A DNA stretch of 39,975 nt, from IMG/VR virus record IMGVR_UViG_3300045019_000032, positions 1 to 39,975 of that record. One strand, written 5' to 3'. The notes under the pieces are model-generated. The model was given only the letters and a program-made list of their open reading frames with translations. It was not told the DNA's origin and made no database searches. Shown here piece after piece: positions 1-39,975 of this stretch; position 1 is the first letter of the stretch, and every line of letters starts with the position of its first letter. This DNA is from a virus. A program made the translations under genes and the position numbers.

Positions 1-213
1 CTCAAGATGGCACTGGACAACCCGGTACAAATTGATAAGGTCGCCGTTGATGTCGTTGATGACCTCGACGTCTGCCGGCGGACGCATGAAATACAAAGCC
101 GCGCCACCAGCAAATACCTCGACATAGCAGGTATGGGCAGGAAATCGCGGAATCAGATGGTCAGCAAGACGGCGTTTCCCGCCGATCCAAGGAATAATAG
201 GTAAAGTTGCCAT
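1..213 (-). CDS. DNA adenine methylase, D12 class (5' part; cut by window edge)
   Basis: The first 71 codons of a gene that runs off the left edge. The protein starts MATLPIIPWIGGKRRLADHL and continues with YVEVFAGGAALYF. These are the two N-terminal landmarks of the D12 class of N6-adenine methyltransferases (Dam type): the WxGGK motif and the FxGxG-type S-adenosylmethionine-binding loop, here EVFAGGAA. Family members transfer a methyl group to adenine in short DNA sites; phages use them to evade restriction or to mark their DNA. The ATG at 211-213 is the natural start because the conserved GGK motif lies about 10 residues behind it. It is the last gene of the leftward late region visible here, downstream of lysis. 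Target site and the catalytic DPPY motif are outside the window. Confidence 0.88.
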   Translation of the reverse strand, partial: MATLPIIPWIGGKRRLADHLIPRFPAHTCYVEVFAGGAALYFMRPPADVEVINDINGDLINLYRVVQCHLE

Positions 214-372
214 TGTGAAATATAAATTGTGCTAGACTTTGCCCGCCTCGCGAGGTGGCAGAGCCCTGGCTTGTTTTCACTGGCTGGTTCAGTGGAACGA
301 GGCTTGTCCGGTTGTTGACGCAACCGGGCAGGCGCTCTGTCTTTTTCTACGACTGGCCGATGAAGCCGACTA
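214..372. other. intergenic space with two inverted repeats
   Basis: No convincing gene. It holds a short perfect palindrome, CCTCGCGAGG, at 246-255, and a hairpin at 308-327 (CCGGTTG, loop TTGACG, CAACCGG). Neither has a T-run on the minus strand, so neither is a clear terminator for the leftward operon. The 308-327 hairpin is followed on the plus strand by CTTTTTC and would only end plus-strand transcripts. Confidence 0.4.
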
Positions 373-717
373 TCAAGACTCCCACCTCGCATTCAGGATG
401 ACGGCCGCCGCCGCCTGGTCAACCCGGCGAACGCGAAGTTGATTCATGTTCACCAACCCGTAAAACGGGAAGTAAGATCCCACCAAGACGGGAAAGTAGT
501 CCCCCGCCCCGTCTTGCTGCACTTCAATGACTGCCCCTGTGTTATTGCAGAAAGTGACCTGCTTGCACGTTTGAGCTGGCAGCGCAATAGGAACCGCGCC
601 GCCATCGACCAAAATATTCTTGTTTCCACCCGCAGACATGACAGGCGCAACATGCTGCGCCCCGGCCGTAGCTAAGGCCGTAGCATGTGCTTTCGTGTCG
701 TTATCAATAAGATTCAT
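373..717 (-). CDS. hypothetical phage protein, small beta-rich
   Basis: 114 residues, not recognised. After a short polar start it alternates hydrophobic and polar residues with many Gly, Val, Asn and Gln (PALPAQTCKQVTFCNNTG-like stretches, then VLVGSYFPFYGLVN), which suggests an all-beta fold. No signal peptide or membrane segment is visible. ATG 717 is preferred over GTG 723 because GGAG lies five bases upstream of the ATG and overlaps the GTG. It lies between Rz1 and the methylase, at the end of the lysis block. Small beta-rich proteins near the end of phage late operons can be virion decoration or tail-tip parts, but nothing here proves that. Confidence 0.7.
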   Translation of the reverse strand: MNLIDNDTKAHATALATAGAQHVAPVMSAGGNKNILVDGGAVPIALPAQTCKQVTFCNNTGAVIEVQQDGAGDYFPVLVGSYFPFYGLVNMNQLRVRRVDQAAAAVILNARWES

Positions 718-743
718 CTTCACTCCAAAATGATGAGTTTTGA

Positions 744-1001
744 TTAGCGGTCAGGCCACGCTGCAACAGTGGCTTGATGCCGTGCCGCACAGTCCGCGTA
801 TGCGGCCAAGACAACATCCCTGACCCATACCAGCCATGCGTCATAGTCCGGTACGCCCGGTTTTGCCAGCACCGGACAAGGCGCTGCCAAGGCGCTATCT
901 AGCGGCGGCCGCGTTGGCAGCTTCGATGGCGGCTTCGAGGTGGCGCACCCGAGCAAGGTCAGGCTTACAATCAGCAGGCAATGGCGCGTTCTTCTGGACA
1001 T
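744..1001 (-). CDS. Rz1: o-spanin, Rz1-like outer-membrane lipoprotein
   Basis: 85 residues. It begins with a basic start and hydrophobic stretch ending in the lipobox LLGC at residues 16-19, so the mature protein would be lipidated at Cys19 and anchored in the outer membrane. The next part is proline-rich (KPPSKLPTRPPL), as in Rz1 proteins. The gene starts inside the Rz coding sequence in another frame and ends downstream of it, the usual nested or staggered Rz/Rz1 layout. With Rz it would fuse the inner and outer membranes in the last step of host lysis. It is rather long for Rz1 (lambda's is about 60) because of a C-terminal extension rich in Ala, Trp and Asp. Confidence 0.88.
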   Translation of the reverse strand: MSRRTRHCLLIVSLTLLGCATSKPPSKLPTRPPLDSALAAPCPVLAKPGVPDYDAWLVWVRDVVLAAYADCAARHQATVAAWPDR

Positions 1002-1266
1002 CCCTGAAGTCCTTCCGTAGTTGGTCCAGCTTCGCGCCGAACGTGGTTTGAATTGAGGCATACTGATCGGCCGCCTTGCGGACCCGATCAGCGGCCGTAG
1101 CCAAATCGCCCAATGCCGCTTGCGCCTGATCCGCGATCGCTTGCGTTTGCTCCTGCCGGCTTGCAGCCACTGCCGCATCTTTTCGCCAGCCTTGCGCAGT
1201 CCATCCTCCAGCGCCGCCGATTGCGAGCGCCAGGATGATTGCCGCGCCGATGGCAAGCGGCTTCAT
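895..1266 (-). CDS. Rz: i-spanin, Rz-like inner-membrane protein
   Basis: 123 residues. An N-terminal membrane anchor (about residues 4-25, rich in Ala, Ile, Leu and Gly) is followed by a long predicted coiled-coil periplasmic part with many Gln, Ala, Asp and Lys, the design of Rz-type i-spanins. It works with the Rz1 lipoprotein encoded within its 3' half to bridge the periplasm and disrupt the outer membrane after the lysozyme has acted. Start ATG 1266 overlaps the lysozyme stop (ATGA). A longer in-frame reading from 1284 would lie inside the lysozyme gene and is less likely. Confidence 0.88.
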   Translation of the reverse strand: MKPLAIGAAIILALAIGGAGGWTAQGWRKDAAVAASRQEQTQAIADQAQAALGDLATAADRVRKAADQYASIQTTFGAKLDQLRKDFRDVQKNAPLPADCKPDLARVRHLEAAIEAANAAAAR

Positions 1267-1745
1267 GGCCCCCTCCCAAGACATTGGTCGCGCTCACGCT
1301 GCCGGCGCTTCTGCAAGCCTTCGACATAAACTCCTTGAAAGTAGGACCATGCTGGCGAACCGTCTGGATGGGTTGCCATGCCATTGCATGCGCCTTCATA
1401 GTCCCCGGCGTTCAATTTCTTGACGAAGTTCGCACTGCAGAAATTGGCAAGGCCGACGTTATAAGCGAAGCTGACATACGCATCGAACTCATGCTGGTAG
1501 AGCGGCACATGAACACATCGCTGTACGCCCTTTTCGTACCGGCCCGCCTCCTGCAGGAGGCGGACAAGCGCCCGCACTGGCGTCGTCGTTTCGCCTGCAC
1601 GGACGTTTTCGGTCGCGCCGAAGCCTAGAGTGAGCTTGTCGCCGGGCAGCGGCGATCGAGCGACAGGCTCATAACCCTCGCTCGTCGCCAAACCGACCAG
1701 CGCCGCCGCGCTCAATATGATTGAACCGACGTGCGTGCGATTCAT
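1263..1745 (-). CDS. endolysin, GH24 lysozyme with signal-arrest type N-terminus
   Basis: 160 residues, the usual size for phage lysozymes of glycoside hydrolase family 24, which cut the beta-1,4 bond between N-acetylmuramic acid and N-acetylglucosamine. Residues 6-21 form a weakly hydrophobic Gly/Ala-rich segment right before the catalytic Glu23 (SEGYEP), typical of signal-arrest-release endolysins that reach the periplasm through the Sec system and are freed when the membrane collapses. The GDKLTLGFGAT block at 35-45 matches the Thr-containing catalytic motif (GDxxTIGFG in this subfamily); Glu23 and Thr39 fit the T4 spacing, while the Asp position differs from T4, as in many betaproteobacterial phage lysozymes. 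Start ATG 1745 overlaps the holin stop (ATGA). Confidence 0.92.
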   Translation of the reverse strand: MNRTHVGSIILSAAALVGLATSEGYEPVARSPLPGDKLTLGFGATENVRAGETTTPVRALVRLLQEAGRYEKGVQRCVHVPLYQHEFDAYVSFAYNVGLANFCSANFVKKLNAGDYEGACNGMATHPDGSPAWSYFQGVYVEGLQKRRQRERDQCLGRGP

Positions 1746-1933
1746 TCGGGCCTCTTCGCTGCTTTGGCTTTGTCGATGCGATCCTTCACAAGGAAGAATG
1801 CCTGCAGGCCGATGTAAATCAGCGTGGCCAGCGCGACCCATTCGTTCAAGGTCAACTTAAAGAAGGCAGCGCCGCCGCTGACGACTGCAGGAGGCGCGGT
1901 CTTCGCTACTGCATTGATGAGTTCTTCTTTCAT
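1742..1933 (-). CDS. probable holin, small membrane protein
   Basis: 63 residues with one clear transmembrane helix (about residues 30-50, WVALATLIYIGLQAFFLV) and a second weaker hydrophobic segment (about 14-27, APPAVVSGGAAFF). It ends in a short charged tail (KDRIDKAKAAKRPE). Size, topology and position directly in front of the lysozyme, with a four-base overlap, are those of a phage holin, which collapses the membrane potential at the programmed time and releases the signal-arrest lysozyme. The call rests on context and topology rather than a family motif. A terminator lies just upstream (1945-1971), so the lysis block may have its own promoter or depend on antitermination. Confidence 0.8.
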   Translation of the reverse strand: MKEELINAVAKTAPPAVVSGGAAFFKLTLNEWVALATLIYIGLQAFFLVKDRIDKAKAAKRPE

Positions 1934-1944
1934 ATAGCTCCCAG

Positions 1945-1971
1945 AAAAGGAAAGCCCGCCAGAAGGCGGGC
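1945..1971 (-). terminator. rho-independent terminator after the tail fibre gene
   Basis: On the minus strand a perfect 7-bp stem, GCCCGCC / GGCGGGC with a TTCT loop, is followed by TTTCCTTTT. It lies between the stop of the 2010-3944 tail gene and the holin start. Confidence 0.75.
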
Positions 1972-2009
1972 CGGTGGAAAATGCAAATGAAACTACTTGG
2001 ATGGACGCT

Positions 2010-3944
2010 CTAAGCTGTCAACGCCATAAGTTCGGCGTTCGCTGGAATGCGGTTATAGATCCGCAGCTCCTTGATATGACCGTTAAGGAAATTCTGGGCG
2101 GATGTTCCACCGATTGTGGTTTGCCCCAATCTGATTGCTGTCGCCTCTGGAACAGTAACGGGCGAGCCACTCGGAGCCGCTATGCCGCCTCCGCTCACCG
2201 AAAGAGAGATGTTTTCATCGGACAGAACGGACATCACTTTATACATCGTATTCGGCAACAAAGCGGTGTTCACGGTGCTGCTGTAGGACGAGCCATTACG
2301 TGTCCAACTTTGGAAACGAACATTGACTGCTGATTGCGACAACATAATCAGTGTTCTTGCCTTCTGCGAGGCATTTTCAACAGACAGAATTGCTCGATTT
2401 CCCCCAACCACATTGTCATGAAAATAGTCCACTTCGGCATAGACCGCCATCTTGCTTGTGTCCATTACGGGCAGCAAGCCGTTAAGAAGGTTGGTTTCAG
2501 CGCCACGAGTTACGGCGGCATTTGTCGTCCGAATCACCGATGAAGCCCATGAACCTTGCTCCATCGTCGGCATGCCAATGCAGATCACGAAGTCATAGTT
2601 ATTTCCACTTGTAAGACCGAAGAACAATTGTGATCGCACGAATGCGACGGACGCGTCCGTAAGGGTGAAGCTTTGCTTGGCGATATTATCGAGCAGATCC
2701 TTTGCCGTTAGCGCAGCGGCTGCATACCCGCTCCCATTGGCCGTAGCTGGTTGGTCAGCCGCCCCGCCGCCGCCCGCAAGATAGGATGTGAGATTGACTC
2801 CCATGAACGTTGACGCAGCAGTTGCAACGCTCACAATCCTAAATGGAATTGTTCCAGTCCAAGTTTGCCCTACCGCCGCACCAATGACATTTGTTCCTTC
2901 AAACCGAATGCCGGCAGAGCCCCCTGTCGCTTGCCCATACAGACGAACGAACATGCAATCCATGCCACGCTCTTTGCCAATGCTAAGAATGTCAGCGTTT
3001 AGTCCGCCGTTGGCGAACGACCAATACTGCGGCCAGCTTCCACCCGCACCGATGGTCCCGACCGCCGCACCTTGCATCGAGTTATTTCGAATGCCATTTG
3101 TGCGTGGCTCCTCGATACGCCACCCAAGGGGTTTGTATTCACGCTGGGCTGGTACTGCCTCAGTCCTACGGTATCGCAACAAAGGACCGAGATTGATTCC
3201 GCCTTCATCAACGTAGTACCCCATCCCTGCCGTTTCGGTGCCGCCAGTCGGCCATGCAATTATGGCAAAACTAGACGATACAATCGTCATCGCCGTTGTT
3301 GCGGTAAACCACATGAGATACCAGCCATCCTCAAGGGGGATCACGCCATAAGAAGAAAGCACACCTGTATTGCCAGTTACCGAAACCGTGCCGTTCGTTC
3401 TATCCCAGATAATCGAAGCGTTTGTACCGTAGAAGTTGCTGTGCGCTAAGAGTCGAAAATTCTGATTGACGCCAGGTTTGGGCTTGAACTTAATCTGATG
3501 CGTGTATTGAGTATTGGGCAACAGCGTATGAGGGCGCGACACATAAAAACTGGTGGCTGTCCCACTCACAGGCGTGAGAAGTCTTGCTCCGAAATTGCCA
3601 TTTGGTCGCCGCACGGACATATCAATAACAATATTCCCGCCAGTACCTCCGACCGGCCAGTAGCTCCCGTTCCCGATTTCCTCGCTTCGAGTGATGAGAT
3701 TTTCCGCATAAGGGGTCATCGGATCATAGTTAAACCGGGGAGTGTTTGCCGGCACCACTTCAAGATCACCGAATTTGTTGAATCTGGTTGCACCGTCCCC
3801 TGATCTCGAACAGACCGGAAGGATCGCCGGCCCTTCGGCCGGAACAAGCGATTCATTCTCTGCAAACAAGTAGCGCAAAAACGCTCCCGTCCGGGATACA
3901 GGGAGCTGCGGCTGAAATAGAAGTCTTCGCCCGATACCGATCAT
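2010..3944 (-). CDS. tail fibre / receptor-binding candidate with lectin-like C-terminal domain
   Basis: 644 residues. The centre (about 80-260 and 290-480) looks like two carbohydrate-binding-type beta-sandwich repeats: blocks such as NLITRSEEIGNGSYW and, later, QYWSFANGG are each followed by Gly/Thr/Ser-rich strands. The last ~150 residues resemble a concanavalin/LamG-like fold ending in GHIKELRIYNR, a frequent signature of that fold. Such proteins usually form phage tail fibres or tip proteins that bind cell-surface sugars. Start ATG 3944 overlaps the upstream stop (ATGA). It closes the tail module; a terminator follows. Domain limits are approximate, and trimer formation is assumed, not seen. 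Confidence 0.72.
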   Translation of the reverse strand: MIGIGRRLLFQPQLPVSRTGAFLRYLFAENESLVPAEGPAILPVCSRSGDGATRFNKFGDLEVVPANTPRFNYDPMTPYAENLITRSEEIGNGSYWPVGGTGGNIVIDMSVRRPNGNFGARLLTPVSGTATSFYVSRPHTLLPNTQYTHQIKFKPKPGVNQNFRLLAHSNFYGTNASIIWDRTNGTVSVTGNTGVLSSYGVIPLEDGWYLMWFTATTAMTIVSSSFAIIAWPTGGTETAGMGYYVDEGGINLGPLLRYRRTEAVPAQREYKPLGWRIEEPRTNGIRNNSMQGAAVGTIGAGGSWPQYWSFANGGLNADILSIGKERGMDCMFVRLYGQATGGSAGIRFEGTNVIGAAVGQTWTGTIPFRIVSVATAASTFMGVNLTSYLAGGGGAADQPATANGSGYAAAALTAKDLLDNIAKQSFTLTDASVAFVRSQLFFGLTSGNNYDFVICIGMPTMEQGSWASSVIRTTNAAVTRGAETNLLNGLLPVMDTSKMAVYAEVDYFHDNVVGGNRAILSVENASQKARTLIMLSQSAVNVRFQSWTRNGSSYSSTVNTALLPNTMYKVMSVLSDENISLSVSGGGIAAPSGSPVTVPEATAIRLGQTTIGGTSAQNFLNGHIKELRIYNRIPANAELMALTA

Positions 3945-4402
3945 TCATTGCCTCCAAATGAAAATCCCGCTACGTGAGCGGGATTAAGTGGACTGGTTAA
4001 GAGCGCATGTAATGCGCAAGGATCGAGTCGCCACGGCTCAGGAATTCCAAGCGCGGCTGCAATGGCCTCGGAACAAAAGTATGCGTCCCTGTCGCCCTGA
4101 ATCGGCCGCCACAGGAAGCCGACATTACCCAGCAAGTCGTAAGGCTTGCCGGCATTGTCCATGAACCATTTGATCGCCCCGAGCGCAAGATCGGGCGACA
4201 CCTCGACAATGTCCCATTTGCCTGGATCAAGGTCGATGCGCTTCATGCGAACGCCGCCATCTTCGAATGATGCCGAGGCAGCGATGCCGTCTGAGAAAAC
4301 AAGCTCGACGTGCGAATACTTGCCGCCGCACCACCAGCGCACTACCCGGTTATAGATGCCAGCGATGCCCGGCCGCGTGCCTTTGTAGAATGCGATTCTC
4401 AC
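3941..4402 (-). CDS. permuted NlpC/P60-like (YiiX/YebB-type) cysteine hydrolase
   Basis: 153 residues. The His-containing block KYSHVELVFSDG comes before the Cys-containing block DAYFCSEAIAAALG. This reversed order marks the circularly permuted papain-like group (YiiX/YebB/LRAT type) of the NlpC/P60 superfamily, which cleaves amide bonds in peptidoglycan peptides or modifies lipids. In a phage tail operon it probably trims the cell wall during DNA entry. The putative catalytic residues are the His of SHVEL and the Cys of FCSEA. Start is GTG 4402, overlapping the upstream stop (GTGA). Its 3' codons contain a terminator-like hairpin (see findings). The homology is good; the exact substrate is unknown. 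Confidence 0.78.
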   Translation of the reverse strand: MRIAFYKGTRPGIAGIYNRVVRWWCGGKYSHVELVFSDGIAASASFEDGGVRMKRIDLDPGKWDIVEVSPDLALGAIKWFMDNAGKPYDLLGNVGFLWRPIQGDRDAYFCSEAIAAALGIPEPWRLDPCALHALLTSPLNPAHVAGFSFGGNE

Positions 4403-4923
4403 AGCGCCTCCTCAATTTCCTGCGCTTCGGCGATGATCTCGGCATACTTTACAGACGCCTGCACATCGTCAGCGGCATTCAGCACTTCATACTTCCGCAT
4501 CCGCAAAGCACCCAGCATCTCAAGCGCCGCGCGCAGATCGTCCGCCTGCGACACAATCAGATCCGCTGCAGTTCGTGCAGCCATTCCTGCAGCCGCCGCG
4601 AAGGACGTCACCCATACGCCGGGGTCGCCTTGATAATCGGCTTCTTGAAACGCCCGCGCGGCCGCCTCGCGCTGGACGTACTCTGATTCAAAACGCATCC
4701 ATCGTGCGTAGATGGCCGCAATCGAATCGTCAATGTGGACCACCAGCGCCTTCCGGTCCAGCGCGGCAACCTCCTCGGCGACTTGCCGGAATTTGCCCGG
4801 ATAGTTTGCCTCGACAAAGTCCAGATCCGCCACGATGGTATTCGCGACGAACTCTTCGGAGCCGATGATCTCGCCGCTATCTGGATCAACAAGCGCCCGT
4901 GTTTCCAAAATCTCGAATTTCAT
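4399..4923 (-). CDS. hypothetical phage tail-region protein, mostly helical
   Basis: 174 residues, not recognised. It begins with a short beta segment (MKFEILETRALVDPDSGEI) and is otherwise Ala/Glu-rich and helical, with possible coiled coil at the end (DDVQASVKYAEIIAEAQEIEEAL). No membrane segment or signal peptide. It lies between the glycine-rich tail protein and the cell-wall hydrolase, with four-base overlaps on both sides, so it belongs to the tail operon. A fibre-assembly helper or small tip component would fit the position, but there is no motif to support that. Confidence 0.7.
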   Translation of the reverse strand: MKFEILETRALVDPDSGEIIGSEEFVANTIVADLDFVEANYPGKFRQVAEEVAALDRKALVVHIDDSIAAIYARWMRFESEYVQREAAARAFQEADYQGDPGVWVTSFAAAAGMAARTAADLIVSQADDLRAALEMLGALRMRKYEVLNAADDVQASVKYAEIIAEAQEIEEAL

Positions 4924-6758
4924 AATGCGTACTCCACGATGATGAAACCAGCCCCACCAGCGGCCGTCGTCACGGCGGCCGCCGATGACGCATCCAGCAT
5001 CGTGCGCCCAGCCGAACCCGCCCCCAGTCCTGCCGACGCAGGGGTAATATTCGAGCCGGATGACGCCGCATGCGCCCCCGGCGCGCCGAATGCGCCCGGC
5101 GTACCCGGCGCGCCGCTTACCGAACCGGCGCTGCCAGTGCCATCGGTGCCGGCGAGATTGATCGGACTTGCCACGAACCCGGCCGGCAAGGTCCGGCTCG
5201 CACCGCCTGCGCTTGCGGCCGTTGTCGAATTGGCCGTTGCATTGGCACTTCCTTGCAGCAATCCCGCGCCGCCGGTCGCCGCGTAGGCGTTATCGCCGGA
5301 TACTGTCGCATTGCCACTTGACTGCCCAGGTCCAATAAGGCCGGGTGCGCCGCCTCCTGTGGCAGCACCCCCATTCGTGGTCGTCGTATTCGTGCAGGAG
5401 CCGGAATTTCCGCCCTGCGTATTGGAATCACCACCGGTTGCTGCCCCCCCTATCGCACCAGCAATCGTGGCTCCGGTAATGTTGGCCTGTCCACCTGCCC
5501 CGCCATTTGCTGTGACGGTCACACCTGCACCCGACAGCGACGTTGTACCGCCGGCATTGCCATTGACCGCACTGGATGTACTGCCGGCCGCAATGGACAC
5601 TGCCGCCCCGCCTGCTCCAATGGTCAAGGTAAATGCTTGAGCGACTGCCGCGGAAATCGTCTTACGCGCCGTCCCGCCGGCAGCGCCGCCAGTTGCGCAC
5701 GCCTTACCGGTCGAATAGACCTTGGCGGCCGCACCTGATCCGCCCGGTCCCTGCAGCGTAAAGCGGTGCAGGCCCGCCACTTTGGTATTCCACGTCTGCG
5801 AGGAGAAGATGACCTCAACCGCATTGAATGCGACGGGATGGGTCGGCATCCCATAAAAATCCACGGTAACGCCGTTTGATACCAACACGACGTCCCGGCC
5901 CGCACCGATCGTTTGAAGCGTATTCGTGCCATCGCTAATGGTGATAAGGCCGGTGCCAGCATTCTTGATGATCGTATAGAACTCGGTACCGAGATCCGAT
6001 AGCTGAACTGGCGTCGTTATCGCAAACGATCCGACACATTTCTGGAATGCCCCATGATCCGCCCTGGAGAGAGTAAAGGCCGCAGATCGGGATACGACTG
6101 GATTCGGTAACGGCGCAAGAGGCGGCGCGGACAGAGCAAGCGTCCATTGCGACCACGTACCCGCGCCTTGCACCCAACTCGATTTCATCACCAGGGCACC
6201 GGTCGTCGCGTTGTAGCTGACGACGTCGCCGAGTATCCAATTGTCTGGCGCGGCGACCGAAGCGGCTTTGAGCGTCATGGTGGGCACAATGCTCTTTCCC
6301 GGCTCGATCGTAAAAGCCACATTTGACGGCACCGTGCCTACCCCAGGAATAGTGACGCTGCTGCTGGAATTGGCCTGCGTGCCCGGCGCGGCCAGAGCGG
6401 TCGCTGCTGCCGCCTGCGCGATCTGTCTCTGCGTATTGGCATCGTCAGAATGATCGGCAGCCAAAGTCACCTGAGCTTGTGCGTAGCCGACCTGTTGAGC
6501 GGCAAGAGCGACCTGCTGTACGGCCAGGGCAACCTGATACGCCGCCAGATCAACCTGTTCGCCGGCATCAATCACGGCTTGCTGCGCATCCTCTTTTGCT
6601 TCATTGGCGTCCGCCAGTTTTTGCGTGACGTCCGCCTGCAGTGCATTGGCCTCCGGGATGAAATTGTTTCGAATTGCATTCAATAACGCATCGGCCTCGG
6701 TATCGAAATTTTCCGGGTCCGATGGTGACGGTCCACCTGGTAGCGGGCTAATCGGCAT
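4920..6758 (-). CDS. tail fibre/adhesin: coiled-coil stem and glycine-rich C-terminal domain
   Basis: 612 residues in three parts. Residues ~15-125 contain heptad-like repeats (QVALAVQQVALAAQQVGYAQ) that form a coiled-coil stem. Residues ~140-330 are beta-rich. Residues ~330-600 are extremely rich in Gly, Ala, Ser and Thr with runs such as GGAAGG, NGGAGGQ and GGGAPG. The protein ends GGAGFIIVEYAL, a typical C-terminus of glycine-rich phage fibre domains. Such domains can pack as polyglycine-II sandwiches and expose variable loops that recognise receptors, as in T4-like gp38 adhesins; here that is inference. ATG 6758 follows the upstream stop by two bases; its stop overlaps the next gene. A likely host-range determinant. 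Confidence 0.78.
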   Translation of the reverse strand: MPISPLPGGPSPSDPENFDTEADALLNAIRNNFIPEANALQADVTQKLADANEAKEDAQQAVIDAGEQVDLAAYQVALAVQQVALAAQQVGYAQAQVTLAADHSDDANTQRQIAQAAAATALAAPGTQANSSSSVTIPGVGTVPSNVAFTIEPGKSIVPTMTLKAASVAAPDNWILGDVVSYNATTGALVMKSSWVQGAGTWSQWTLALSAPPLAPLPNPVVSRSAAFTLSRADHGAFQKCVGSFAITTPVQLSDLGTEFYTIIKNAGTGLITISDGTNTLQTIGAGRDVVLVSNGVTVDFYGMPTHPVAFNAVEVIFSSQTWNTKVAGLHRFTLQGPGGSGAAAKVYSTGKACATGGAAGGTARKTISAAVAQAFTLTIGAGGAAVSIAAGSTSSAVNGNAGGTTSLSGAGVTVTANGGAGGQANITGATIAGAIGGAATGGDSNTQGGNSGSCTNTTTTNGGAATGGGAPGLIGPGQSSGNATVSGDNAYAATGGAGLLQGSANATANSTTAASAGGASRTLPAGFVASPINLAGTDGTGSAGSVSGAPGTPGAFGAPGAHAASSGSNITPASAGLGAGSAGRTMLDASSAAAVTTAAGGAGFIIVEYAL

Positions 6759-6760
6759 TG

Positions 6761-7675
6761 CTAGATTTCCTCCAGTTCGAGACTGATAACAGTGTTCGTG
6801 GCATGAGCGAGATTGATCGAAAACCGCTTATAAATGCCCAGGATGAAGAGCGCCTCGAAATACCCATCCTGGTCATCATCAAGCCCAGACCAAACCGCCG
6901 GCGTGGCGTTGAGCCTGTCCCGCAATGCGCGGATTTTGTTTGTGCGGCTCTTTTCCGCCAGCAGCGTCTGATTCGTTTTTGGCACATTCCGGCGCGGCTT
7001 CAGTTCGGCCGTGCCGTCGAACTTCCGGTCGATCTTCGAGAAATTCAGCGTGTCCGATTCCGCGTCATACTGCACCTCGCCGATGTATTCATAGGTGCCA
7101 AACACGCAGGCGCCACACTTCACTGGCCCGGCCGCGCGGGTCAATGTGATGGTGATCTCGGCGTCGGTAAATGGCGGCAGGTTCCACAGCACCATGCTTG
7201 GCCGCGCCGTGAACTCGCCATAGAAGAAGTCATACCAGCCCAGGGACTGGCGACTCAGCAGCGTTTCGGTATGGCTGTACACCACCGCCCCGCCGCTTTT
7301 GACCGTGATTGCTGCCGTGTCCGCAACCAGACCCAGCATCGCGATCGAATTGGCCCGCCGCCCCGGCGTCACCGTGACGGTAAGCGGCGAAGCAAATTCC
7401 GTTTGTGTGTTTCGCAACAGATCAAACATCGCCATCCGGTTCGTCGGCCCCTTCACCAGCCATGCCGGCGGCGTCGCCATGTCGGTTGCCGGGTTGCGGT
7501 TGGAATGGGCGACGAGACATTCATAGCGCAAGTGCGTCGATGTCAGAATGACTTCGTCGCCCACGTTGTATGCCGTCGCACCACTCCAGGTCACTTCCCC
7601 GGCCGCCGGGTCCGGTTCGGGAACCGGACTGGTCAGCTTCTCGTCAGTGATTTCAATCGGTGGAATTACTCTCAA
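6761..7675 (-). CDS. tail-tip structural protein (hypothetical phage protein)
   Basis: 304 residues, soluble and beta-rich. Near the N-terminus a small module (EVTWSGATAYNVGDEVILTS, followed by YECLVAH) resembles the carbohydrate-binding fold seen in many phage tail proteins. The rest alternates strands and turns with no catalytic motif. The start appears to be TTG at 7673-7675, overlapping the tape-measure stop (TTGA), with GGAG eight bases upstream. It lies directly downstream of the tape measure, where distal-tail or hub proteins are usually encoded, so a distal tail or tip role is likely but unproven. Confidence 0.75.
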   Translation of the reverse strand: MRVIPPIEITDEKLTSPVPEPDPAAGEVTWSGATAYNVGDEVILTSTHLRYECLVAHSNRNPATDMATPPAWLVKGPTNRMAMFDLLRNTQTEFASPLTVTVTPGRRANSIAMLGLVADTAAITVKSGGAVVYSHTETLLSRQSLGWYDFFYGEFTARPSMVLWNLPPFTDAEITITLTRAAGPVKCGACVFGTYEYIGEVQYDAESDTLNFSKIDRKFDGTAELKPRRNVPKTNQTLLAEKSRTNKIRALRDRLNATPAVWSGLDDDQDGYFEALFILGIYKRFSINLAHATNTVISLELEEI

Positions 7676-10600
7676 GATGTCATCTCCACGCTATAGGCTG
7701 CATTACCGCTGATGGCTGCCTCCTCCACTTCGCGAATCCGCTTGGTGTTGTCGGCTGTATTGCCGGCGTGCTTTTCGACGCGCTCGACGATCGCGACAAG
7801 CCGGCCGACTTCGACCTTCACGCTGCGAACCTCAGCGGCCAACGCGGTACCGCCCTCTGCAGGCGACGACCGCAGGCGGGTAAAAAGCTCCCGGTTATCG
7901 GCCGCCGGCATGATGCGCTCGCCCTCATGAATCAGGGCATACCGGTCCGACTGGACGTAGTTCGTGCCGTCTTCATACCCCCGCACGAGCCGCATCATCT
8001 CTTCCTGCATGCCCGTCACACCGATGGCGTTTGCCCGGCCGACCCAGTACTGCATGCCTTCGTCGTCAACCTGATCCGCCGTCTTGCCGGTATACATGGC
8101 ATAGGCGGCCAACACCGCATCGTTGACTGGCTTTGCCGCATTGATCTCCCCAGCCACTTGGTCAGCCGTCAGCGATCCGGAATCAAGCTGCCCCGTCCAA
8201 TACGCACCGCCGGCCGCGTCAGGGTTGCGACCGAGGACGTTTTGATACAGGGCTTCCACAAACGCACTGTTCGATGCTGCGCCGGCTGCGGTTGCGATCG
8301 CCGATTTCAGGCTTTCGATTGCCGCCGGAATTGCCACGATCGAGGCATCGATGCCGCGCAGGACATTGATTTCTTCCTGCGCGAACTCCAGCGCCGCATC
8401 GAGCCGGCGGATCTCGGCATCGAAGCCGTCGTCCAGCTCCTGCAGCTGCTGCTCCAGCACTTTCTTGGATTGCTCCTCGATCGACAGCTGGCCGTCCGTC
8501 AGATCGCCCAGTTCATTGATCGCATTCGCAGTCCGCAGAAAATCGCGCTGATAGTCGACGAACGAGCCGAACAGGTCTTCGCTCGGTTGAGAAACGATAC
8601 TGAGCGCATCGGCCAGCGCGGCCGAGGACGGCAGCGGCCCGCCTGCCCGCGCGATCGCCAGCTCCGACATGATCTGCGCCTGCGCGCCGGCCCGGCTTGC
8701 TTCGCTGCTGATCGACGACAGCATCCGGCCAACGGTCGAACGCAAGGAATCCGACAGGGTTTTGAGGTCGCCAGCGGTATCCGTGATTTCCTTCAATCGA
8801 TCGTTAGCCGCCTTCATCGCCGCATCATGATCGGCCGTCAGCCGGTCCCGCTCAGCCTTGACCGATCGCTGCAGCGCATCCATGGCATCGTCCACGGCCT
8901 TTTGCGCATTGGCCTTGGCCGTCTCCTGCGCATTCCTGACCGTATCAGCCGCCGCCGCCTGATCCTGATACGACCAGATCAAACGCTGGATCGCCGCATC
9001 CGCCGCGCCCATGCCGGCGATCTCCAGCTCCCGCCGGGCGGCCAATGCTCCGGCCGCATTGCCTTGCGCCTCCATCAGATCAATCTCAAGCTGGCGCGTG
9101 GCCTGTGCTGCCGCACGAGCAGAATTGACATCCTCCAGCCGGTGCTTTTCATCCAGCTTGTCCCACAGCGACGGATCGGTATTGTTGCGTTCGTTCTGTC
9201 GCTCAAGGTCCAGAGCGTCACTATCCCGCCCTTGCAAGCGCAGGATCTCGATGTCCAGCGTCAAGCCCTGCCCTGCAAGTTCTTTGGCCTTTTGGGCGGC
9301 ATTTTCAGCAAACGTCGCCACCTGATCGAATGCCGGCGCGACCGCGAGCAGCTGCGAATACATCCGCGCGCCTGCCTCCGTACTCAGGTCAAGCCCAAGC
9401 ACCAGAGACTTGAACTCCTCCCGCGTGTCCACGCTGGCATACCCAAGACCCGCCATCGTCTCCTGGACGCTCTTGGCAATCGGCGCGATCCGTTCGGCCT
9501 CGCTCATGAAATTCTGAGCAAAGAACACTGTCCCGCTTGCCAGCGCATCGAAGCTGCCGGCAACCTTAATCAGGTTTTCCCGCGCCGCGATCGTGGCGAC
9601 GCCGACCGCGCCGAAAGCATCCTTGGACGTGCGGCCAATGGTCAGCAGCACGGAATCGACCGCCTTATAGTTGCCGACGATGCGCTCCAGTGTGACCCCG
9701 GCCGTCTCGCCAGTCGTCATAAACTGACCGAGCGACGGGATCAACGTCACGGCCAGTTCATCGGCCATCTGGCCATACATGCGGGTCAGCGCAGCCGCAT
9801 CCTCTTCCGCTGCTTTTGCCGGGTCGCTATTGTGCGACACTTGGAGTTCGATCGTTTTTGAATAGCCACTGATGGTCTCGGCCGGGATACCGAGCGTCTT
9901 CGCAAAATCGAGGGATGCGTTTTTCACGACCGCGAAGCCATCAATCAGACGCTGTTTGGTAACGTCATCAATGGCGACCGTATCGACTCCGCTTTTATCT
10001 GAGCGGAACCATCCCCCTTCTTGCTTCCATGCCGTATTGATCGACCCGTCGGTCATCATGCCGTCAAAGAGGTTGCCGCGAATTTTGACGCTTTCCACCT
10101 CCTTTTCTTTCATGCCGAAAGCGCGATTAACCAAACCGCCGATCATGCCCCCGATCGCTGCACCGATCGGACCCCAGATAGCGCCGATGGCAGTTCCAAC
10201 GTTCACGGCGGTATTGCCCGAGCCCGATCCGATGGCCGAATACCCGTTCGAGATCGCCCGGCCACCATAGACACCGGCCGCCACACCGGCCGCCGCAGAT
10301 ACGGCAGCGCCTGCGCCCGCCCCAGCACTGACCCCGGCGGCAGAGGAACCTGCGCCGCCGCCCGCCATGCCAATGCCAAAATTGGCCAAATAGGCGCTTT
10401 CCGTCGCTACGCCAAGCTGCGTGATCGCGCTTCCAGCAGTCGCGCCGACGCTGGCGAAGCCGCTGGAGAATCCATCCCACAGGAATTTGCCTGCCTGGAG
10501 CAGGCTGGTTGCCTGACCCACCCCGCCCGCGCCCCCCGACGTCCCAGCCAGGGCATTTGCCACAGCCGGGCCAGACACATATCCCGCCAAGCTCGCCACG

Positions 10601-13143
10601 ATCTGGACGACGTACTTTTGAATGAAGGTCTGATACAGCGCATCTGCCAGACTGGCTTTCAGGGAATTACCGATTGACTTGGCAAATGCTTTCCACGTGC
10701 TTTCGCCGCCGGTCAGCATGTCCCGAAAGCCTTCATGAAAATCGTTGTCCAGCTGCTCGATGACACCACGCCACTTATCTACGACTGGCTTAAGCTGACG
10801 GTTCGCATACCACTGGTCGAACTGCTCCTGCAGCGCCTTTTGCGCTTCGGTGCCCTCGCCGGCCAAGGCGATACGCTCCTGCCACATTTCGATATCGATC
10901 TGCAGCAACGCGGCCGCCCGCTCCTGCTCGTCGGCGATGAACTCGGCCGCCGCCTTGCGGTTTTCCCCCATGAGCTGATTGATATACCCATAGGCTTTGA
11001 TCTGCCCCATCACCGCCTGCTCGACAGCCCCACGCGCGGCCGCCTCGCTGCGAATCTGGGCGATCTGTTCGTCCGTCAGACTACCGACGTCCTTCTTGAT
11101 CTGGGCGATCAGGCTTTCGGCCTCGGTCTGGCTTTTCAGCTGGGCCAATGCGATTTCGCGCGCATCGCTGCTCTTGCCGGTCAGGAGCGTTTCGATCTCC
11201 AGCTGGCGGGCCAGATCCTGCCGCAGGACCGAACCCTCTTCCAGATAACCGTCGATCTCCTCCTGCACCATCACCGACGCCCGGCGGGCCTCGTTCGCCT
11301 TTTCTTCGGCGATCAGCCGCTCCAGGCTGGTAGAGACAGCGATCTTTTCAGCATCGCTAAACTGCAGCACTCCATCCCGCAGGCCGACCATCACCTTCGC
11401 GGCCAGCTTCTGGCCTTCGGTCAGTTTTTCCTCGGTCGCCGACTCCAGCTCCTGCGCGGCAATCTTTTCATTGATCGACCGGATCAGCTTTTCATACTCG
11501 GAAAGCGTCTCAGCTGCCGGCTTGCCGGGCTTGGGCGGGTCATCCGGCTTATCGGGTTTTGGCACCCATTTCTTGCCTGTGCTGGGCTGCTTACTCGGCT
11601 CAGACGATGCGCCGAAGCTGTCCGCACCCCAGGCAAGGCGCATGGCGGCCGCATTCCGCCGGGCCTGCTCGACGATGTTGTCCCCGATCGCGCCGAGCCG
11701 GGTCTTTGCATCCGTCCAGCCCTGGACCAATGCATCCTTTGCACCGGTAAAATCTCCTTTCAGCACCCGCATGCTTGCGGTCGCCAGCGCGCCCAATCCG
11801 ATACCGACCGCCGAAATGCTGCCGAGAATGGACTCGGAAACCATATAAGCGACGGTCTTCAGTCCATAGAACAGGGACGTCACGGTTGCCATGCTGTAGC
11901 GGAAAGCTGCCACCGCAGTCGGAAACCCGTCCTTGAAGAATTCGGCCAAGTCGGTCAACAGCGGCATCACGTTGTCTGCGATCGCCTTTTTAAAGCCTTG
12001 GCTGGTCAGGTCCAGTTCGCGATTGAATTCGCGCATGGCGGTTTCGTACCGCTCGACCGCCTCTTGCGTCCCTTCGCCGATAATCAGGCCGTAGTCAACC
12101 AGACGGTCTTTCGCCTCCTGCGTCTTCGCAGCCGTCACCGACAGCGTTTCCTGAATCTGCTTCAGGCTGCCCATGCCGATGGCCGATGCCGCCTGCTGGC
12201 GGTCCCAGCCTTCGGCATATGTCTCCAGTACATCGGCTGCGCTCTGCAACGCCTCCTCGACTGGCAAAAGGTTGCCAGCCTGGTCTTTGTACTTCACCCC
12301 CAGCCGGTCCAATTCATCGGTGTTGGTCCTCAGTGCCGCCGTCGCGCCTGTAATGGTGGACGTATAGGTTGCCGCGTCCACGCCGGCTTTCTTGAGTGCT
12401 TCATTGAGCGCCGATGCCCCGACCGCCGTCAGGTTCAGATCCTCCTGCAGCTTTTTGACTTCATCATTCAATGCGATCAGGGCATCAATGTTTTCGCTCT
12501 TGTAGCTGTCGCCTGTGACAAGCCCTTCGATAAACGAAATTGTAGTTGATGCAATTTTGTAGGCGGCATAAACCGCCGTGAGAGCGCCGATCGCCACGCC
12601 CGTGGCAAGCGCGATTCCGGCGATCATGACTTTGGTCTTGACGGCCTCGACGAAGCCTTCGACCACCGCCATCGCGCCGGATGTCCCGGTCCTGAATTCG
12701 TCCGTAATGCGATCCGGCAAGGTAGACAAGTTGATGCGTTCGAATGAAGCATTGATGTCCCGGATGCTTTCATCCGGGATAATCAGCTTGCCCGTATCGA
12801 GCGCAATCGACGCAAACGATTCGGCCGCCTCCTCCGCCGCAGAACGCGACTGTGCGAGTAACCGCGTCGTCTCATTCAGCCCGGCCGCAGCTGCCGCCGC
12901 GCGCTGGGTTTCCGCCTCTTTCAATGCATGGACGGATGCGACCACCGGCACCAGTGCGCCGCCCATCTGGGTCGCTTTGACGGCAACGACTTCCAGGCTG
13001 CCTTTGATGGTGGACAGGTCGCCCCCCATCTTCTGTGCAGACGTCTGCACGTCCCTGCCTGCAACCGCCAAGCCGGCTTTTAATCTGGACGTGTCCGCAG
13101 ACAGATTCACCACCAGCGGCCTAACCTGCATCGCTACCGCCAT
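7672..13143 (-). CDS. tail length tape-measure protein with C-terminal DUF4214 domain
   Basis: 1,823 residues, the longest gene in the window. It begins with a helical N-terminal part with the VVNLSADTSRLKAGL pattern common to tape measures. Long coiled coils, a hydrophobic Gly/Ala region near the middle (AIGAIWGPIGAAIGGMIGGL) and more helices follow. At ~0.15 nm per residue it would set a tail near 270 nm. Residues ~1628-1720 carry a DUF4214-like block (FVEALYQNVLGRNPDAAGGA then YW), unusual for a tape measure. The region after it (YALIHEGERIMPA) is a common tape-measure C-terminus. ATG 13143. A terminator (13155-13188) separates it from the chaperone genes. Confidence 0.93.
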   Translation of the reverse strand: MAVAMQVRPLVVNLSADTSRLKAGLAVAGRDVQTSAQKMGGDLSTIKGSLEVVAVKATQMGGALVPVVASVHALKEAETQRAAAAAAGLNETTRLLAQSRSAAEEAAESFASIALDTGKLIIPDESIRDINASFERINLSTLPDRITDEFRTGTSGAMAVVEGFVEAVKTKVMIAGIALATGVAIGALTAVYAAYKIASTTISFIEGLVTGDSYKSENIDALIALNDEVKKLQEDLNLTAVGASALNEALKKAGVDAATYTSTITGATAALRTNTDELDRLGVKYKDQAGNLLPVEEALQSAADVLETYAEGWDRQQAASAIGMGSLKQIQETLSVTAAKTQEAKDRLVDYGLIIGEGTQEAVERYETAMREFNRELDLTSQGFKKAIADNVMPLLTDLAEFFKDGFPTAVAAFRYSMATVTSLFYGLKTVAYMVSESILGSISAVGIGLGALATASMRVLKGDFTGAKDALVQGWTDAKTRLGAIGDNIVEQARRNAAAMRLAWGADSFGASSEPSKQPSTGKKWVPKPDKPDDPPKPGKPAAETLSEYEKLIRSINEKIAAQELESATEEKLTEGQKLAAKVMVGLRDGVLQFSDAEKIAVSTSLERLIAEEKANEARRASVMVQEEIDGYLEEGSVLRQDLARQLEIETLLTGKSSDAREIALAQLKSQTEAESLIAQIKKDVGSLTDEQIAQIRSEAAARGAVEQAVMGQIKAYGYINQLMGENRKAAAEFIADEQERAAALLQIDIEMWQERIALAGEGTEAQKALQEQFDQWYANRQLKPVVDKWRGVIEQLDNDFHEGFRDMLTGGESTWKAFAKSIGNSLKASLADALYQTFIQKYVVQIVASLAGYVSGPAVANALAGTSGGAGGVGQATSLLQAGKFLWDGFSSGFASVGATAGSAITQLGVATESAYLANFGIGMAGGGAGSSAAGVSAGAGAGAAVSAAAGVAAGVYGGRAISNGYSAIGSGSGNTAVNVGTAIGAIWGPIGAAIGGMIGGLVNRAFGMKEKEVESVKIRGNLFDGMMTDGSINTAWKQEGGWFRSDKSGVDTVAIDDVTKQRLIDGFAVVKNASLDFAKTLGIPAETISGYSKTIELQVSHNSDPAKAAEEDAAALTRMYGQMADELAVTLIPSLGQFMTTGETAGVTLERIVGNYKAVDSVLLTIGRTSKDAFGAVGVATIAARENLIKVAGSFDALASGTVFFAQNFMSEAERIAPIAKSVQETMAGLGYASVDTREEFKSLVLGLDLSTEAGARMYSQLLAVAPAFDQVATFAENAAQKAKELAGQGLTLDIEILRLQGRDSDALDLERQNERNNTDPSLWDKLDEKHRLEDVNSARAAAQATRQLEIDLMEAQGNAAGALAARRELEIAGMGAADAAIQRLIWSYQDQAAAADTVRNAQETAKANAQKAVDDAMDALQRSVKAERDRLTADHDAAMKAANDRLKEITDTAGDLKTLSDSLRSTVGRMLSSISSEASRAGAQAQIMSELAIARAGGPLPSSAALADALSIVSQPSEDLFGSFVDYQRDFLRTANAINELGDLTDGQLSIEEQSKKVLEQQLQELDDGFDAEIRRLDAALEFAQEEINVLRGIDASIVAIPAAIESLKSAIATAAGAASNSAFVEALYQNVLGRNPDAAGGAYWTGQLDSGSLTADQVAGEINAAKPVNDAVLAAYAMYTGKTADQVDDEGMQYWVGRANAIGVTGMQEEMMRLVRGYEDGTNYVQSDRYALIHEGERIMPAADNRELFTRLRSSPAEGGTALAAEVRSVKVEVGRLVAIVERVEKHAGNTADNTKRIREVEEAAISGNAAYSVEMTS

Positions 13144-13154
13144 ATACTCGCTCC

Positions 13155-13188
13155 AAAAGAAAAAGCCCCGCCGGTTATCCAGCGGGGT
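13155..13188 (-). terminator. rho-independent terminator before the tape measure
   Basis: On the minus strand: ACCCCGC, ten-base loop, GCGGGGC, then TTTTTCTTTT. It follows the chaperone frameshift gene and lies 12 bases upstream of the tape-measure ATG, so read-through or antitermination must be involved in tape-measure expression. Confidence 0.75.
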
Positions 13189-13197
13189 TGCGGTTTG

Positions 13198-13901
13198 TTA
13201 TTTCTTGGGATTTGCATTCAGGATTTCGCGCGCCGCTTTATCCATCACCTGCAAACCTCTTGTGACTTCAAGCTCTTTTCTTCTGGGGATTCTCAGAAGC
13301 CGCATCACGCGCGGAACGTCTTCATAGCGCAGGCGCTCATAAACGACGCCGAACTGGCCGACATAAATATCCCAGCCGATTTCCTGAAAGGCGCGCACGA
13401 CGCGCCAGTTCTCTTTCCAGACAAAGCAAACCGGCTCCTCTGCATCGGACTCAAACCAGCCATCCACAGCGTCAGGATCGATTCCGAACAGGGCGAGATC
13501 ATCTTCCAGTGCCTTTGTGGAAGCCTTGCCGCCGCGCGCCCAGAACTGCGCGGCCTCAATCAGTTTTTTGTCTTGGCACCCTTCAGCGACGCGCCCCAGG
13601 CTTTAACCAATGTCGGCAGCGTGGGATGGATCTCCAGCACCGCGTCCCGGTTGGTTTCGGAGAATGGCAACGGTTCGCCATGTTGGTCGACAACGCCCTT
13701 CCAGCCGACGAAGACTTCGCAAGCGACCTCATAGTCATTCATTTCGCCTTCACGGATTTTCTTCATCGTCTCTTCGACATCCTTGCGCGGCAGGCGCTTG
13801 AATTCCGCGTCAAAAGTCGATTTTGCTACCTTGCCGCCGTCTTCGACGATTTCGACTGCAACGGGATAAAAATAGGTTTCGCTGGTTTTCAGCTTGAACA
13901 T
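13198..13901 (-). CDS. tail assembly chaperone, long form made by -1 frameshift (G-T type)
   Basis: The 113-codon chaperone frame ends ACA AAA AAC TGA, and a downstream frame lacking a good start continues for 121 codons to TAA at 13198. The heptamer AAAAAAC (13563-13569) is a canonical X-XXY-YYZ slippery sequence directly before the stop. A -1 slip gives ...TKN-LIEAAQFWARG... and a 234-residue product. The added part has the DUF1799 pattern (CFVWKENWRVVRAFQ then YEDVPRVMRLLRIP), a family that forms the second half of tail chaperones in many siphoviruses. Lambda makes gpG and gpGT the same way, between tail-tube and tape-measure genes, as here. The long form would bind the tape measure. Confidence 0.82.
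13560..13901 (-). CDS. tail assembly chaperone, short form (gpG-like)
   Basis: 113 residues from ATG 13901. It is soluble and Lys/Glu-rich and starts MFKLKTSETYFYPVAVEIVE, a beta-hairpin start common in chaperones of the gpG kind. It lies after the tail tube (58-base gap containing a strong GCGGCCGG hairpin, 13938-13959) and before the tape measure, exactly where siphoviruses carry their chaperone. Most ribosomes would stop at TGA 13560 and make this product; a fraction would slip at AAAAAAC and make the long form. It would coat and solubilise the tape measure during tail assembly and not remain in the virion. A longer in-frame reading from 14174 crosses the end of the tail-tube gene and is rejected. 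Confidence 0.85.
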   Translation of the reverse strand: MFKLKTSETYFYPVAVEIVEDGGKVAKSTFDAEFKRLPRKDVEETMKKIREGEMNDYEVACEVFVGWKGVVDQHGEPLPFSETNRDAVLEIHPTLPTLVKAWGASLKGAKTKN

Positions 13902-13937
13902 GGTTGCTCCGTATTGAAATAGAAATTGGAAAGCGAT

Positions 13938-13959
13938 GCGGCCGGGACCTACCGGCCGC
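13938..13959 (-). other. strong hairpin between tail tube and chaperone genes
   Basis: Perfect 8-bp stem GCGGCCGG / CCGGCCGC with a six-base loop. On the minus strand the following bases are ATCGCTTTCC, so the T-run is poor. It may slow polymerase, stabilise the abundant tail-tube mRNA, or be a weak terminator. Confidence 0.5.
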
Positions 13960-13966
13960 GGTTGTA

Positions 13967-15124
13967 TTACATGAAGGTGATGGAGACCTCGTCGTTGCCG
14001 GCAGCCGGATTGAACTTCAGATCGGCTTGCAACATGACGATCCCGTCTTTTTCCGAATAACGCGGTTTGGTAATTTGCACACGCGGCGCATCGATCTTGA
14101 CCCGGTTGCCTGGAGTGGTTCCATGCAGGATCGACAGCACGCCGGTCGTAATCGAAGCAGCAGCGGTCCACCAATCCATCGTCGCCACGGTCGTGGCTTC
14201 TACCGTGATCGAGCCCTTTGTCTGGCGATCGGTAATTGCCACGCTTTCATGGTTGACCAGATTTCGATATGTAACCGTATTGCCCAGGTCGACGGACAGA
14301 TCGGAAAGGATGGCCTGCTTGTAACCGAGCAGAGACAGTCCACTGGTGTTGGCCTTGTTGACCGCCAGCGGCGTCTGGAACGCTGTAAATACCGGCGTCG
14401 GCAAAACACCGTCAGCAACGGGAACATACATACCGGTGAAATTGAATTTGAATACCGGAATGCCTTTCGCCGACATGGTTTCCTGCACCGTACCGCGCGC
14501 ACCAAGCATCTTATGCAGGACACCGTCCACATTGACATAGATTGTGGCGGACTCGAAATTGTTGGAAACCGGCTGATAAACAACCTGAGCGTCGATCGAA
14601 TAGCCAGTCGTTGCCGCTACTGCCGTTGCCAGATTCTCTGTAAAGGTGGCGACTTTCGTCGTACCGTTGTAGGACTTGATGACGGCGCTCTGACCGCTGC
14701 CTGTGCCACTAGTGGTGCGCAGCGTCATCCCGACATAGGCGTCATTGACTGCCGAGGCACCGGCAGCAAGCGTAATGCTGCTGACCGAGCCCGCCGTCGC
14801 GCTACCCGTAACCGCCGCAGCGAGGATCGTCTCAGACTTGCCGCACGCACGGAACAAAGGTCCGATTGCTGGAGCAACACCAGGCGTCCCGGACCCCGCC
14901 ATTTCAACCTCGAAATCGGTCGTGGCGTAGATCGCGCCGACGATGTCTTCCTGATTGCCCAGGAATGGACGAATGTTCTCGCGCGTGGCGAGATCCATCT
15001 CCAGCGGGACGACGTTCAGATTCCTGACGAGGATCGCATTGGCCGCCCCGGTTGGCGTCGGATCGGTGCCATAGACCGATTCGATCTTGGCAAGCAGCAC
15101 TCGCTTTTTTGCTAATAATGGCAT
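13967..15124 (-). CDS. major tail tube protein
   Basis: 385 residues. The start (LLAKKRVLLAKIESVYGTDPTPTGAANA) is typical of long-tailed phage tail-tube proteins that have a beta-barrel tube fold. Later blocks (GYSIDAQVVYQP, IPVFKFNFTGMY, VEATTVATMDWWTAA) fit the same family. Residues ~105-175 are a Gly/Ser/Thr/Ala-rich inserted domain (AGSVSSITLAAGASAVNDAY...), probably an Ig-like or exposed decoration on the tube. Rings of this protein stack around the tape measure. It is located between head-tail joining genes and the chaperone pair, as expected. Start ATG 15124. Confidence 0.88.
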   Translation of the reverse strand: MPLLAKKRVLLAKIESVYGTDPTPTGAANAILVRNLNVVPLEMDLATRENIRPFLGNQEDIVGAIYATTDFEVEMAGSGTPGVAPAIGPLFRACGKSETILAAAVTGSATAGSVSSITLAAGASAVNDAYVGMTLRTTSGTGSGQSAVIKSYNGTTKVATFTENLATAVAATTGYSIDAQVVYQPVSNNFESATIYVNVDGVLHKMLGARGTVQETMSAKGIPVFKFNFTGMYVPVADGVLPTPVFTAFQTPLAVNKANTSGLSLLGYKQAILSDLSVDLGNTVTYRNLVNHESVAITDRQTKGSITVEATTVATMDWWTAAASITTGVLSILHGTTPGNRVKIDAPRVQITKPRYSEKDGIVMLQADLKFNPAAGNDEVSITFM

Positions 15125-15153
15125 GTTGTTTCCCTTTTATGGTTAGCCGCGAA

Positions 15154-15348
15154 TCACTTCTTCTTTTGCGCAGCGCCTTGTTCATCGGTTGCGATGGAGT
15201 CGGCCACCGGCACGGCAGACATATCGGCCGGCGATTGCACGGCAGCCTGATCTGCTTGTTTGTCATCGGCATCCTTGGTTTGATGCACCAGTTTCCGGCT
15301 GCCGCTTTCGTCGATAACGTAACTGCCGCCCATACCTTGCTGGCTCAT
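15154..15348 (-). CDS. small hypothetical phage protein
   Basis: 64 residues, strongly polar (MSQQGMGGSYVIDESGSRKL, then many Asp, Gln, Ala) and ending QKKK, so probably largely unstructured. ATG 15348 is preceded by AAAGGAACTCT. It sits between a terminator (15362-15387) and the tail-tube gene. Longer upstream readings overlap the tail-terminator gene and are unlikely. The function is unknown; a minor or regulatory tail-operon protein is possible. Confidence 0.65.
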   Translation of the reverse strand: MSQQGMGGSYVIDESGSRKLVHQTKDADDKQADQAAVQSPADMSAVPVADSIATDEQGAAQKKK

Positions 15349-15361
15349 AGAGTTCCTTTGG

Positions 15362-15387
15362 AAAAAAGAAAAGGCGCTGCGCGCCTT
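15362..15387 (-). terminator. rho-independent terminator after the tail-terminator gene
   Basis: On the minus strand: AAGGCGC, loop GCA, GCGCCTT followed by TTCTTTTTTC. It lies 12 bases after the stop of the 15399-15815 gene. Confidence 0.75.
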
Positions 15388-15398
15388 TGGATTGATTG

Positions 15399-15815
15399 CT
15401 ATTGAACGAGACTGTCGGATTGCGTTCGGTACCGCAGAACGTAGTGCGTCGTGACCACGCACGCGGACGGATCGACGTTTGAGAACAGCGGCTGATCGGT
15501 TGGCCCCTCGACGACATCCACCAACTTTTCGGAGCAAAAATTCATAATCAGCGGATGGGCGATTTCCATCACATCATCAGCGACCCGATCCGGCGCTTCA
15601 TCCCGGCTAATGACACTGACCAGCACTTCACAGTGTCGGTCCGCATAACCAAGTACCGCATCCTCTTGAAATTCTTTCCCGCGATGGACAACGATGATGG
15701 TTCCCTCCTCGCGGCTGAACGCCGCTTTCAGCGAACGCTCTGGCGTCGCCGGAAAGCCAGATGCGTCACGGAATAGGTCCAACAGCGCCTGAATATAAGA
15801 TTCACGCAATGTCAT
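15399..15815 (-). CDS. tail terminator / gpU-like minor tail protein
   Basis: 138 residues, mixed alpha/beta. The start (MTLRESYIQALLDLFRDASGF) forms an amphipathic helix, followed by strands such as EGTIIVVHRGKE and CEVLVSVISRD and a final strand pair (CVVTTHYVLRYRTQ). This is the size and profile of siphovirus tail-terminator proteins (lambda gpU type), which cap the growing tail tube. It follows the head-tail joining gene with a four-base overlap (ATGA at 15812-15815) and precedes the tail tube, matching the usual gene order. The assignment is mostly from position and fold pattern. Confidence 0.65.
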   Translation of the reverse strand: MTLRESYIQALLDLFRDASGFPATPERSLKAAFSREEGTIIVVHRGKEFQEDAVLGYADRHCEVLVSVISRDEAPDRVADDVMEIAHPLIMNFCSEKLVDVVEGPTDQPLFSNVDPSACVVTTHYVLRYRTQSDSLVQ

Positions 15816-16123
15816 GCGCCGATCCTTTCAAGGAACGCAACACTGAAAAAGCCGTCGCCTTTGGCCTGCGCCGGCTCCCGTAACCTGAACTTGCCGGCTT
15901 CACCCGCGATCGTCAGGACGGCACCGCGCTTGAGCGTGACGTCCGCCGTCTGATACTCGATGCTGTATTGCGTGGTATGAAGAATGCCGTCCAGTTCGAC
16001 TTGGTCCGGCCGCTTAAAGCCCGCTTGAAAATCGACTGGCGGGCCGGACGTGGGCTCATAGGTGGCGGTAACAAGCATTCCGGCCGCCTGGAACGCCGAC
16101 CAAAACAATGACGGGTCGAACAT
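15812..16123 (-). CDS. head-tail joining protein candidate
   Basis: 103 residues from ATG 16123 (MFDPSLFWSAFQAAGM). A TTG at 16138 in the same frame would add five residues but lies before the stop of the upstream gene, so the ATG is preferred. It is beta-rich (VLTIAGEAGKFRLREPAQ, FFSVAFLERIGA) and lies between the DUF2190 gene and the tail terminator. Proteins of this size in this slot in lambda-like phages complete the head and join the tail (gpFII type). No diagnostic motif is visible, so the role is inferred from gene order. Confidence 0.62.
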   Translation of the reverse strand: MFDPSLFWSAFQAAGMLVTATYEPTSGPPVDFQAGFKRPDQVELDGILHTTQYSIEYQTADVTLKRGAVLTIAGEAGKFRLREPAQAKGDGFFSVAFLERIGA

Positions 16124-16130
16124 GACCGCG

Positions 16131-16463
16131 TTAGACAATCACAGCATCGATCTTGATTGTCACAGAACTGACACCTGCAGCCTTGGGAAGGATTGCGACG
16201 CCGACACGCGTGTTACCGGCTGCCGTCGTGGTCAATCGCTTGTTTGTGTTATCCCAATACAGAATCGCGCCCTGCGATACCGTATCCGAGGCAAGAATAT
16301 TCACCTCGTAGACGCCATCGGTTGCGAACTCGCCTTCCGCGCCGTTGGCAACATCGTTCACTGCGATACCGAAAATCTTTCCGACCAACGCTGCAAAGCC
16401 GGCCGCCACAGCATACGGAGCGATAAGGGAGATTGTGTTGCCTTCCTGAACAAAGTTTTTCAT
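16131..16463 (-). CDS. DUF2190 family head protein
   Basis: 110 residues from ATG 16463 (MKNFVQEGNTISLIAPYAVA). The start and the following block (AAGFAALVGKIFGIAVNDVANGAEGEFATDGVYEV) match the DUF2190 family, which is found right after major capsid genes and is thought to be a capsid-decoration or head-fibre base protein. It is all-beta with no membrane segment. It is separated from the capsid gene by a G/C-rich hairpin (16491-16509). Confidence 0.82.
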   Translation of the reverse strand: MKNFVQEGNTISLIAPYAVAAGFAALVGKIFGIAVNDVANGAEGEFATDGVYEVNILASDTVSQGAILYWDNTNKRLTTTAAGNTRVGVAILPKAAGVSSVTIKIDAVIV

Positions 16464-16490
16464 GAATGAGATTCCGAGTGATTGAATGAA

Positions 16491-16509
16491 GGGCGGCACA
16501 CCGCCGCCC
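16491..16509 (-). other. hairpin between capsid and DUF2190 genes
   Basis: Perfect 7-bp stem GGGCGGC / GCCGCCC with loop GGTGT on the minus strand, followed by TTCATTCAAT. It may be a weak terminator or an mRNA-stability element after the capsid gene. Confidence 0.5.
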
Positions 16510-16536
16510 GTTGTTTAATGCCTGGTCTACGCCGTG

Positions 16537-18576
16537 TTATGCGCCGGGGTTCTTGAACATGCCGCGCCAGTCGATCGCTTTGGCCGCAAACGTATGGCGA
16601 GCCTTGATCTGCAGGCCGTCGACCTCGAAGCCTTGACGCTGCTCGGTGTAAAGGCCTTGCTCGCCTTCGAGGTAGCTATACTCGACGGTGTCCACCAGCT
16701 GGGGAGCAGCAGACAGGAACCAGTTATTGCCTTGGATTCGCGCCTCGACCACCACCTCAAGCGAGGTGTTGAAGTTCGGATTGATGTCGGACGCCTTGGC
16801 CGCGACGAACGCTGCCGATGTAAATTTATTCGCCTCGACTTCCTTGTCAGGTCCGACAATCAGGTAGCTCGGCGTGAGGTTGAGGACACGGCCTTTCATT
16901 CCCTTTTGCTTACGCATTGCAGCGCGACCCGCGCCGAGAGCGGTATCGCTAATGACTGTGCCAGCGACGACGTTGCCATGGTCGGCGTGGAACAACTCGA
17001 CGCCGTCCGACATGACCGACGAGCCCGTCAGGATGCCGTAGACGATGTCGCCTTCGATCGCGGCCGCCTCTGCTGCCAGCGCCGTGGGAATGCGATCGAA
17101 CGCCGACAAGTCGTCATTAACGAGCGACTCCCAAGTAATCGAGACGATGCCGCCGAACTTCGACAGGCTGTATTTTTCAGCGGAATCGCCGAACGAAATG
17201 GCCTTGTATTCGCCACCCTCTTTGATTTTCTTGAAGACTGCAGCCTCCGACAGCTGCGTGCGGGCGATCTCACGGAAATCCGGGGCGGTGGATTCGCGAG
17301 CCCAGCCGACAAAGGTGCGCACCTGCAGATCGTAAGCAGCGCGCAATGTGCGATTCACGGTACCGGCAAGGATCGCTGGAAAGTCGCTGGTGGACTGCAT
17401 GCCGCCACGGACTTGCATGTCGCGGTCCAGGTTGAGCGCCATCACGGCAATTTCACGGCGGCTGAAGCCGCGAGTGTTACCGCCTGCCGCTTCGATCGCA
17501 TCGCGCGCCATGTCGATCAGGTTCTGGCCCCGATATTGACGGGCAGCGTCCATACGTGCTTTGTCGCGCCGGACCTCGGCGTTCGGGTTGGCGCGCAGGG
17601 CGATTGCATCCGCGATCGCCTGACGACGCGTTTCCACTTCTTCGCCGACGACACGAATGTCGGCGGCGCTCCGGGTCGGCGTAGCGGCGCTGCGCTTCGC
17701 TTTCTCGCGGAGGACAGCCAAGCCAGCATCGGCCGGCGTCATTTCACGGTTAGCGATCAGCTGGTCGGCATAGGCGTCGCCGAGGCCGCCCAGACGAACA
17801 GCCTCGCGGATACCAGCCTGACGCTCACCTTCCAGGCGTGCGCCTTCCGCGCGGGCCTGAGCAAGTTCATCCGGGGTCGCGGCTGGTGTAGTTGCCGCCG
17901 GAGTAGTTGTAGCAGACATCGTATCTTCCTTTCTGGTTTGAATACCGGCGGCTGCCGGCGCTTGAACTTGTAAATCCCTGTATTCGCAAAGCGAAGTCGG
18001 CAGGTCGCGCGTATCCGGCCTGCCCGGCGCTCCCTGTGCGCTGCGTGTCGTGGAGCCAGCGTCAGCGGGTACCGTGACCAGCGACAGTTCATAAGGCTCC
18101 CAGTCGACGATGCGATAAACCCAATCGCCGCCCTCCGTACCCGGAGCAATTCGCTCGATCTTATGGACCGTATAGCCCACCGAGATATTGCGAATGATTC
18201 CGTCCTGCACATCCTTGAAGATGGGCTCGACATCTTCGCGCTGGCTAAATCGGACCGTCGCAATGCCGCGATCGCCCTGCAGTTCTGCCGATGAAACCAC
18301 TCCCAACACGTTGGACAGGCTCCACCGACTGTGAGAATCCAGCAGGTTGGCCGCCCCGGACTGCAGTCGCTCCATCCGCACATGCGCCGGATCGAGACTG
18401 AGTTCCTCTTGGTAGTAACGATCGTTCCACCAGTCGTAGCGCCTGACGCGTGCCCCGGTCGTCCATGTCAAATCAACGGTCCGCGATTCAGCATTGACCG
18501 TGCTGACTGGTGCCAAGCGCGTTTGCATCGGCGTATCTCTCTGCTCGCGCCGCACTTCGGTGTTTTGTCCACTCAT
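16537..18576 (-). CDS. prohead protease fused in frame to major capsid protein
   Basis: 679 residues in one frame. Residues ~1-220 are a prohead protease of the S78 type: LLDSHSRW carries the likely catalytic His and IIRNISVGYTVHKIE the likely Ser, followed by YELSLVTVPADA, a family landmark. A linker rich in Ala and Pro leads to TRKEDTMSATTT, where a second start with a strong AAGGA site lies (ATG 17919). Residues after that are a charged helical delta/scaffold segment and then a capsid domain (FVGWARESTAPDFREIART, VELFHADHGN), similar to Mu-gpT-like or HK97-fold shells. The protease would remove the delta segment during head maturation. ATG 18576 is chosen because upstream codons overlap the portal gene. 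Confidence 0.88.
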   Translation of the reverse strand: MSGQNTEVRREQRDTPMQTRLAPVSTVNAESRTVDLTWTTGARVRRYDWWNDRYYQEELSLDPAHVRMERLQSGAANLLDSHSRWSLSNVLGVVSSAELQGDRGIATVRFSQREDVEPIFKDVQDGIIRNISVGYTVHKIERIAPGTEGGDWVYRIVDWEPYELSLVTVPADAGSTTRSAQGAPGRPDTRDLPTSLCEYRDLQVQAPAAAGIQTRKEDTMSATTTPAATTPAATPDELAQARAEGARLEGERQAGIREAVRLGGLGDAYADQLIANREMTPADAGLAVLREKAKRSAATPTRSAADIRVVGEEVETRRQAIADAIALRANPNAEVRRDKARMDAARQYRGQNLIDMARDAIEAAGGNTRGFSRREIAVMALNLDRDMQVRGGMQSTSDFPAILAGTVNRTLRAAYDLQVRTFVGWARESTAPDFREIARTQLSEAAVFKKIKEGGEYKAISFGDSAEKYSLSKFGGIVSITWESLVNDDLSAFDRIPTALAAEAAAIEGDIVYGILTGSSVMSDGVELFHADHGNVVAGTVISDTALGAGRAAMRKQKGMKGRVLNLTPSYLIVGPDKEVEANKFTSAAFVAAKASDINPNFNTSLEVVVEARIQGNNWFLSAAPQLVDTVEYSYLEGEQGLYTEQRQGFEVDGLQIKARHTFAAKAIDWRGMFKNPGA
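17917..17932 (-). promoter_or_regulatory. internal ribosome-binding site and start for free capsid protein
   Basis: On the minus strand AAAGGAAGATACGATG places a strong AAGGA six to seven bases ahead of ATG 17919, within the protease-capsid frame. Initiation here would give a 460-residue capsid precursor without the protease, allowing many capsid copies per protease. Confidence 0.65.
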
Positions 18577-18640
18577 GCTTGCCTCAAAAGAATGCCCCGG
18601 ACGGCAATTGCCGGTGGGGCTGATTGACTTGATAGATTGC

Positions 18641-20089
18641 TTATTCGGCGACGATCTCTGCAGCGGTCGCGGCATCAATGAGTCGGGCCGAAACAGCGGC
18701 GTCCGAGTCCGTAAGAATCCCGTACTCTTTCAACGTCTCGCGCTCGTCCCGCATCTCTTTGAATACCTTTTCAGGGTCTTCGCCTAATTCCCTGATCGAT
18801 TCGGAGATTGACTTCATGCCGCCCCGGTGCGCTTCCTTGGCAGCCATTACGTCTTTGAGAGGATCGACCCAGGCGAGCTTGGGCATGGTCCATGTCATTG
18901 GCTTCATCGGTGCGCTAGACCGACCAGCCAGTCGCGCAGCAATCTGAAACTGTCTGCCGATGGGAGCCAGCACCATTGGTTTCAAGGCAAGCCACTGTTC
19001 TGCTCGAATCATTTGGCGGAATTCAACCAGGCCGGCGCGGTAACTGCTGTAATTGAAATTGGAAAGGTCTCCCGTCATCTGGGAATACATCACACGCGCC
19101 CCGGCCGCGACCGCTTGCAACTGGCTACGCGTATATTCCCCATAACCGCCACTTGCAGCTGGCGTGCCGAATTCAACGCCTTCGGTATTGGAGACATACT
19201 TAATCATCCCCGGCGCGACCTTCTCCTGCATCTGACCTTTGCCGGCATTGGCTAATTGCCCAAGACGGGTCGAACTGTCATCCGTCCGCACGAAGGCAAC
19301 AAAGCAGGCCTCGATTTTCTTGCGCACCAGCTCGGCTTGCTCATAGTCCGCGACATCACGCAACCGCAGCAGGGAAACGGAAAACTCAGCAATACCACGC
19401 ACCTGAGTCGGGCGGCGCTTCCGGTAATAATGCAGCACCTCCGAGGCATCGACCCGCTGGCTTTCCAGCGACTTCAATCGGAAACTGGCGACCTCGCCGG
19501 GATGCACCGGATAGAGCCAATATGCGACACGCTCCCCGGCCAGGTTGAATTCGATACCGGTAATGGCGACATTGCCGTTTGCCAGTGGACCATTTTTCGT
19601 GGCGTCCAAGTGATCGGGCTCCAGCACACGCAACTGAAGCGGTACCGGGTATTTATCATCGGGTGAGCGGTGAATAAAGCGGAAGAGAACCTCGCCGCTT
19701 TCCCGGCGCTCCCGGTGCCCCATTTCAAGCAGGCCATTAAAATCGAGCTGCCCGTCCGCGTCGCAGTACTCGCACCAGTCATCCCATAATTGCTGATCCG
19801 GTGCCTTGGCAATGATTCCATCGCCGATGGTGTTCGTCACCAGCGAATCCAATGCCATCGCGGCATATTCATTGTTTCGCACCACCTCACGGCAACGGTT
19901 TCGAACCCGACTTAAGGCAGGACCGATTTCCGCGTTCGCGCTTCCGCCGCCGGCATGCCATCCTGCAGTACGCCGGCCGATCTTCGCGGCATCGTAGCCC
20001 CGTGCGACCTCCAAGGCCATACGAGCCTGGAATCGCTTGACGCCGGCCACCGGATTGATAAACCCGACAAGGTTGTCTATGAAATTCAT
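18641..20089 (-). CDS. portal protein (lambda gpB type)
   Basis: 482 residues from ATG 20089. Landmarks of the lambda-like portal family are visible: SRVRNRCREVVRNNEYAAMA near residue 60, LRVLEPDHLD, EVLHYYRKRRPTQVRGI near 210, and QMTGDLSNFNYSSYRAG with the following QMIRAEQWLA in the last third. The portal forms the dodecamer at one capsid vertex through which DNA enters and leaves. It follows the gpW-like gene by one base and precedes the protease-capsid gene, as in lambda. An in-frame reading up to 20179 overlaps the gpW-like gene and is rejected. Confidence 0.93.
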   Translation of the reverse strand: MNFIDNLVGFINPVAGVKRFQARMALEVARGYDAAKIGRRTAGWHAGGGSANAEIGPALSRVRNRCREVVRNNEYAAMALDSLVTNTIGDGIIAKAPDQQLWDDWCEYCDADGQLDFNGLLEMGHRERRESGEVLFRFIHRSPDDKYPVPLQLRVLEPDHLDATKNGPLANGNVAITGIEFNLAGERVAYWLYPVHPGEVASFRLKSLESQRVDASEVLHYYRKRRPTQVRGIAEFSVSLLRLRDVADYEQAELVRKKIEACFVAFVRTDDSSTRLGQLANAGKGQMQEKVAPGMIKYVSNTEGVEFGTPAASGGYGEYTRSQLQAVAAGARVMYSQMTGDLSNFNYSSYRAGLVEFRQMIRAEQWLALKPMVLAPIGRQFQIAARLAGRSSAPMKPMTWTMPKLAWVDPLKDVMAAKEAHRGGMKSISESIRELGEDPEKVFKEMRDERETLKEYGILTDSDAAVSARLIDAATAAEIVAE

Positions 20090-20090
20090 A

Positions 20091-20312
20091 TCAATCCCGG
20101 CTGAAGATTGCCAGCGATGACGGGCCACGGTTGGACTGGCTCGGTACTTGAATCTGGCCGGATGCCACCAGTTCGCCATGAACGAACTTCCGCGCTTTCA
20201 TCAAGTCGTCGGTACTGCGATAGGTAATCTGTTTCCCATCATAGGTAACGCTTAACGTGCCGGTCGCAATTGCAGCGTCTAGCGCATTGAGTTGAGAGAG
20301 AGTGAATGCCAT
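20091..20312 (-). CDS. gpW-like head-tail joining protein
   Basis: 73 residues starting MAFTLSQLNALDAAIATGTL, with VTYDGKQITYRSTDDLMKAR. The helix - beta hairpin - helix pattern is that of lambda gpW family proteins, which sit between portal and tail connector and are needed before tail joining. It lies between terminase and portal, exactly as lambda W lies between A and B. Start ATG 20312 is four bases after the terminase stop. Confidence 0.82.
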   Translation of the reverse strand: MAFTLSQLNALDAAIATGTLSVTYDGKQITYRSTDDLMKARKFVHGELVASGQIQVPSQSNRGPSSLAIFSRD

Positions 20313-20317
20313 GATCG

Positions 20318-22399
20318 TTAGTCCAGCCAGTTATCAGTATTGCCAAGCCAATCATCCTGCGGTTCCTCCGCTGCAGGAGTCGCGGCCGGCACTTGTGCAG
20401 ACGTCTGCACGGGGTCGGTTTGCTGCGGCGGGCCGGTTTCCGCTGGCACTTCATTTGCCTCGCTTTCCGCTACCGTCTCCACCGCAGCAAGGTTTGCCTC
20501 GCTGAACAGGTCAACCGTGCGCGGCTCGATCAATTGCCGCAGATGCTCCCAGTCGGCAGCCTGGAGGCGATTGATCCGCACAGAGGGATGACATGCCGCT
20601 GCATAGGCATAAACCCATGTATCCAGATCCTCATTTCGCTGCCGCAGCTTGACCCACTTGCCGACCCGATCGTCAAAGGTCTCAGCGGTCAGCTGTTCGT
20701 AGAATTCATCGGGCAACCCAGCCGGGAAGCGGACCATCCGGTCCTCTGGCGGCAACAGTTGCGGCTGCCCGTCGATCATGACCGGACGGCCATCGACGAG
20801 AACCTGATCGCCATCGAGCCGCGCATAAAGTGCAGCCTTGGCGGTATCCGTACCCACCATCCAAAGTTGCACACCATTTTTCTGCACTATGCCCTTATCG
20901 TTCTTCACGTCCTGCTGAGTCGGCTTCGCGAGGATCGGCCGATTCGGAGTCTTCGCCCCCTTGATCGCTATCACGCCATCTGCACGATGTTGCCGCACAT
21001 AGTTATAGACGCGATGGGTTGCATATCCGGTATCGATTGCCGTCATCGAGATGCGGACATCGACGCCGAAAGCATTTCGGATCGGCTGCCGCCGGTATGC
21101 CGTCAGCTGCTCCCATACCTCCGGCTTCTCAGGATCGCCATAGAACTCGACACGGTCGATTGTTGCCGCCCGTTCGTTCTCGCCCCACCCGACCAAGTGC
21201 AAATGCAACCGGGCAGGTTGCTGCTGCACGTCGACGCCCAGCGTCAACACCAGAATGCCTGGTGGCAGCGTCCGTACTGGCCACTCTTCCGCTCGCAGCT
21301 TCAGACTCGATCCCTTTACCCGGTCGGCATGGTCTTCATATGGCTCGCCTTTCTGCAGGTTGACGAAAGGCTGCAGCTTTGCTTTGTCCCGGCATGCCGC
21401 CAGCCACTTCGCGGCGATTTGCGGCCAGGACAAGCCCAGGCCGATTGGCGAGTAAAGCGCATTGATGTGATAGCCAAGACGCTCGCGATCGGGATAGCGA
21501 TGCCGCCATTCCGCGCCGTTCTCCTCGGCCAGCATCCATGTCTTATGCCGCTCCTCGATCGCCTCGCCGCAGCACTGGCACATATAGACAGCGGTTTCCG
21601 GCTTATGGACCTTGCGGCCGGCTTCGTCGATGGTTTTTTCCCATCGAAGATGCTCGAATCTCAGTACCTGCTTTTCATGGCAATGCGGACATGGCACGTA
21701 GTACTGGGCCTGCGATGACATCTCATACTCTTTCGAAATATGGGAGGTCTCTTTTCGTCCCGGCGTACTGGACTTGTACCGCTTCGCCCTCGGAAAGGTA
21801 ACGGTTCGCTGTTCGGACAGCGAAATCGGGTCGCCTTCATCCTCGACGTCGGTCGGATACCGGTCGGTTTCATCCAGGCCGAGATTCTTGATCGGCATCG
21901 ATGCCAGCGAACTGGCGGCATTCGAGCCGGTCATCACCAGCATGCCGCCGGGAAAATCCTTCACCAGCGTCGTATTGCCGCTGTCGCGCGATCGGGCCGG
22001 CGGCACCTTTTCCGTCAACCTCTCCGACAATTCGATCATCGGGGCAATACGCTGCTTGCTGTACTTTTCCGCCGTGTCGACGGTCGGCTGCACCACCAGC
22101 ATGGGAGCCGGCGCATGGTCGATGACATAGCCGATCCAGTTCAGCAGCACTTCGGTTTTTCCAACCTGCGACGCCGCCATGAAGCAGATGTCGGTCGCCG
22201 GATGCTGCGGCGACAGGACATCCATGATCTCGCGCAGGTATGGCGTTCGTGACGTCCGCCACGGCCCCGGCTCAGCCGCGCCTTTCGTCGGCAGAATCCG
22301 GTTCTGATCCGCCCAGGCGCTGATCGTCAAATCTTCTGGTAGCTCCCACGCCGCCACGACAGCATCAAGTATGGCCTCATAGCCATCAAGCATGTTCAT
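20318..22399 (-). CDS. terminase large subunit (lambda gpA type)
   Basis: 693 residues. Walker A AASQVGKTE at ~75-83 and Walker B with catalytic acid LGLDETDR at ~173-180 define the packaging ATPase. Two CxxC pairs (CPHCHEK and CQCCGEA, ~260-310) form a zinc-binding insert common in gpA-type proteins. The C-terminal half carries the nuclease fold, with acidic residues in TLGVDVQQ and TAIDTGYAT. It cuts concatemeric DNA at the phage end site and drives packaging with the small subunit. ATG 22399 overlaps the small-subunit stop (ATGA). The last ~60 residues are Pro/Gln/Glu-rich and flexible. Confidence 0.95.
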   Translation of the reverse strand: MNMLDGYEAILDAVVAAWELPEDLTISAWADQNRILPTKGAAEPGPWRTSRTPYLREIMDVLSPQHPATDICFMAASQVGKTEVLLNWIGYVIDHAPAPMLVVQPTVDTAEKYSKQRIAPMIELSERLTEKVPPARSRDSGNTTLVKDFPGGMLVMTGSNAASSLASMPIKNLGLDETDRYPTDVEDEGDPISLSEQRTVTFPRAKRYKSSTPGRKETSHISKEYEMSSQAQYYVPCPHCHEKQVLRFEHLRWEKTIDEAGRKVHKPETAVYMCQCCGEAIEERHKTWMLAEENGAEWRHRYPDRERLGYHINALYSPIGLGLSWPQIAAKWLAACRDKAKLQPFVNLQKGEPYEDHADRVKGSSLKLRAEEWPVRTLPPGILVLTLGVDVQQQPARLHLHLVGWGENERAATIDRVEFYGDPEKPEVWEQLTAYRRQPIRNAFGVDVRISMTAIDTGYATHRVYNYVRQHRADGVIAIKGAKTPNRPILAKPTQQDVKNDKGIVQKNGVQLWMVGTDTAKAALYARLDGDQVLVDGRPVMIDGQPQLLPPEDRMVRFPAGLPDEFYEQLTAETFDDRVGKWVKLRQRNEDLDTWVYAYAAACHPSVRINRLQAADWEHLRQLIEPRTVDLFSEANLAAVETVAESEANEVPAETGPPQQTDPVQTSAQVPAATPAAEEPQDDWLGNTDNWLD

Positions 22400-23004
22400 C
22401 GCGGCACCTCCGCTTCCGCCCGCTCGCGCAAGCGTTGAACTTCGCGCACCATCGCGTTGCAGATCCGCTCGCATTCAAGCCGAATAAGCTCATGGACTTT
22501 GACTGGGTCGGATTCAGGCGCGACCATTTGCGTCAACCGATCGGGCAGCTGCAGCAACGCGGACCGCGCAGCGGCATGCGTGTCATGCACTGCCTTCAGA
22601 ATTGGTCCAACCTCTGCGACTTGACCGAGCAGCTTGCGCAGCTCGATCGATTTCAACTGCGCGTCGATCTGCTCTTTCTCGGTCCGCGCCAGATGGTATG
22701 CGCTCGGCGGGCTGTCGGCGGTTGGCTTCGCTTTTCTTTCAGCGGCCGGCGCGGCCGGTGCGGACTCTTCGGCTCCTGCCAGCAGATCGAGGCTTTCACC
22801 ATTGCGGTACGCGTCCCACCGCTCCCGCACGCCGAGTTTGCTCGGGTCGCCGGTCGATTCAATCAGACGCAGGGACGCCTCGACATTCACCAGTTTGCCG
22901 TCTTCCGACAGGACCAGCCGGTTAAGACTTTTCAGCTTGGTCACATAGCTTTGCGCGCATCCGTAAATTTTTGCGAATGCCGACTTGGAAACATATCCAT
23001 CCAT
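22396..23004 (-). CDS. terminase small subunit, Nu1-like
   Basis: 202 residues. The N-terminus (MDGYVSKSAFAKIYGCAQSYVTKLKS) is a winged helix-turn-helix of the Nu1 kind that recognises the phage packaging site. A flexible Ala/Pro linker follows, then a long helical part (EKEQIDAQLKSIELRKLLGQ) that would form the oligomer and contact the large subunit. ATG 23004 is preferred to GTG 23013 because AGGTG sits six bases upstream of the ATG. Directly upstream is a run of repeated ACTTCAC motifs (23022-23068), a good candidate for its binding sites. Confidence 0.9.
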   Translation of the reverse strand: MDGYVSKSAFAKIYGCAQSYVTKLKSLNRLVLSEDGKLVNVEASLRLIESTGDPSKLGVRERWDAYRNGESLDLLAGAEESAPAAPAAERKAKPTADSPPSAYHLARTEKEQIDAQLKSIELRKLLGQVAEVGPILKAVHDTHAAARSALLQLPDRLTQMVAPESDPVKVHELIRLECERICNAMVREVQRLRERAEAEVPR

Positions 23005-23021
23005 AGCATTCACCTAAATTC

Positions 23022-23068
23022 ACTTCACCAAGAATTTCACTTCACTCGGAAAACTTCACTAACTTCAC
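23022..23068. repeat. four direct ACTTCAC repeats: candidate cos/terminase-binding site
   Basis: ACTTCAC (GTGAAGT on the minus strand) at 23022-23028, 23039-23045, 23053-23059 and 23062-23068, with degenerate copies (ATTTCAC 23034, AATTCAC 23017). They lie in the 137-bp gap upstream of the small terminase gene, which also has a CGGGGGG run at 23090-23096. In lambda-like phages the small terminase binds repeated sites next to cos in this position. The role is inferred. Confidence 0.5.
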
Positions 23069-23141
23069 AGGGCTATGACCAGGAAAACAACGGGGGGCAA
23101 ATTACCCATATGGCTCAACGGCAGGAAGGACCCGCCGAAAT

Positions 23142-23801
23142 CTAAGGGCGGGCTGTCGCGACCGCCTGCTCCCAGGCAGCCGTCAGGTTCTGCTCGAAGT
23201 CGCGGTTGATCGCCTCGGTTGCGACCGCGCTGAAGTCGAACCGCTGCTGGTACGACGCCGAACTGGCGAACACCAGCAGCGGGACGATCTTCCGGTTGTC
23301 ATTCACGCGCGCATAGATGCCGGTCGGCAGTGATCCGCCTTTCGGTTTGCCTTTGAAGAATCGCTTCGTGGTCCCCGATGAGTTCAGGTCACGCGCGATC
23401 CGCATGATGGCCGCCTTGCTGATGTTGCCATGCTGGTCCAGCTGCGCGCCCTTGCCCGGCAACGCCACTTGAGGCGCAGCGCTACCAGCGAATCGTTCCT
23501 CAAAAGTCTTGAATTCACGCTGGCCGCCCGTAACCTGCGGCATGAGGTAGTCCGCCTGGATGCTCTTCGCAAATACCGACGCGACGAGATTGTTCTTTGT
23601 GGCCGGGGTAATGCCGAACGCCTTTCGAGTAAATGGCGTTGGCCGGTCGAATGCTTTTTCCACGCCATCTTCCAATGCTGCCTGTGCGCTCCTGACGCTT
23701 GCAGTGAGCGCGTTCGCTAGCGCGAAGGGAATTTGATCGGCAAACACGGCATCGAAGCTGCGCACCACGCTTTCAGCACTGGCGATCGTTTCAGATTGCA
23801 T
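23142..23801 (-). CDS. hypothetical phage minor structural protein
   Basis: 219 residues from ATG 23801 (MQSETIASAESVVRSFDAVF). It has an N-terminal helix, a stretch with the pattern FDRPTPFTRKAFGITPATK, and a C-terminal part (FDFSAVATEAINRDFEQNLTAAWEQA). This kind of protein is often annotated as a minor tail or gpZ-like phage protein, but there is no catalytic motif. It is unusual that it lies upstream of terminase instead of among tail genes. An in-frame reading from 23978 would cross a strong terminator (23813-23845), so the ATG after the terminator is chosen. A hairpin around its stop (23131-23152) lacks a T-run. Confidence 0.75.
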   Translation of the reverse strand: MQSETIASAESVVRSFDAVFADQIPFALANALTASVRSAQAALEDGVEKAFDRPTPFTRKAFGITPATKNNLVASVFAKSIQADYLMPQVTGGQREFKTFEERFAGSAAPQVALPGKGAQLDQHGNISKAAIMRIARDLNSSGTTKRFFKGKPKGGSLPTGIYARVNDNRKIVPLLVFASSASYQQRFDFSAVATEAINRDFEQNLTAAWEQAVATARP

Positions 23802-24039
23802 CTTTGCCGCCCCAAAAAATACCCGCGACCTCTTCAGATCGCGGGCGAGATCCACCGAAGTGGTGGAGGAGACACCTTGAGCGTGCCGCTTGGCTATTGG
23901 TAGCGGCGCTTGTCGAACGCTTCTTTTGCCTGCTTCCAGCTTGCGCCTCTGCTGCATCCAGTTCCTGACAGTCTTCATGCAACTTGTCGTCGATGAAGAC
24001 CCGGCCGTCTTGGCCGCGCTGGAGGTAATAGGTTTTCAT
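23791..24039 (-). CDS. small hypothetical phage gene, probably frame-disrupted
   Basis: From ATG 24039 (MKTYYLQRGQDGRVFIDDKL) the frame stays open for 82 codons but passes through a strong terminator and into the next gene. The first ~40 residues look like a real protein. The sequence after them in this frame does not, whereas the -1 frame at the same place reads EAFDKRRYQ and stops at TAG 23894-23896, well before the terminator. So the natural product is probably ~48 residues, with a one-base change or a frameshift near CAAAAG at 23923-23928. Function unknown. Confidence 0.5.
   Translation of the reverse strand: MKTYYLQRGQDGRVFIDDKLHEDCQELDAAEAQAGSRQKKRSTSAATNSQAARSRCLLHHFGGSRPRSEEVAGIFWGGKDAI
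23813..23845 (-). terminator. strong rho-independent terminator upstream of the 23142-23801 gene
   Basis: On the minus strand a 10-bp stem (CCCGCGATCT / AGGTCGCGGG, one G-U pair) with a GAAG tetraloop is followed by TATTTTTT. A second small hairpin, TCCACC / GGTGGA, lies at 23851-23867. Confidence 0.85.
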
Positions 24040-24057
24040 GAAGGGCTCCGGCAAACG

Positions 24058-24083
24058 AAAAAGCCACCGATCAAGGTGGCTTT
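24058..24083 (-). terminator. rho-independent terminator
   Basis: On the minus strand AAGCCACC, loop TTGATC, GGTGGCTT then TTTCG. It ends whatever is transcribed leftward from the 24084-24360 space. Confidence 0.75.
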
Positions 24084-24359
24084 GAGCTAATGCGGGTTAC
24101 AGCGTCCCGCGCCGTCTATCAAGCGTGGAAGGAAAATGATCTTACCGGGGTCGAAATCCCCGTGCCTTCGTCACTCGGCTGGTATCCATATTTTCGTAGT
24201 GTCGTGTGCGCCGTCATCTGGTTATCGAGGGTGGGTACTCCTCAACCATCGGGCAAGTTTGAACCCATGAGCCGTGTCGTCGCTCTTTCAACGCCGCAGA
24301 TGGTGCCGGGCTAGGTCAATCGGACTTTCACATCACTGCCTCCAGTGGGTCACCAAATG
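24084..24359. other. 276-bp region between two same-direction terminators; no confident gene
   Basis: Minus-strand terminators at 24360-24394 and 24058-24083 bracket this space, so anything leftward here is its own transcript. It contains several short inverted repeats on the minus strand: CACTG-GAGG-CAGTG (near 24338-24351), GGTTGAGG...CCTCGATAACC (near 24226-24252), CGGGG-ATTTCGA-CCCCG (24145-24161) and GCGGG...CCCGC (near 24092-24112). The longest minus reading is 32 codons, ATG 24217 to TGA 24119 (MTAHTTLRKYGYQP...), preceded in the same frame by two in-frame stops. A plus-strand frame of 74 codons (24090-24314) is also open. A small structured RNA or a decayed gene are both possible. Confidence 0.4.
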
Positions 24360-24394
24360 AAAAAAGCCCCGTTTGAACGTATCAAACGGGGCTT
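24360..24394 (-). terminator. strong rho-independent terminator after the 24481-25122 gene
   Basis: On the minus strand a perfect 13-bp stem (AAGCCCCGTTTGA / TCAAACGGGGCTT, five-base loop) followed by a run of T. It is one of the strongest terminators in the window and closes the early leftward operon. Confidence 0.9.
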
Positions 24395-24480
24395 AGTCGC
24401 AATTTCTTCGAGAATGACGAAAATATAGGTTAACTGTCCCAATGCCGTCAAGCAATTTATTGACGGACATCAATTTATTT

Positions 24481-25122
24481 CTAATTCCTTACGATCCCCT
24501 GTTGCTGAAAATAAGGGGTCAGTCGTGAGATCGCCATCAGCTCCAATGGCAACAGAGAAGCCTTGATGTCGGTGAACGTGCGCTGATATGTCGATTTCGC
24601 ACCGCCGAAGTTCGCTTCTAGATCTCGGAAGCTGATCGAGGTCTGACTATGATTCGCATACAGCTTCGCCAGCATGCAGTCCAGCACCGCGCCCGGTACT
24701 GACTTGAATCGCGCTGATCCATGCAACCAGTCGGACAATGCTTTTATTGCCTCAATCTTCTGCGATGAAAATGCATATCGCTTCGTGCCGGCGACGCACT
24801 CAACGTCCGTAACGGTGTAACGTGCCTGGACTGCCCATTTCTCAGCTTCGGGGAGCCGGGCCTTGATGGCATGGACAATCATCGAACATTGCGCGCGGAC
24901 GTCCGTCGAAGTCAGCCCTTCAAAATTGACCGTACCAGAGCGCGAACCGCGCAGCTCTTGCAGCCAATCCTCTAACGCATCGGTCAAATGGTCCATGTCC
25001 TCAAGCATGCGGATAAGCGCGCGTCTCAGCATCCCGTCTTGAGATACGCCTTGAGCCATGATGGTATAGGCGACATGAATCGCCTGATTCGTCGTTTCGA
25101 AAATTGCGGTAGTCGTTTCCAT
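24481..25122 (-). CDS. candidate phage late-gene regulator (antiterminator-like position)
   Basis: 213 residues from ATG 25122 (METTTAIFETTNQAIHVAY). The block TDVRAQCSMIVHAIKARLP is seen in a family of phage proteins of unknown function. The C-terminal half (SFRDLEANFGGAKSTYQRTFTDIKASLL) looks like a helix-turn-helix, so it probably binds DNA. It is the last gene before the strong terminator and the late operon, the classic place of an antiterminator or late activator (Q-like); the many terminators inside the late operon would need such a factor. The role is inferred from position and fold pattern. Confidence 0.6.
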   Translation of the reverse strand: METTTAIFETTNQAIHVAYTIMAQGVSQDGMLRRALIRMLEDMDHLTDALEDWLQELRGSRSGTVNFEGLTSTDVRAQCSMIVHAIKARLPEAEKWAVQARYTVTDVECVAGTKRYAFSSQKIEAIKALSDWLHGSARFKSVPGAVLDCMLAKLYANHSQTSISFRDLEANFGGAKSTYQRTFTDIKASLLPLELMAISRLTPYFQQQGIVRN

Positions 25123-25132
25123 AGGTCGCCTT

Positions 25133-25504
25133 TTATGTCGCCGGGTTTTGTTTTGCTTTTTCAAGAACATTGCGTAGCGCCTGGGCTTCTCGCTCTACGT
25201 CTTTTGGATTGTTTTTATTCGCAGGCGGGATTGAGATGCCGAGGCGCCTCGCCGCGATACGGGCATCGGTCATCCAATGCGGCTCAGCTAAATATGGGAG
25301 ATCCCGCTCGTCATAGCGGATTACAGACGTCTGTGATGTGTCACGCGTGCCAAGCTCATGGCCATTCTCGCGAGCCCAGAATAAGGGCTTCCCGTTTAAG
25401 CCAGCCCGGATGTTCTGGTCTACCGCTTCTTTCCCTGCGATCTCCCTGACCATATCGACGATGGCCGTGATAGTTGGCATCTCTTGCCGAAGATTTTTTT
25501 TCAT
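25133..25504 (-). CDS. hypothetical phage protein
   Basis: 123 residues, soluble, charged and mainly helical (MKKNLRQEMPTITAIVDMVR; C-terminus AQALRNVLEKAKQNPAT). The block IRYDERDLPYLAEPHWMTDA suggests a small defined domain, but I do not recognise a family. It is ten bases upstream of the 24481-25122 gene and likely co-transcribed with it. Its ATG (25504) touches the first of the GGTTAGACG repeats, so its leader is formed by the repeat array. Confidence 0.72.
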   Translation of the reverse strand: MKKNLRQEMPTITAIVDMVREIAGKEAVDQNIRAGLNGKPLFWARENGHELGTRDTSQTSVIRYDERDLPYLAEPHWMTDARIAARRLGISIPPANKNNPKDVEREAQALRNVLEKAKQNPAT

Positions 25505-25533
25505 TCGTCTAACCTCCCAAAGGTTAGACGGAA

Positions 25534-25745
25534 GGTTAGACGGCTGGAACCCGCATAAACACTGGGTTCGTCTAACCTCCTAACCTCGTCTAACCTTTTT
25601 TTGATGGTATGGAAAAAAATTAAGGGGGGAACCCACGCGCGTATACGCGTGCGCGCGCACGTATGCGCGTATTTTCGAAAACAGGTTAGGAGGTTAGACG
25701 GATCGCCTGAAACCCAGTATCCATGCGGGTTCCAGCCGTCTAACC
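25534..25745. repeat. large imperfect inverted repeat with ~62-bp arms
   Basis: The 23 bases at 25534-25556 are the exact reverse complement of 25723-25745; ACTGGGTT at 25561-25568 matches AACCCAGT at 25711-25718; and 25569-25585 matches 25684-25700. One arm has a 10-base insertion. In addition, 25569-25595 is the exact 27-base reverse complement of 25758-25784. The symmetry centre is near 25640, inside the alternating pyrimidine-purine tract. Confidence 0.85.
25634..25672. other. 39-bp alternating pyrimidine-purine tract
   Basis: Every base from 25634 to 25672 alternates pyrimidine and purine (CACGCGCGTATACGCG and onward). Such tracts, rich in CG and CA steps, readily form left-handed Z-DNA under negative supercoiling. 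It lies at the symmetry centre of the large inverted repeat. Confidence 0.85.
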
Positions 25746-25805
25746 TCGAAAAACGCAGGTTAGACGAGGTTAGGAGGTTAGACGGATTTTGAAGCGCCCC
25801 GCTGG

Positions 25806-25907
25806 CCTTTTCCGCCCGCAGCATTGCCGCGCACGATCTCTGGCACAACGTAACACCCTGCCCCTGCGCCTTTTCCGCCCGCGACAATGCCGCACACGAT
25901 CCCTGGC
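25806..25907. repeat. imperfect 39-bp direct repeat, 63-bp period
   Basis: 25806-25844 and 25869-25907 share the pattern CCTTTTCCGCCCGC, then CA(T/A)TGCCGC(G/A)CACGATC(T/C)CTGGC, with about five differences. They lie between the motif array and the end of the helicase-primase gene and may be part of the same origin region. Confidence 0.75.
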
Positions 25908-25930
25908 CTACAGATGCAATACCGATAACC

Positions 25931-28537
25931 TTAGATGGGGAGATCATCATCCTCTCCATCTTTCCCTGCGTCAATACCTTCCGCTTGCGCAACCGGTCTA
26001 TCTTCGGGCCTTGCGTAGTAAAATTCCCGAGCGCCGGTTGTATCGCGCCTCTTCTCCCATCCCAATTTGCGCATGATGTTCGATATGCGCATTGTTTCGG
26101 TCTTGGCATTACTGATCTTGCCAATCTCGATATGAAGTGCCCTGGTCAGCAATTCACGGCCTGTGATACGCATAATGCGCTCTGCACGGGTCGGATTCCC
26201 GTCCGTGTCCAGTCCTTCCAGATATTCCCAGATACGACCTGTCCATTCGTCCCAGATTTCACGGCTGCTCTGTTGCGGACCAATGATGTCCCGCTGCTGC
26301 TCGCGGGTCGGATACCATTTCACCCCGGCCCGCATCATATGCACCGCCTCACCGAACAGCTGCTCGCGATCGCGACGCAGGCCATCCAGATCGAGGCGGC
26401 CGGTATCAACAGGCCAGAAACGACGGTTGCCGGTCGGGTCTTTGAAATACTGGTTTTCGTTCGTCGTCGCGGCGAAGACGGTCCGCCTTGGCTGATTCTT
26501 CATTCGGCGACCGTAAGGCTCTCTATAGCGGTCCTTTTGGCTCGACATGAACGCCTTGACCGCCGTGACCTCGGACCGGTTGAACTGCTCCAGTTCGGCG
26601 ATCTCGTAAATCAGGATGCCCTGAATCGACAGATAACCGTCTTTTTCGCCCATACGAAAAGGCGTATCTGCAAACCATTCGCCCCCCAGTATGGACAGCG
26701 CCGTCGATTTGCCTTCGCCTTGTGAGCCCTCGAACACCGGCGCGTCGTCGTGCTTGATGCCAGGGACATATGCCCGCTTTGCCAACCCGACGAAAAACAT
26801 CGTGCTAACCAAGCTGAGGTATTCAGAGGCAGTCGCGCCCCAGTACGTTGCAAACGCCTCAGCAACGCGCGGCACGCCATCCCATCGCTCAGCGCAATCC
26901 TCAAACAAATCTATAACGGGATTGAAACCGTTTTCACGGGCGATTTGCGCAACGGCCTTTTCTATATCGCCGACCGCTGCGATGACCAACCCGTAATGCT
27001 CAGCCAGATACATGCCAAGCTGAAAATCGTCACCCTCATTCCATTCCCCAGGCTCGGACGACCAAGGCGGATTCTTTCGCTTCACTTGCAATAACGCGAA
27101 CTGGTCAAGTGCTACCAATCCGACCAGCAACGCATCGTATTTCAACGCGATGTAGACGTTCTCCCGGCAGCCCTTTACGCCGCCCATCCCGGCACCAATC
27201 ATTTTTTCGCGGATCGCACTGCGCTTCATGCCGCGCGCGCTAGCCGAGGAAGGGGTAGAAGCCGCATTACGGCCTTCATCATCACGAGGAACGAGGCGCA
27301 GTGGCACGACGTTAGAATTCTGCGCCTGATCCGATTCAGGACCGGATGTGACCCACTCGGGCACGCCCTCCGCGTCTTCGGCGGGGCTGGTTTCTATTTC
27401 ATCGGAATCATCAGGCCGAAGCCGCTCAAGCCACGCATCAACCTCAGCCCGATCGGCACCACCTGTGATGAGATCATGAATGTCCCATCCGTCATGACCA
27501 TCATCGTCCACCTGAAAGCCACCATGCGCCGCATCCGGCCCTGGAATGTCCACCATTCGGACAACGCTTCCAAGCCCCTGCAGATGCTCGGACAGTTTGA
27601 GCATGGTAGACATGCCCGGCTGCTCCGCTTCAGGCATGATCTGACCGGCCATGACATGACCGTCCTTGAACGTCTTGGCATCGGCATCCGGCCAAAGCAC
27701 CACCCGCCGCCCGGCCAACGCAGACCAGTCGGCTTTCAATACCGCCTTGCCACCGCCGGGCCATGACGCCACATCCCAGGAATCGAGCAGCATCTCATAC
27801 GCCGTATCCGCGCACTTTTCACCCTCGACAATCAGAACAGGAAATTCCGGCCGCAACGCTCCAGGCAAATACAGCGGCCGAGGCTCAGGAAACTGCATCC
27901 ATCTCCAGTCACGCTTGCCAGTAATCGAATGCTCAGCGTAGACGCATGGCAGGACTTCTTTGCCACCGGTCGACGTGCGGAAGCGGTAGATGACTCCCAG
28001 AAGGCGGCGCTGCTGGTCTTTGTATTCCCACAGCTTTTCCGGACGACCGCGTTTGACATGGGCAACTGGATACGTCGGAGCATCGATCGGAACCGGCAAA
28101 ACTGGAACCCAATCCGATCGCGGACCACCTTTCGTTTTCTCTTCTACCCCTTGTCGGGCTTGCGCAGGCGCGGATTTCTGCGGCGATGTTGAGTTGACGA
28201 CTTTCGAGCTGCTGGCTATCGCCGTCTGAGCGCCGGCGAGCTGAACGCCCAGTTCGCGCGCGAGTGCTGCGCACGCTTTACCTTGAGACAAGCTGTGAAT
28301 AAAAGCATAAAGCGAAATTAGATCGCGGCCGGCGTCGCCGTCCGAGGAAAAATCAGACCAGTAACCGGCCTTCGGGCCGGTTAGTCGAATACGCATTGAC
28401 TTGCCGGCTTCGCCGGAACGACTACCAATACAAAATTCGTGGCCGTCGATTACGCCGGCAGGAAACCAATCCTTGAGCAGCGATTCGATCTGCAGTAATG
28501 CCGCGTCTGCTACTCTGCCGAAATCTTCGAGATCCAC
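25931..28537 (-). CDS. replicative helicase-primase, VapE/D5-like C-terminal domain
   Basis: 868 residues. The N-terminal third is primase-like: it has a GYWSDFSSDGDAGRDLISLY block, and later a TOPRIM-like strand-turn PVLIVEGEKCADTA (~240). The C-terminal half is a VapE-type superfamily 3-like helicase with Walker A FEGSQGEGKST (~615) and further motifs (LIYEIAELEQFNRSEV, RRTVFAATTNENQYF, GNRRFWPV). It would start phage DNA synthesis and unwind the template. The start is probably GTG 28537 (GGAG about ten bases upstream). The adjacent repeat array (25506-25784) is its likely origin. It is in the leftward early operon behind cro. Confidence 0.9.
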   Translation of the reverse strand: MDLEDFGRVADAALLQIESLLKDWFPAGVIDGHEFCIGSRSGEAGKSMRIRLTGPKAGYWSDFSSDGDAGRDLISLYAFIHSLSQGKACAALARELGVQLAGAQTAIASSSKVVNSTSPQKSAPAQARQGVEEKTKGGPRSDWVPVLPVPIDAPTYPVAHVKRGRPEKLWEYKDQQRRLLGVIYRFRTSTGGKEVLPCVYAEHSITGKRDWRWMQFPEPRPLYLPGALRPEFPVLIVEGEKCADTAYEMLLDSWDVASWPGGGKAVLKADWSALAGRRVVLWPDADAKTFKDGHVMAGQIMPEAEQPGMSTMLKLSEHLQGLGSVVRMVDIPGPDAAHGGFQVDDDGHDGWDIHDLITGGADRAEVDAWLERLRPDDSDEIETSPAEDAEGVPEWVTSGPESDQAQNSNVVPLRLVPRDDEGRNAASTPSSASARGMKRSAIREKMIGAGMGGVKGCRENVYIALKYDALLVGLVALDQFALLQVKRKNPPWSSEPGEWNEGDDFQLGMYLAEHYGLVIAAVGDIEKAVAQIARENGFNPVIDLFEDCAERWDGVPRVAEAFATYWGATASEYLSLVSTMFFVGLAKRAYVPGIKHDDAPVFEGSQGEGKSTALSILGGEWFADTPFRMGEKDGYLSIQGILIYEIAELEQFNRSEVTAVKAFMSSQKDRYREPYGRRMKNQPRRTVFAATTNENQYFKDPTGNRRFWPVDTGRLDLDGLRRDREQLFGEAVHMMRAGVKWYPTREQQRDIIGPQQSSREIWDEWTGRIWEYLEGLDTDGNPTRAERIMRITGRELLTRALHIEIGKISNAKTETMRISNIMRKLGWEKRRDTTGAREFYYARPEDRPVAQAEGIDAGKDGEDDDLPI

Positions 28538-28575
28538 TTAAACATCTCTCCCTTAGTTTTTCTTAACTCTTTTAG

Positions 28576-29199
28576 CTACTGCGGCTTCAATTGCGGGTCA
28601 GCGGACCCTATGCTGTGTACACGCCCCTTCGAGATAATCATTGAATCGATTGCCCGAAGCATCTTGATCTTCTCTTCCAAGGCGTCGTGCGTTTCCTTTC
28701 GCGCCACAGCCAGAGCCTCTTCGTCAGCATCCTCAAGTAATTGCGCGCAGGCCGCGACCGACTCGGAATCCTCTTTCATCATTGCCGTCAAATTGCCGAT
28801 CGTGACCCTCTCGGATATGCGATCGTCCAATCGACACACGCGCAGATCAACTGGCCCAAGATATTCATTCAGAAACCGGATTCTTAGCGCCGCCGGCATC
28901 GCGGCAAGGACCGAAGGCAGGAAATTAATATTGAGAAGCGATCCGTCGTCACCATCCAGTTCGTCATTTAGCATGCGCATAATTCGCGCCGCGTTTGCCT
29001 TTTTGCGGTTGTATTCGTCGACGCTGCCCGGTTGAAAGCGGATACCGGTTTTTGCTGGACCGCCGATTGCGTCATGCGCTTTAACTATTTCATCGCAGAT
29101 GGTCGCATCGCTATAACCACCGGACTCTTTTTTCCAAATGCGTAGATACCGCTTTAAACAATCAACCCACGATTCGTCGGCGTGTGAATCGTTCCACAT
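28576..29199 (-). CDS. hypothetical early phage protein
   Basis: 207 residues, soluble, acidic and helical. The N-terminus (MWNDSHADESWVDCLKRYLR) is Trp-rich; the middle (VDEYNRKKANAARIMRMLND) and the C-terminal coiled-coil stretch (EKIKMLRAIDSMIISKGR) are helical. No enzyme motif. It sits between the Cro-side genes and the helicase-primase, 38 bases upstream of the latter's start, where phages often encode replication or recombination helpers. I do not recognise the family. Confidence 0.72.
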   Translation of the reverse strand: MWNDSHADESWVDCLKRYLRIWKKESGGYSDATICDEIVKAHDAIGGPAKTGIRFQPGSVDEYNRKKANAARIMRMLNDELDGDDGSLLNINFLPSVLAAMPAALRIRFLNEYLGPVDLRVCRLDDRISERVTIGNLTAMMKEDSESVAACAQLLEDADEEALAVARKETHDALEEKIKMLRAIDSMIISKGRVHSIGSADPQLKPQ

Positions 29200-29262
29200 G
29201 ACTTATTTCCTTTTTATAACTATTCTTATTTCCAGCAAACAAAACACATGCAAGGAACGCGA

Positions 29263-29880
29263 CTATGGCGGGGAACGCAAAATGGTTGATCGAAGCCATC
29301 GGACGAAGGCACTTGGTTTATTTCCGGGACCACTGGGGCAACGTCCACACGCTTGAACCACATCTGTATGTTCTTGCATCAGGCAACCGGGAGGCGGTGA
29401 TCGCTTACCAGTTCGACGCCGGCAGACGCGACGGCCCCACAGCAGCATGGGTGATACATGACCTGTCCGCAGATTTATGGAGCGACTCCAAAAAACAATT
29501 TCCAGCCGTGCGAACAATCCCTGCATATATGCGAGAAAGGGTACGGGCGATCTATGCCGAGGCGTCATCGAAATGAATGCAGGACCGCAGTCACAGTCGC
29601 TTGTATCCTCGCAGGCAAGGCAGATTGGACATTGCGAAATGGTGAGGCTATGGACAGGGCAGCCGGTGCCATGTCCAAACCAACAGACGCCCGCATCCCG
29701 CACAGCCTGGCATTCATCGCAGAAGCACAGAAATTCAGAGTGCTTCGAAATCAGCGCCGGCCATCGACCCGTAAAAATTTGATTACCCAAATGCCTGAGA
29801 TCCCGACGCAATGCTTCGCGCCTGTCGTCCTGGGGATACTGTCCTTGAAAAATCAAAGGATTTTCAGCAGATGGCTTCAT
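29263..29880 (-). CDS. cysteine-rich, probably zinc-binding early protein (3' half doubtful)
   Basis: 205 residues as read. Residues ~45-100 contain many Cys and His (FLCFCDECQAVRD, CWFGHGTGCPVHS, CPICLACEDTSDCDC), which suggests one or two zinc sites. The last ~100 residues look like antisense translation of the overlapping plus-strand WYL-like gene (29265-29576): Arg- and Trp-rich with no clear structure. The natural protein may be near 100 residues, with the frame lost after CGPAFIS. ATG 29880 overlaps the cro-like stop (ATGA). Function unknown; nucleic-acid binding is possible. Confidence 0.6.
   Translation of the reverse strand: MKPSAENPLIFQGQYPQDDRREALRRDLRHLGNQIFTGRWPALISKHSEFLCFCDECQAVRDAGVCWFGHGTGCPVHSLTISQCPICLACEDTSDCDCGPAFISMTPRHRSPVPFLAYMQGLFARLEIVFWSRSINLRTGHVSPMLLWGRRVCRRRTGKRSPPPGCLMQEHTDVVQACGRCPSGPGNKPSAFVRWLRSTILRSPP
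29265..29576 (+). CDS. WYL-domain-like small protein
   Basis: 103 residues on the strand opposite the early operon. AIGRRHLVYFRDHWGNVHTL then EPHLYVLASGNREAVIAYQF matches the pattern of a stand-alone WYL-type domain (strand, EPH, AYQ), a ligand-sensing fold found in regulators of phage defence and DNA repair. There is no DNA-binding domain attached, so it may work with a partner. AAGGA lies about 8-10 bases upstream of ATG 29265. It is divergent from the 28576-29199 gene and convergent with, and overlapping, the Cys-rich gene. It may be expressed in the lysogen, but no clear promoter is visible. Confidence 0.68.
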   Translation: MAGNAKWLIEAIGRRHLVYFRDHWGNVHTLEPHLYVLASGNREAVIAYQFDAGRRDGPTAAWVIHDLSADLWSDSKKQFPAVRTIPAYMRERVRAIYAEASSK

Positions 29881-30122
29881 GCGTTCCCCGAACTTGCGGC
29901 CGGACGCTCAAGCAGCTGCTCGCGGGTCATGCGCCCGCCGAGTGCCTCGACGATTCGAGATGCATAATCCGTCTCCCCTGTCCATTCAGTTCGGGGAAGG
30001 CGCCCTTGCTTCAGCCATTTGTGAACCGCCGGCGCAGAAACGCCACAAGTCTTCGCAAGGGCAGTTCCGCCGCCCAGCAAAATCGCGGCTTGACCGATTG
30101 GAGAAATTATTTTGGTTTCCAT
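29877..30122 (-). CDS. Cro-like helix-turn-helix regulator (YdaS/Cro family)
   Basis: 81 residues. The pattern GQAAILLGGGTALAKTCGVSAPAVHKWLKQGRLP is the helix-turn-helix of the Cro/YdaS group, followed by RIVEALGGRMTREQLLERP, the typical C-terminal end. It would bind the phage operators and favour lytic growth. The gene is divergent from the CI-like repressor, with an 82-bp intergenic switch containing operator O1. A promoter (-35 TTTACA, -10 TTTAAT) places the transcript start at or near the ATG (30122), so the message may be leaderless. Confidence 0.85.
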   Translation of the reverse strand: METKIISPIGQAAILLGGGTALAKTCGVSAPAVHKWLKQGRLPRTEWTGETDYASRIVEALGGRMTREQLLERPAASSGNA

Positions 30123-30128
30123 GCCACA

Positions 30129-30158
30129 AATTAAACCACAGGTTAAATTTCGTGTAAA
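30129..30158 (-). promoter_or_regulatory. cro promoter with operator O1
   Basis: Minus-strand promoter: -35 TTTACA (30153-30158), 17-bp spacer, -10 TTTAAT (30130-30135). Operator O1 at 30129-30149 (minus strand AATTTAACC-TGT-GGTTTAATT, one mismatch in symmetry) covers the -10 and the spacer. Confidence 0.7.
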
Positions 30159-30204
30159 GCCAGGGTTGGTTGAATACCCGAAACGGGTCATCGACAATTC
30201 ATGT

Positions 30205-30594
30205 ATGACTAGCGCACTCGGAAAAACGATAAAGCAGAGGCTGAAAAGCTTAGGCAAGACACAAGGATGGCTCGCCGAAGAGGCTGGCGTCTCAAATACG
30301 GCAGTCACAAAATGGATTGCAAACGGCCGCATCTCGCGCGAAAAGTCAGTCTCAGTCGCCGAAATTCTCGGACTGTCTCTTGACGAATTTTTGATTGAAG
30401 GCGCGGACCATGCAGCACGAAAGGCGGAGAATCAAAGCCTTTCGCTGGTGTATGTGGACGAGGCAGAGCTGAAGCTGCTTACCGGCTACCGCGAAGCAAC
30501 CGCTACAGGAAAGCAATTAATCAGAATTGCCATTGAAAGTGCACCAAAATCCGAGTCACTTGAGCTTCTTACCAGAGCGAACAAGCACAAGTGA
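30205..30594 (+). CDS. CI-like prophage repressor, short form
   Basis: 129 residues from ATG 30205. Residues ~5-65 are a clear XRE/CI helix-turn-helix (LGKTQGWLAEEAGVSNTAVT then KWIANGRIS). The rest is a short helical tail (EAELKLLTGYREATATGKQLIR) and lacks the Ala-Gly / Ser-Lys self-cleavage domain of lambda-type repressors. It should keep the prophage silent by binding the operators at 30129-30149, 30841-30855 and 30862-30883. It is divergent from the cro gene. An in-frame reading from 30112 would cross the cro promoter and is rejected. No strong ribosome site is visible. Confidence 0.85.
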   Translation: MTSALGKTIKQRLKSLGKTQGWLAEEAGVSNTAVTKWIANGRISREKSVSVAEILGLSLDEFLIEGADHAARKAENQSLSLVYVDEAELKLLTGYREATATGKQLIRIAIESAPKSESLELLTRANKHK

Positions 30595-30738
30595 TCTCCG
30601 CCTTCGCGATGGACTTTGATATTCCTCTCTGAGCCGCCGAATCATTTCTAACACTGCCTTCCGCACATCAGGTGGCAACTCATGAAGTGATTGGATGGCT
30701 TCAGCATCCTCATCTCCAACGGCATTTCTTTTTTCCAT
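30556..30738 (-). CDS. small hypothetical protein, convergent with the repressor
   Basis: 60 residues from ATG 30738 (MEKRNAVGDEDAEAIQSLHE), helical with a basic tail (SPSRRRRSLVLVRSGKKLK). The coding sequence overlaps the last 39 bases of the repressor gene on the other strand. The helical middle (LPPDVRKAVLEMIRRLREEY) looks like real coding sequence. It begins just left of an AT-rich regulatory space containing a 14-bp palindrome, and could be a small regulator. The start has only a weak ribosome site. Confidence 0.5.
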   Translation of the reverse strand: MEKRNAVGDEDAEAIQSLHELPPDVRKAVLEMIRRLREEYQSPSRRRRSLVLVRSGKKLK

Positions 30739-30769
30739 TGTCGTTTTTTTGCAATGATAATAATGCAAC

Positions 30770-30783
30770 TTACCACGTGGTAA
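30770..30783. promoter_or_regulatory. 14-bp perfect palindrome TTACCACGTGGTAA
   Basis: A perfect inverted repeat, different in sequence from the CI/Cro operators, in the AT-rich space between the 30556-30738 gene and the rightward promoter. It could bind a second regulator. Confidence 0.55.
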
Positions 30784-30840
30784 AAATAATAAAAACCAAA
30801 AATTGCAACGTATTTCTAGTTTAATTCATCTAGTTCAAAT

Positions 30841-30883
30841 TCAACCTGTGGTTGACCTCATAAATTAACCTGTGGTTTAATTT
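30841..30883 (+). promoter_or_regulatory. rightward promoter with operators O2 and O3
   Basis: -35 TTGACC (30852-30857), 18-bp spacer, -10 TTTAAT (30876-30881), 31 bases ahead of ATG 30913. O2 (TCAACCTGTGGTTGA, perfect, 30841-30855) overlaps the -35; O3 (TTAACCTGTGGTTTAA core, 30862-30883) covers the -10. Centres are 24 bp apart, so two dimers could bind on nearly the same DNA face. Confidence 0.75.
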
Positions 30884-30912
30884 GTTCCGTCACATCCCTT
30901 GACGGAGCAAAT

Positions 30913-31092
30913 ATGACTATTTCTACGGTTTGCAGCACCACGGCAGCACTGGCCAGCATCGAAGCCAAAAGCCTATGGGTTGCGCTTATGGACATCGAGA
31001 CAGGTTGGTTCGCACGTCACCAGCTCTTTACGGCAGCAGCCGCCCTCTTGATTGCAATCATCGCGCCTGGAGCAATCGAATGCCTCGGATAA
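30913..31092 (+). CDS. small membrane protein, first gene of the rightward operon
   Basis: 59 residues: MTISTVCSTTAALASIEAKS at the start, then one hydrophobic segment (LFTAAAALLIAIIAPGAI, ~38-55). GGAGC precedes ATG 30913. It is the first gene after the repressed promoter. The size and single membrane segment would fit a superinfection-exclusion or accessory protein, but the family is not recognised. Confidence 0.6.
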   Translation: MTISTVCSTTAALASIEAKSLWVALMDIETGWFARHQLFTAAAALLIAIIAPGAIECLG

Positions 31093-31283
31093 CGCCTGAC
31101 CTCGCATCTTGCGCTGGTCTTGTGCGAGTACGGGCATCAGCAAAAGACCCCTACGCAGGCTTGCGCGGACGCGATTACCTCACAGCGCGCGGCATCCAAA
31201 GCAGGGTCACTCGGCTAGACACAAATTGTCCAGATCGCCTCCAGGCCGTGCTTAATATCATCGAGTCTAGGAGCGCCGCATGA
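31080..31283 (+). CDS. small hypothetical protein
   Basis: 67 residues from ATG 31080 with GGAG about eight bases upstream. It overlaps the preceding gene by 13 bases in another frame. It is basic (DPYAGLRGRDYLTARGIQSR) and ends DRLQAVLNIIESRSAA; its stop overlaps the next ATG. Not recognised. Confidence 0.6.
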   Translation: MPRITPDLASCAGLVRVRASAKDPYAGLRGRDYLTARGIQSRVTRLDTNCPDRLQAVLNIIESRSAA

Positions 31284-31639
31284 AAGGTTTATACGCCGAA
31301 CTTATCAGCGGCCTTGCTCGCAACTATGAGTCGCAGACGTCTGCACTGAACAAGCATGCAGGCGCGATCAATCGATTCGGACAGTTCACTGGCGAGCATG
31401 GCCTAACCCCACACGTGATGTTCTTGGACTCCGGCCATGTTCAGTTTGTCGCGCACTGCCCGCGAGGAAATGACCATACGCCCAAGCTGGAGCAACTTGA
31501 AGCGGCGGGCTTGACGATCGGCGAGCTAACCAAGCCGGCGCTTCAATTTAATGATGGCTTTGTGATCTGGACCGCCCCTGTTACATCGGCGTCATTGGAC
31601 TTTCAATTCCTCTTTTACATCCCCGAGGAGGTCGCGTGA
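31280..31639 (+). CDS. hypothetical phage protein
   Basis: 119 residues, soluble, mixed alpha/beta. The start (MKGLYAELISGLARNYESQ) is helical, later strands include VMFLDSGHVQFVAHCPRG and DFQFLFYIPEE. ATGA overlap with the gene before and GTGA overlap with the gene after, so translation is coupled. Not recognised; the position suggests an early accessory protein. Confidence 0.72.
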   Translation: MKGLYAELISGLARNYESQTSALNKHAGAINRFGQFTGEHGLTPHVMFLDSGHVQFVAHCPRGNDHTPKLEQLEAAGLTIGELTKPALQFNDGFVIWTAPVTSASLDFQFLFYIPEEVA

Positions 31640-32073
31640 AACGACCTAAGCCCAAACGGAATAAGGCATATAAGCCGAAACATATCCACGTGCCGGTAAT
31701 GCCTGACCTGCAATTCGAGTTCGCAAAATCGATGCATGGTGCGCTCGCTGCGCTTCGATTAGCTCCGACCCTTCCAGCCTTTGACCAACTTGCCGGCGCG
31801 TTCAACGTGGTGTCAGTTGCGCTACACCGGCGAGGTCGCCGGTCAGTAATTCTTGATTCCGGTATCCGCGCAATGAACGACGTTTCTGCACGCGCGGCGC
31901 GTATTGGAAGCATCGGGATTAGCAGGCATGAACTTCTTCCAATTGGAAACGCCGTCATTGAATGCGAAAAGCTCGTCCCCGAACTGGACGCTCTAGGGTT
32001 GGACGCCGCACGCGTCAAGGTCGACGAGATTCGCAATTTTGCCGTCGCCAAGGCGAAGAAAGAATGTGCGTGA
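31636..32073 (+). CDS. hypothetical phage protein, helical
   Basis: 145 residues from GTG 31636. The N-terminus is very basic (MKRPKPKRNKAYKPK) and is followed by HIHVPVMPDLQFEFAKSMHG and an alpha-helical body (LAPTLPAFDQLAGAFNVVSV). This sequence style is common in betaproteobacterial phage accessory regions, usually with no known function. The basic start may bind nucleic acid. Confidence 0.7.
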   Translation: MKRPKPKRNKAYKPKHIHVPVMPDLQFEFAKSMHGALAALRLAPTLPAFDQLAGAFNVVSVALHRRGRRSVILDSGIRAMNDVSARAARIGSIGISRHELLPIGNAVIECEKLVPELDALGLDAARVKVDEIRNFAVAKAKKECA

Positions 32074-32255
32074 AAGCGCCCCTACCTTACCGCGTCTCAA
32101 TCGTTTTTCCGCTCGGCGGATGCCTTTATGCCGGCATCAAGTGGAGGAGCCTTTCGACCAACCTTTTTCCTACGGCCGCCTTGTTCGTCGACGGCCGCTG
32201 CCAATACCGAGGCCAACTGACTGACGAGCAGATAAAGCGAATTGAAAGGGAATGA
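32064..32255 (+). CDS. small hypothetical protein
   Basis: 63 residues from ATG 32064, overlapping the previous gene by 10 bases. It is hydrophobic at the start (YRVSIVFPLGGCLYAGIKW) and polar at the end (GQLTDEQIKRIERE). Its stop region overlaps the ParB-like start. Not recognised. Confidence 0.62.
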   Translation: MCVKAPLPYRVSIVFPLGGCLYAGIKWRSLSTNLFPTAALFVDGRCQYRGQLTDEQIKRIERE

Positions 32256-32257
32256 AT

Positions 32258-34147
32258 ATGACAATTGAATCTACTGCAGAAAACTACAAAGCTCCGCATT
32301 TCGGCTACATCCCCATCACGTGCGTCGTGCCTTCGAAGACGAACCCACGCAAAACTTTTGACGAAAAAGGCCTGGAAGAGCTTGCGAAAAGCATCAAGGA
32401 ACATGGAGTCGCACAGCCAATTCTTGTTCGGCCGCTTCCGACCACCTCTGATTCCATTGACGCAGTCGAGATCGTCGCCGGAGAGCGGCGTTACCGCGCA
32501 TCGATCATGGCTGAAATGGAGACTATTCCGGCGATCATGCGCAACCTTAGCGACGCCGAGGTTATGGAGCTGCAGGTCATCGAAAACCTGCAGCGGGAAG
32601 GCGTCAGCGATTACGAGGAGGCCGAAGGCTACGGGAAATTGATCCAGCAGCTTGGCTACAAAAAAGATGACATCGCGAAGAAAATCGGGAAAAGCCGGTC
32701 CTATGTTTATGGTCGGCTTAAGTTGCTCGAATTGGCTCCGGCGGCGCGTAGCATACTTGCCGACCACAGCATCCCGTCGTCTACCGCACTACTGATCGCT
32801 CGCATTCCGATTGAGACGCTGCAGGAGAAAGCTGCGAAAGAAATCATCGGAAATCCAGAGCATCAGCAACCGATGTCCTATCGCGCGGCGGTGAAGCATA
32901 TCCAGGCACGCTACATGCTGGATCTGAACAGCGCGCCCTTTCCGCTTTCCGATAACAAGCTACTGCCGGCAGCAAGCAGCTGCATGAAATGTCCCAAACG
33001 TGCGGGCAATCAATCGGAGATTTTTGAAGGCATTGATGCAAACGTCTGCACGGACCCGGATTGTTATTCAGCGAAGCGCACCGCTCACAATGAAAAGGTT
33101 CTGGCTCAGGCTGAAAAGAAAGGCATCCCAATCTACAGCCCTCAGGAAGCGCGAGAACTGCTCACCGATGATCTTAGTACTGGAGACAGCTATCTCTATA
33201 ACTTCGAACGGCCAGACGTAGATAGCAGTACTCGATGCAAAAGCGTTGATGACCTGCTGAAGCCTGAGCAGCTGCCAAAGCCCAAAGGCTACATCAAAGC
33301 AGCAGATGGAAAACCTGTTCCGATCTTTGAGAAGACAGCAGTCCAGGAGGCACTTGAGAAAGCCGGCCTATGCCACACGCTCGATGCGCACAACAAACTA
33401 ATAGCTGAGAAGCTTGCGCAACCAGAAGATCCTGCTGCGGCCGAGAAGCGGCGCGCTGAAGATGCCAAGCGTCAGGCGAGAATAGATCGGCAAAGCACAG
33501 AAACTGCCGTGCGGGTCAGCGCATACCGGCAGATTCGAGCGTCAATAATGGGTGGGCCAAATACGGAGGCGCTGCGTATTTTGGTCAGAGACATGAGCAC
33601 CGAGTATGGAATCCCAAATGAGCATTTGCCAGAGGTCTATCCCTGGTCAAATTATTCACGCGATGAAGCCGAAGATTTCATTGCGAAGGCAGAACATCAC
33701 CAATTGCTAATGATGATGTTCGATATGAACTTTCGCAGTTCGTTGGAAGCCAACCAATGGTCATTCGATGATGAGGGCAATCTGGATCTAGAAGATTCAG
33801 ATTACAAATCCTTGTCAAACCTTGCAGGTGTCTGCGGCATCGACATTGATGCCATTAGAGCGGTCGCGCATAAGGTCGTTGAACCGGACCCTGAGCCATC
33901 GACTGAGCCATCAAGCGAACAAGCGATGACTGAGCCCCCACCAGGTGCTGAACCGGCACCAGCGCCGAAAGCTAAGAAGAAGACATCGAAAAAATCGGAG
34001 GCTGACAGCGTCGGCACGGTGGAGAGTCGCCCGGATGATGCAGACCCAGGCATTCAAATCGATGATGGGAAAAGATTGCCATCTCCAGCGAGCGACAAGA
34101 TCGAAGATCCTGCCGAATGGCCTTTTCCAACCAGCGCCGGTAAATGA
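32258..34147 (+). CDS. ParB/RepB/Spo0J-family protein
   Basis: About 629 residues from ATG 32258; AAAGGG is seven bases upstream, better placed than for the in-frame ATG 32252. The ParB N-terminal domain is clear: VVPSKTNPRKTFDEKGLEELA, then IVAGERRYRASIMAE (CTP-binding GERRYRA box) and the ENLQREGVSDYEEAEGY box, followed by a helix-turn-helix (DIAKKIGKSRSYVYGRLKLL). After that there are Cys-containing segments (SSCMKCPKR, CTDPDCYS) and an acidic, Pro-rich tail. ParB proteins slide on DNA as CTP-dependent clamps. With no ParA here and a phage setting, it may act in replication, gene regulation, or as a nuclease-type ParB; plasmid-like partition is less likely. Confidence 0.9.
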   Translation: MTIESTAENYKAPHFGYIPITCVVPSKTNPRKTFDEKGLEELAKSIKEHGVAQPILVRPLPTTSDSIDAVEIVAGERRYRASIMAEMETIPAIMRNLSDAEVMELQVIENLQREGVSDYEEAEGYGKLIQQLGYKKDDIAKKIGKSRSYVYGRLKLLELAPAARSILADHSIPSSTALLIARIPIETLQEKAAKEIIGNPEHQQPMSYRAAVKHIQARYMLDLNSAPFPLSDNKLLPAASSCMKCPKRAGNQSEIFEGIDANVCTDPDCYSAKRTAHNEKVLAQAEKKGIPIYSPQEARELLTDDLSTGDSYLYNFERPDVDSSTRCKSVDDLLKPEQLPKPKGYIKAADGKPVPIFEKTAVQEALEKAGLCHTLDAHNKLIAEKLAQPEDPAAAEKRRAEDAKRQARIDRQSTETAVRVSAYRQIRASIMGGPNTEALRILVRDMSTEYGIPNEHLPEVYPWSNYSRDEAEDFIAKAEHHQLLMMMFDMNFRSSLEANQWSFDDEGNLDLEDSDYKSLSNLAGVCGIDIDAIRAVAHKVVEPDPEPSTEPSSEQAMTEPPPGAEPAPAPKAKKKTSKKSEADSVGTVESRPDDADPGIQIDDGKRLPSPASDKIEDPAEWPFPTSAGK

Positions 34148-34359
34148 AAAAGAAATTTAACTTTCTGGCGAGGCGAACAGGCCTTGGCGTCGTTACAGCG
34201 GATCTTCGCAAGAAGTATCCCAAAAAATCCGACCAATGGATTGCAGCCGAGGCCCAAGCGATCATGCATGACCGCAGCTTACGAGACGAACATCCAGGCT
34301 CTCTTCGCCCCACCTATCGGGATATTCAGATTCGCAATGAAAAGAGGCACAACAAATGA
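34144..34359 (+). CDS. small basic hypothetical protein
   Basis: 71 residues, strongly basic (MKKKFNFLARRTGLGVVTAD, ending RNEKRHNK). ATGA overlaps on both sides tie its translation to the ParB-like gene and the next gene. The block KKSDQWIAAEAQAIMHD is helical. DNA or RNA binding would fit the charge, but there is no known family. Confidence 0.65.
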   Translation: MKKKFNFLARRTGLGVVTADLRKKYPKKSDQWIAAEAQAIMHDRSLRDEHPGSLRPTYRDIQIRNEKRHNK

Positions 34360-34535
34360 ATGACCTGCTAACTCGACTTGTTCAGCAGCTGGAGGAATCT
34401 GCAGCGGCTGAGTGGCTTGAAGCCCTTGGCAGACTCGTCGGCCATGCTGCCGCCGCGCTGCTTGATAGCGATGACTTCAAAGATTCTCACCCGATCATCA
34501 CCGCGATTTACTCTCTGCTTAAGAAGGGATCATAA
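34356..34535 (+). CDS. small helical hypothetical protein
   Basis: 59 residues: MNDLLTRLVQQLEESAAAEW then an Ala-rich helix (LEALGRLVGHAAAALLDSDD) and IITAIYSLLKKGS. ATG 34356 overlaps the previous stop; TAA 34533-34535 is two bases before the next ATG. The overlap pattern and operon position make it a real gene despite the small size. Function unknown. Confidence 0.65.
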   Translation: MNDLLTRLVQQLEESAAAEWLEALGRLVGHAAAALLDSDDFKDSHPIITAIYSLLKKGS

Positions 34536-34537
34536 GA

Positions 34538-34852
34538 ATGAACCCATTTACTCATGCCCTCGCACAGCAGCTCGGCGCACCCTCACAGGAGATTTCGTCC
34601 ACTCGCCCCAAGCATGACTGGACGAAGACGATTACTACGCCGGTGACTTACCCTCTTGCAGGATCGCTGGCGGCAAAAATTTTGGACCATTTACGGCTAC
34701 ATCCCAATCAGGATGTACAGCAGATCCGCGACGCGCTCGATACCGATCCCTATGGACGTATCTATAACGCGCTCCAATCCCTCCGCCGTGGTAACGCAAT
34801 TGAACAAGCGAATCGCATCGGCAATCGCATTATTTGGAGAGCAAAAGTATGA
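34538..34852 (+). CDS. hypothetical winged-helix-like phage protein
   Basis: 104 residues. The N-terminal third is polar and flexible. From ~45 on, LAAKILDHLRLHPNQDVQQI then RDALDTDPYGRIYNALQSLRRG and a final strand (IGNRIIWRAKV) fit a winged helix-turn-helix, so it may be a small DNA-binding regulator. ATG 34538 is two bases behind the previous stop; the stop overlaps the next start. Confidence 0.68.
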   Translation: MNPFTHALAQQLGAPSQEISSTRPKHDWTKTITTPVTYPLAGSLAAKILDHLRLHPNQDVQQIRDALDTDPYGRIYNALQSLRRGNAIEQANRIGNRIIWRAKV

Positions 34853-35322
34853 GCACGCCGATTGAATACGTTGTTAGGCAAGCCACTGATGCACTCGGCC
34901 GGATGTCTGAACAAAAAGGGCTTTCTTGGGAAGGCGGTGCTGCACGGGCCGGATTGGACGCGATCCGCCAGCTGCAGGAGCGCGTTCACGAACTGGAGGT
35001 TTTGATAAACACTCCGCAGACTGACGACTTCTTCAATGCGGTCAAGCTCGAAGCAGCGCATCAACAGATCAGGTGGGGTACCAGGACAGACGCCGGTAAA
35101 GAACCGCAGGATTGGTTCTGGCTAATCGGATTCTTGGCGGGCAAAGCTGTTCATGGGTTTATTTGCCTCGATCGGAAGAAGGGTCTGCATCACATCATCT
35201 CCAGCGCGGCCGCGCTGCTCAATTGGCATAGGCACGTTACTGGGCAAATGAACGCAATGCGGCCAGGCATCGACTCGGAGTCTTTACAGGCACCTCCCAC
35301 CGACGCAAAGGAACCGACATGA
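34849..35322 (+). CDS. hypothetical phage protein of a common accessory family
   Basis: 157 residues from ATG 34849 (ATGA overlap). The block DDFFNAVKLEAAHQQIRWGT then KEPQDWFWLIGFLAGKAVHG and LHHIISSAAALLNWHRHVTG is seen in many phage and prophage proteins of unknown function, in which Trp, His and Glu are conserved. The His/Glu pattern recalls all-alpha pyrophosphohydrolases (MazG-like), but this is only a resemblance. Confidence 0.72.
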   Translation: MSTPIEYVVRQATDALGRMSEQKGLSWEGGAARAGLDAIRQLQERVHELEVLINTPQTDDFFNAVKLEAAHQQIRWGTRTDAGKEPQDWFWLIGFLAGKAVHGFICLDRKKGLHHIISSAAALLNWHRHVTGQMNAMRPGIDSESLQAPPTDAKEPT

Positions 35323-35549
35323 GCCTTATAACCCAAGCATTCATCGTCGAGAAGTACGGCCTACGGCTCAACGTCGACCAGCTTGCAGACATCCTCGGCG
35401 TGACCAAACCTGCCCTCTATAACCAGTTCAGCGCCGGTACTTGCCCAGTTAAAACGTACGTCGAGAATAAAAAGCGGTGGGCAGATTATAGGGATGTAGC
35501 TGAGTATCTAGATGAATGCCGCACTATCGCAACAGGAAAGACGAACTGA
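35319..35549 (+). CDS. small helix-turn-helix protein, excisionase/AlpA-like
   Basis: 76 residues. EKYGLRLNVDQLADILGVTK then PALYNQFSAGTCPVKTYVE forms a MerR/AlpA-type helix-turn-helix followed by a short wing, and YRDVAEYLDECR at the end. ATGA overlap with the upstream gene. It is the last gene of the rightward operon. Together with the integrase on the other side of the Kiwa cassette it could serve as the excisionase that favours prophage excision, or be a regulator of the accessory genes. Confidence 0.72.
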   Translation: MSLITQAFIVEKYGLRLNVDQLADILGVTKPALYNQFSAGTCPVKTYVENKKRWADYRDVAEYLDECRTIATGKTN

Positions 35550-35584
35550 ACATTGTCGAAATTCCTGCGTCTCAGGGTTGCGTT

Positions 35585-36448
35585 TTAGTCCGCTACACGC
35601 TTGGAGTTCGATACAAAATGAGTTTGAGTGAGCGGGGACTCATAGTAGTCCTCCTCAAGGAACCGAAGAATTCTCTGCAGTTCCACACCTCCCTCTGGAA
35701 GAACAATTTTCCCATCTTCCGTCGTATTAATTACAACTTTGAAAGTTTGTGCAGTTGCAATGATTTGTGCTGGCGTGAACTTATCAAGAATTCCCGATTG
35801 CAAGATAAGGGCGATTTTCTTTCGCGCTCTTCCATTAGCCGAATTTACAAAGCGGCCGACATCTTCAACTTTCAATGCATCATGGGAAGCAAATGTTCTT
35901 ACCTCTTCTGCCGTAGCCTCATTGAAGTATTCGCTCAAGTCAAAAACTCGAGTAAGGAAGTGGAAGCTTTGGAATTTTAGTTGCTTTCCATCTATTACTG
36001 CGAGCAGCTTATTATCTAATGTTAGTCCAGCTTCATTGAGGCGGGCGAACGTGTTTCCTGAATAAAAAATTGCTATGCCCTTAGTAGCAAACAACCTTCT
36101 TCGCTCAAATAACTGGACAAGAATTTTCTCTGTACCCTCGTGATTTACGCTACTGAATAGTGCTTTGATTGACTCAAGCGAATGAACATTGGGGTCAAAT
36201 TGGTCAACGCCCATAGGATTCGCTACTGCATTTGCAAGACCTTCTACATCTTCATAATTGTCAATAACAAGTAGCTCACCTTCTTCCGGACGGTATCGCC
36301 CATCAAAAGGAATGTATTCTTCAATTCCGTTCAGAAATGCTTCTAATTGAGATGAAAATGCACTTTTTATCTCCGCATCTAAATCGTTTGTCAGCGGGAA
36401 ACGCAGAATTCTTGCTCCAGAAATATTTGTCAATGCAAAGAGGCCCAC
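35585..36448 (-). CDS. kwaB: Kiwa anti-phage protein KwaB (DUF4868)
   Basis: 287 residues with start GTG 36448, two bases after the kwaA stop, with AAGGA upstream. The pattern TKGIAIFYSGNTFARLNEAG, FHFLTRVFDLSEYFNEATAE and the C-terminus ILRFLEEDYYESPLTQTHFV plus NSKRV matches the DUF4868 family, which defines KwaB. In the two-gene Kiwa system KwaA is in the membrane and KwaB is its cytoplasmic partner; together they respond to phage infection and block phage development. The gene order (kwaA then kwaB) and near-zero spacing are as in known Kiwa loci. It is clearly richer in A/T than its phage neighbours and lies in the moron position beside the integrase. Confidence 0.85.
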   Translation of the reverse strand: MGLFALTNISGARILRFPLTNDLDAEIKSAFSSQLEAFLNGIEEYIPFDGRYRPEEGELLVIDNYEDVEGLANAVANPMGVDQFDPNVHSLESIKALFSSVNHEGTEKILVQLFERRRLFATKGIAIFYSGNTFARLNEAGLTLDNKLLAVIDGKQLKFQSFHFLTRVFDLSEYFNEATAEEVRTFASHDALKVEDVGRFVNSANGRARKKIALILQSGILDKFTPAQIIATAQTFKVVINTTEDGKIVLPEGGVELQRILRFLEEDYYESPLTQTHFVSNSKRVAD

Positions 36449-36450
36449 TT

Positions 36451-36987
36451 TTATTTTCCTTTTTTGCTCGATGGAGCCTCTAGTATCCCATATTCACTTA
36501 ACTGAACAATGGAGTTGACAGATAGCAAATTATTTATTTTTCTTCGGGTAATCAATAGATAAGTGATCCCCTCTGATGTTTCGACTTCATAAAAGTGAAA
36601 TCCAATGATTCCTAATACTGGATTTACTTGCATTGTATGCGTGCTAAAAAGCACAAATAAAAGCATTACGGCAGCCATTAGCCATGTGCCGAGGTCAGGA
36701 GATGCTTCGCCCTTGAAGACAAGAGGAAGAGCATACGCAGCAAAAAAACCAATGACTTCTTTATCGGCACTTTTTGCTTTTTTAATTGTTATTGGGAGAC
36801 GCTCCAGTTTTTCTCTTGCTTGGTTGACAATCCAAAGAGACAAAGAGGCAAGTAAAACACACACAACAAGTGCCATCGCGGCGAACAAATAATTGTGTTG
36901 CTTTGCTGCATAAATATATGCAAGTGAAATCGAAAGCGGTGCAATCGCCGTTAAGGCGAAAAGTACGCGTACCAGTCGTCCTAACAT
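36451..36987 (-). CDS. kwaA: Kiwa membrane protein KwaA
   Basis: 178 residues from ATG 36987, with GGAG six bases upstream; upstream ATG/TTG codons (36999, 37005) lack a good site. Four hydrophobic segments are visible: about 5-28 (LVRVLFALTAIAPLSISLAY), 33-55, 75-92 and 98-118. A soluble C-terminal part (FHFYEVETSEGITYLLITRR, then INNLLSVNSIVQLSEYGILE) follows. Four-helix topology, the C-terminal VQLSEY block and the location directly in front of kwaB identify it as KwaA, the membrane partner of KwaB. It is A/T-rich, like kwaB. A likely promoter with an 18-bp palindrome lies upstream (37041-37058). Confidence 0.82.
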   Translation of the reverse strand: MLGRLVRVLFALTAIAPLSISLAYIYAAKQHNYLFAAMALVVCVLLASLSLWIVNQAREKLERLPITIKKAKSADKEVIGFFAAYALPLVFKGEASPDLGTWLMAAVMLLFVLFSTHTMQVNPVLGIIGFHFYEVETSEGITYLLITRRKINNLLSVNSIVQLSEYGILEAPSSKKGK

Positions 36988-37040
36988 TTCCGACTCCATT
37001 AACAATGTGAAACTGCGCGATGCGAAGGCACAGCTATATA

Positions 37041-37058
37041 ACTGTATAATTATACAGT
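37041..37058. promoter_or_regulatory. 18-bp perfect palindrome upstream of kwaA, containing TATAAT on both strands
   Basis: ACTGTATAATTATACAGT is a perfect inverted repeat. TATAAT occurs at 37045-37050 on plus and 37049-37054 on minus. It is 54 bases ahead of the kwaA ATG and 33 bases after the end of the integrase gene. It looks like a regulated -10 region for the Kiwa operon. Confidence 0.6.
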
Positions 37059-37090
37059 GGTTTCCCGGTTAAAATTTGGCAGAAACAAAC

Positions 37091-38143
37091 CTACTCTGGT
37101 AGATTTTCTTGCGATTTTGAGGAATCTGTAGTGGACCCCTTATGCAAATCTTCCGGCTTGAGGTTTGTATACCTCTTTAGATGCCGCCAGTCTTTGTGTC
37201 CTGTCACTAGCGCAACCTGTTGAATTTCGTAGCCATTTTCAAACAGCTTTGAAGTACCTTCATGCCGCATGTCATGAAGATGCAAGTCAGGAATCCCAAG
37301 CGCCTTACACGCTTCCTTGAAGTATTTTGATAATGTCTGCGGATGGATTGGGAAAATACGAGGATCACCGTCTTTACGCGGCTGGCGCTGCATCAATTCC
37401 CACGTCCCGCCCAACAACGGAATCCATTCATCGTTTCCGATTTTCTTTCGCGGATGCTTTCGGTCGCGGATCATGACTAGCTTTTTCTTATCATCAACAT
37501 CAGCCCAAACGATCCGGCATATTTCCGCTCGCCGCATTGCCGTCATCACCGCGAACTCGACGGCGTCGGCATAAACCGGCCCTTTATTTCCAGCAAGCCA
37601 TTTGACTAGGCGCGGCAACTCGTCTTCATTGGTCCGTCGCTCACGCCGGCCGCCGGAGCCGATTAAGCCGAGGTGAGTAAGAAGTGGGCGAGCTTGACCG
37701 ACCACGTCGGGAAGCGTCACCTTCAGCGCAACGCTTGCATAGCGCATGGCGGTCCCCAGTTTGGAGATTTCCATATTGCATGTGTACGGCCCAGCACCCT
37801 CCTCCTTTCGCATCTGACAGAAATCGACCAGATCCTGTGGAGATAGCGAACCGGCCCGCTTTGCGCCTAGCCCTTCGGACAGATGCTTCAACATATAGTG
37901 TTCGTTGGATGTGTCGGCAATCGGCCGGGACCGATCCCGCAGCTCGCGATACGCCTGGATGACTTCACTGACCCGCAGGATTCCCGGCTCTGCTACAATT
38001 TCGCCTCGGTCGATCTCGGATTCGCGCTGACGTGCCCAAATCTCTGCTTGCGCTTTGACTTTGAAGGTCTTGCATAAGGATTTGTGGCCTTTCCGTCGGA
38101 TTAGGACGCGCCAAGACGAACCAACCTTTGTGATGCTCGCCAT
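37091..38143 (-). CDS. int: phage integrase, tyrosine recombinase family
   Basis: 350 residues. The arm-binding N-terminus (WRVLIRRKGHKSLCKTFKVK) and a core-binding helical domain (~65-145) precede the catalytic domain. Catalytic residues visible: Arg204 (TAMRRAEICR), a Lys in the DRKHPRKK hairpin, HDMRHEG with His290 and Arg293, GHKDWRH with His316, and nucleophile Tyr325 in LKRYTN. It would catalyse integration and, with an excisionase, excision. It lies at the phage end next to tRNA-Arg. Upstream of its ATG are three direct GTATCACT repeats (38144-38173), possible arm-type or regulatory sites. Confidence 0.95.
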   Translation of the reverse strand: MASITKVGSSWRVLIRRKGHKSLCKTFKVKAQAEIWARQRESEIDRGEIVAEPGILRVSEVIQAYRELRDRSRPIADTSNEHYMLKHLSEGLGAKRAGSLSPQDLVDFCQMRKEEGAGPYTCNMEISKLGTAMRYASVALKVTLPDVVGQARPLLTHLGLIGSGGRRERRTNEDELPRLVKWLAGNKGPVYADAVEFAVMTAMRRAEICRIVWADVDDKKKLVMIRDRKHPRKKIGNDEWIPLLGGTWELMQRQPRKDGDPRIFPIHPQTLSKYFKEACKALGIPDLHLHDMRHEGTSKLFENGYEIQQVALVTGHKDWRHLKRYTNLKPEDLHKGSTTDSSKSQENLPE

Positions 38144-38186
38144 GTATCACTCTCCGTATCACTTTGTATCACTGAGCAGATGATAC
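38144..38186. repeat. three direct GTATCACT repeats plus one inverted half-site
   Basis: GTATCACT at 38144-38151, 38156-38163 and 38166-38173, and the inverted core TGATAC at 38181-38186. They begin right after the first base of the integrase gene and point toward the tRNA. Likely recombinase or excisionase binding sites, by position. Confidence 0.55.
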
Positions 38187-38250
38187 AGGATGATATTGAA
38201 AGAGTGTCACAGAGGGAAAACGGGTGTAGAATGACCCCGTTTATCCCCCA

Positions 38251-38326
38251 TCTCGCCGTAGTTCAATGGATAGAACGAGTGCCTCCTAAGCGCTAGATAC
38301 AGGTTCGATTCCTGTCGGCGGGACCA
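38251..38326 (+). tRNA. tRNA-Arg, anticodon CCU
   Basis: 76 bases including an encoded CCA. Acceptor stem TCTCGCC / GGCGGGA (one G-U pair), D-arm (GTTCAATGGATAGAAC), anticodon stem AGTGC / GCGCT with loop CTCCTAA (anticodon CCU at 38285-38287), T-arm with loop TTCGATT. It lies between the integrase end of the prophage and the host aceE gene, so it is the probable attachment locus, although the prophage is on its 5' side. Confidence 0.95.
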
Positions 38327-38426
38327 GTTTTCCTGATGCATTTCCCACATCCACTTCCTGTCTTTTCCCGCATTACCCTCCGCCTCGTAATCCGTGCCCA
38401 ATGGCCTGCAGGACTTTCTCCATCGC

Positions 38427-39975
38427 TCATGCCTCAGCCGAAAAGGCCTTCGCCAGATCCAGCCCTAACATTTGCGCGTCCCGCTCCAGTGCTGCCCGGT
38501 CCCTGCCCGGCAGGCTGCTCAAGGCCGTATAGGCGATCCACTTCGCGTCCACTTCAAAGAAATCGCGCAGATTGACACGCGTATCGCTGCGACCGAAGCC
38601 ATCCGTACCTAGCGTGACATATGGCACAGGGATGAAAGCGCGAATGCTTTCCGGCAATGCGCGTACATAGTCGCTGGCGGCGATCACCGGCGCGTCGCTT
38701 TGACTGAGCTGTGCTGTTACATAAGGCAATGCATCGGATCCTGTGAGCCGCTGTGCGCGCTGCGCCGCAACGCCATCACGTGCCAGTTCCGTGAAACTGG
38801 TGACGCTCCAGACTTCCGCGGCAATGCCGAATTTTTCCTGCAGCAGAATACCGGCGGCGATCGCTTCCTTGAGAATCGGACCCGCACCGAGCAGGCGTAC
38901 GTCGGCATGTTCCTGCGCCACCACCCGGTACATGCCGCGCAAAATCCCCGCTTCCATGCCGACCGGCAGGCTGGGTTGCGCTTCGTTCTCATTGGTGACC
39001 GTGAGGTAGTAAAAAACGTCTTCACCGTCGTCGAGCATGCGGCGCATGCCGTCCTGTACGATCACCGCCAGCTCGTAAGCATAGGCGGGATCGTAGGCGA
39101 TACAGTTCGGCACCGTGGCAGCAATCAGATGGCTGGAGCCATCCTGGTGCTGCAAGCCCTCGCCGGCCAGCGTCGTGCGGCCGGAGGTCGCGCCAACCAG
39201 AAAGCCTCGCGCACGCTGGTCTGCCGCCGCCCAGATCTGATCGCCGATACGCTGGAAGCCGAACATCGAGTAATAGATGTAAAACGGCAGCATCGGCATC
39301 CCATGCACCGAATAGCTGGTGGCAGCGGCCGTCCATGAAGCAATCGCGCCGGCTTCCGAAATGCCCTCCTCCAGGATCTGGCCATCCTTCGCTTCGCGGT
39401 AATAGAGGATCGAACCGATATCCTCGGGCTCATACAGCTGTCCCTGGGAAGAATAGATGCCGACCTGGCGGAACAGGTTGGCCATGCCGAAGGTGCGCGC
39501 CTCGTCAGCGACAATCGGAACGATATGCCTGCCGATGCCGTCGTCTTTCAGCAAAGCACCCAGTATGCGCACCAGCGCCATGGTGGTCGACATGTCCTTA
39601 CCGCCCGCTTCCAGCGCAAAGCGGGCATGCGTCTCGATTGCCGGGACCGGCACCTGCGCCTGCCCGACGCTGCGCCTGGGCATGAAGCCGCCAAGCGCGG
39701 CCCGTCTTGCAAGCAGATGACGCATTTCAGGACTGTCAGCCGGCGGCTTGTAAAACGCCAGCGCCTCGCAATCGGTGTCCGAAATCGGCAGCCGGAATCG
39801 GTCCCGGAATTCCAGCAGGGTGCCGGCATCCAGTTTTTTCTGCTGATGCGTGGTCATCTTGCCCTGCCCGGCGGCGCCCATGCCGTAGCCTTTCTTGGTC
39901 TGCGCCAGGATGACGGTTGGCTGGCCGCGATGCCGGAAGGCGGCGTCGTAGGCGGCATGGATTTTTTTCATATCA
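38427..39975 (-). CDS. aceE: pyruvate dehydrogenase E1 component, homodimeric type (3' part)
   Basis: The last ~516 codons of a gene that runs off the right edge. AceE proteins are about 890 residues, so more than a third is missing. Visible landmarks: TVILAQTKKGYGMG followed by MTTHQQKKLD, EARTFGMANLFRQVGIYSSQGQLYEP (split as in AceE), and GEGLQHQDGSSHLIAATVPN. The enzyme uses thiamine diphosphate to decarboxylate pyruvate and acetylate the lipoyl group of E2. It is a host housekeeping gene and marks the chromosome side of the junction. A related 2-oxo-acid dehydrogenase paralogue (MdeB-like) is possible. No aceF follows downstream here; the tRNA and prophage do. Confidence 0.92.
   Translation of the reverse strand, partial: DMKKIHAAYDAAFRHRGQPTVILAQTKKGYGMGAAGQGKMTTHQQKKLDAGTLLEFRDRFRLPISDTDCEALAFYKPPADSPEMRHLLARRAALGGFMPRRSVGQAQVPVPAIETHARFALEAGGKDMSTTMALVRILGALLKDDGIGRHIVPIVADEARTFGMANLFRQVGIYSSQGQLYEPEDIGSILYYREAKDGQILEEGISEAGAIASWTAAATSYSVHGMPMLPFYIYYSMFGFQRIGDQIWAAADQRARGFLVGATSGRTTLAGEGLQHQDGSSHLIAATVPNCIAYDPAYAYELAVIVQDGMRRMLDDGEDVFYYLTVTNENEAQPSLPVGMEAGILRGMYRVVAQEHADVRLLGAGPILKEAIAAGILLQEKFGIAAEVWSVTSFTELARDGVAAQRAQRLTGSDALPYVTAQLSQSDAPVIAASDYVRALPESIRAFIPVPYVTLGTDGFGRSDTRVNLRDFFEVDAKWIAYTALSSLPGRDRAALERDAQMLGLDLAKAFSAEA

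Follow-up and report, generated by a model that had tools for sequence, protein, structure and literature searches.

The SaPI replication protein Rep uses its C-terminal domain to recognise iterons that lie directly downstream of its own gene (PMC7581432). Origins of PICI elements always comprise two sets of iterons flanking an AT-rich region, and a cloning test of plasmid replication from rep plus ori has been carried out for EcCICFT073 (PMC6092414). In P4, which we compare by description, the alpha protein is a helicase-primase with a C-terminal winged helix that binds origin repeats (in part from PMC4234260). Replication of pRN1 needs a stem-loop behind the primase-helicase gene, and a stem-loop origin in this position was earlier proposed for both pRN1 and Bordetella BIP-1 (PMC4234260).

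The stretch of viral DNA analysed here (IMG/VR record IMGVR_UViG_3300045019_000032, 39,975 nucleotides in full; hereafter the window) contains a repeat array 147 bp past the stop codon of a VapE-type helicase-primase gene. This array is very probably the place where the phage starts copying its DNA, as an origin of the pri-rep-ori kind. The likeness to SaPI and PICI replicons extends to a related gene for a self-loading Rep/PriRep helicase (PF05272; PriRep1 by sequence and by fold), to iterons directly downstream of that gene, in the window as in relatives, to a pair of iteron groups with a readily melting segment between them, here A/T runs and a 39-bp tract, and to iterons that are specific to the element (PMC7581432, PMC6092414). 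The layout was already in print, and the suggestion in the initial annotation of a new kind of origin is not supported. Differences are nonetheless apparent. The window is a prophage-like element and no known satellite, and the comparison covers the replicon alone; its arms are mirrored, with a fixed spacer of 26 or 36 bp that encloses a 21-bp core; and its centre combines A/T runs with an alternating purine-pyrimidine tract. Whereas P4 has separate ori and crr sites, the window has one two-arm site behind the gene, with another iteron and another helicase family. With pRN1 and BIP-1 it shares an inverted repeat behind a primase-helicase gene (PMC4234260), to which it adds iterons and a conserved core. 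A literature search joining phage replication origin, iterons and VapE gave no match, and searches for the 9-mers returned, among the matches listed, papers on unrelated subjects, apparently through primer sequences.

Anatomy of the repeat array

The 9-mer GGTTAGACG occurs nine times in the window, against 0.11 copies expected per 40 kb, and every copy falls inside 25506-25784 (Table 1); none of 100 shuffled sequences reached nine copies. The five direct and four inverted copies counted in the initial annotation are all exact, and the extended form AGGTTAGACG is likewise exact in nine of nine. The three partial copies reported alongside them (AGGTTAGGAG or GGTTAGGAG) could be located, and the description of the space as free of genes agrees with the absence of any open reading frame with a family match inside the array.

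Table 1. Positions in the window of the array, its component parts and the neighbouring genes.
Feature	Position	Strand	Remarks
Left arm of the putative origin	25506-25596		Iterons 25506(-), 25522(+), 25534(+), 25569(-), 25587(-); partial AGGTTAGGAG 25577(-); core 1
Right arm of the putative origin	25683-25784		Iterons 25692(+), 25737(-), 25758(+), 25776(+); partials 25684(+), 25768(+); core 2
GGTTAGACG, five copies	25522, 25534, 25692, 25758, 25776	+	
GGTTAGACG, four copies	25506, 25569, 25587, 25737	-	
Core 1, AACCCGCATAAACACTGGGTT	25548-25568	+	Between inverted iterons 26 bp apart
Core 2, AACCCGCATGGATACTGGGTT on minus strand	25711-25731	-	Between inverted iterons 36 bp apart
5-bp linker GCTGG, strong-half side of core 1	25543-25547	+	Mirror CCAGC at 25732-25736; linker of 5 in relatives
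10-bp insertion GATCGCCTGA	25701-25710		Lengthens arm 2 over arm 1 by one helical turn
Alternating purine-pyrimidine tract, 39 bp	25634-25672		Strictly alternating; middle of array
Imperfect 40-bp direct repeat	25805-25907		Between array and end of helicase gene; L316/L317 have one similar copy behind the gene
VapE-type helicase-primase, proposed initiator	25931-28537	-	Pfam PF05272, E 1.4e-69; PHROG DNA helicase and primase families
Winged-helix-like C-terminal segment (about residues 790-845), proposed iteron-binding domain	26003-26170	-	AlphaFold; use of the C-terminal domain by SaPI Rep (PMC7581432)
123-aa protein	25133-25504	-	Far side of array; similar reading frame after the array in L316-L318

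The two arms face each other as a large inverted repeat, with one inverted match of 36 nt at 92% (25533-25568 with 25711-25746) and a second of 28 nt at 100% (25569-25596 with 25757-25784). The initial annotation had given the arms about 62 bp with one 10-base indel and a further exact inverted match of 27 bases; the indel, a single insertion, stands, the gapped alignment comprises 54 positions, and the exact match does overlap the arms but measures 28. As single-stranded DNA the array folds far better than shuffled sequences (z -12.2), and a cruciform or an RNA structure had been offered as an alternative account of the inverted repeat. The arms of relatives break the pairing freely, however, and the testable pair of the core shows no covariation; a mirrored pair of arms that bind protein is the better reading of the repeat. 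An Rfam scan scored only a tRNA in the window, the best match within the array staying below the gathering threshold, and membership of an RNA family was rejected.

The 39-bp tract between the arms is the only alternating purine-pyrimidine run of at least 16 in the window, and the longest such run in 200 Markov-generated sequences of window length was 23. Ten relatives also have the longest alternating run of their locus within the array (14 to 30 bp); the tract is absent from L140 and L173. Together with the neighbouring A/T runs, this Z-DNA-prone tract is a candidate for the region that opens. Both the tract and the 21-bp cores had been overlooked in the initial annotation.

The helicase-primase and the arrays of its relatives

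A profile of the helicase-primase, compared with solved structures, has as its sole sequence match PriRep1 bound to double-stranded DNA (PDB 7pds, E 1.3e-69). PriRep1 also leads the fold comparison, in which the NrS-1 and poxvirus D5 helicases match as well. In the AlphaFold model (mean pLDDT 69.6, built on only 8 sequences), the predicted C-terminus follows the helix-helix-helix-strand-strand order expected of a winged helix, and by analogy with SaPI Rep this segment is proposed to bind the iterons.

A two-arm array lies directly behind the homologous gene in ten relatives, namely eight viral contigs (L105, L128, L129, L135, L152, L316, L317 and L318) and two isolated phages. Among isolated phages, Pseudomonas U5 and Marinobacter PS3 have an array behind the VapE gene, each with an iteron of its own (GTGGGACAG and GGGGTGACC, respectively), and Staphylococcus S1 has repeats there, again with its own iteron (TGATGCAACA). 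L180 and L181 contain the same array in loci where the gene is not visible. No clear array was found behind the VapE gene of Acidovorax Aval, VarioGold or Burkholderia Mica, and none comparable behind the gene of BPP-1. Five loci (L140, L154, L161, L173 and L175) keep the iteron GGTTAGACG and hold another insert, CATTGGTATGACTGG-like, between the inverted iterons. In five loci of one phage group, unrelated GTTAGACGAAA or GTTAGCCG arrays extend across several intergenic spaces.

The initial annotation had named a lack of such arrays in homologous phages as evidence against an iteron origin; two-arm arrays are in fact kept behind the same gene in relatives. With the resemblance of the protein to PriRep1 and an anatomy like that of SaPI and PICI origins (PMC7581432, PMC6092414), these arrays leave the iteron origin well supported.

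In the mechanism that we propose, the initiator would be the helicase-primase, whose gene lies directly upstream. Its C-terminal winged helix would contact the iterons specific to this phage; the protein would form a complex on the mirrored pair of arms and open the stretch that separates them, with its A/T and alternating purine-pyrimidine sequence. Each arm's 21-bp core, set between inverted iterons whose distance is fixed at 26 bp, or at 36 bp with one turn more, would bind as duplex a shared architectural protein, probably a host factor that bends DNA.

Repeat arrays can also act as centromeres, and the prophage encodes a ParB-like protein with ParB_N and HTH_ParB domains (32252-34147). 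It is nevertheless highly improbable that the array is a partition or regulatory site, whether an operator array or parS-like, serving this protein or a repressor in place of an origin: the array follows the helicase gene in relatives, and the one promoter-like site in the region, where 0.4 would be expected, is outside the array.

Occurrence of the 21-bp core

The piece that blastn finds in common with unrelated phages is not the iteron but the core between inverted iterons, an imperfect inverted repeat of 21 bp (AASCCGCATRRAYRCTGGSTT) present once in each arm. At least 119 viral stretches contain the pattern AACCCGCATNNANNCTGGGTT, and none contains its reversed form; the pattern fixes 17 of the 21 positions, at which conservation is given by construction, and only positions 3, 10, 11, 13, 14 and 19 and the flanks are informative. 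On the AACCCAG strand the free positions are Y in 96%, R in 98%, Y in 100% and Y in 97% of copies, and the flank on the side of the strong half is biased around CC(K)(S)A (211 non-redundant copies).

Element-specific 8-mer repeats flank the core in 52 of 97 viral loci at p<=0.02 relative to shuffles, and they vary by phage (AGTTGGCA, CTCTACAA, AAGTGGGC, GCGTAAGA and others). In a group of related Pseudomonas phages (D3, PAJU2, PMG1 and Ab03) a variant core is retained as the repeats on both sides change, and the Klebsiella jumbo phage RaK2 has two cores with the phage-specific repeat AATTAGGGACAC. Primases and helicases prevail among the nearest long genes, with integrases in second place: about 20 of 45 encode replication proteins, of families that can overlap (DUF5906, 7; VapE, 5; AAA_25, 5; others), and nine have integrase domains. 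In four phages the core is upstream of the terminase/portal block, up to about two kb away.

Plasmids carry the core as well, in their origin regions. The 4073-bp MOBQ4 plasmids of E. coli have it at 429-449, followed by a DnaA-box-like TTATCCACA near 543, four iterons at about 655-740 and rep from 836; pMRY16-002_6 of E. coli, a small mobilizable plasmid common in E. coli and Salmonella, has an exact copy between mobC and the iterons. In pIGWZ12-type plasmids the origin is upstream of rep, with iterons, an AT-rich region and DnaA boxes (PMC6856555). The core also adjoins repB in a plasmid from an enrichment culture, and two near-copies are present in the origin region of a Massilia plasmid.

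The core is degenerate in several close relatives of the window (L128, L161, L181 and L316) and is therefore not indispensable. No copy with up to 2 mismatches was found in the surroundings of the window's own integrase. Random samples of host genomes contained the core in 2 of 150 from the order of a Comamonas genome and in 4 of 148 from the class of Massiliimalia, the starting genome being included each time and the reversed control giving 0 in both; this low frequency makes the core unlike a host operator. A role as transcription terminator was rejected, the nearest long genes facing the core in only 34 of 70 cases, and so was a link of the core to one trans-acting gene, since no cluster of open reading frames was represented in more than 20 of 102 loci.

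Helical spacing, attachment sites and the form of the core

In Clostridia and in a single genome of Burkholderiales, the core comes after the 3' end of guaA or lysS (gene identity confirmed by Pfam for L292, L309 and L210). L292 and L309 have an integrase in the vicinity, and the far side of the core usually bears two short direct repeats spaced by about one turn. At the guaA end, GAGTGGGA and the core are separated by 25-29 bp in 22 of 26 non-redundant cases and by 38 bp in the other 4, in both orientations; for lysS the separation is 26-28 in four cases and 36-38 in three. These sets are small and partly related by descent. Six tRNA sites gave distances of 26, 29, 35, 41, 42 and 63, with no clear clusters. 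Between the inverted iterons, the spacer is 26 bp in arm 1 and 36 bp in arm 2 of the window, and 25 or 26 throughout the relatives. Clusters about 10 bp apart at guaA and lysS, taken with spacers of 26 and 36 bp, identify the 10-base indel of the window as the same one-turn step.

In lambda attP, IHF occupies architectural duplex sites between core-type and arm-type sites. The guaA and lysS cores resemble them in having the crossover region on one side and paired repeats on the other, at distances that step by the helical turn. An architectural duplex site is suggested by these steps of about 10 bp, by the indifference to orientation and by the location of the core, flanked by crossover and arm-like repeats. 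That the core is a double-stranded site for a shared architectural protein is, judged from sequence comparison, a tentative reading that falls just short of an even chance. The core seems to differ from the IHF sites of lambda: the IHF consensus was not seen in it by eye, and it is present in Clostridia, which make up many of its hosts. Clostridia are not known to have IHF, so IHF is unlikely to be the binder; HU or another conserved protein may take this role, and no protein is known to have the specificity of the core. In its widest form, to which we give somewhat less than even odds, this reading makes the core a common building block in the architecture of mobile DNA: a single protein, widely conserved among bacteria, would bind it, and mobile elements as varied as phages, iteron plasmids and integrating elements, in hosts that range from Proteobacteria to Clostridia, would each have built it in helical phase into nucleoprotein complexes that otherwise consist of element-specific sites.

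The core adjoins integrase arm-like repeats in the guaA and lysS elements, and the array might by this token be an attachment site, with arm-type repeats and core. The integrase gene of the window (37091-38143) and its tRNA are, however, 11 kb away, the arrays of relatives stay beside the helicase gene, and cores accompanied by repeats occur also in phages that are likely lytic, RaK2 among them. As the attP of this phage the array was rejected, and an attachment-site function scarcely deserves credence. The neighbours of the integrase gene are tRNA-Arg(cct) and a gene for pyruvate dehydrogenase E1, and this region (37091-39971) is the probable prophage boundary and attachment site.

The core could instead act as a single-strand hairpin or cruciform, for instance as a priming signal like ssiA and ssiB of RSF1010 or as a stem-loop origin of the pRN1 or BIP-1 kind. 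The two cores, each an imperfect inverted repeat, face each other from opposite strands, and the locus thereby recalls the RSF1010 oriV, with its iterons and two inverted hairpin elements in a like arrangement. The array as single-stranded DNA folds 12 sd above shuffles, the lower stems of the core are paired in a minority of copies (9.9% of 203 score >=7, compared with 1.2% of shuffles), and pRN1 offers the precedent of a stem-loop behind a primase-helicase gene (PMC4234260). Against this, the core stem is often broken in the arms of relatives, and single changes in the stem are common: pair 3-19 is changed on one side in 93 loci, on the other in 37 and on both in 17. At this testable pair, double change is no commoner than independence predicts (31/17/5/2 in one matched subtype; Fisher OR 0.73, p 1.0), and the pair gives no sign of an ssi-type stem kept by compensatory change. 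The occurrence of the core in att sites is a further difference from RSF1010, the 10-bp spacing steps point to duplex DNA, and BPP-1 is without such an array behind its gene. A hairpin function is, on this evidence, unlikely. The Y/R pattern had pointed to a version with wobble pairs and a bulged A, which is disfavoured by the lack of covariation and by the helical spacing.

In five loci the core sits, in either orientation, in the loop of terminator-like hairpins, as might be expected of a small hairpin that is itself mobile and targets the palindromes and terminators of mobile elements. This origin for the core is very doubtful: its spacings to iterons and att sites are fixed, no empty site was found, and a transposase family is absent from the commonest neighbour families.

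Returning to the duplex site, we consider it probable that the array is a prophage origin of the SaPI/PICI pri-rep-ori type whose cores are sites for a shared architectural protein, since the origin part carries most of that statement. The array provides a testable origin for a large group of VapE phages, and the anatomy of this origin, with its mirrored arms, 26-bp spacing and alternating purine-pyrimidine centre, is readable from sequence. The core is also a sequence tag for locating origins and attachment sites in metagenomes. If the reading of the core is true, unrelated mobile elements would need, for replication and for integration, a bacterial factor that has been overlooked, and because the core is present in pIGWZ12-type plasmids, which are small plasmids of E. 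coli, this factor could be sought in a standard laboratory strain.
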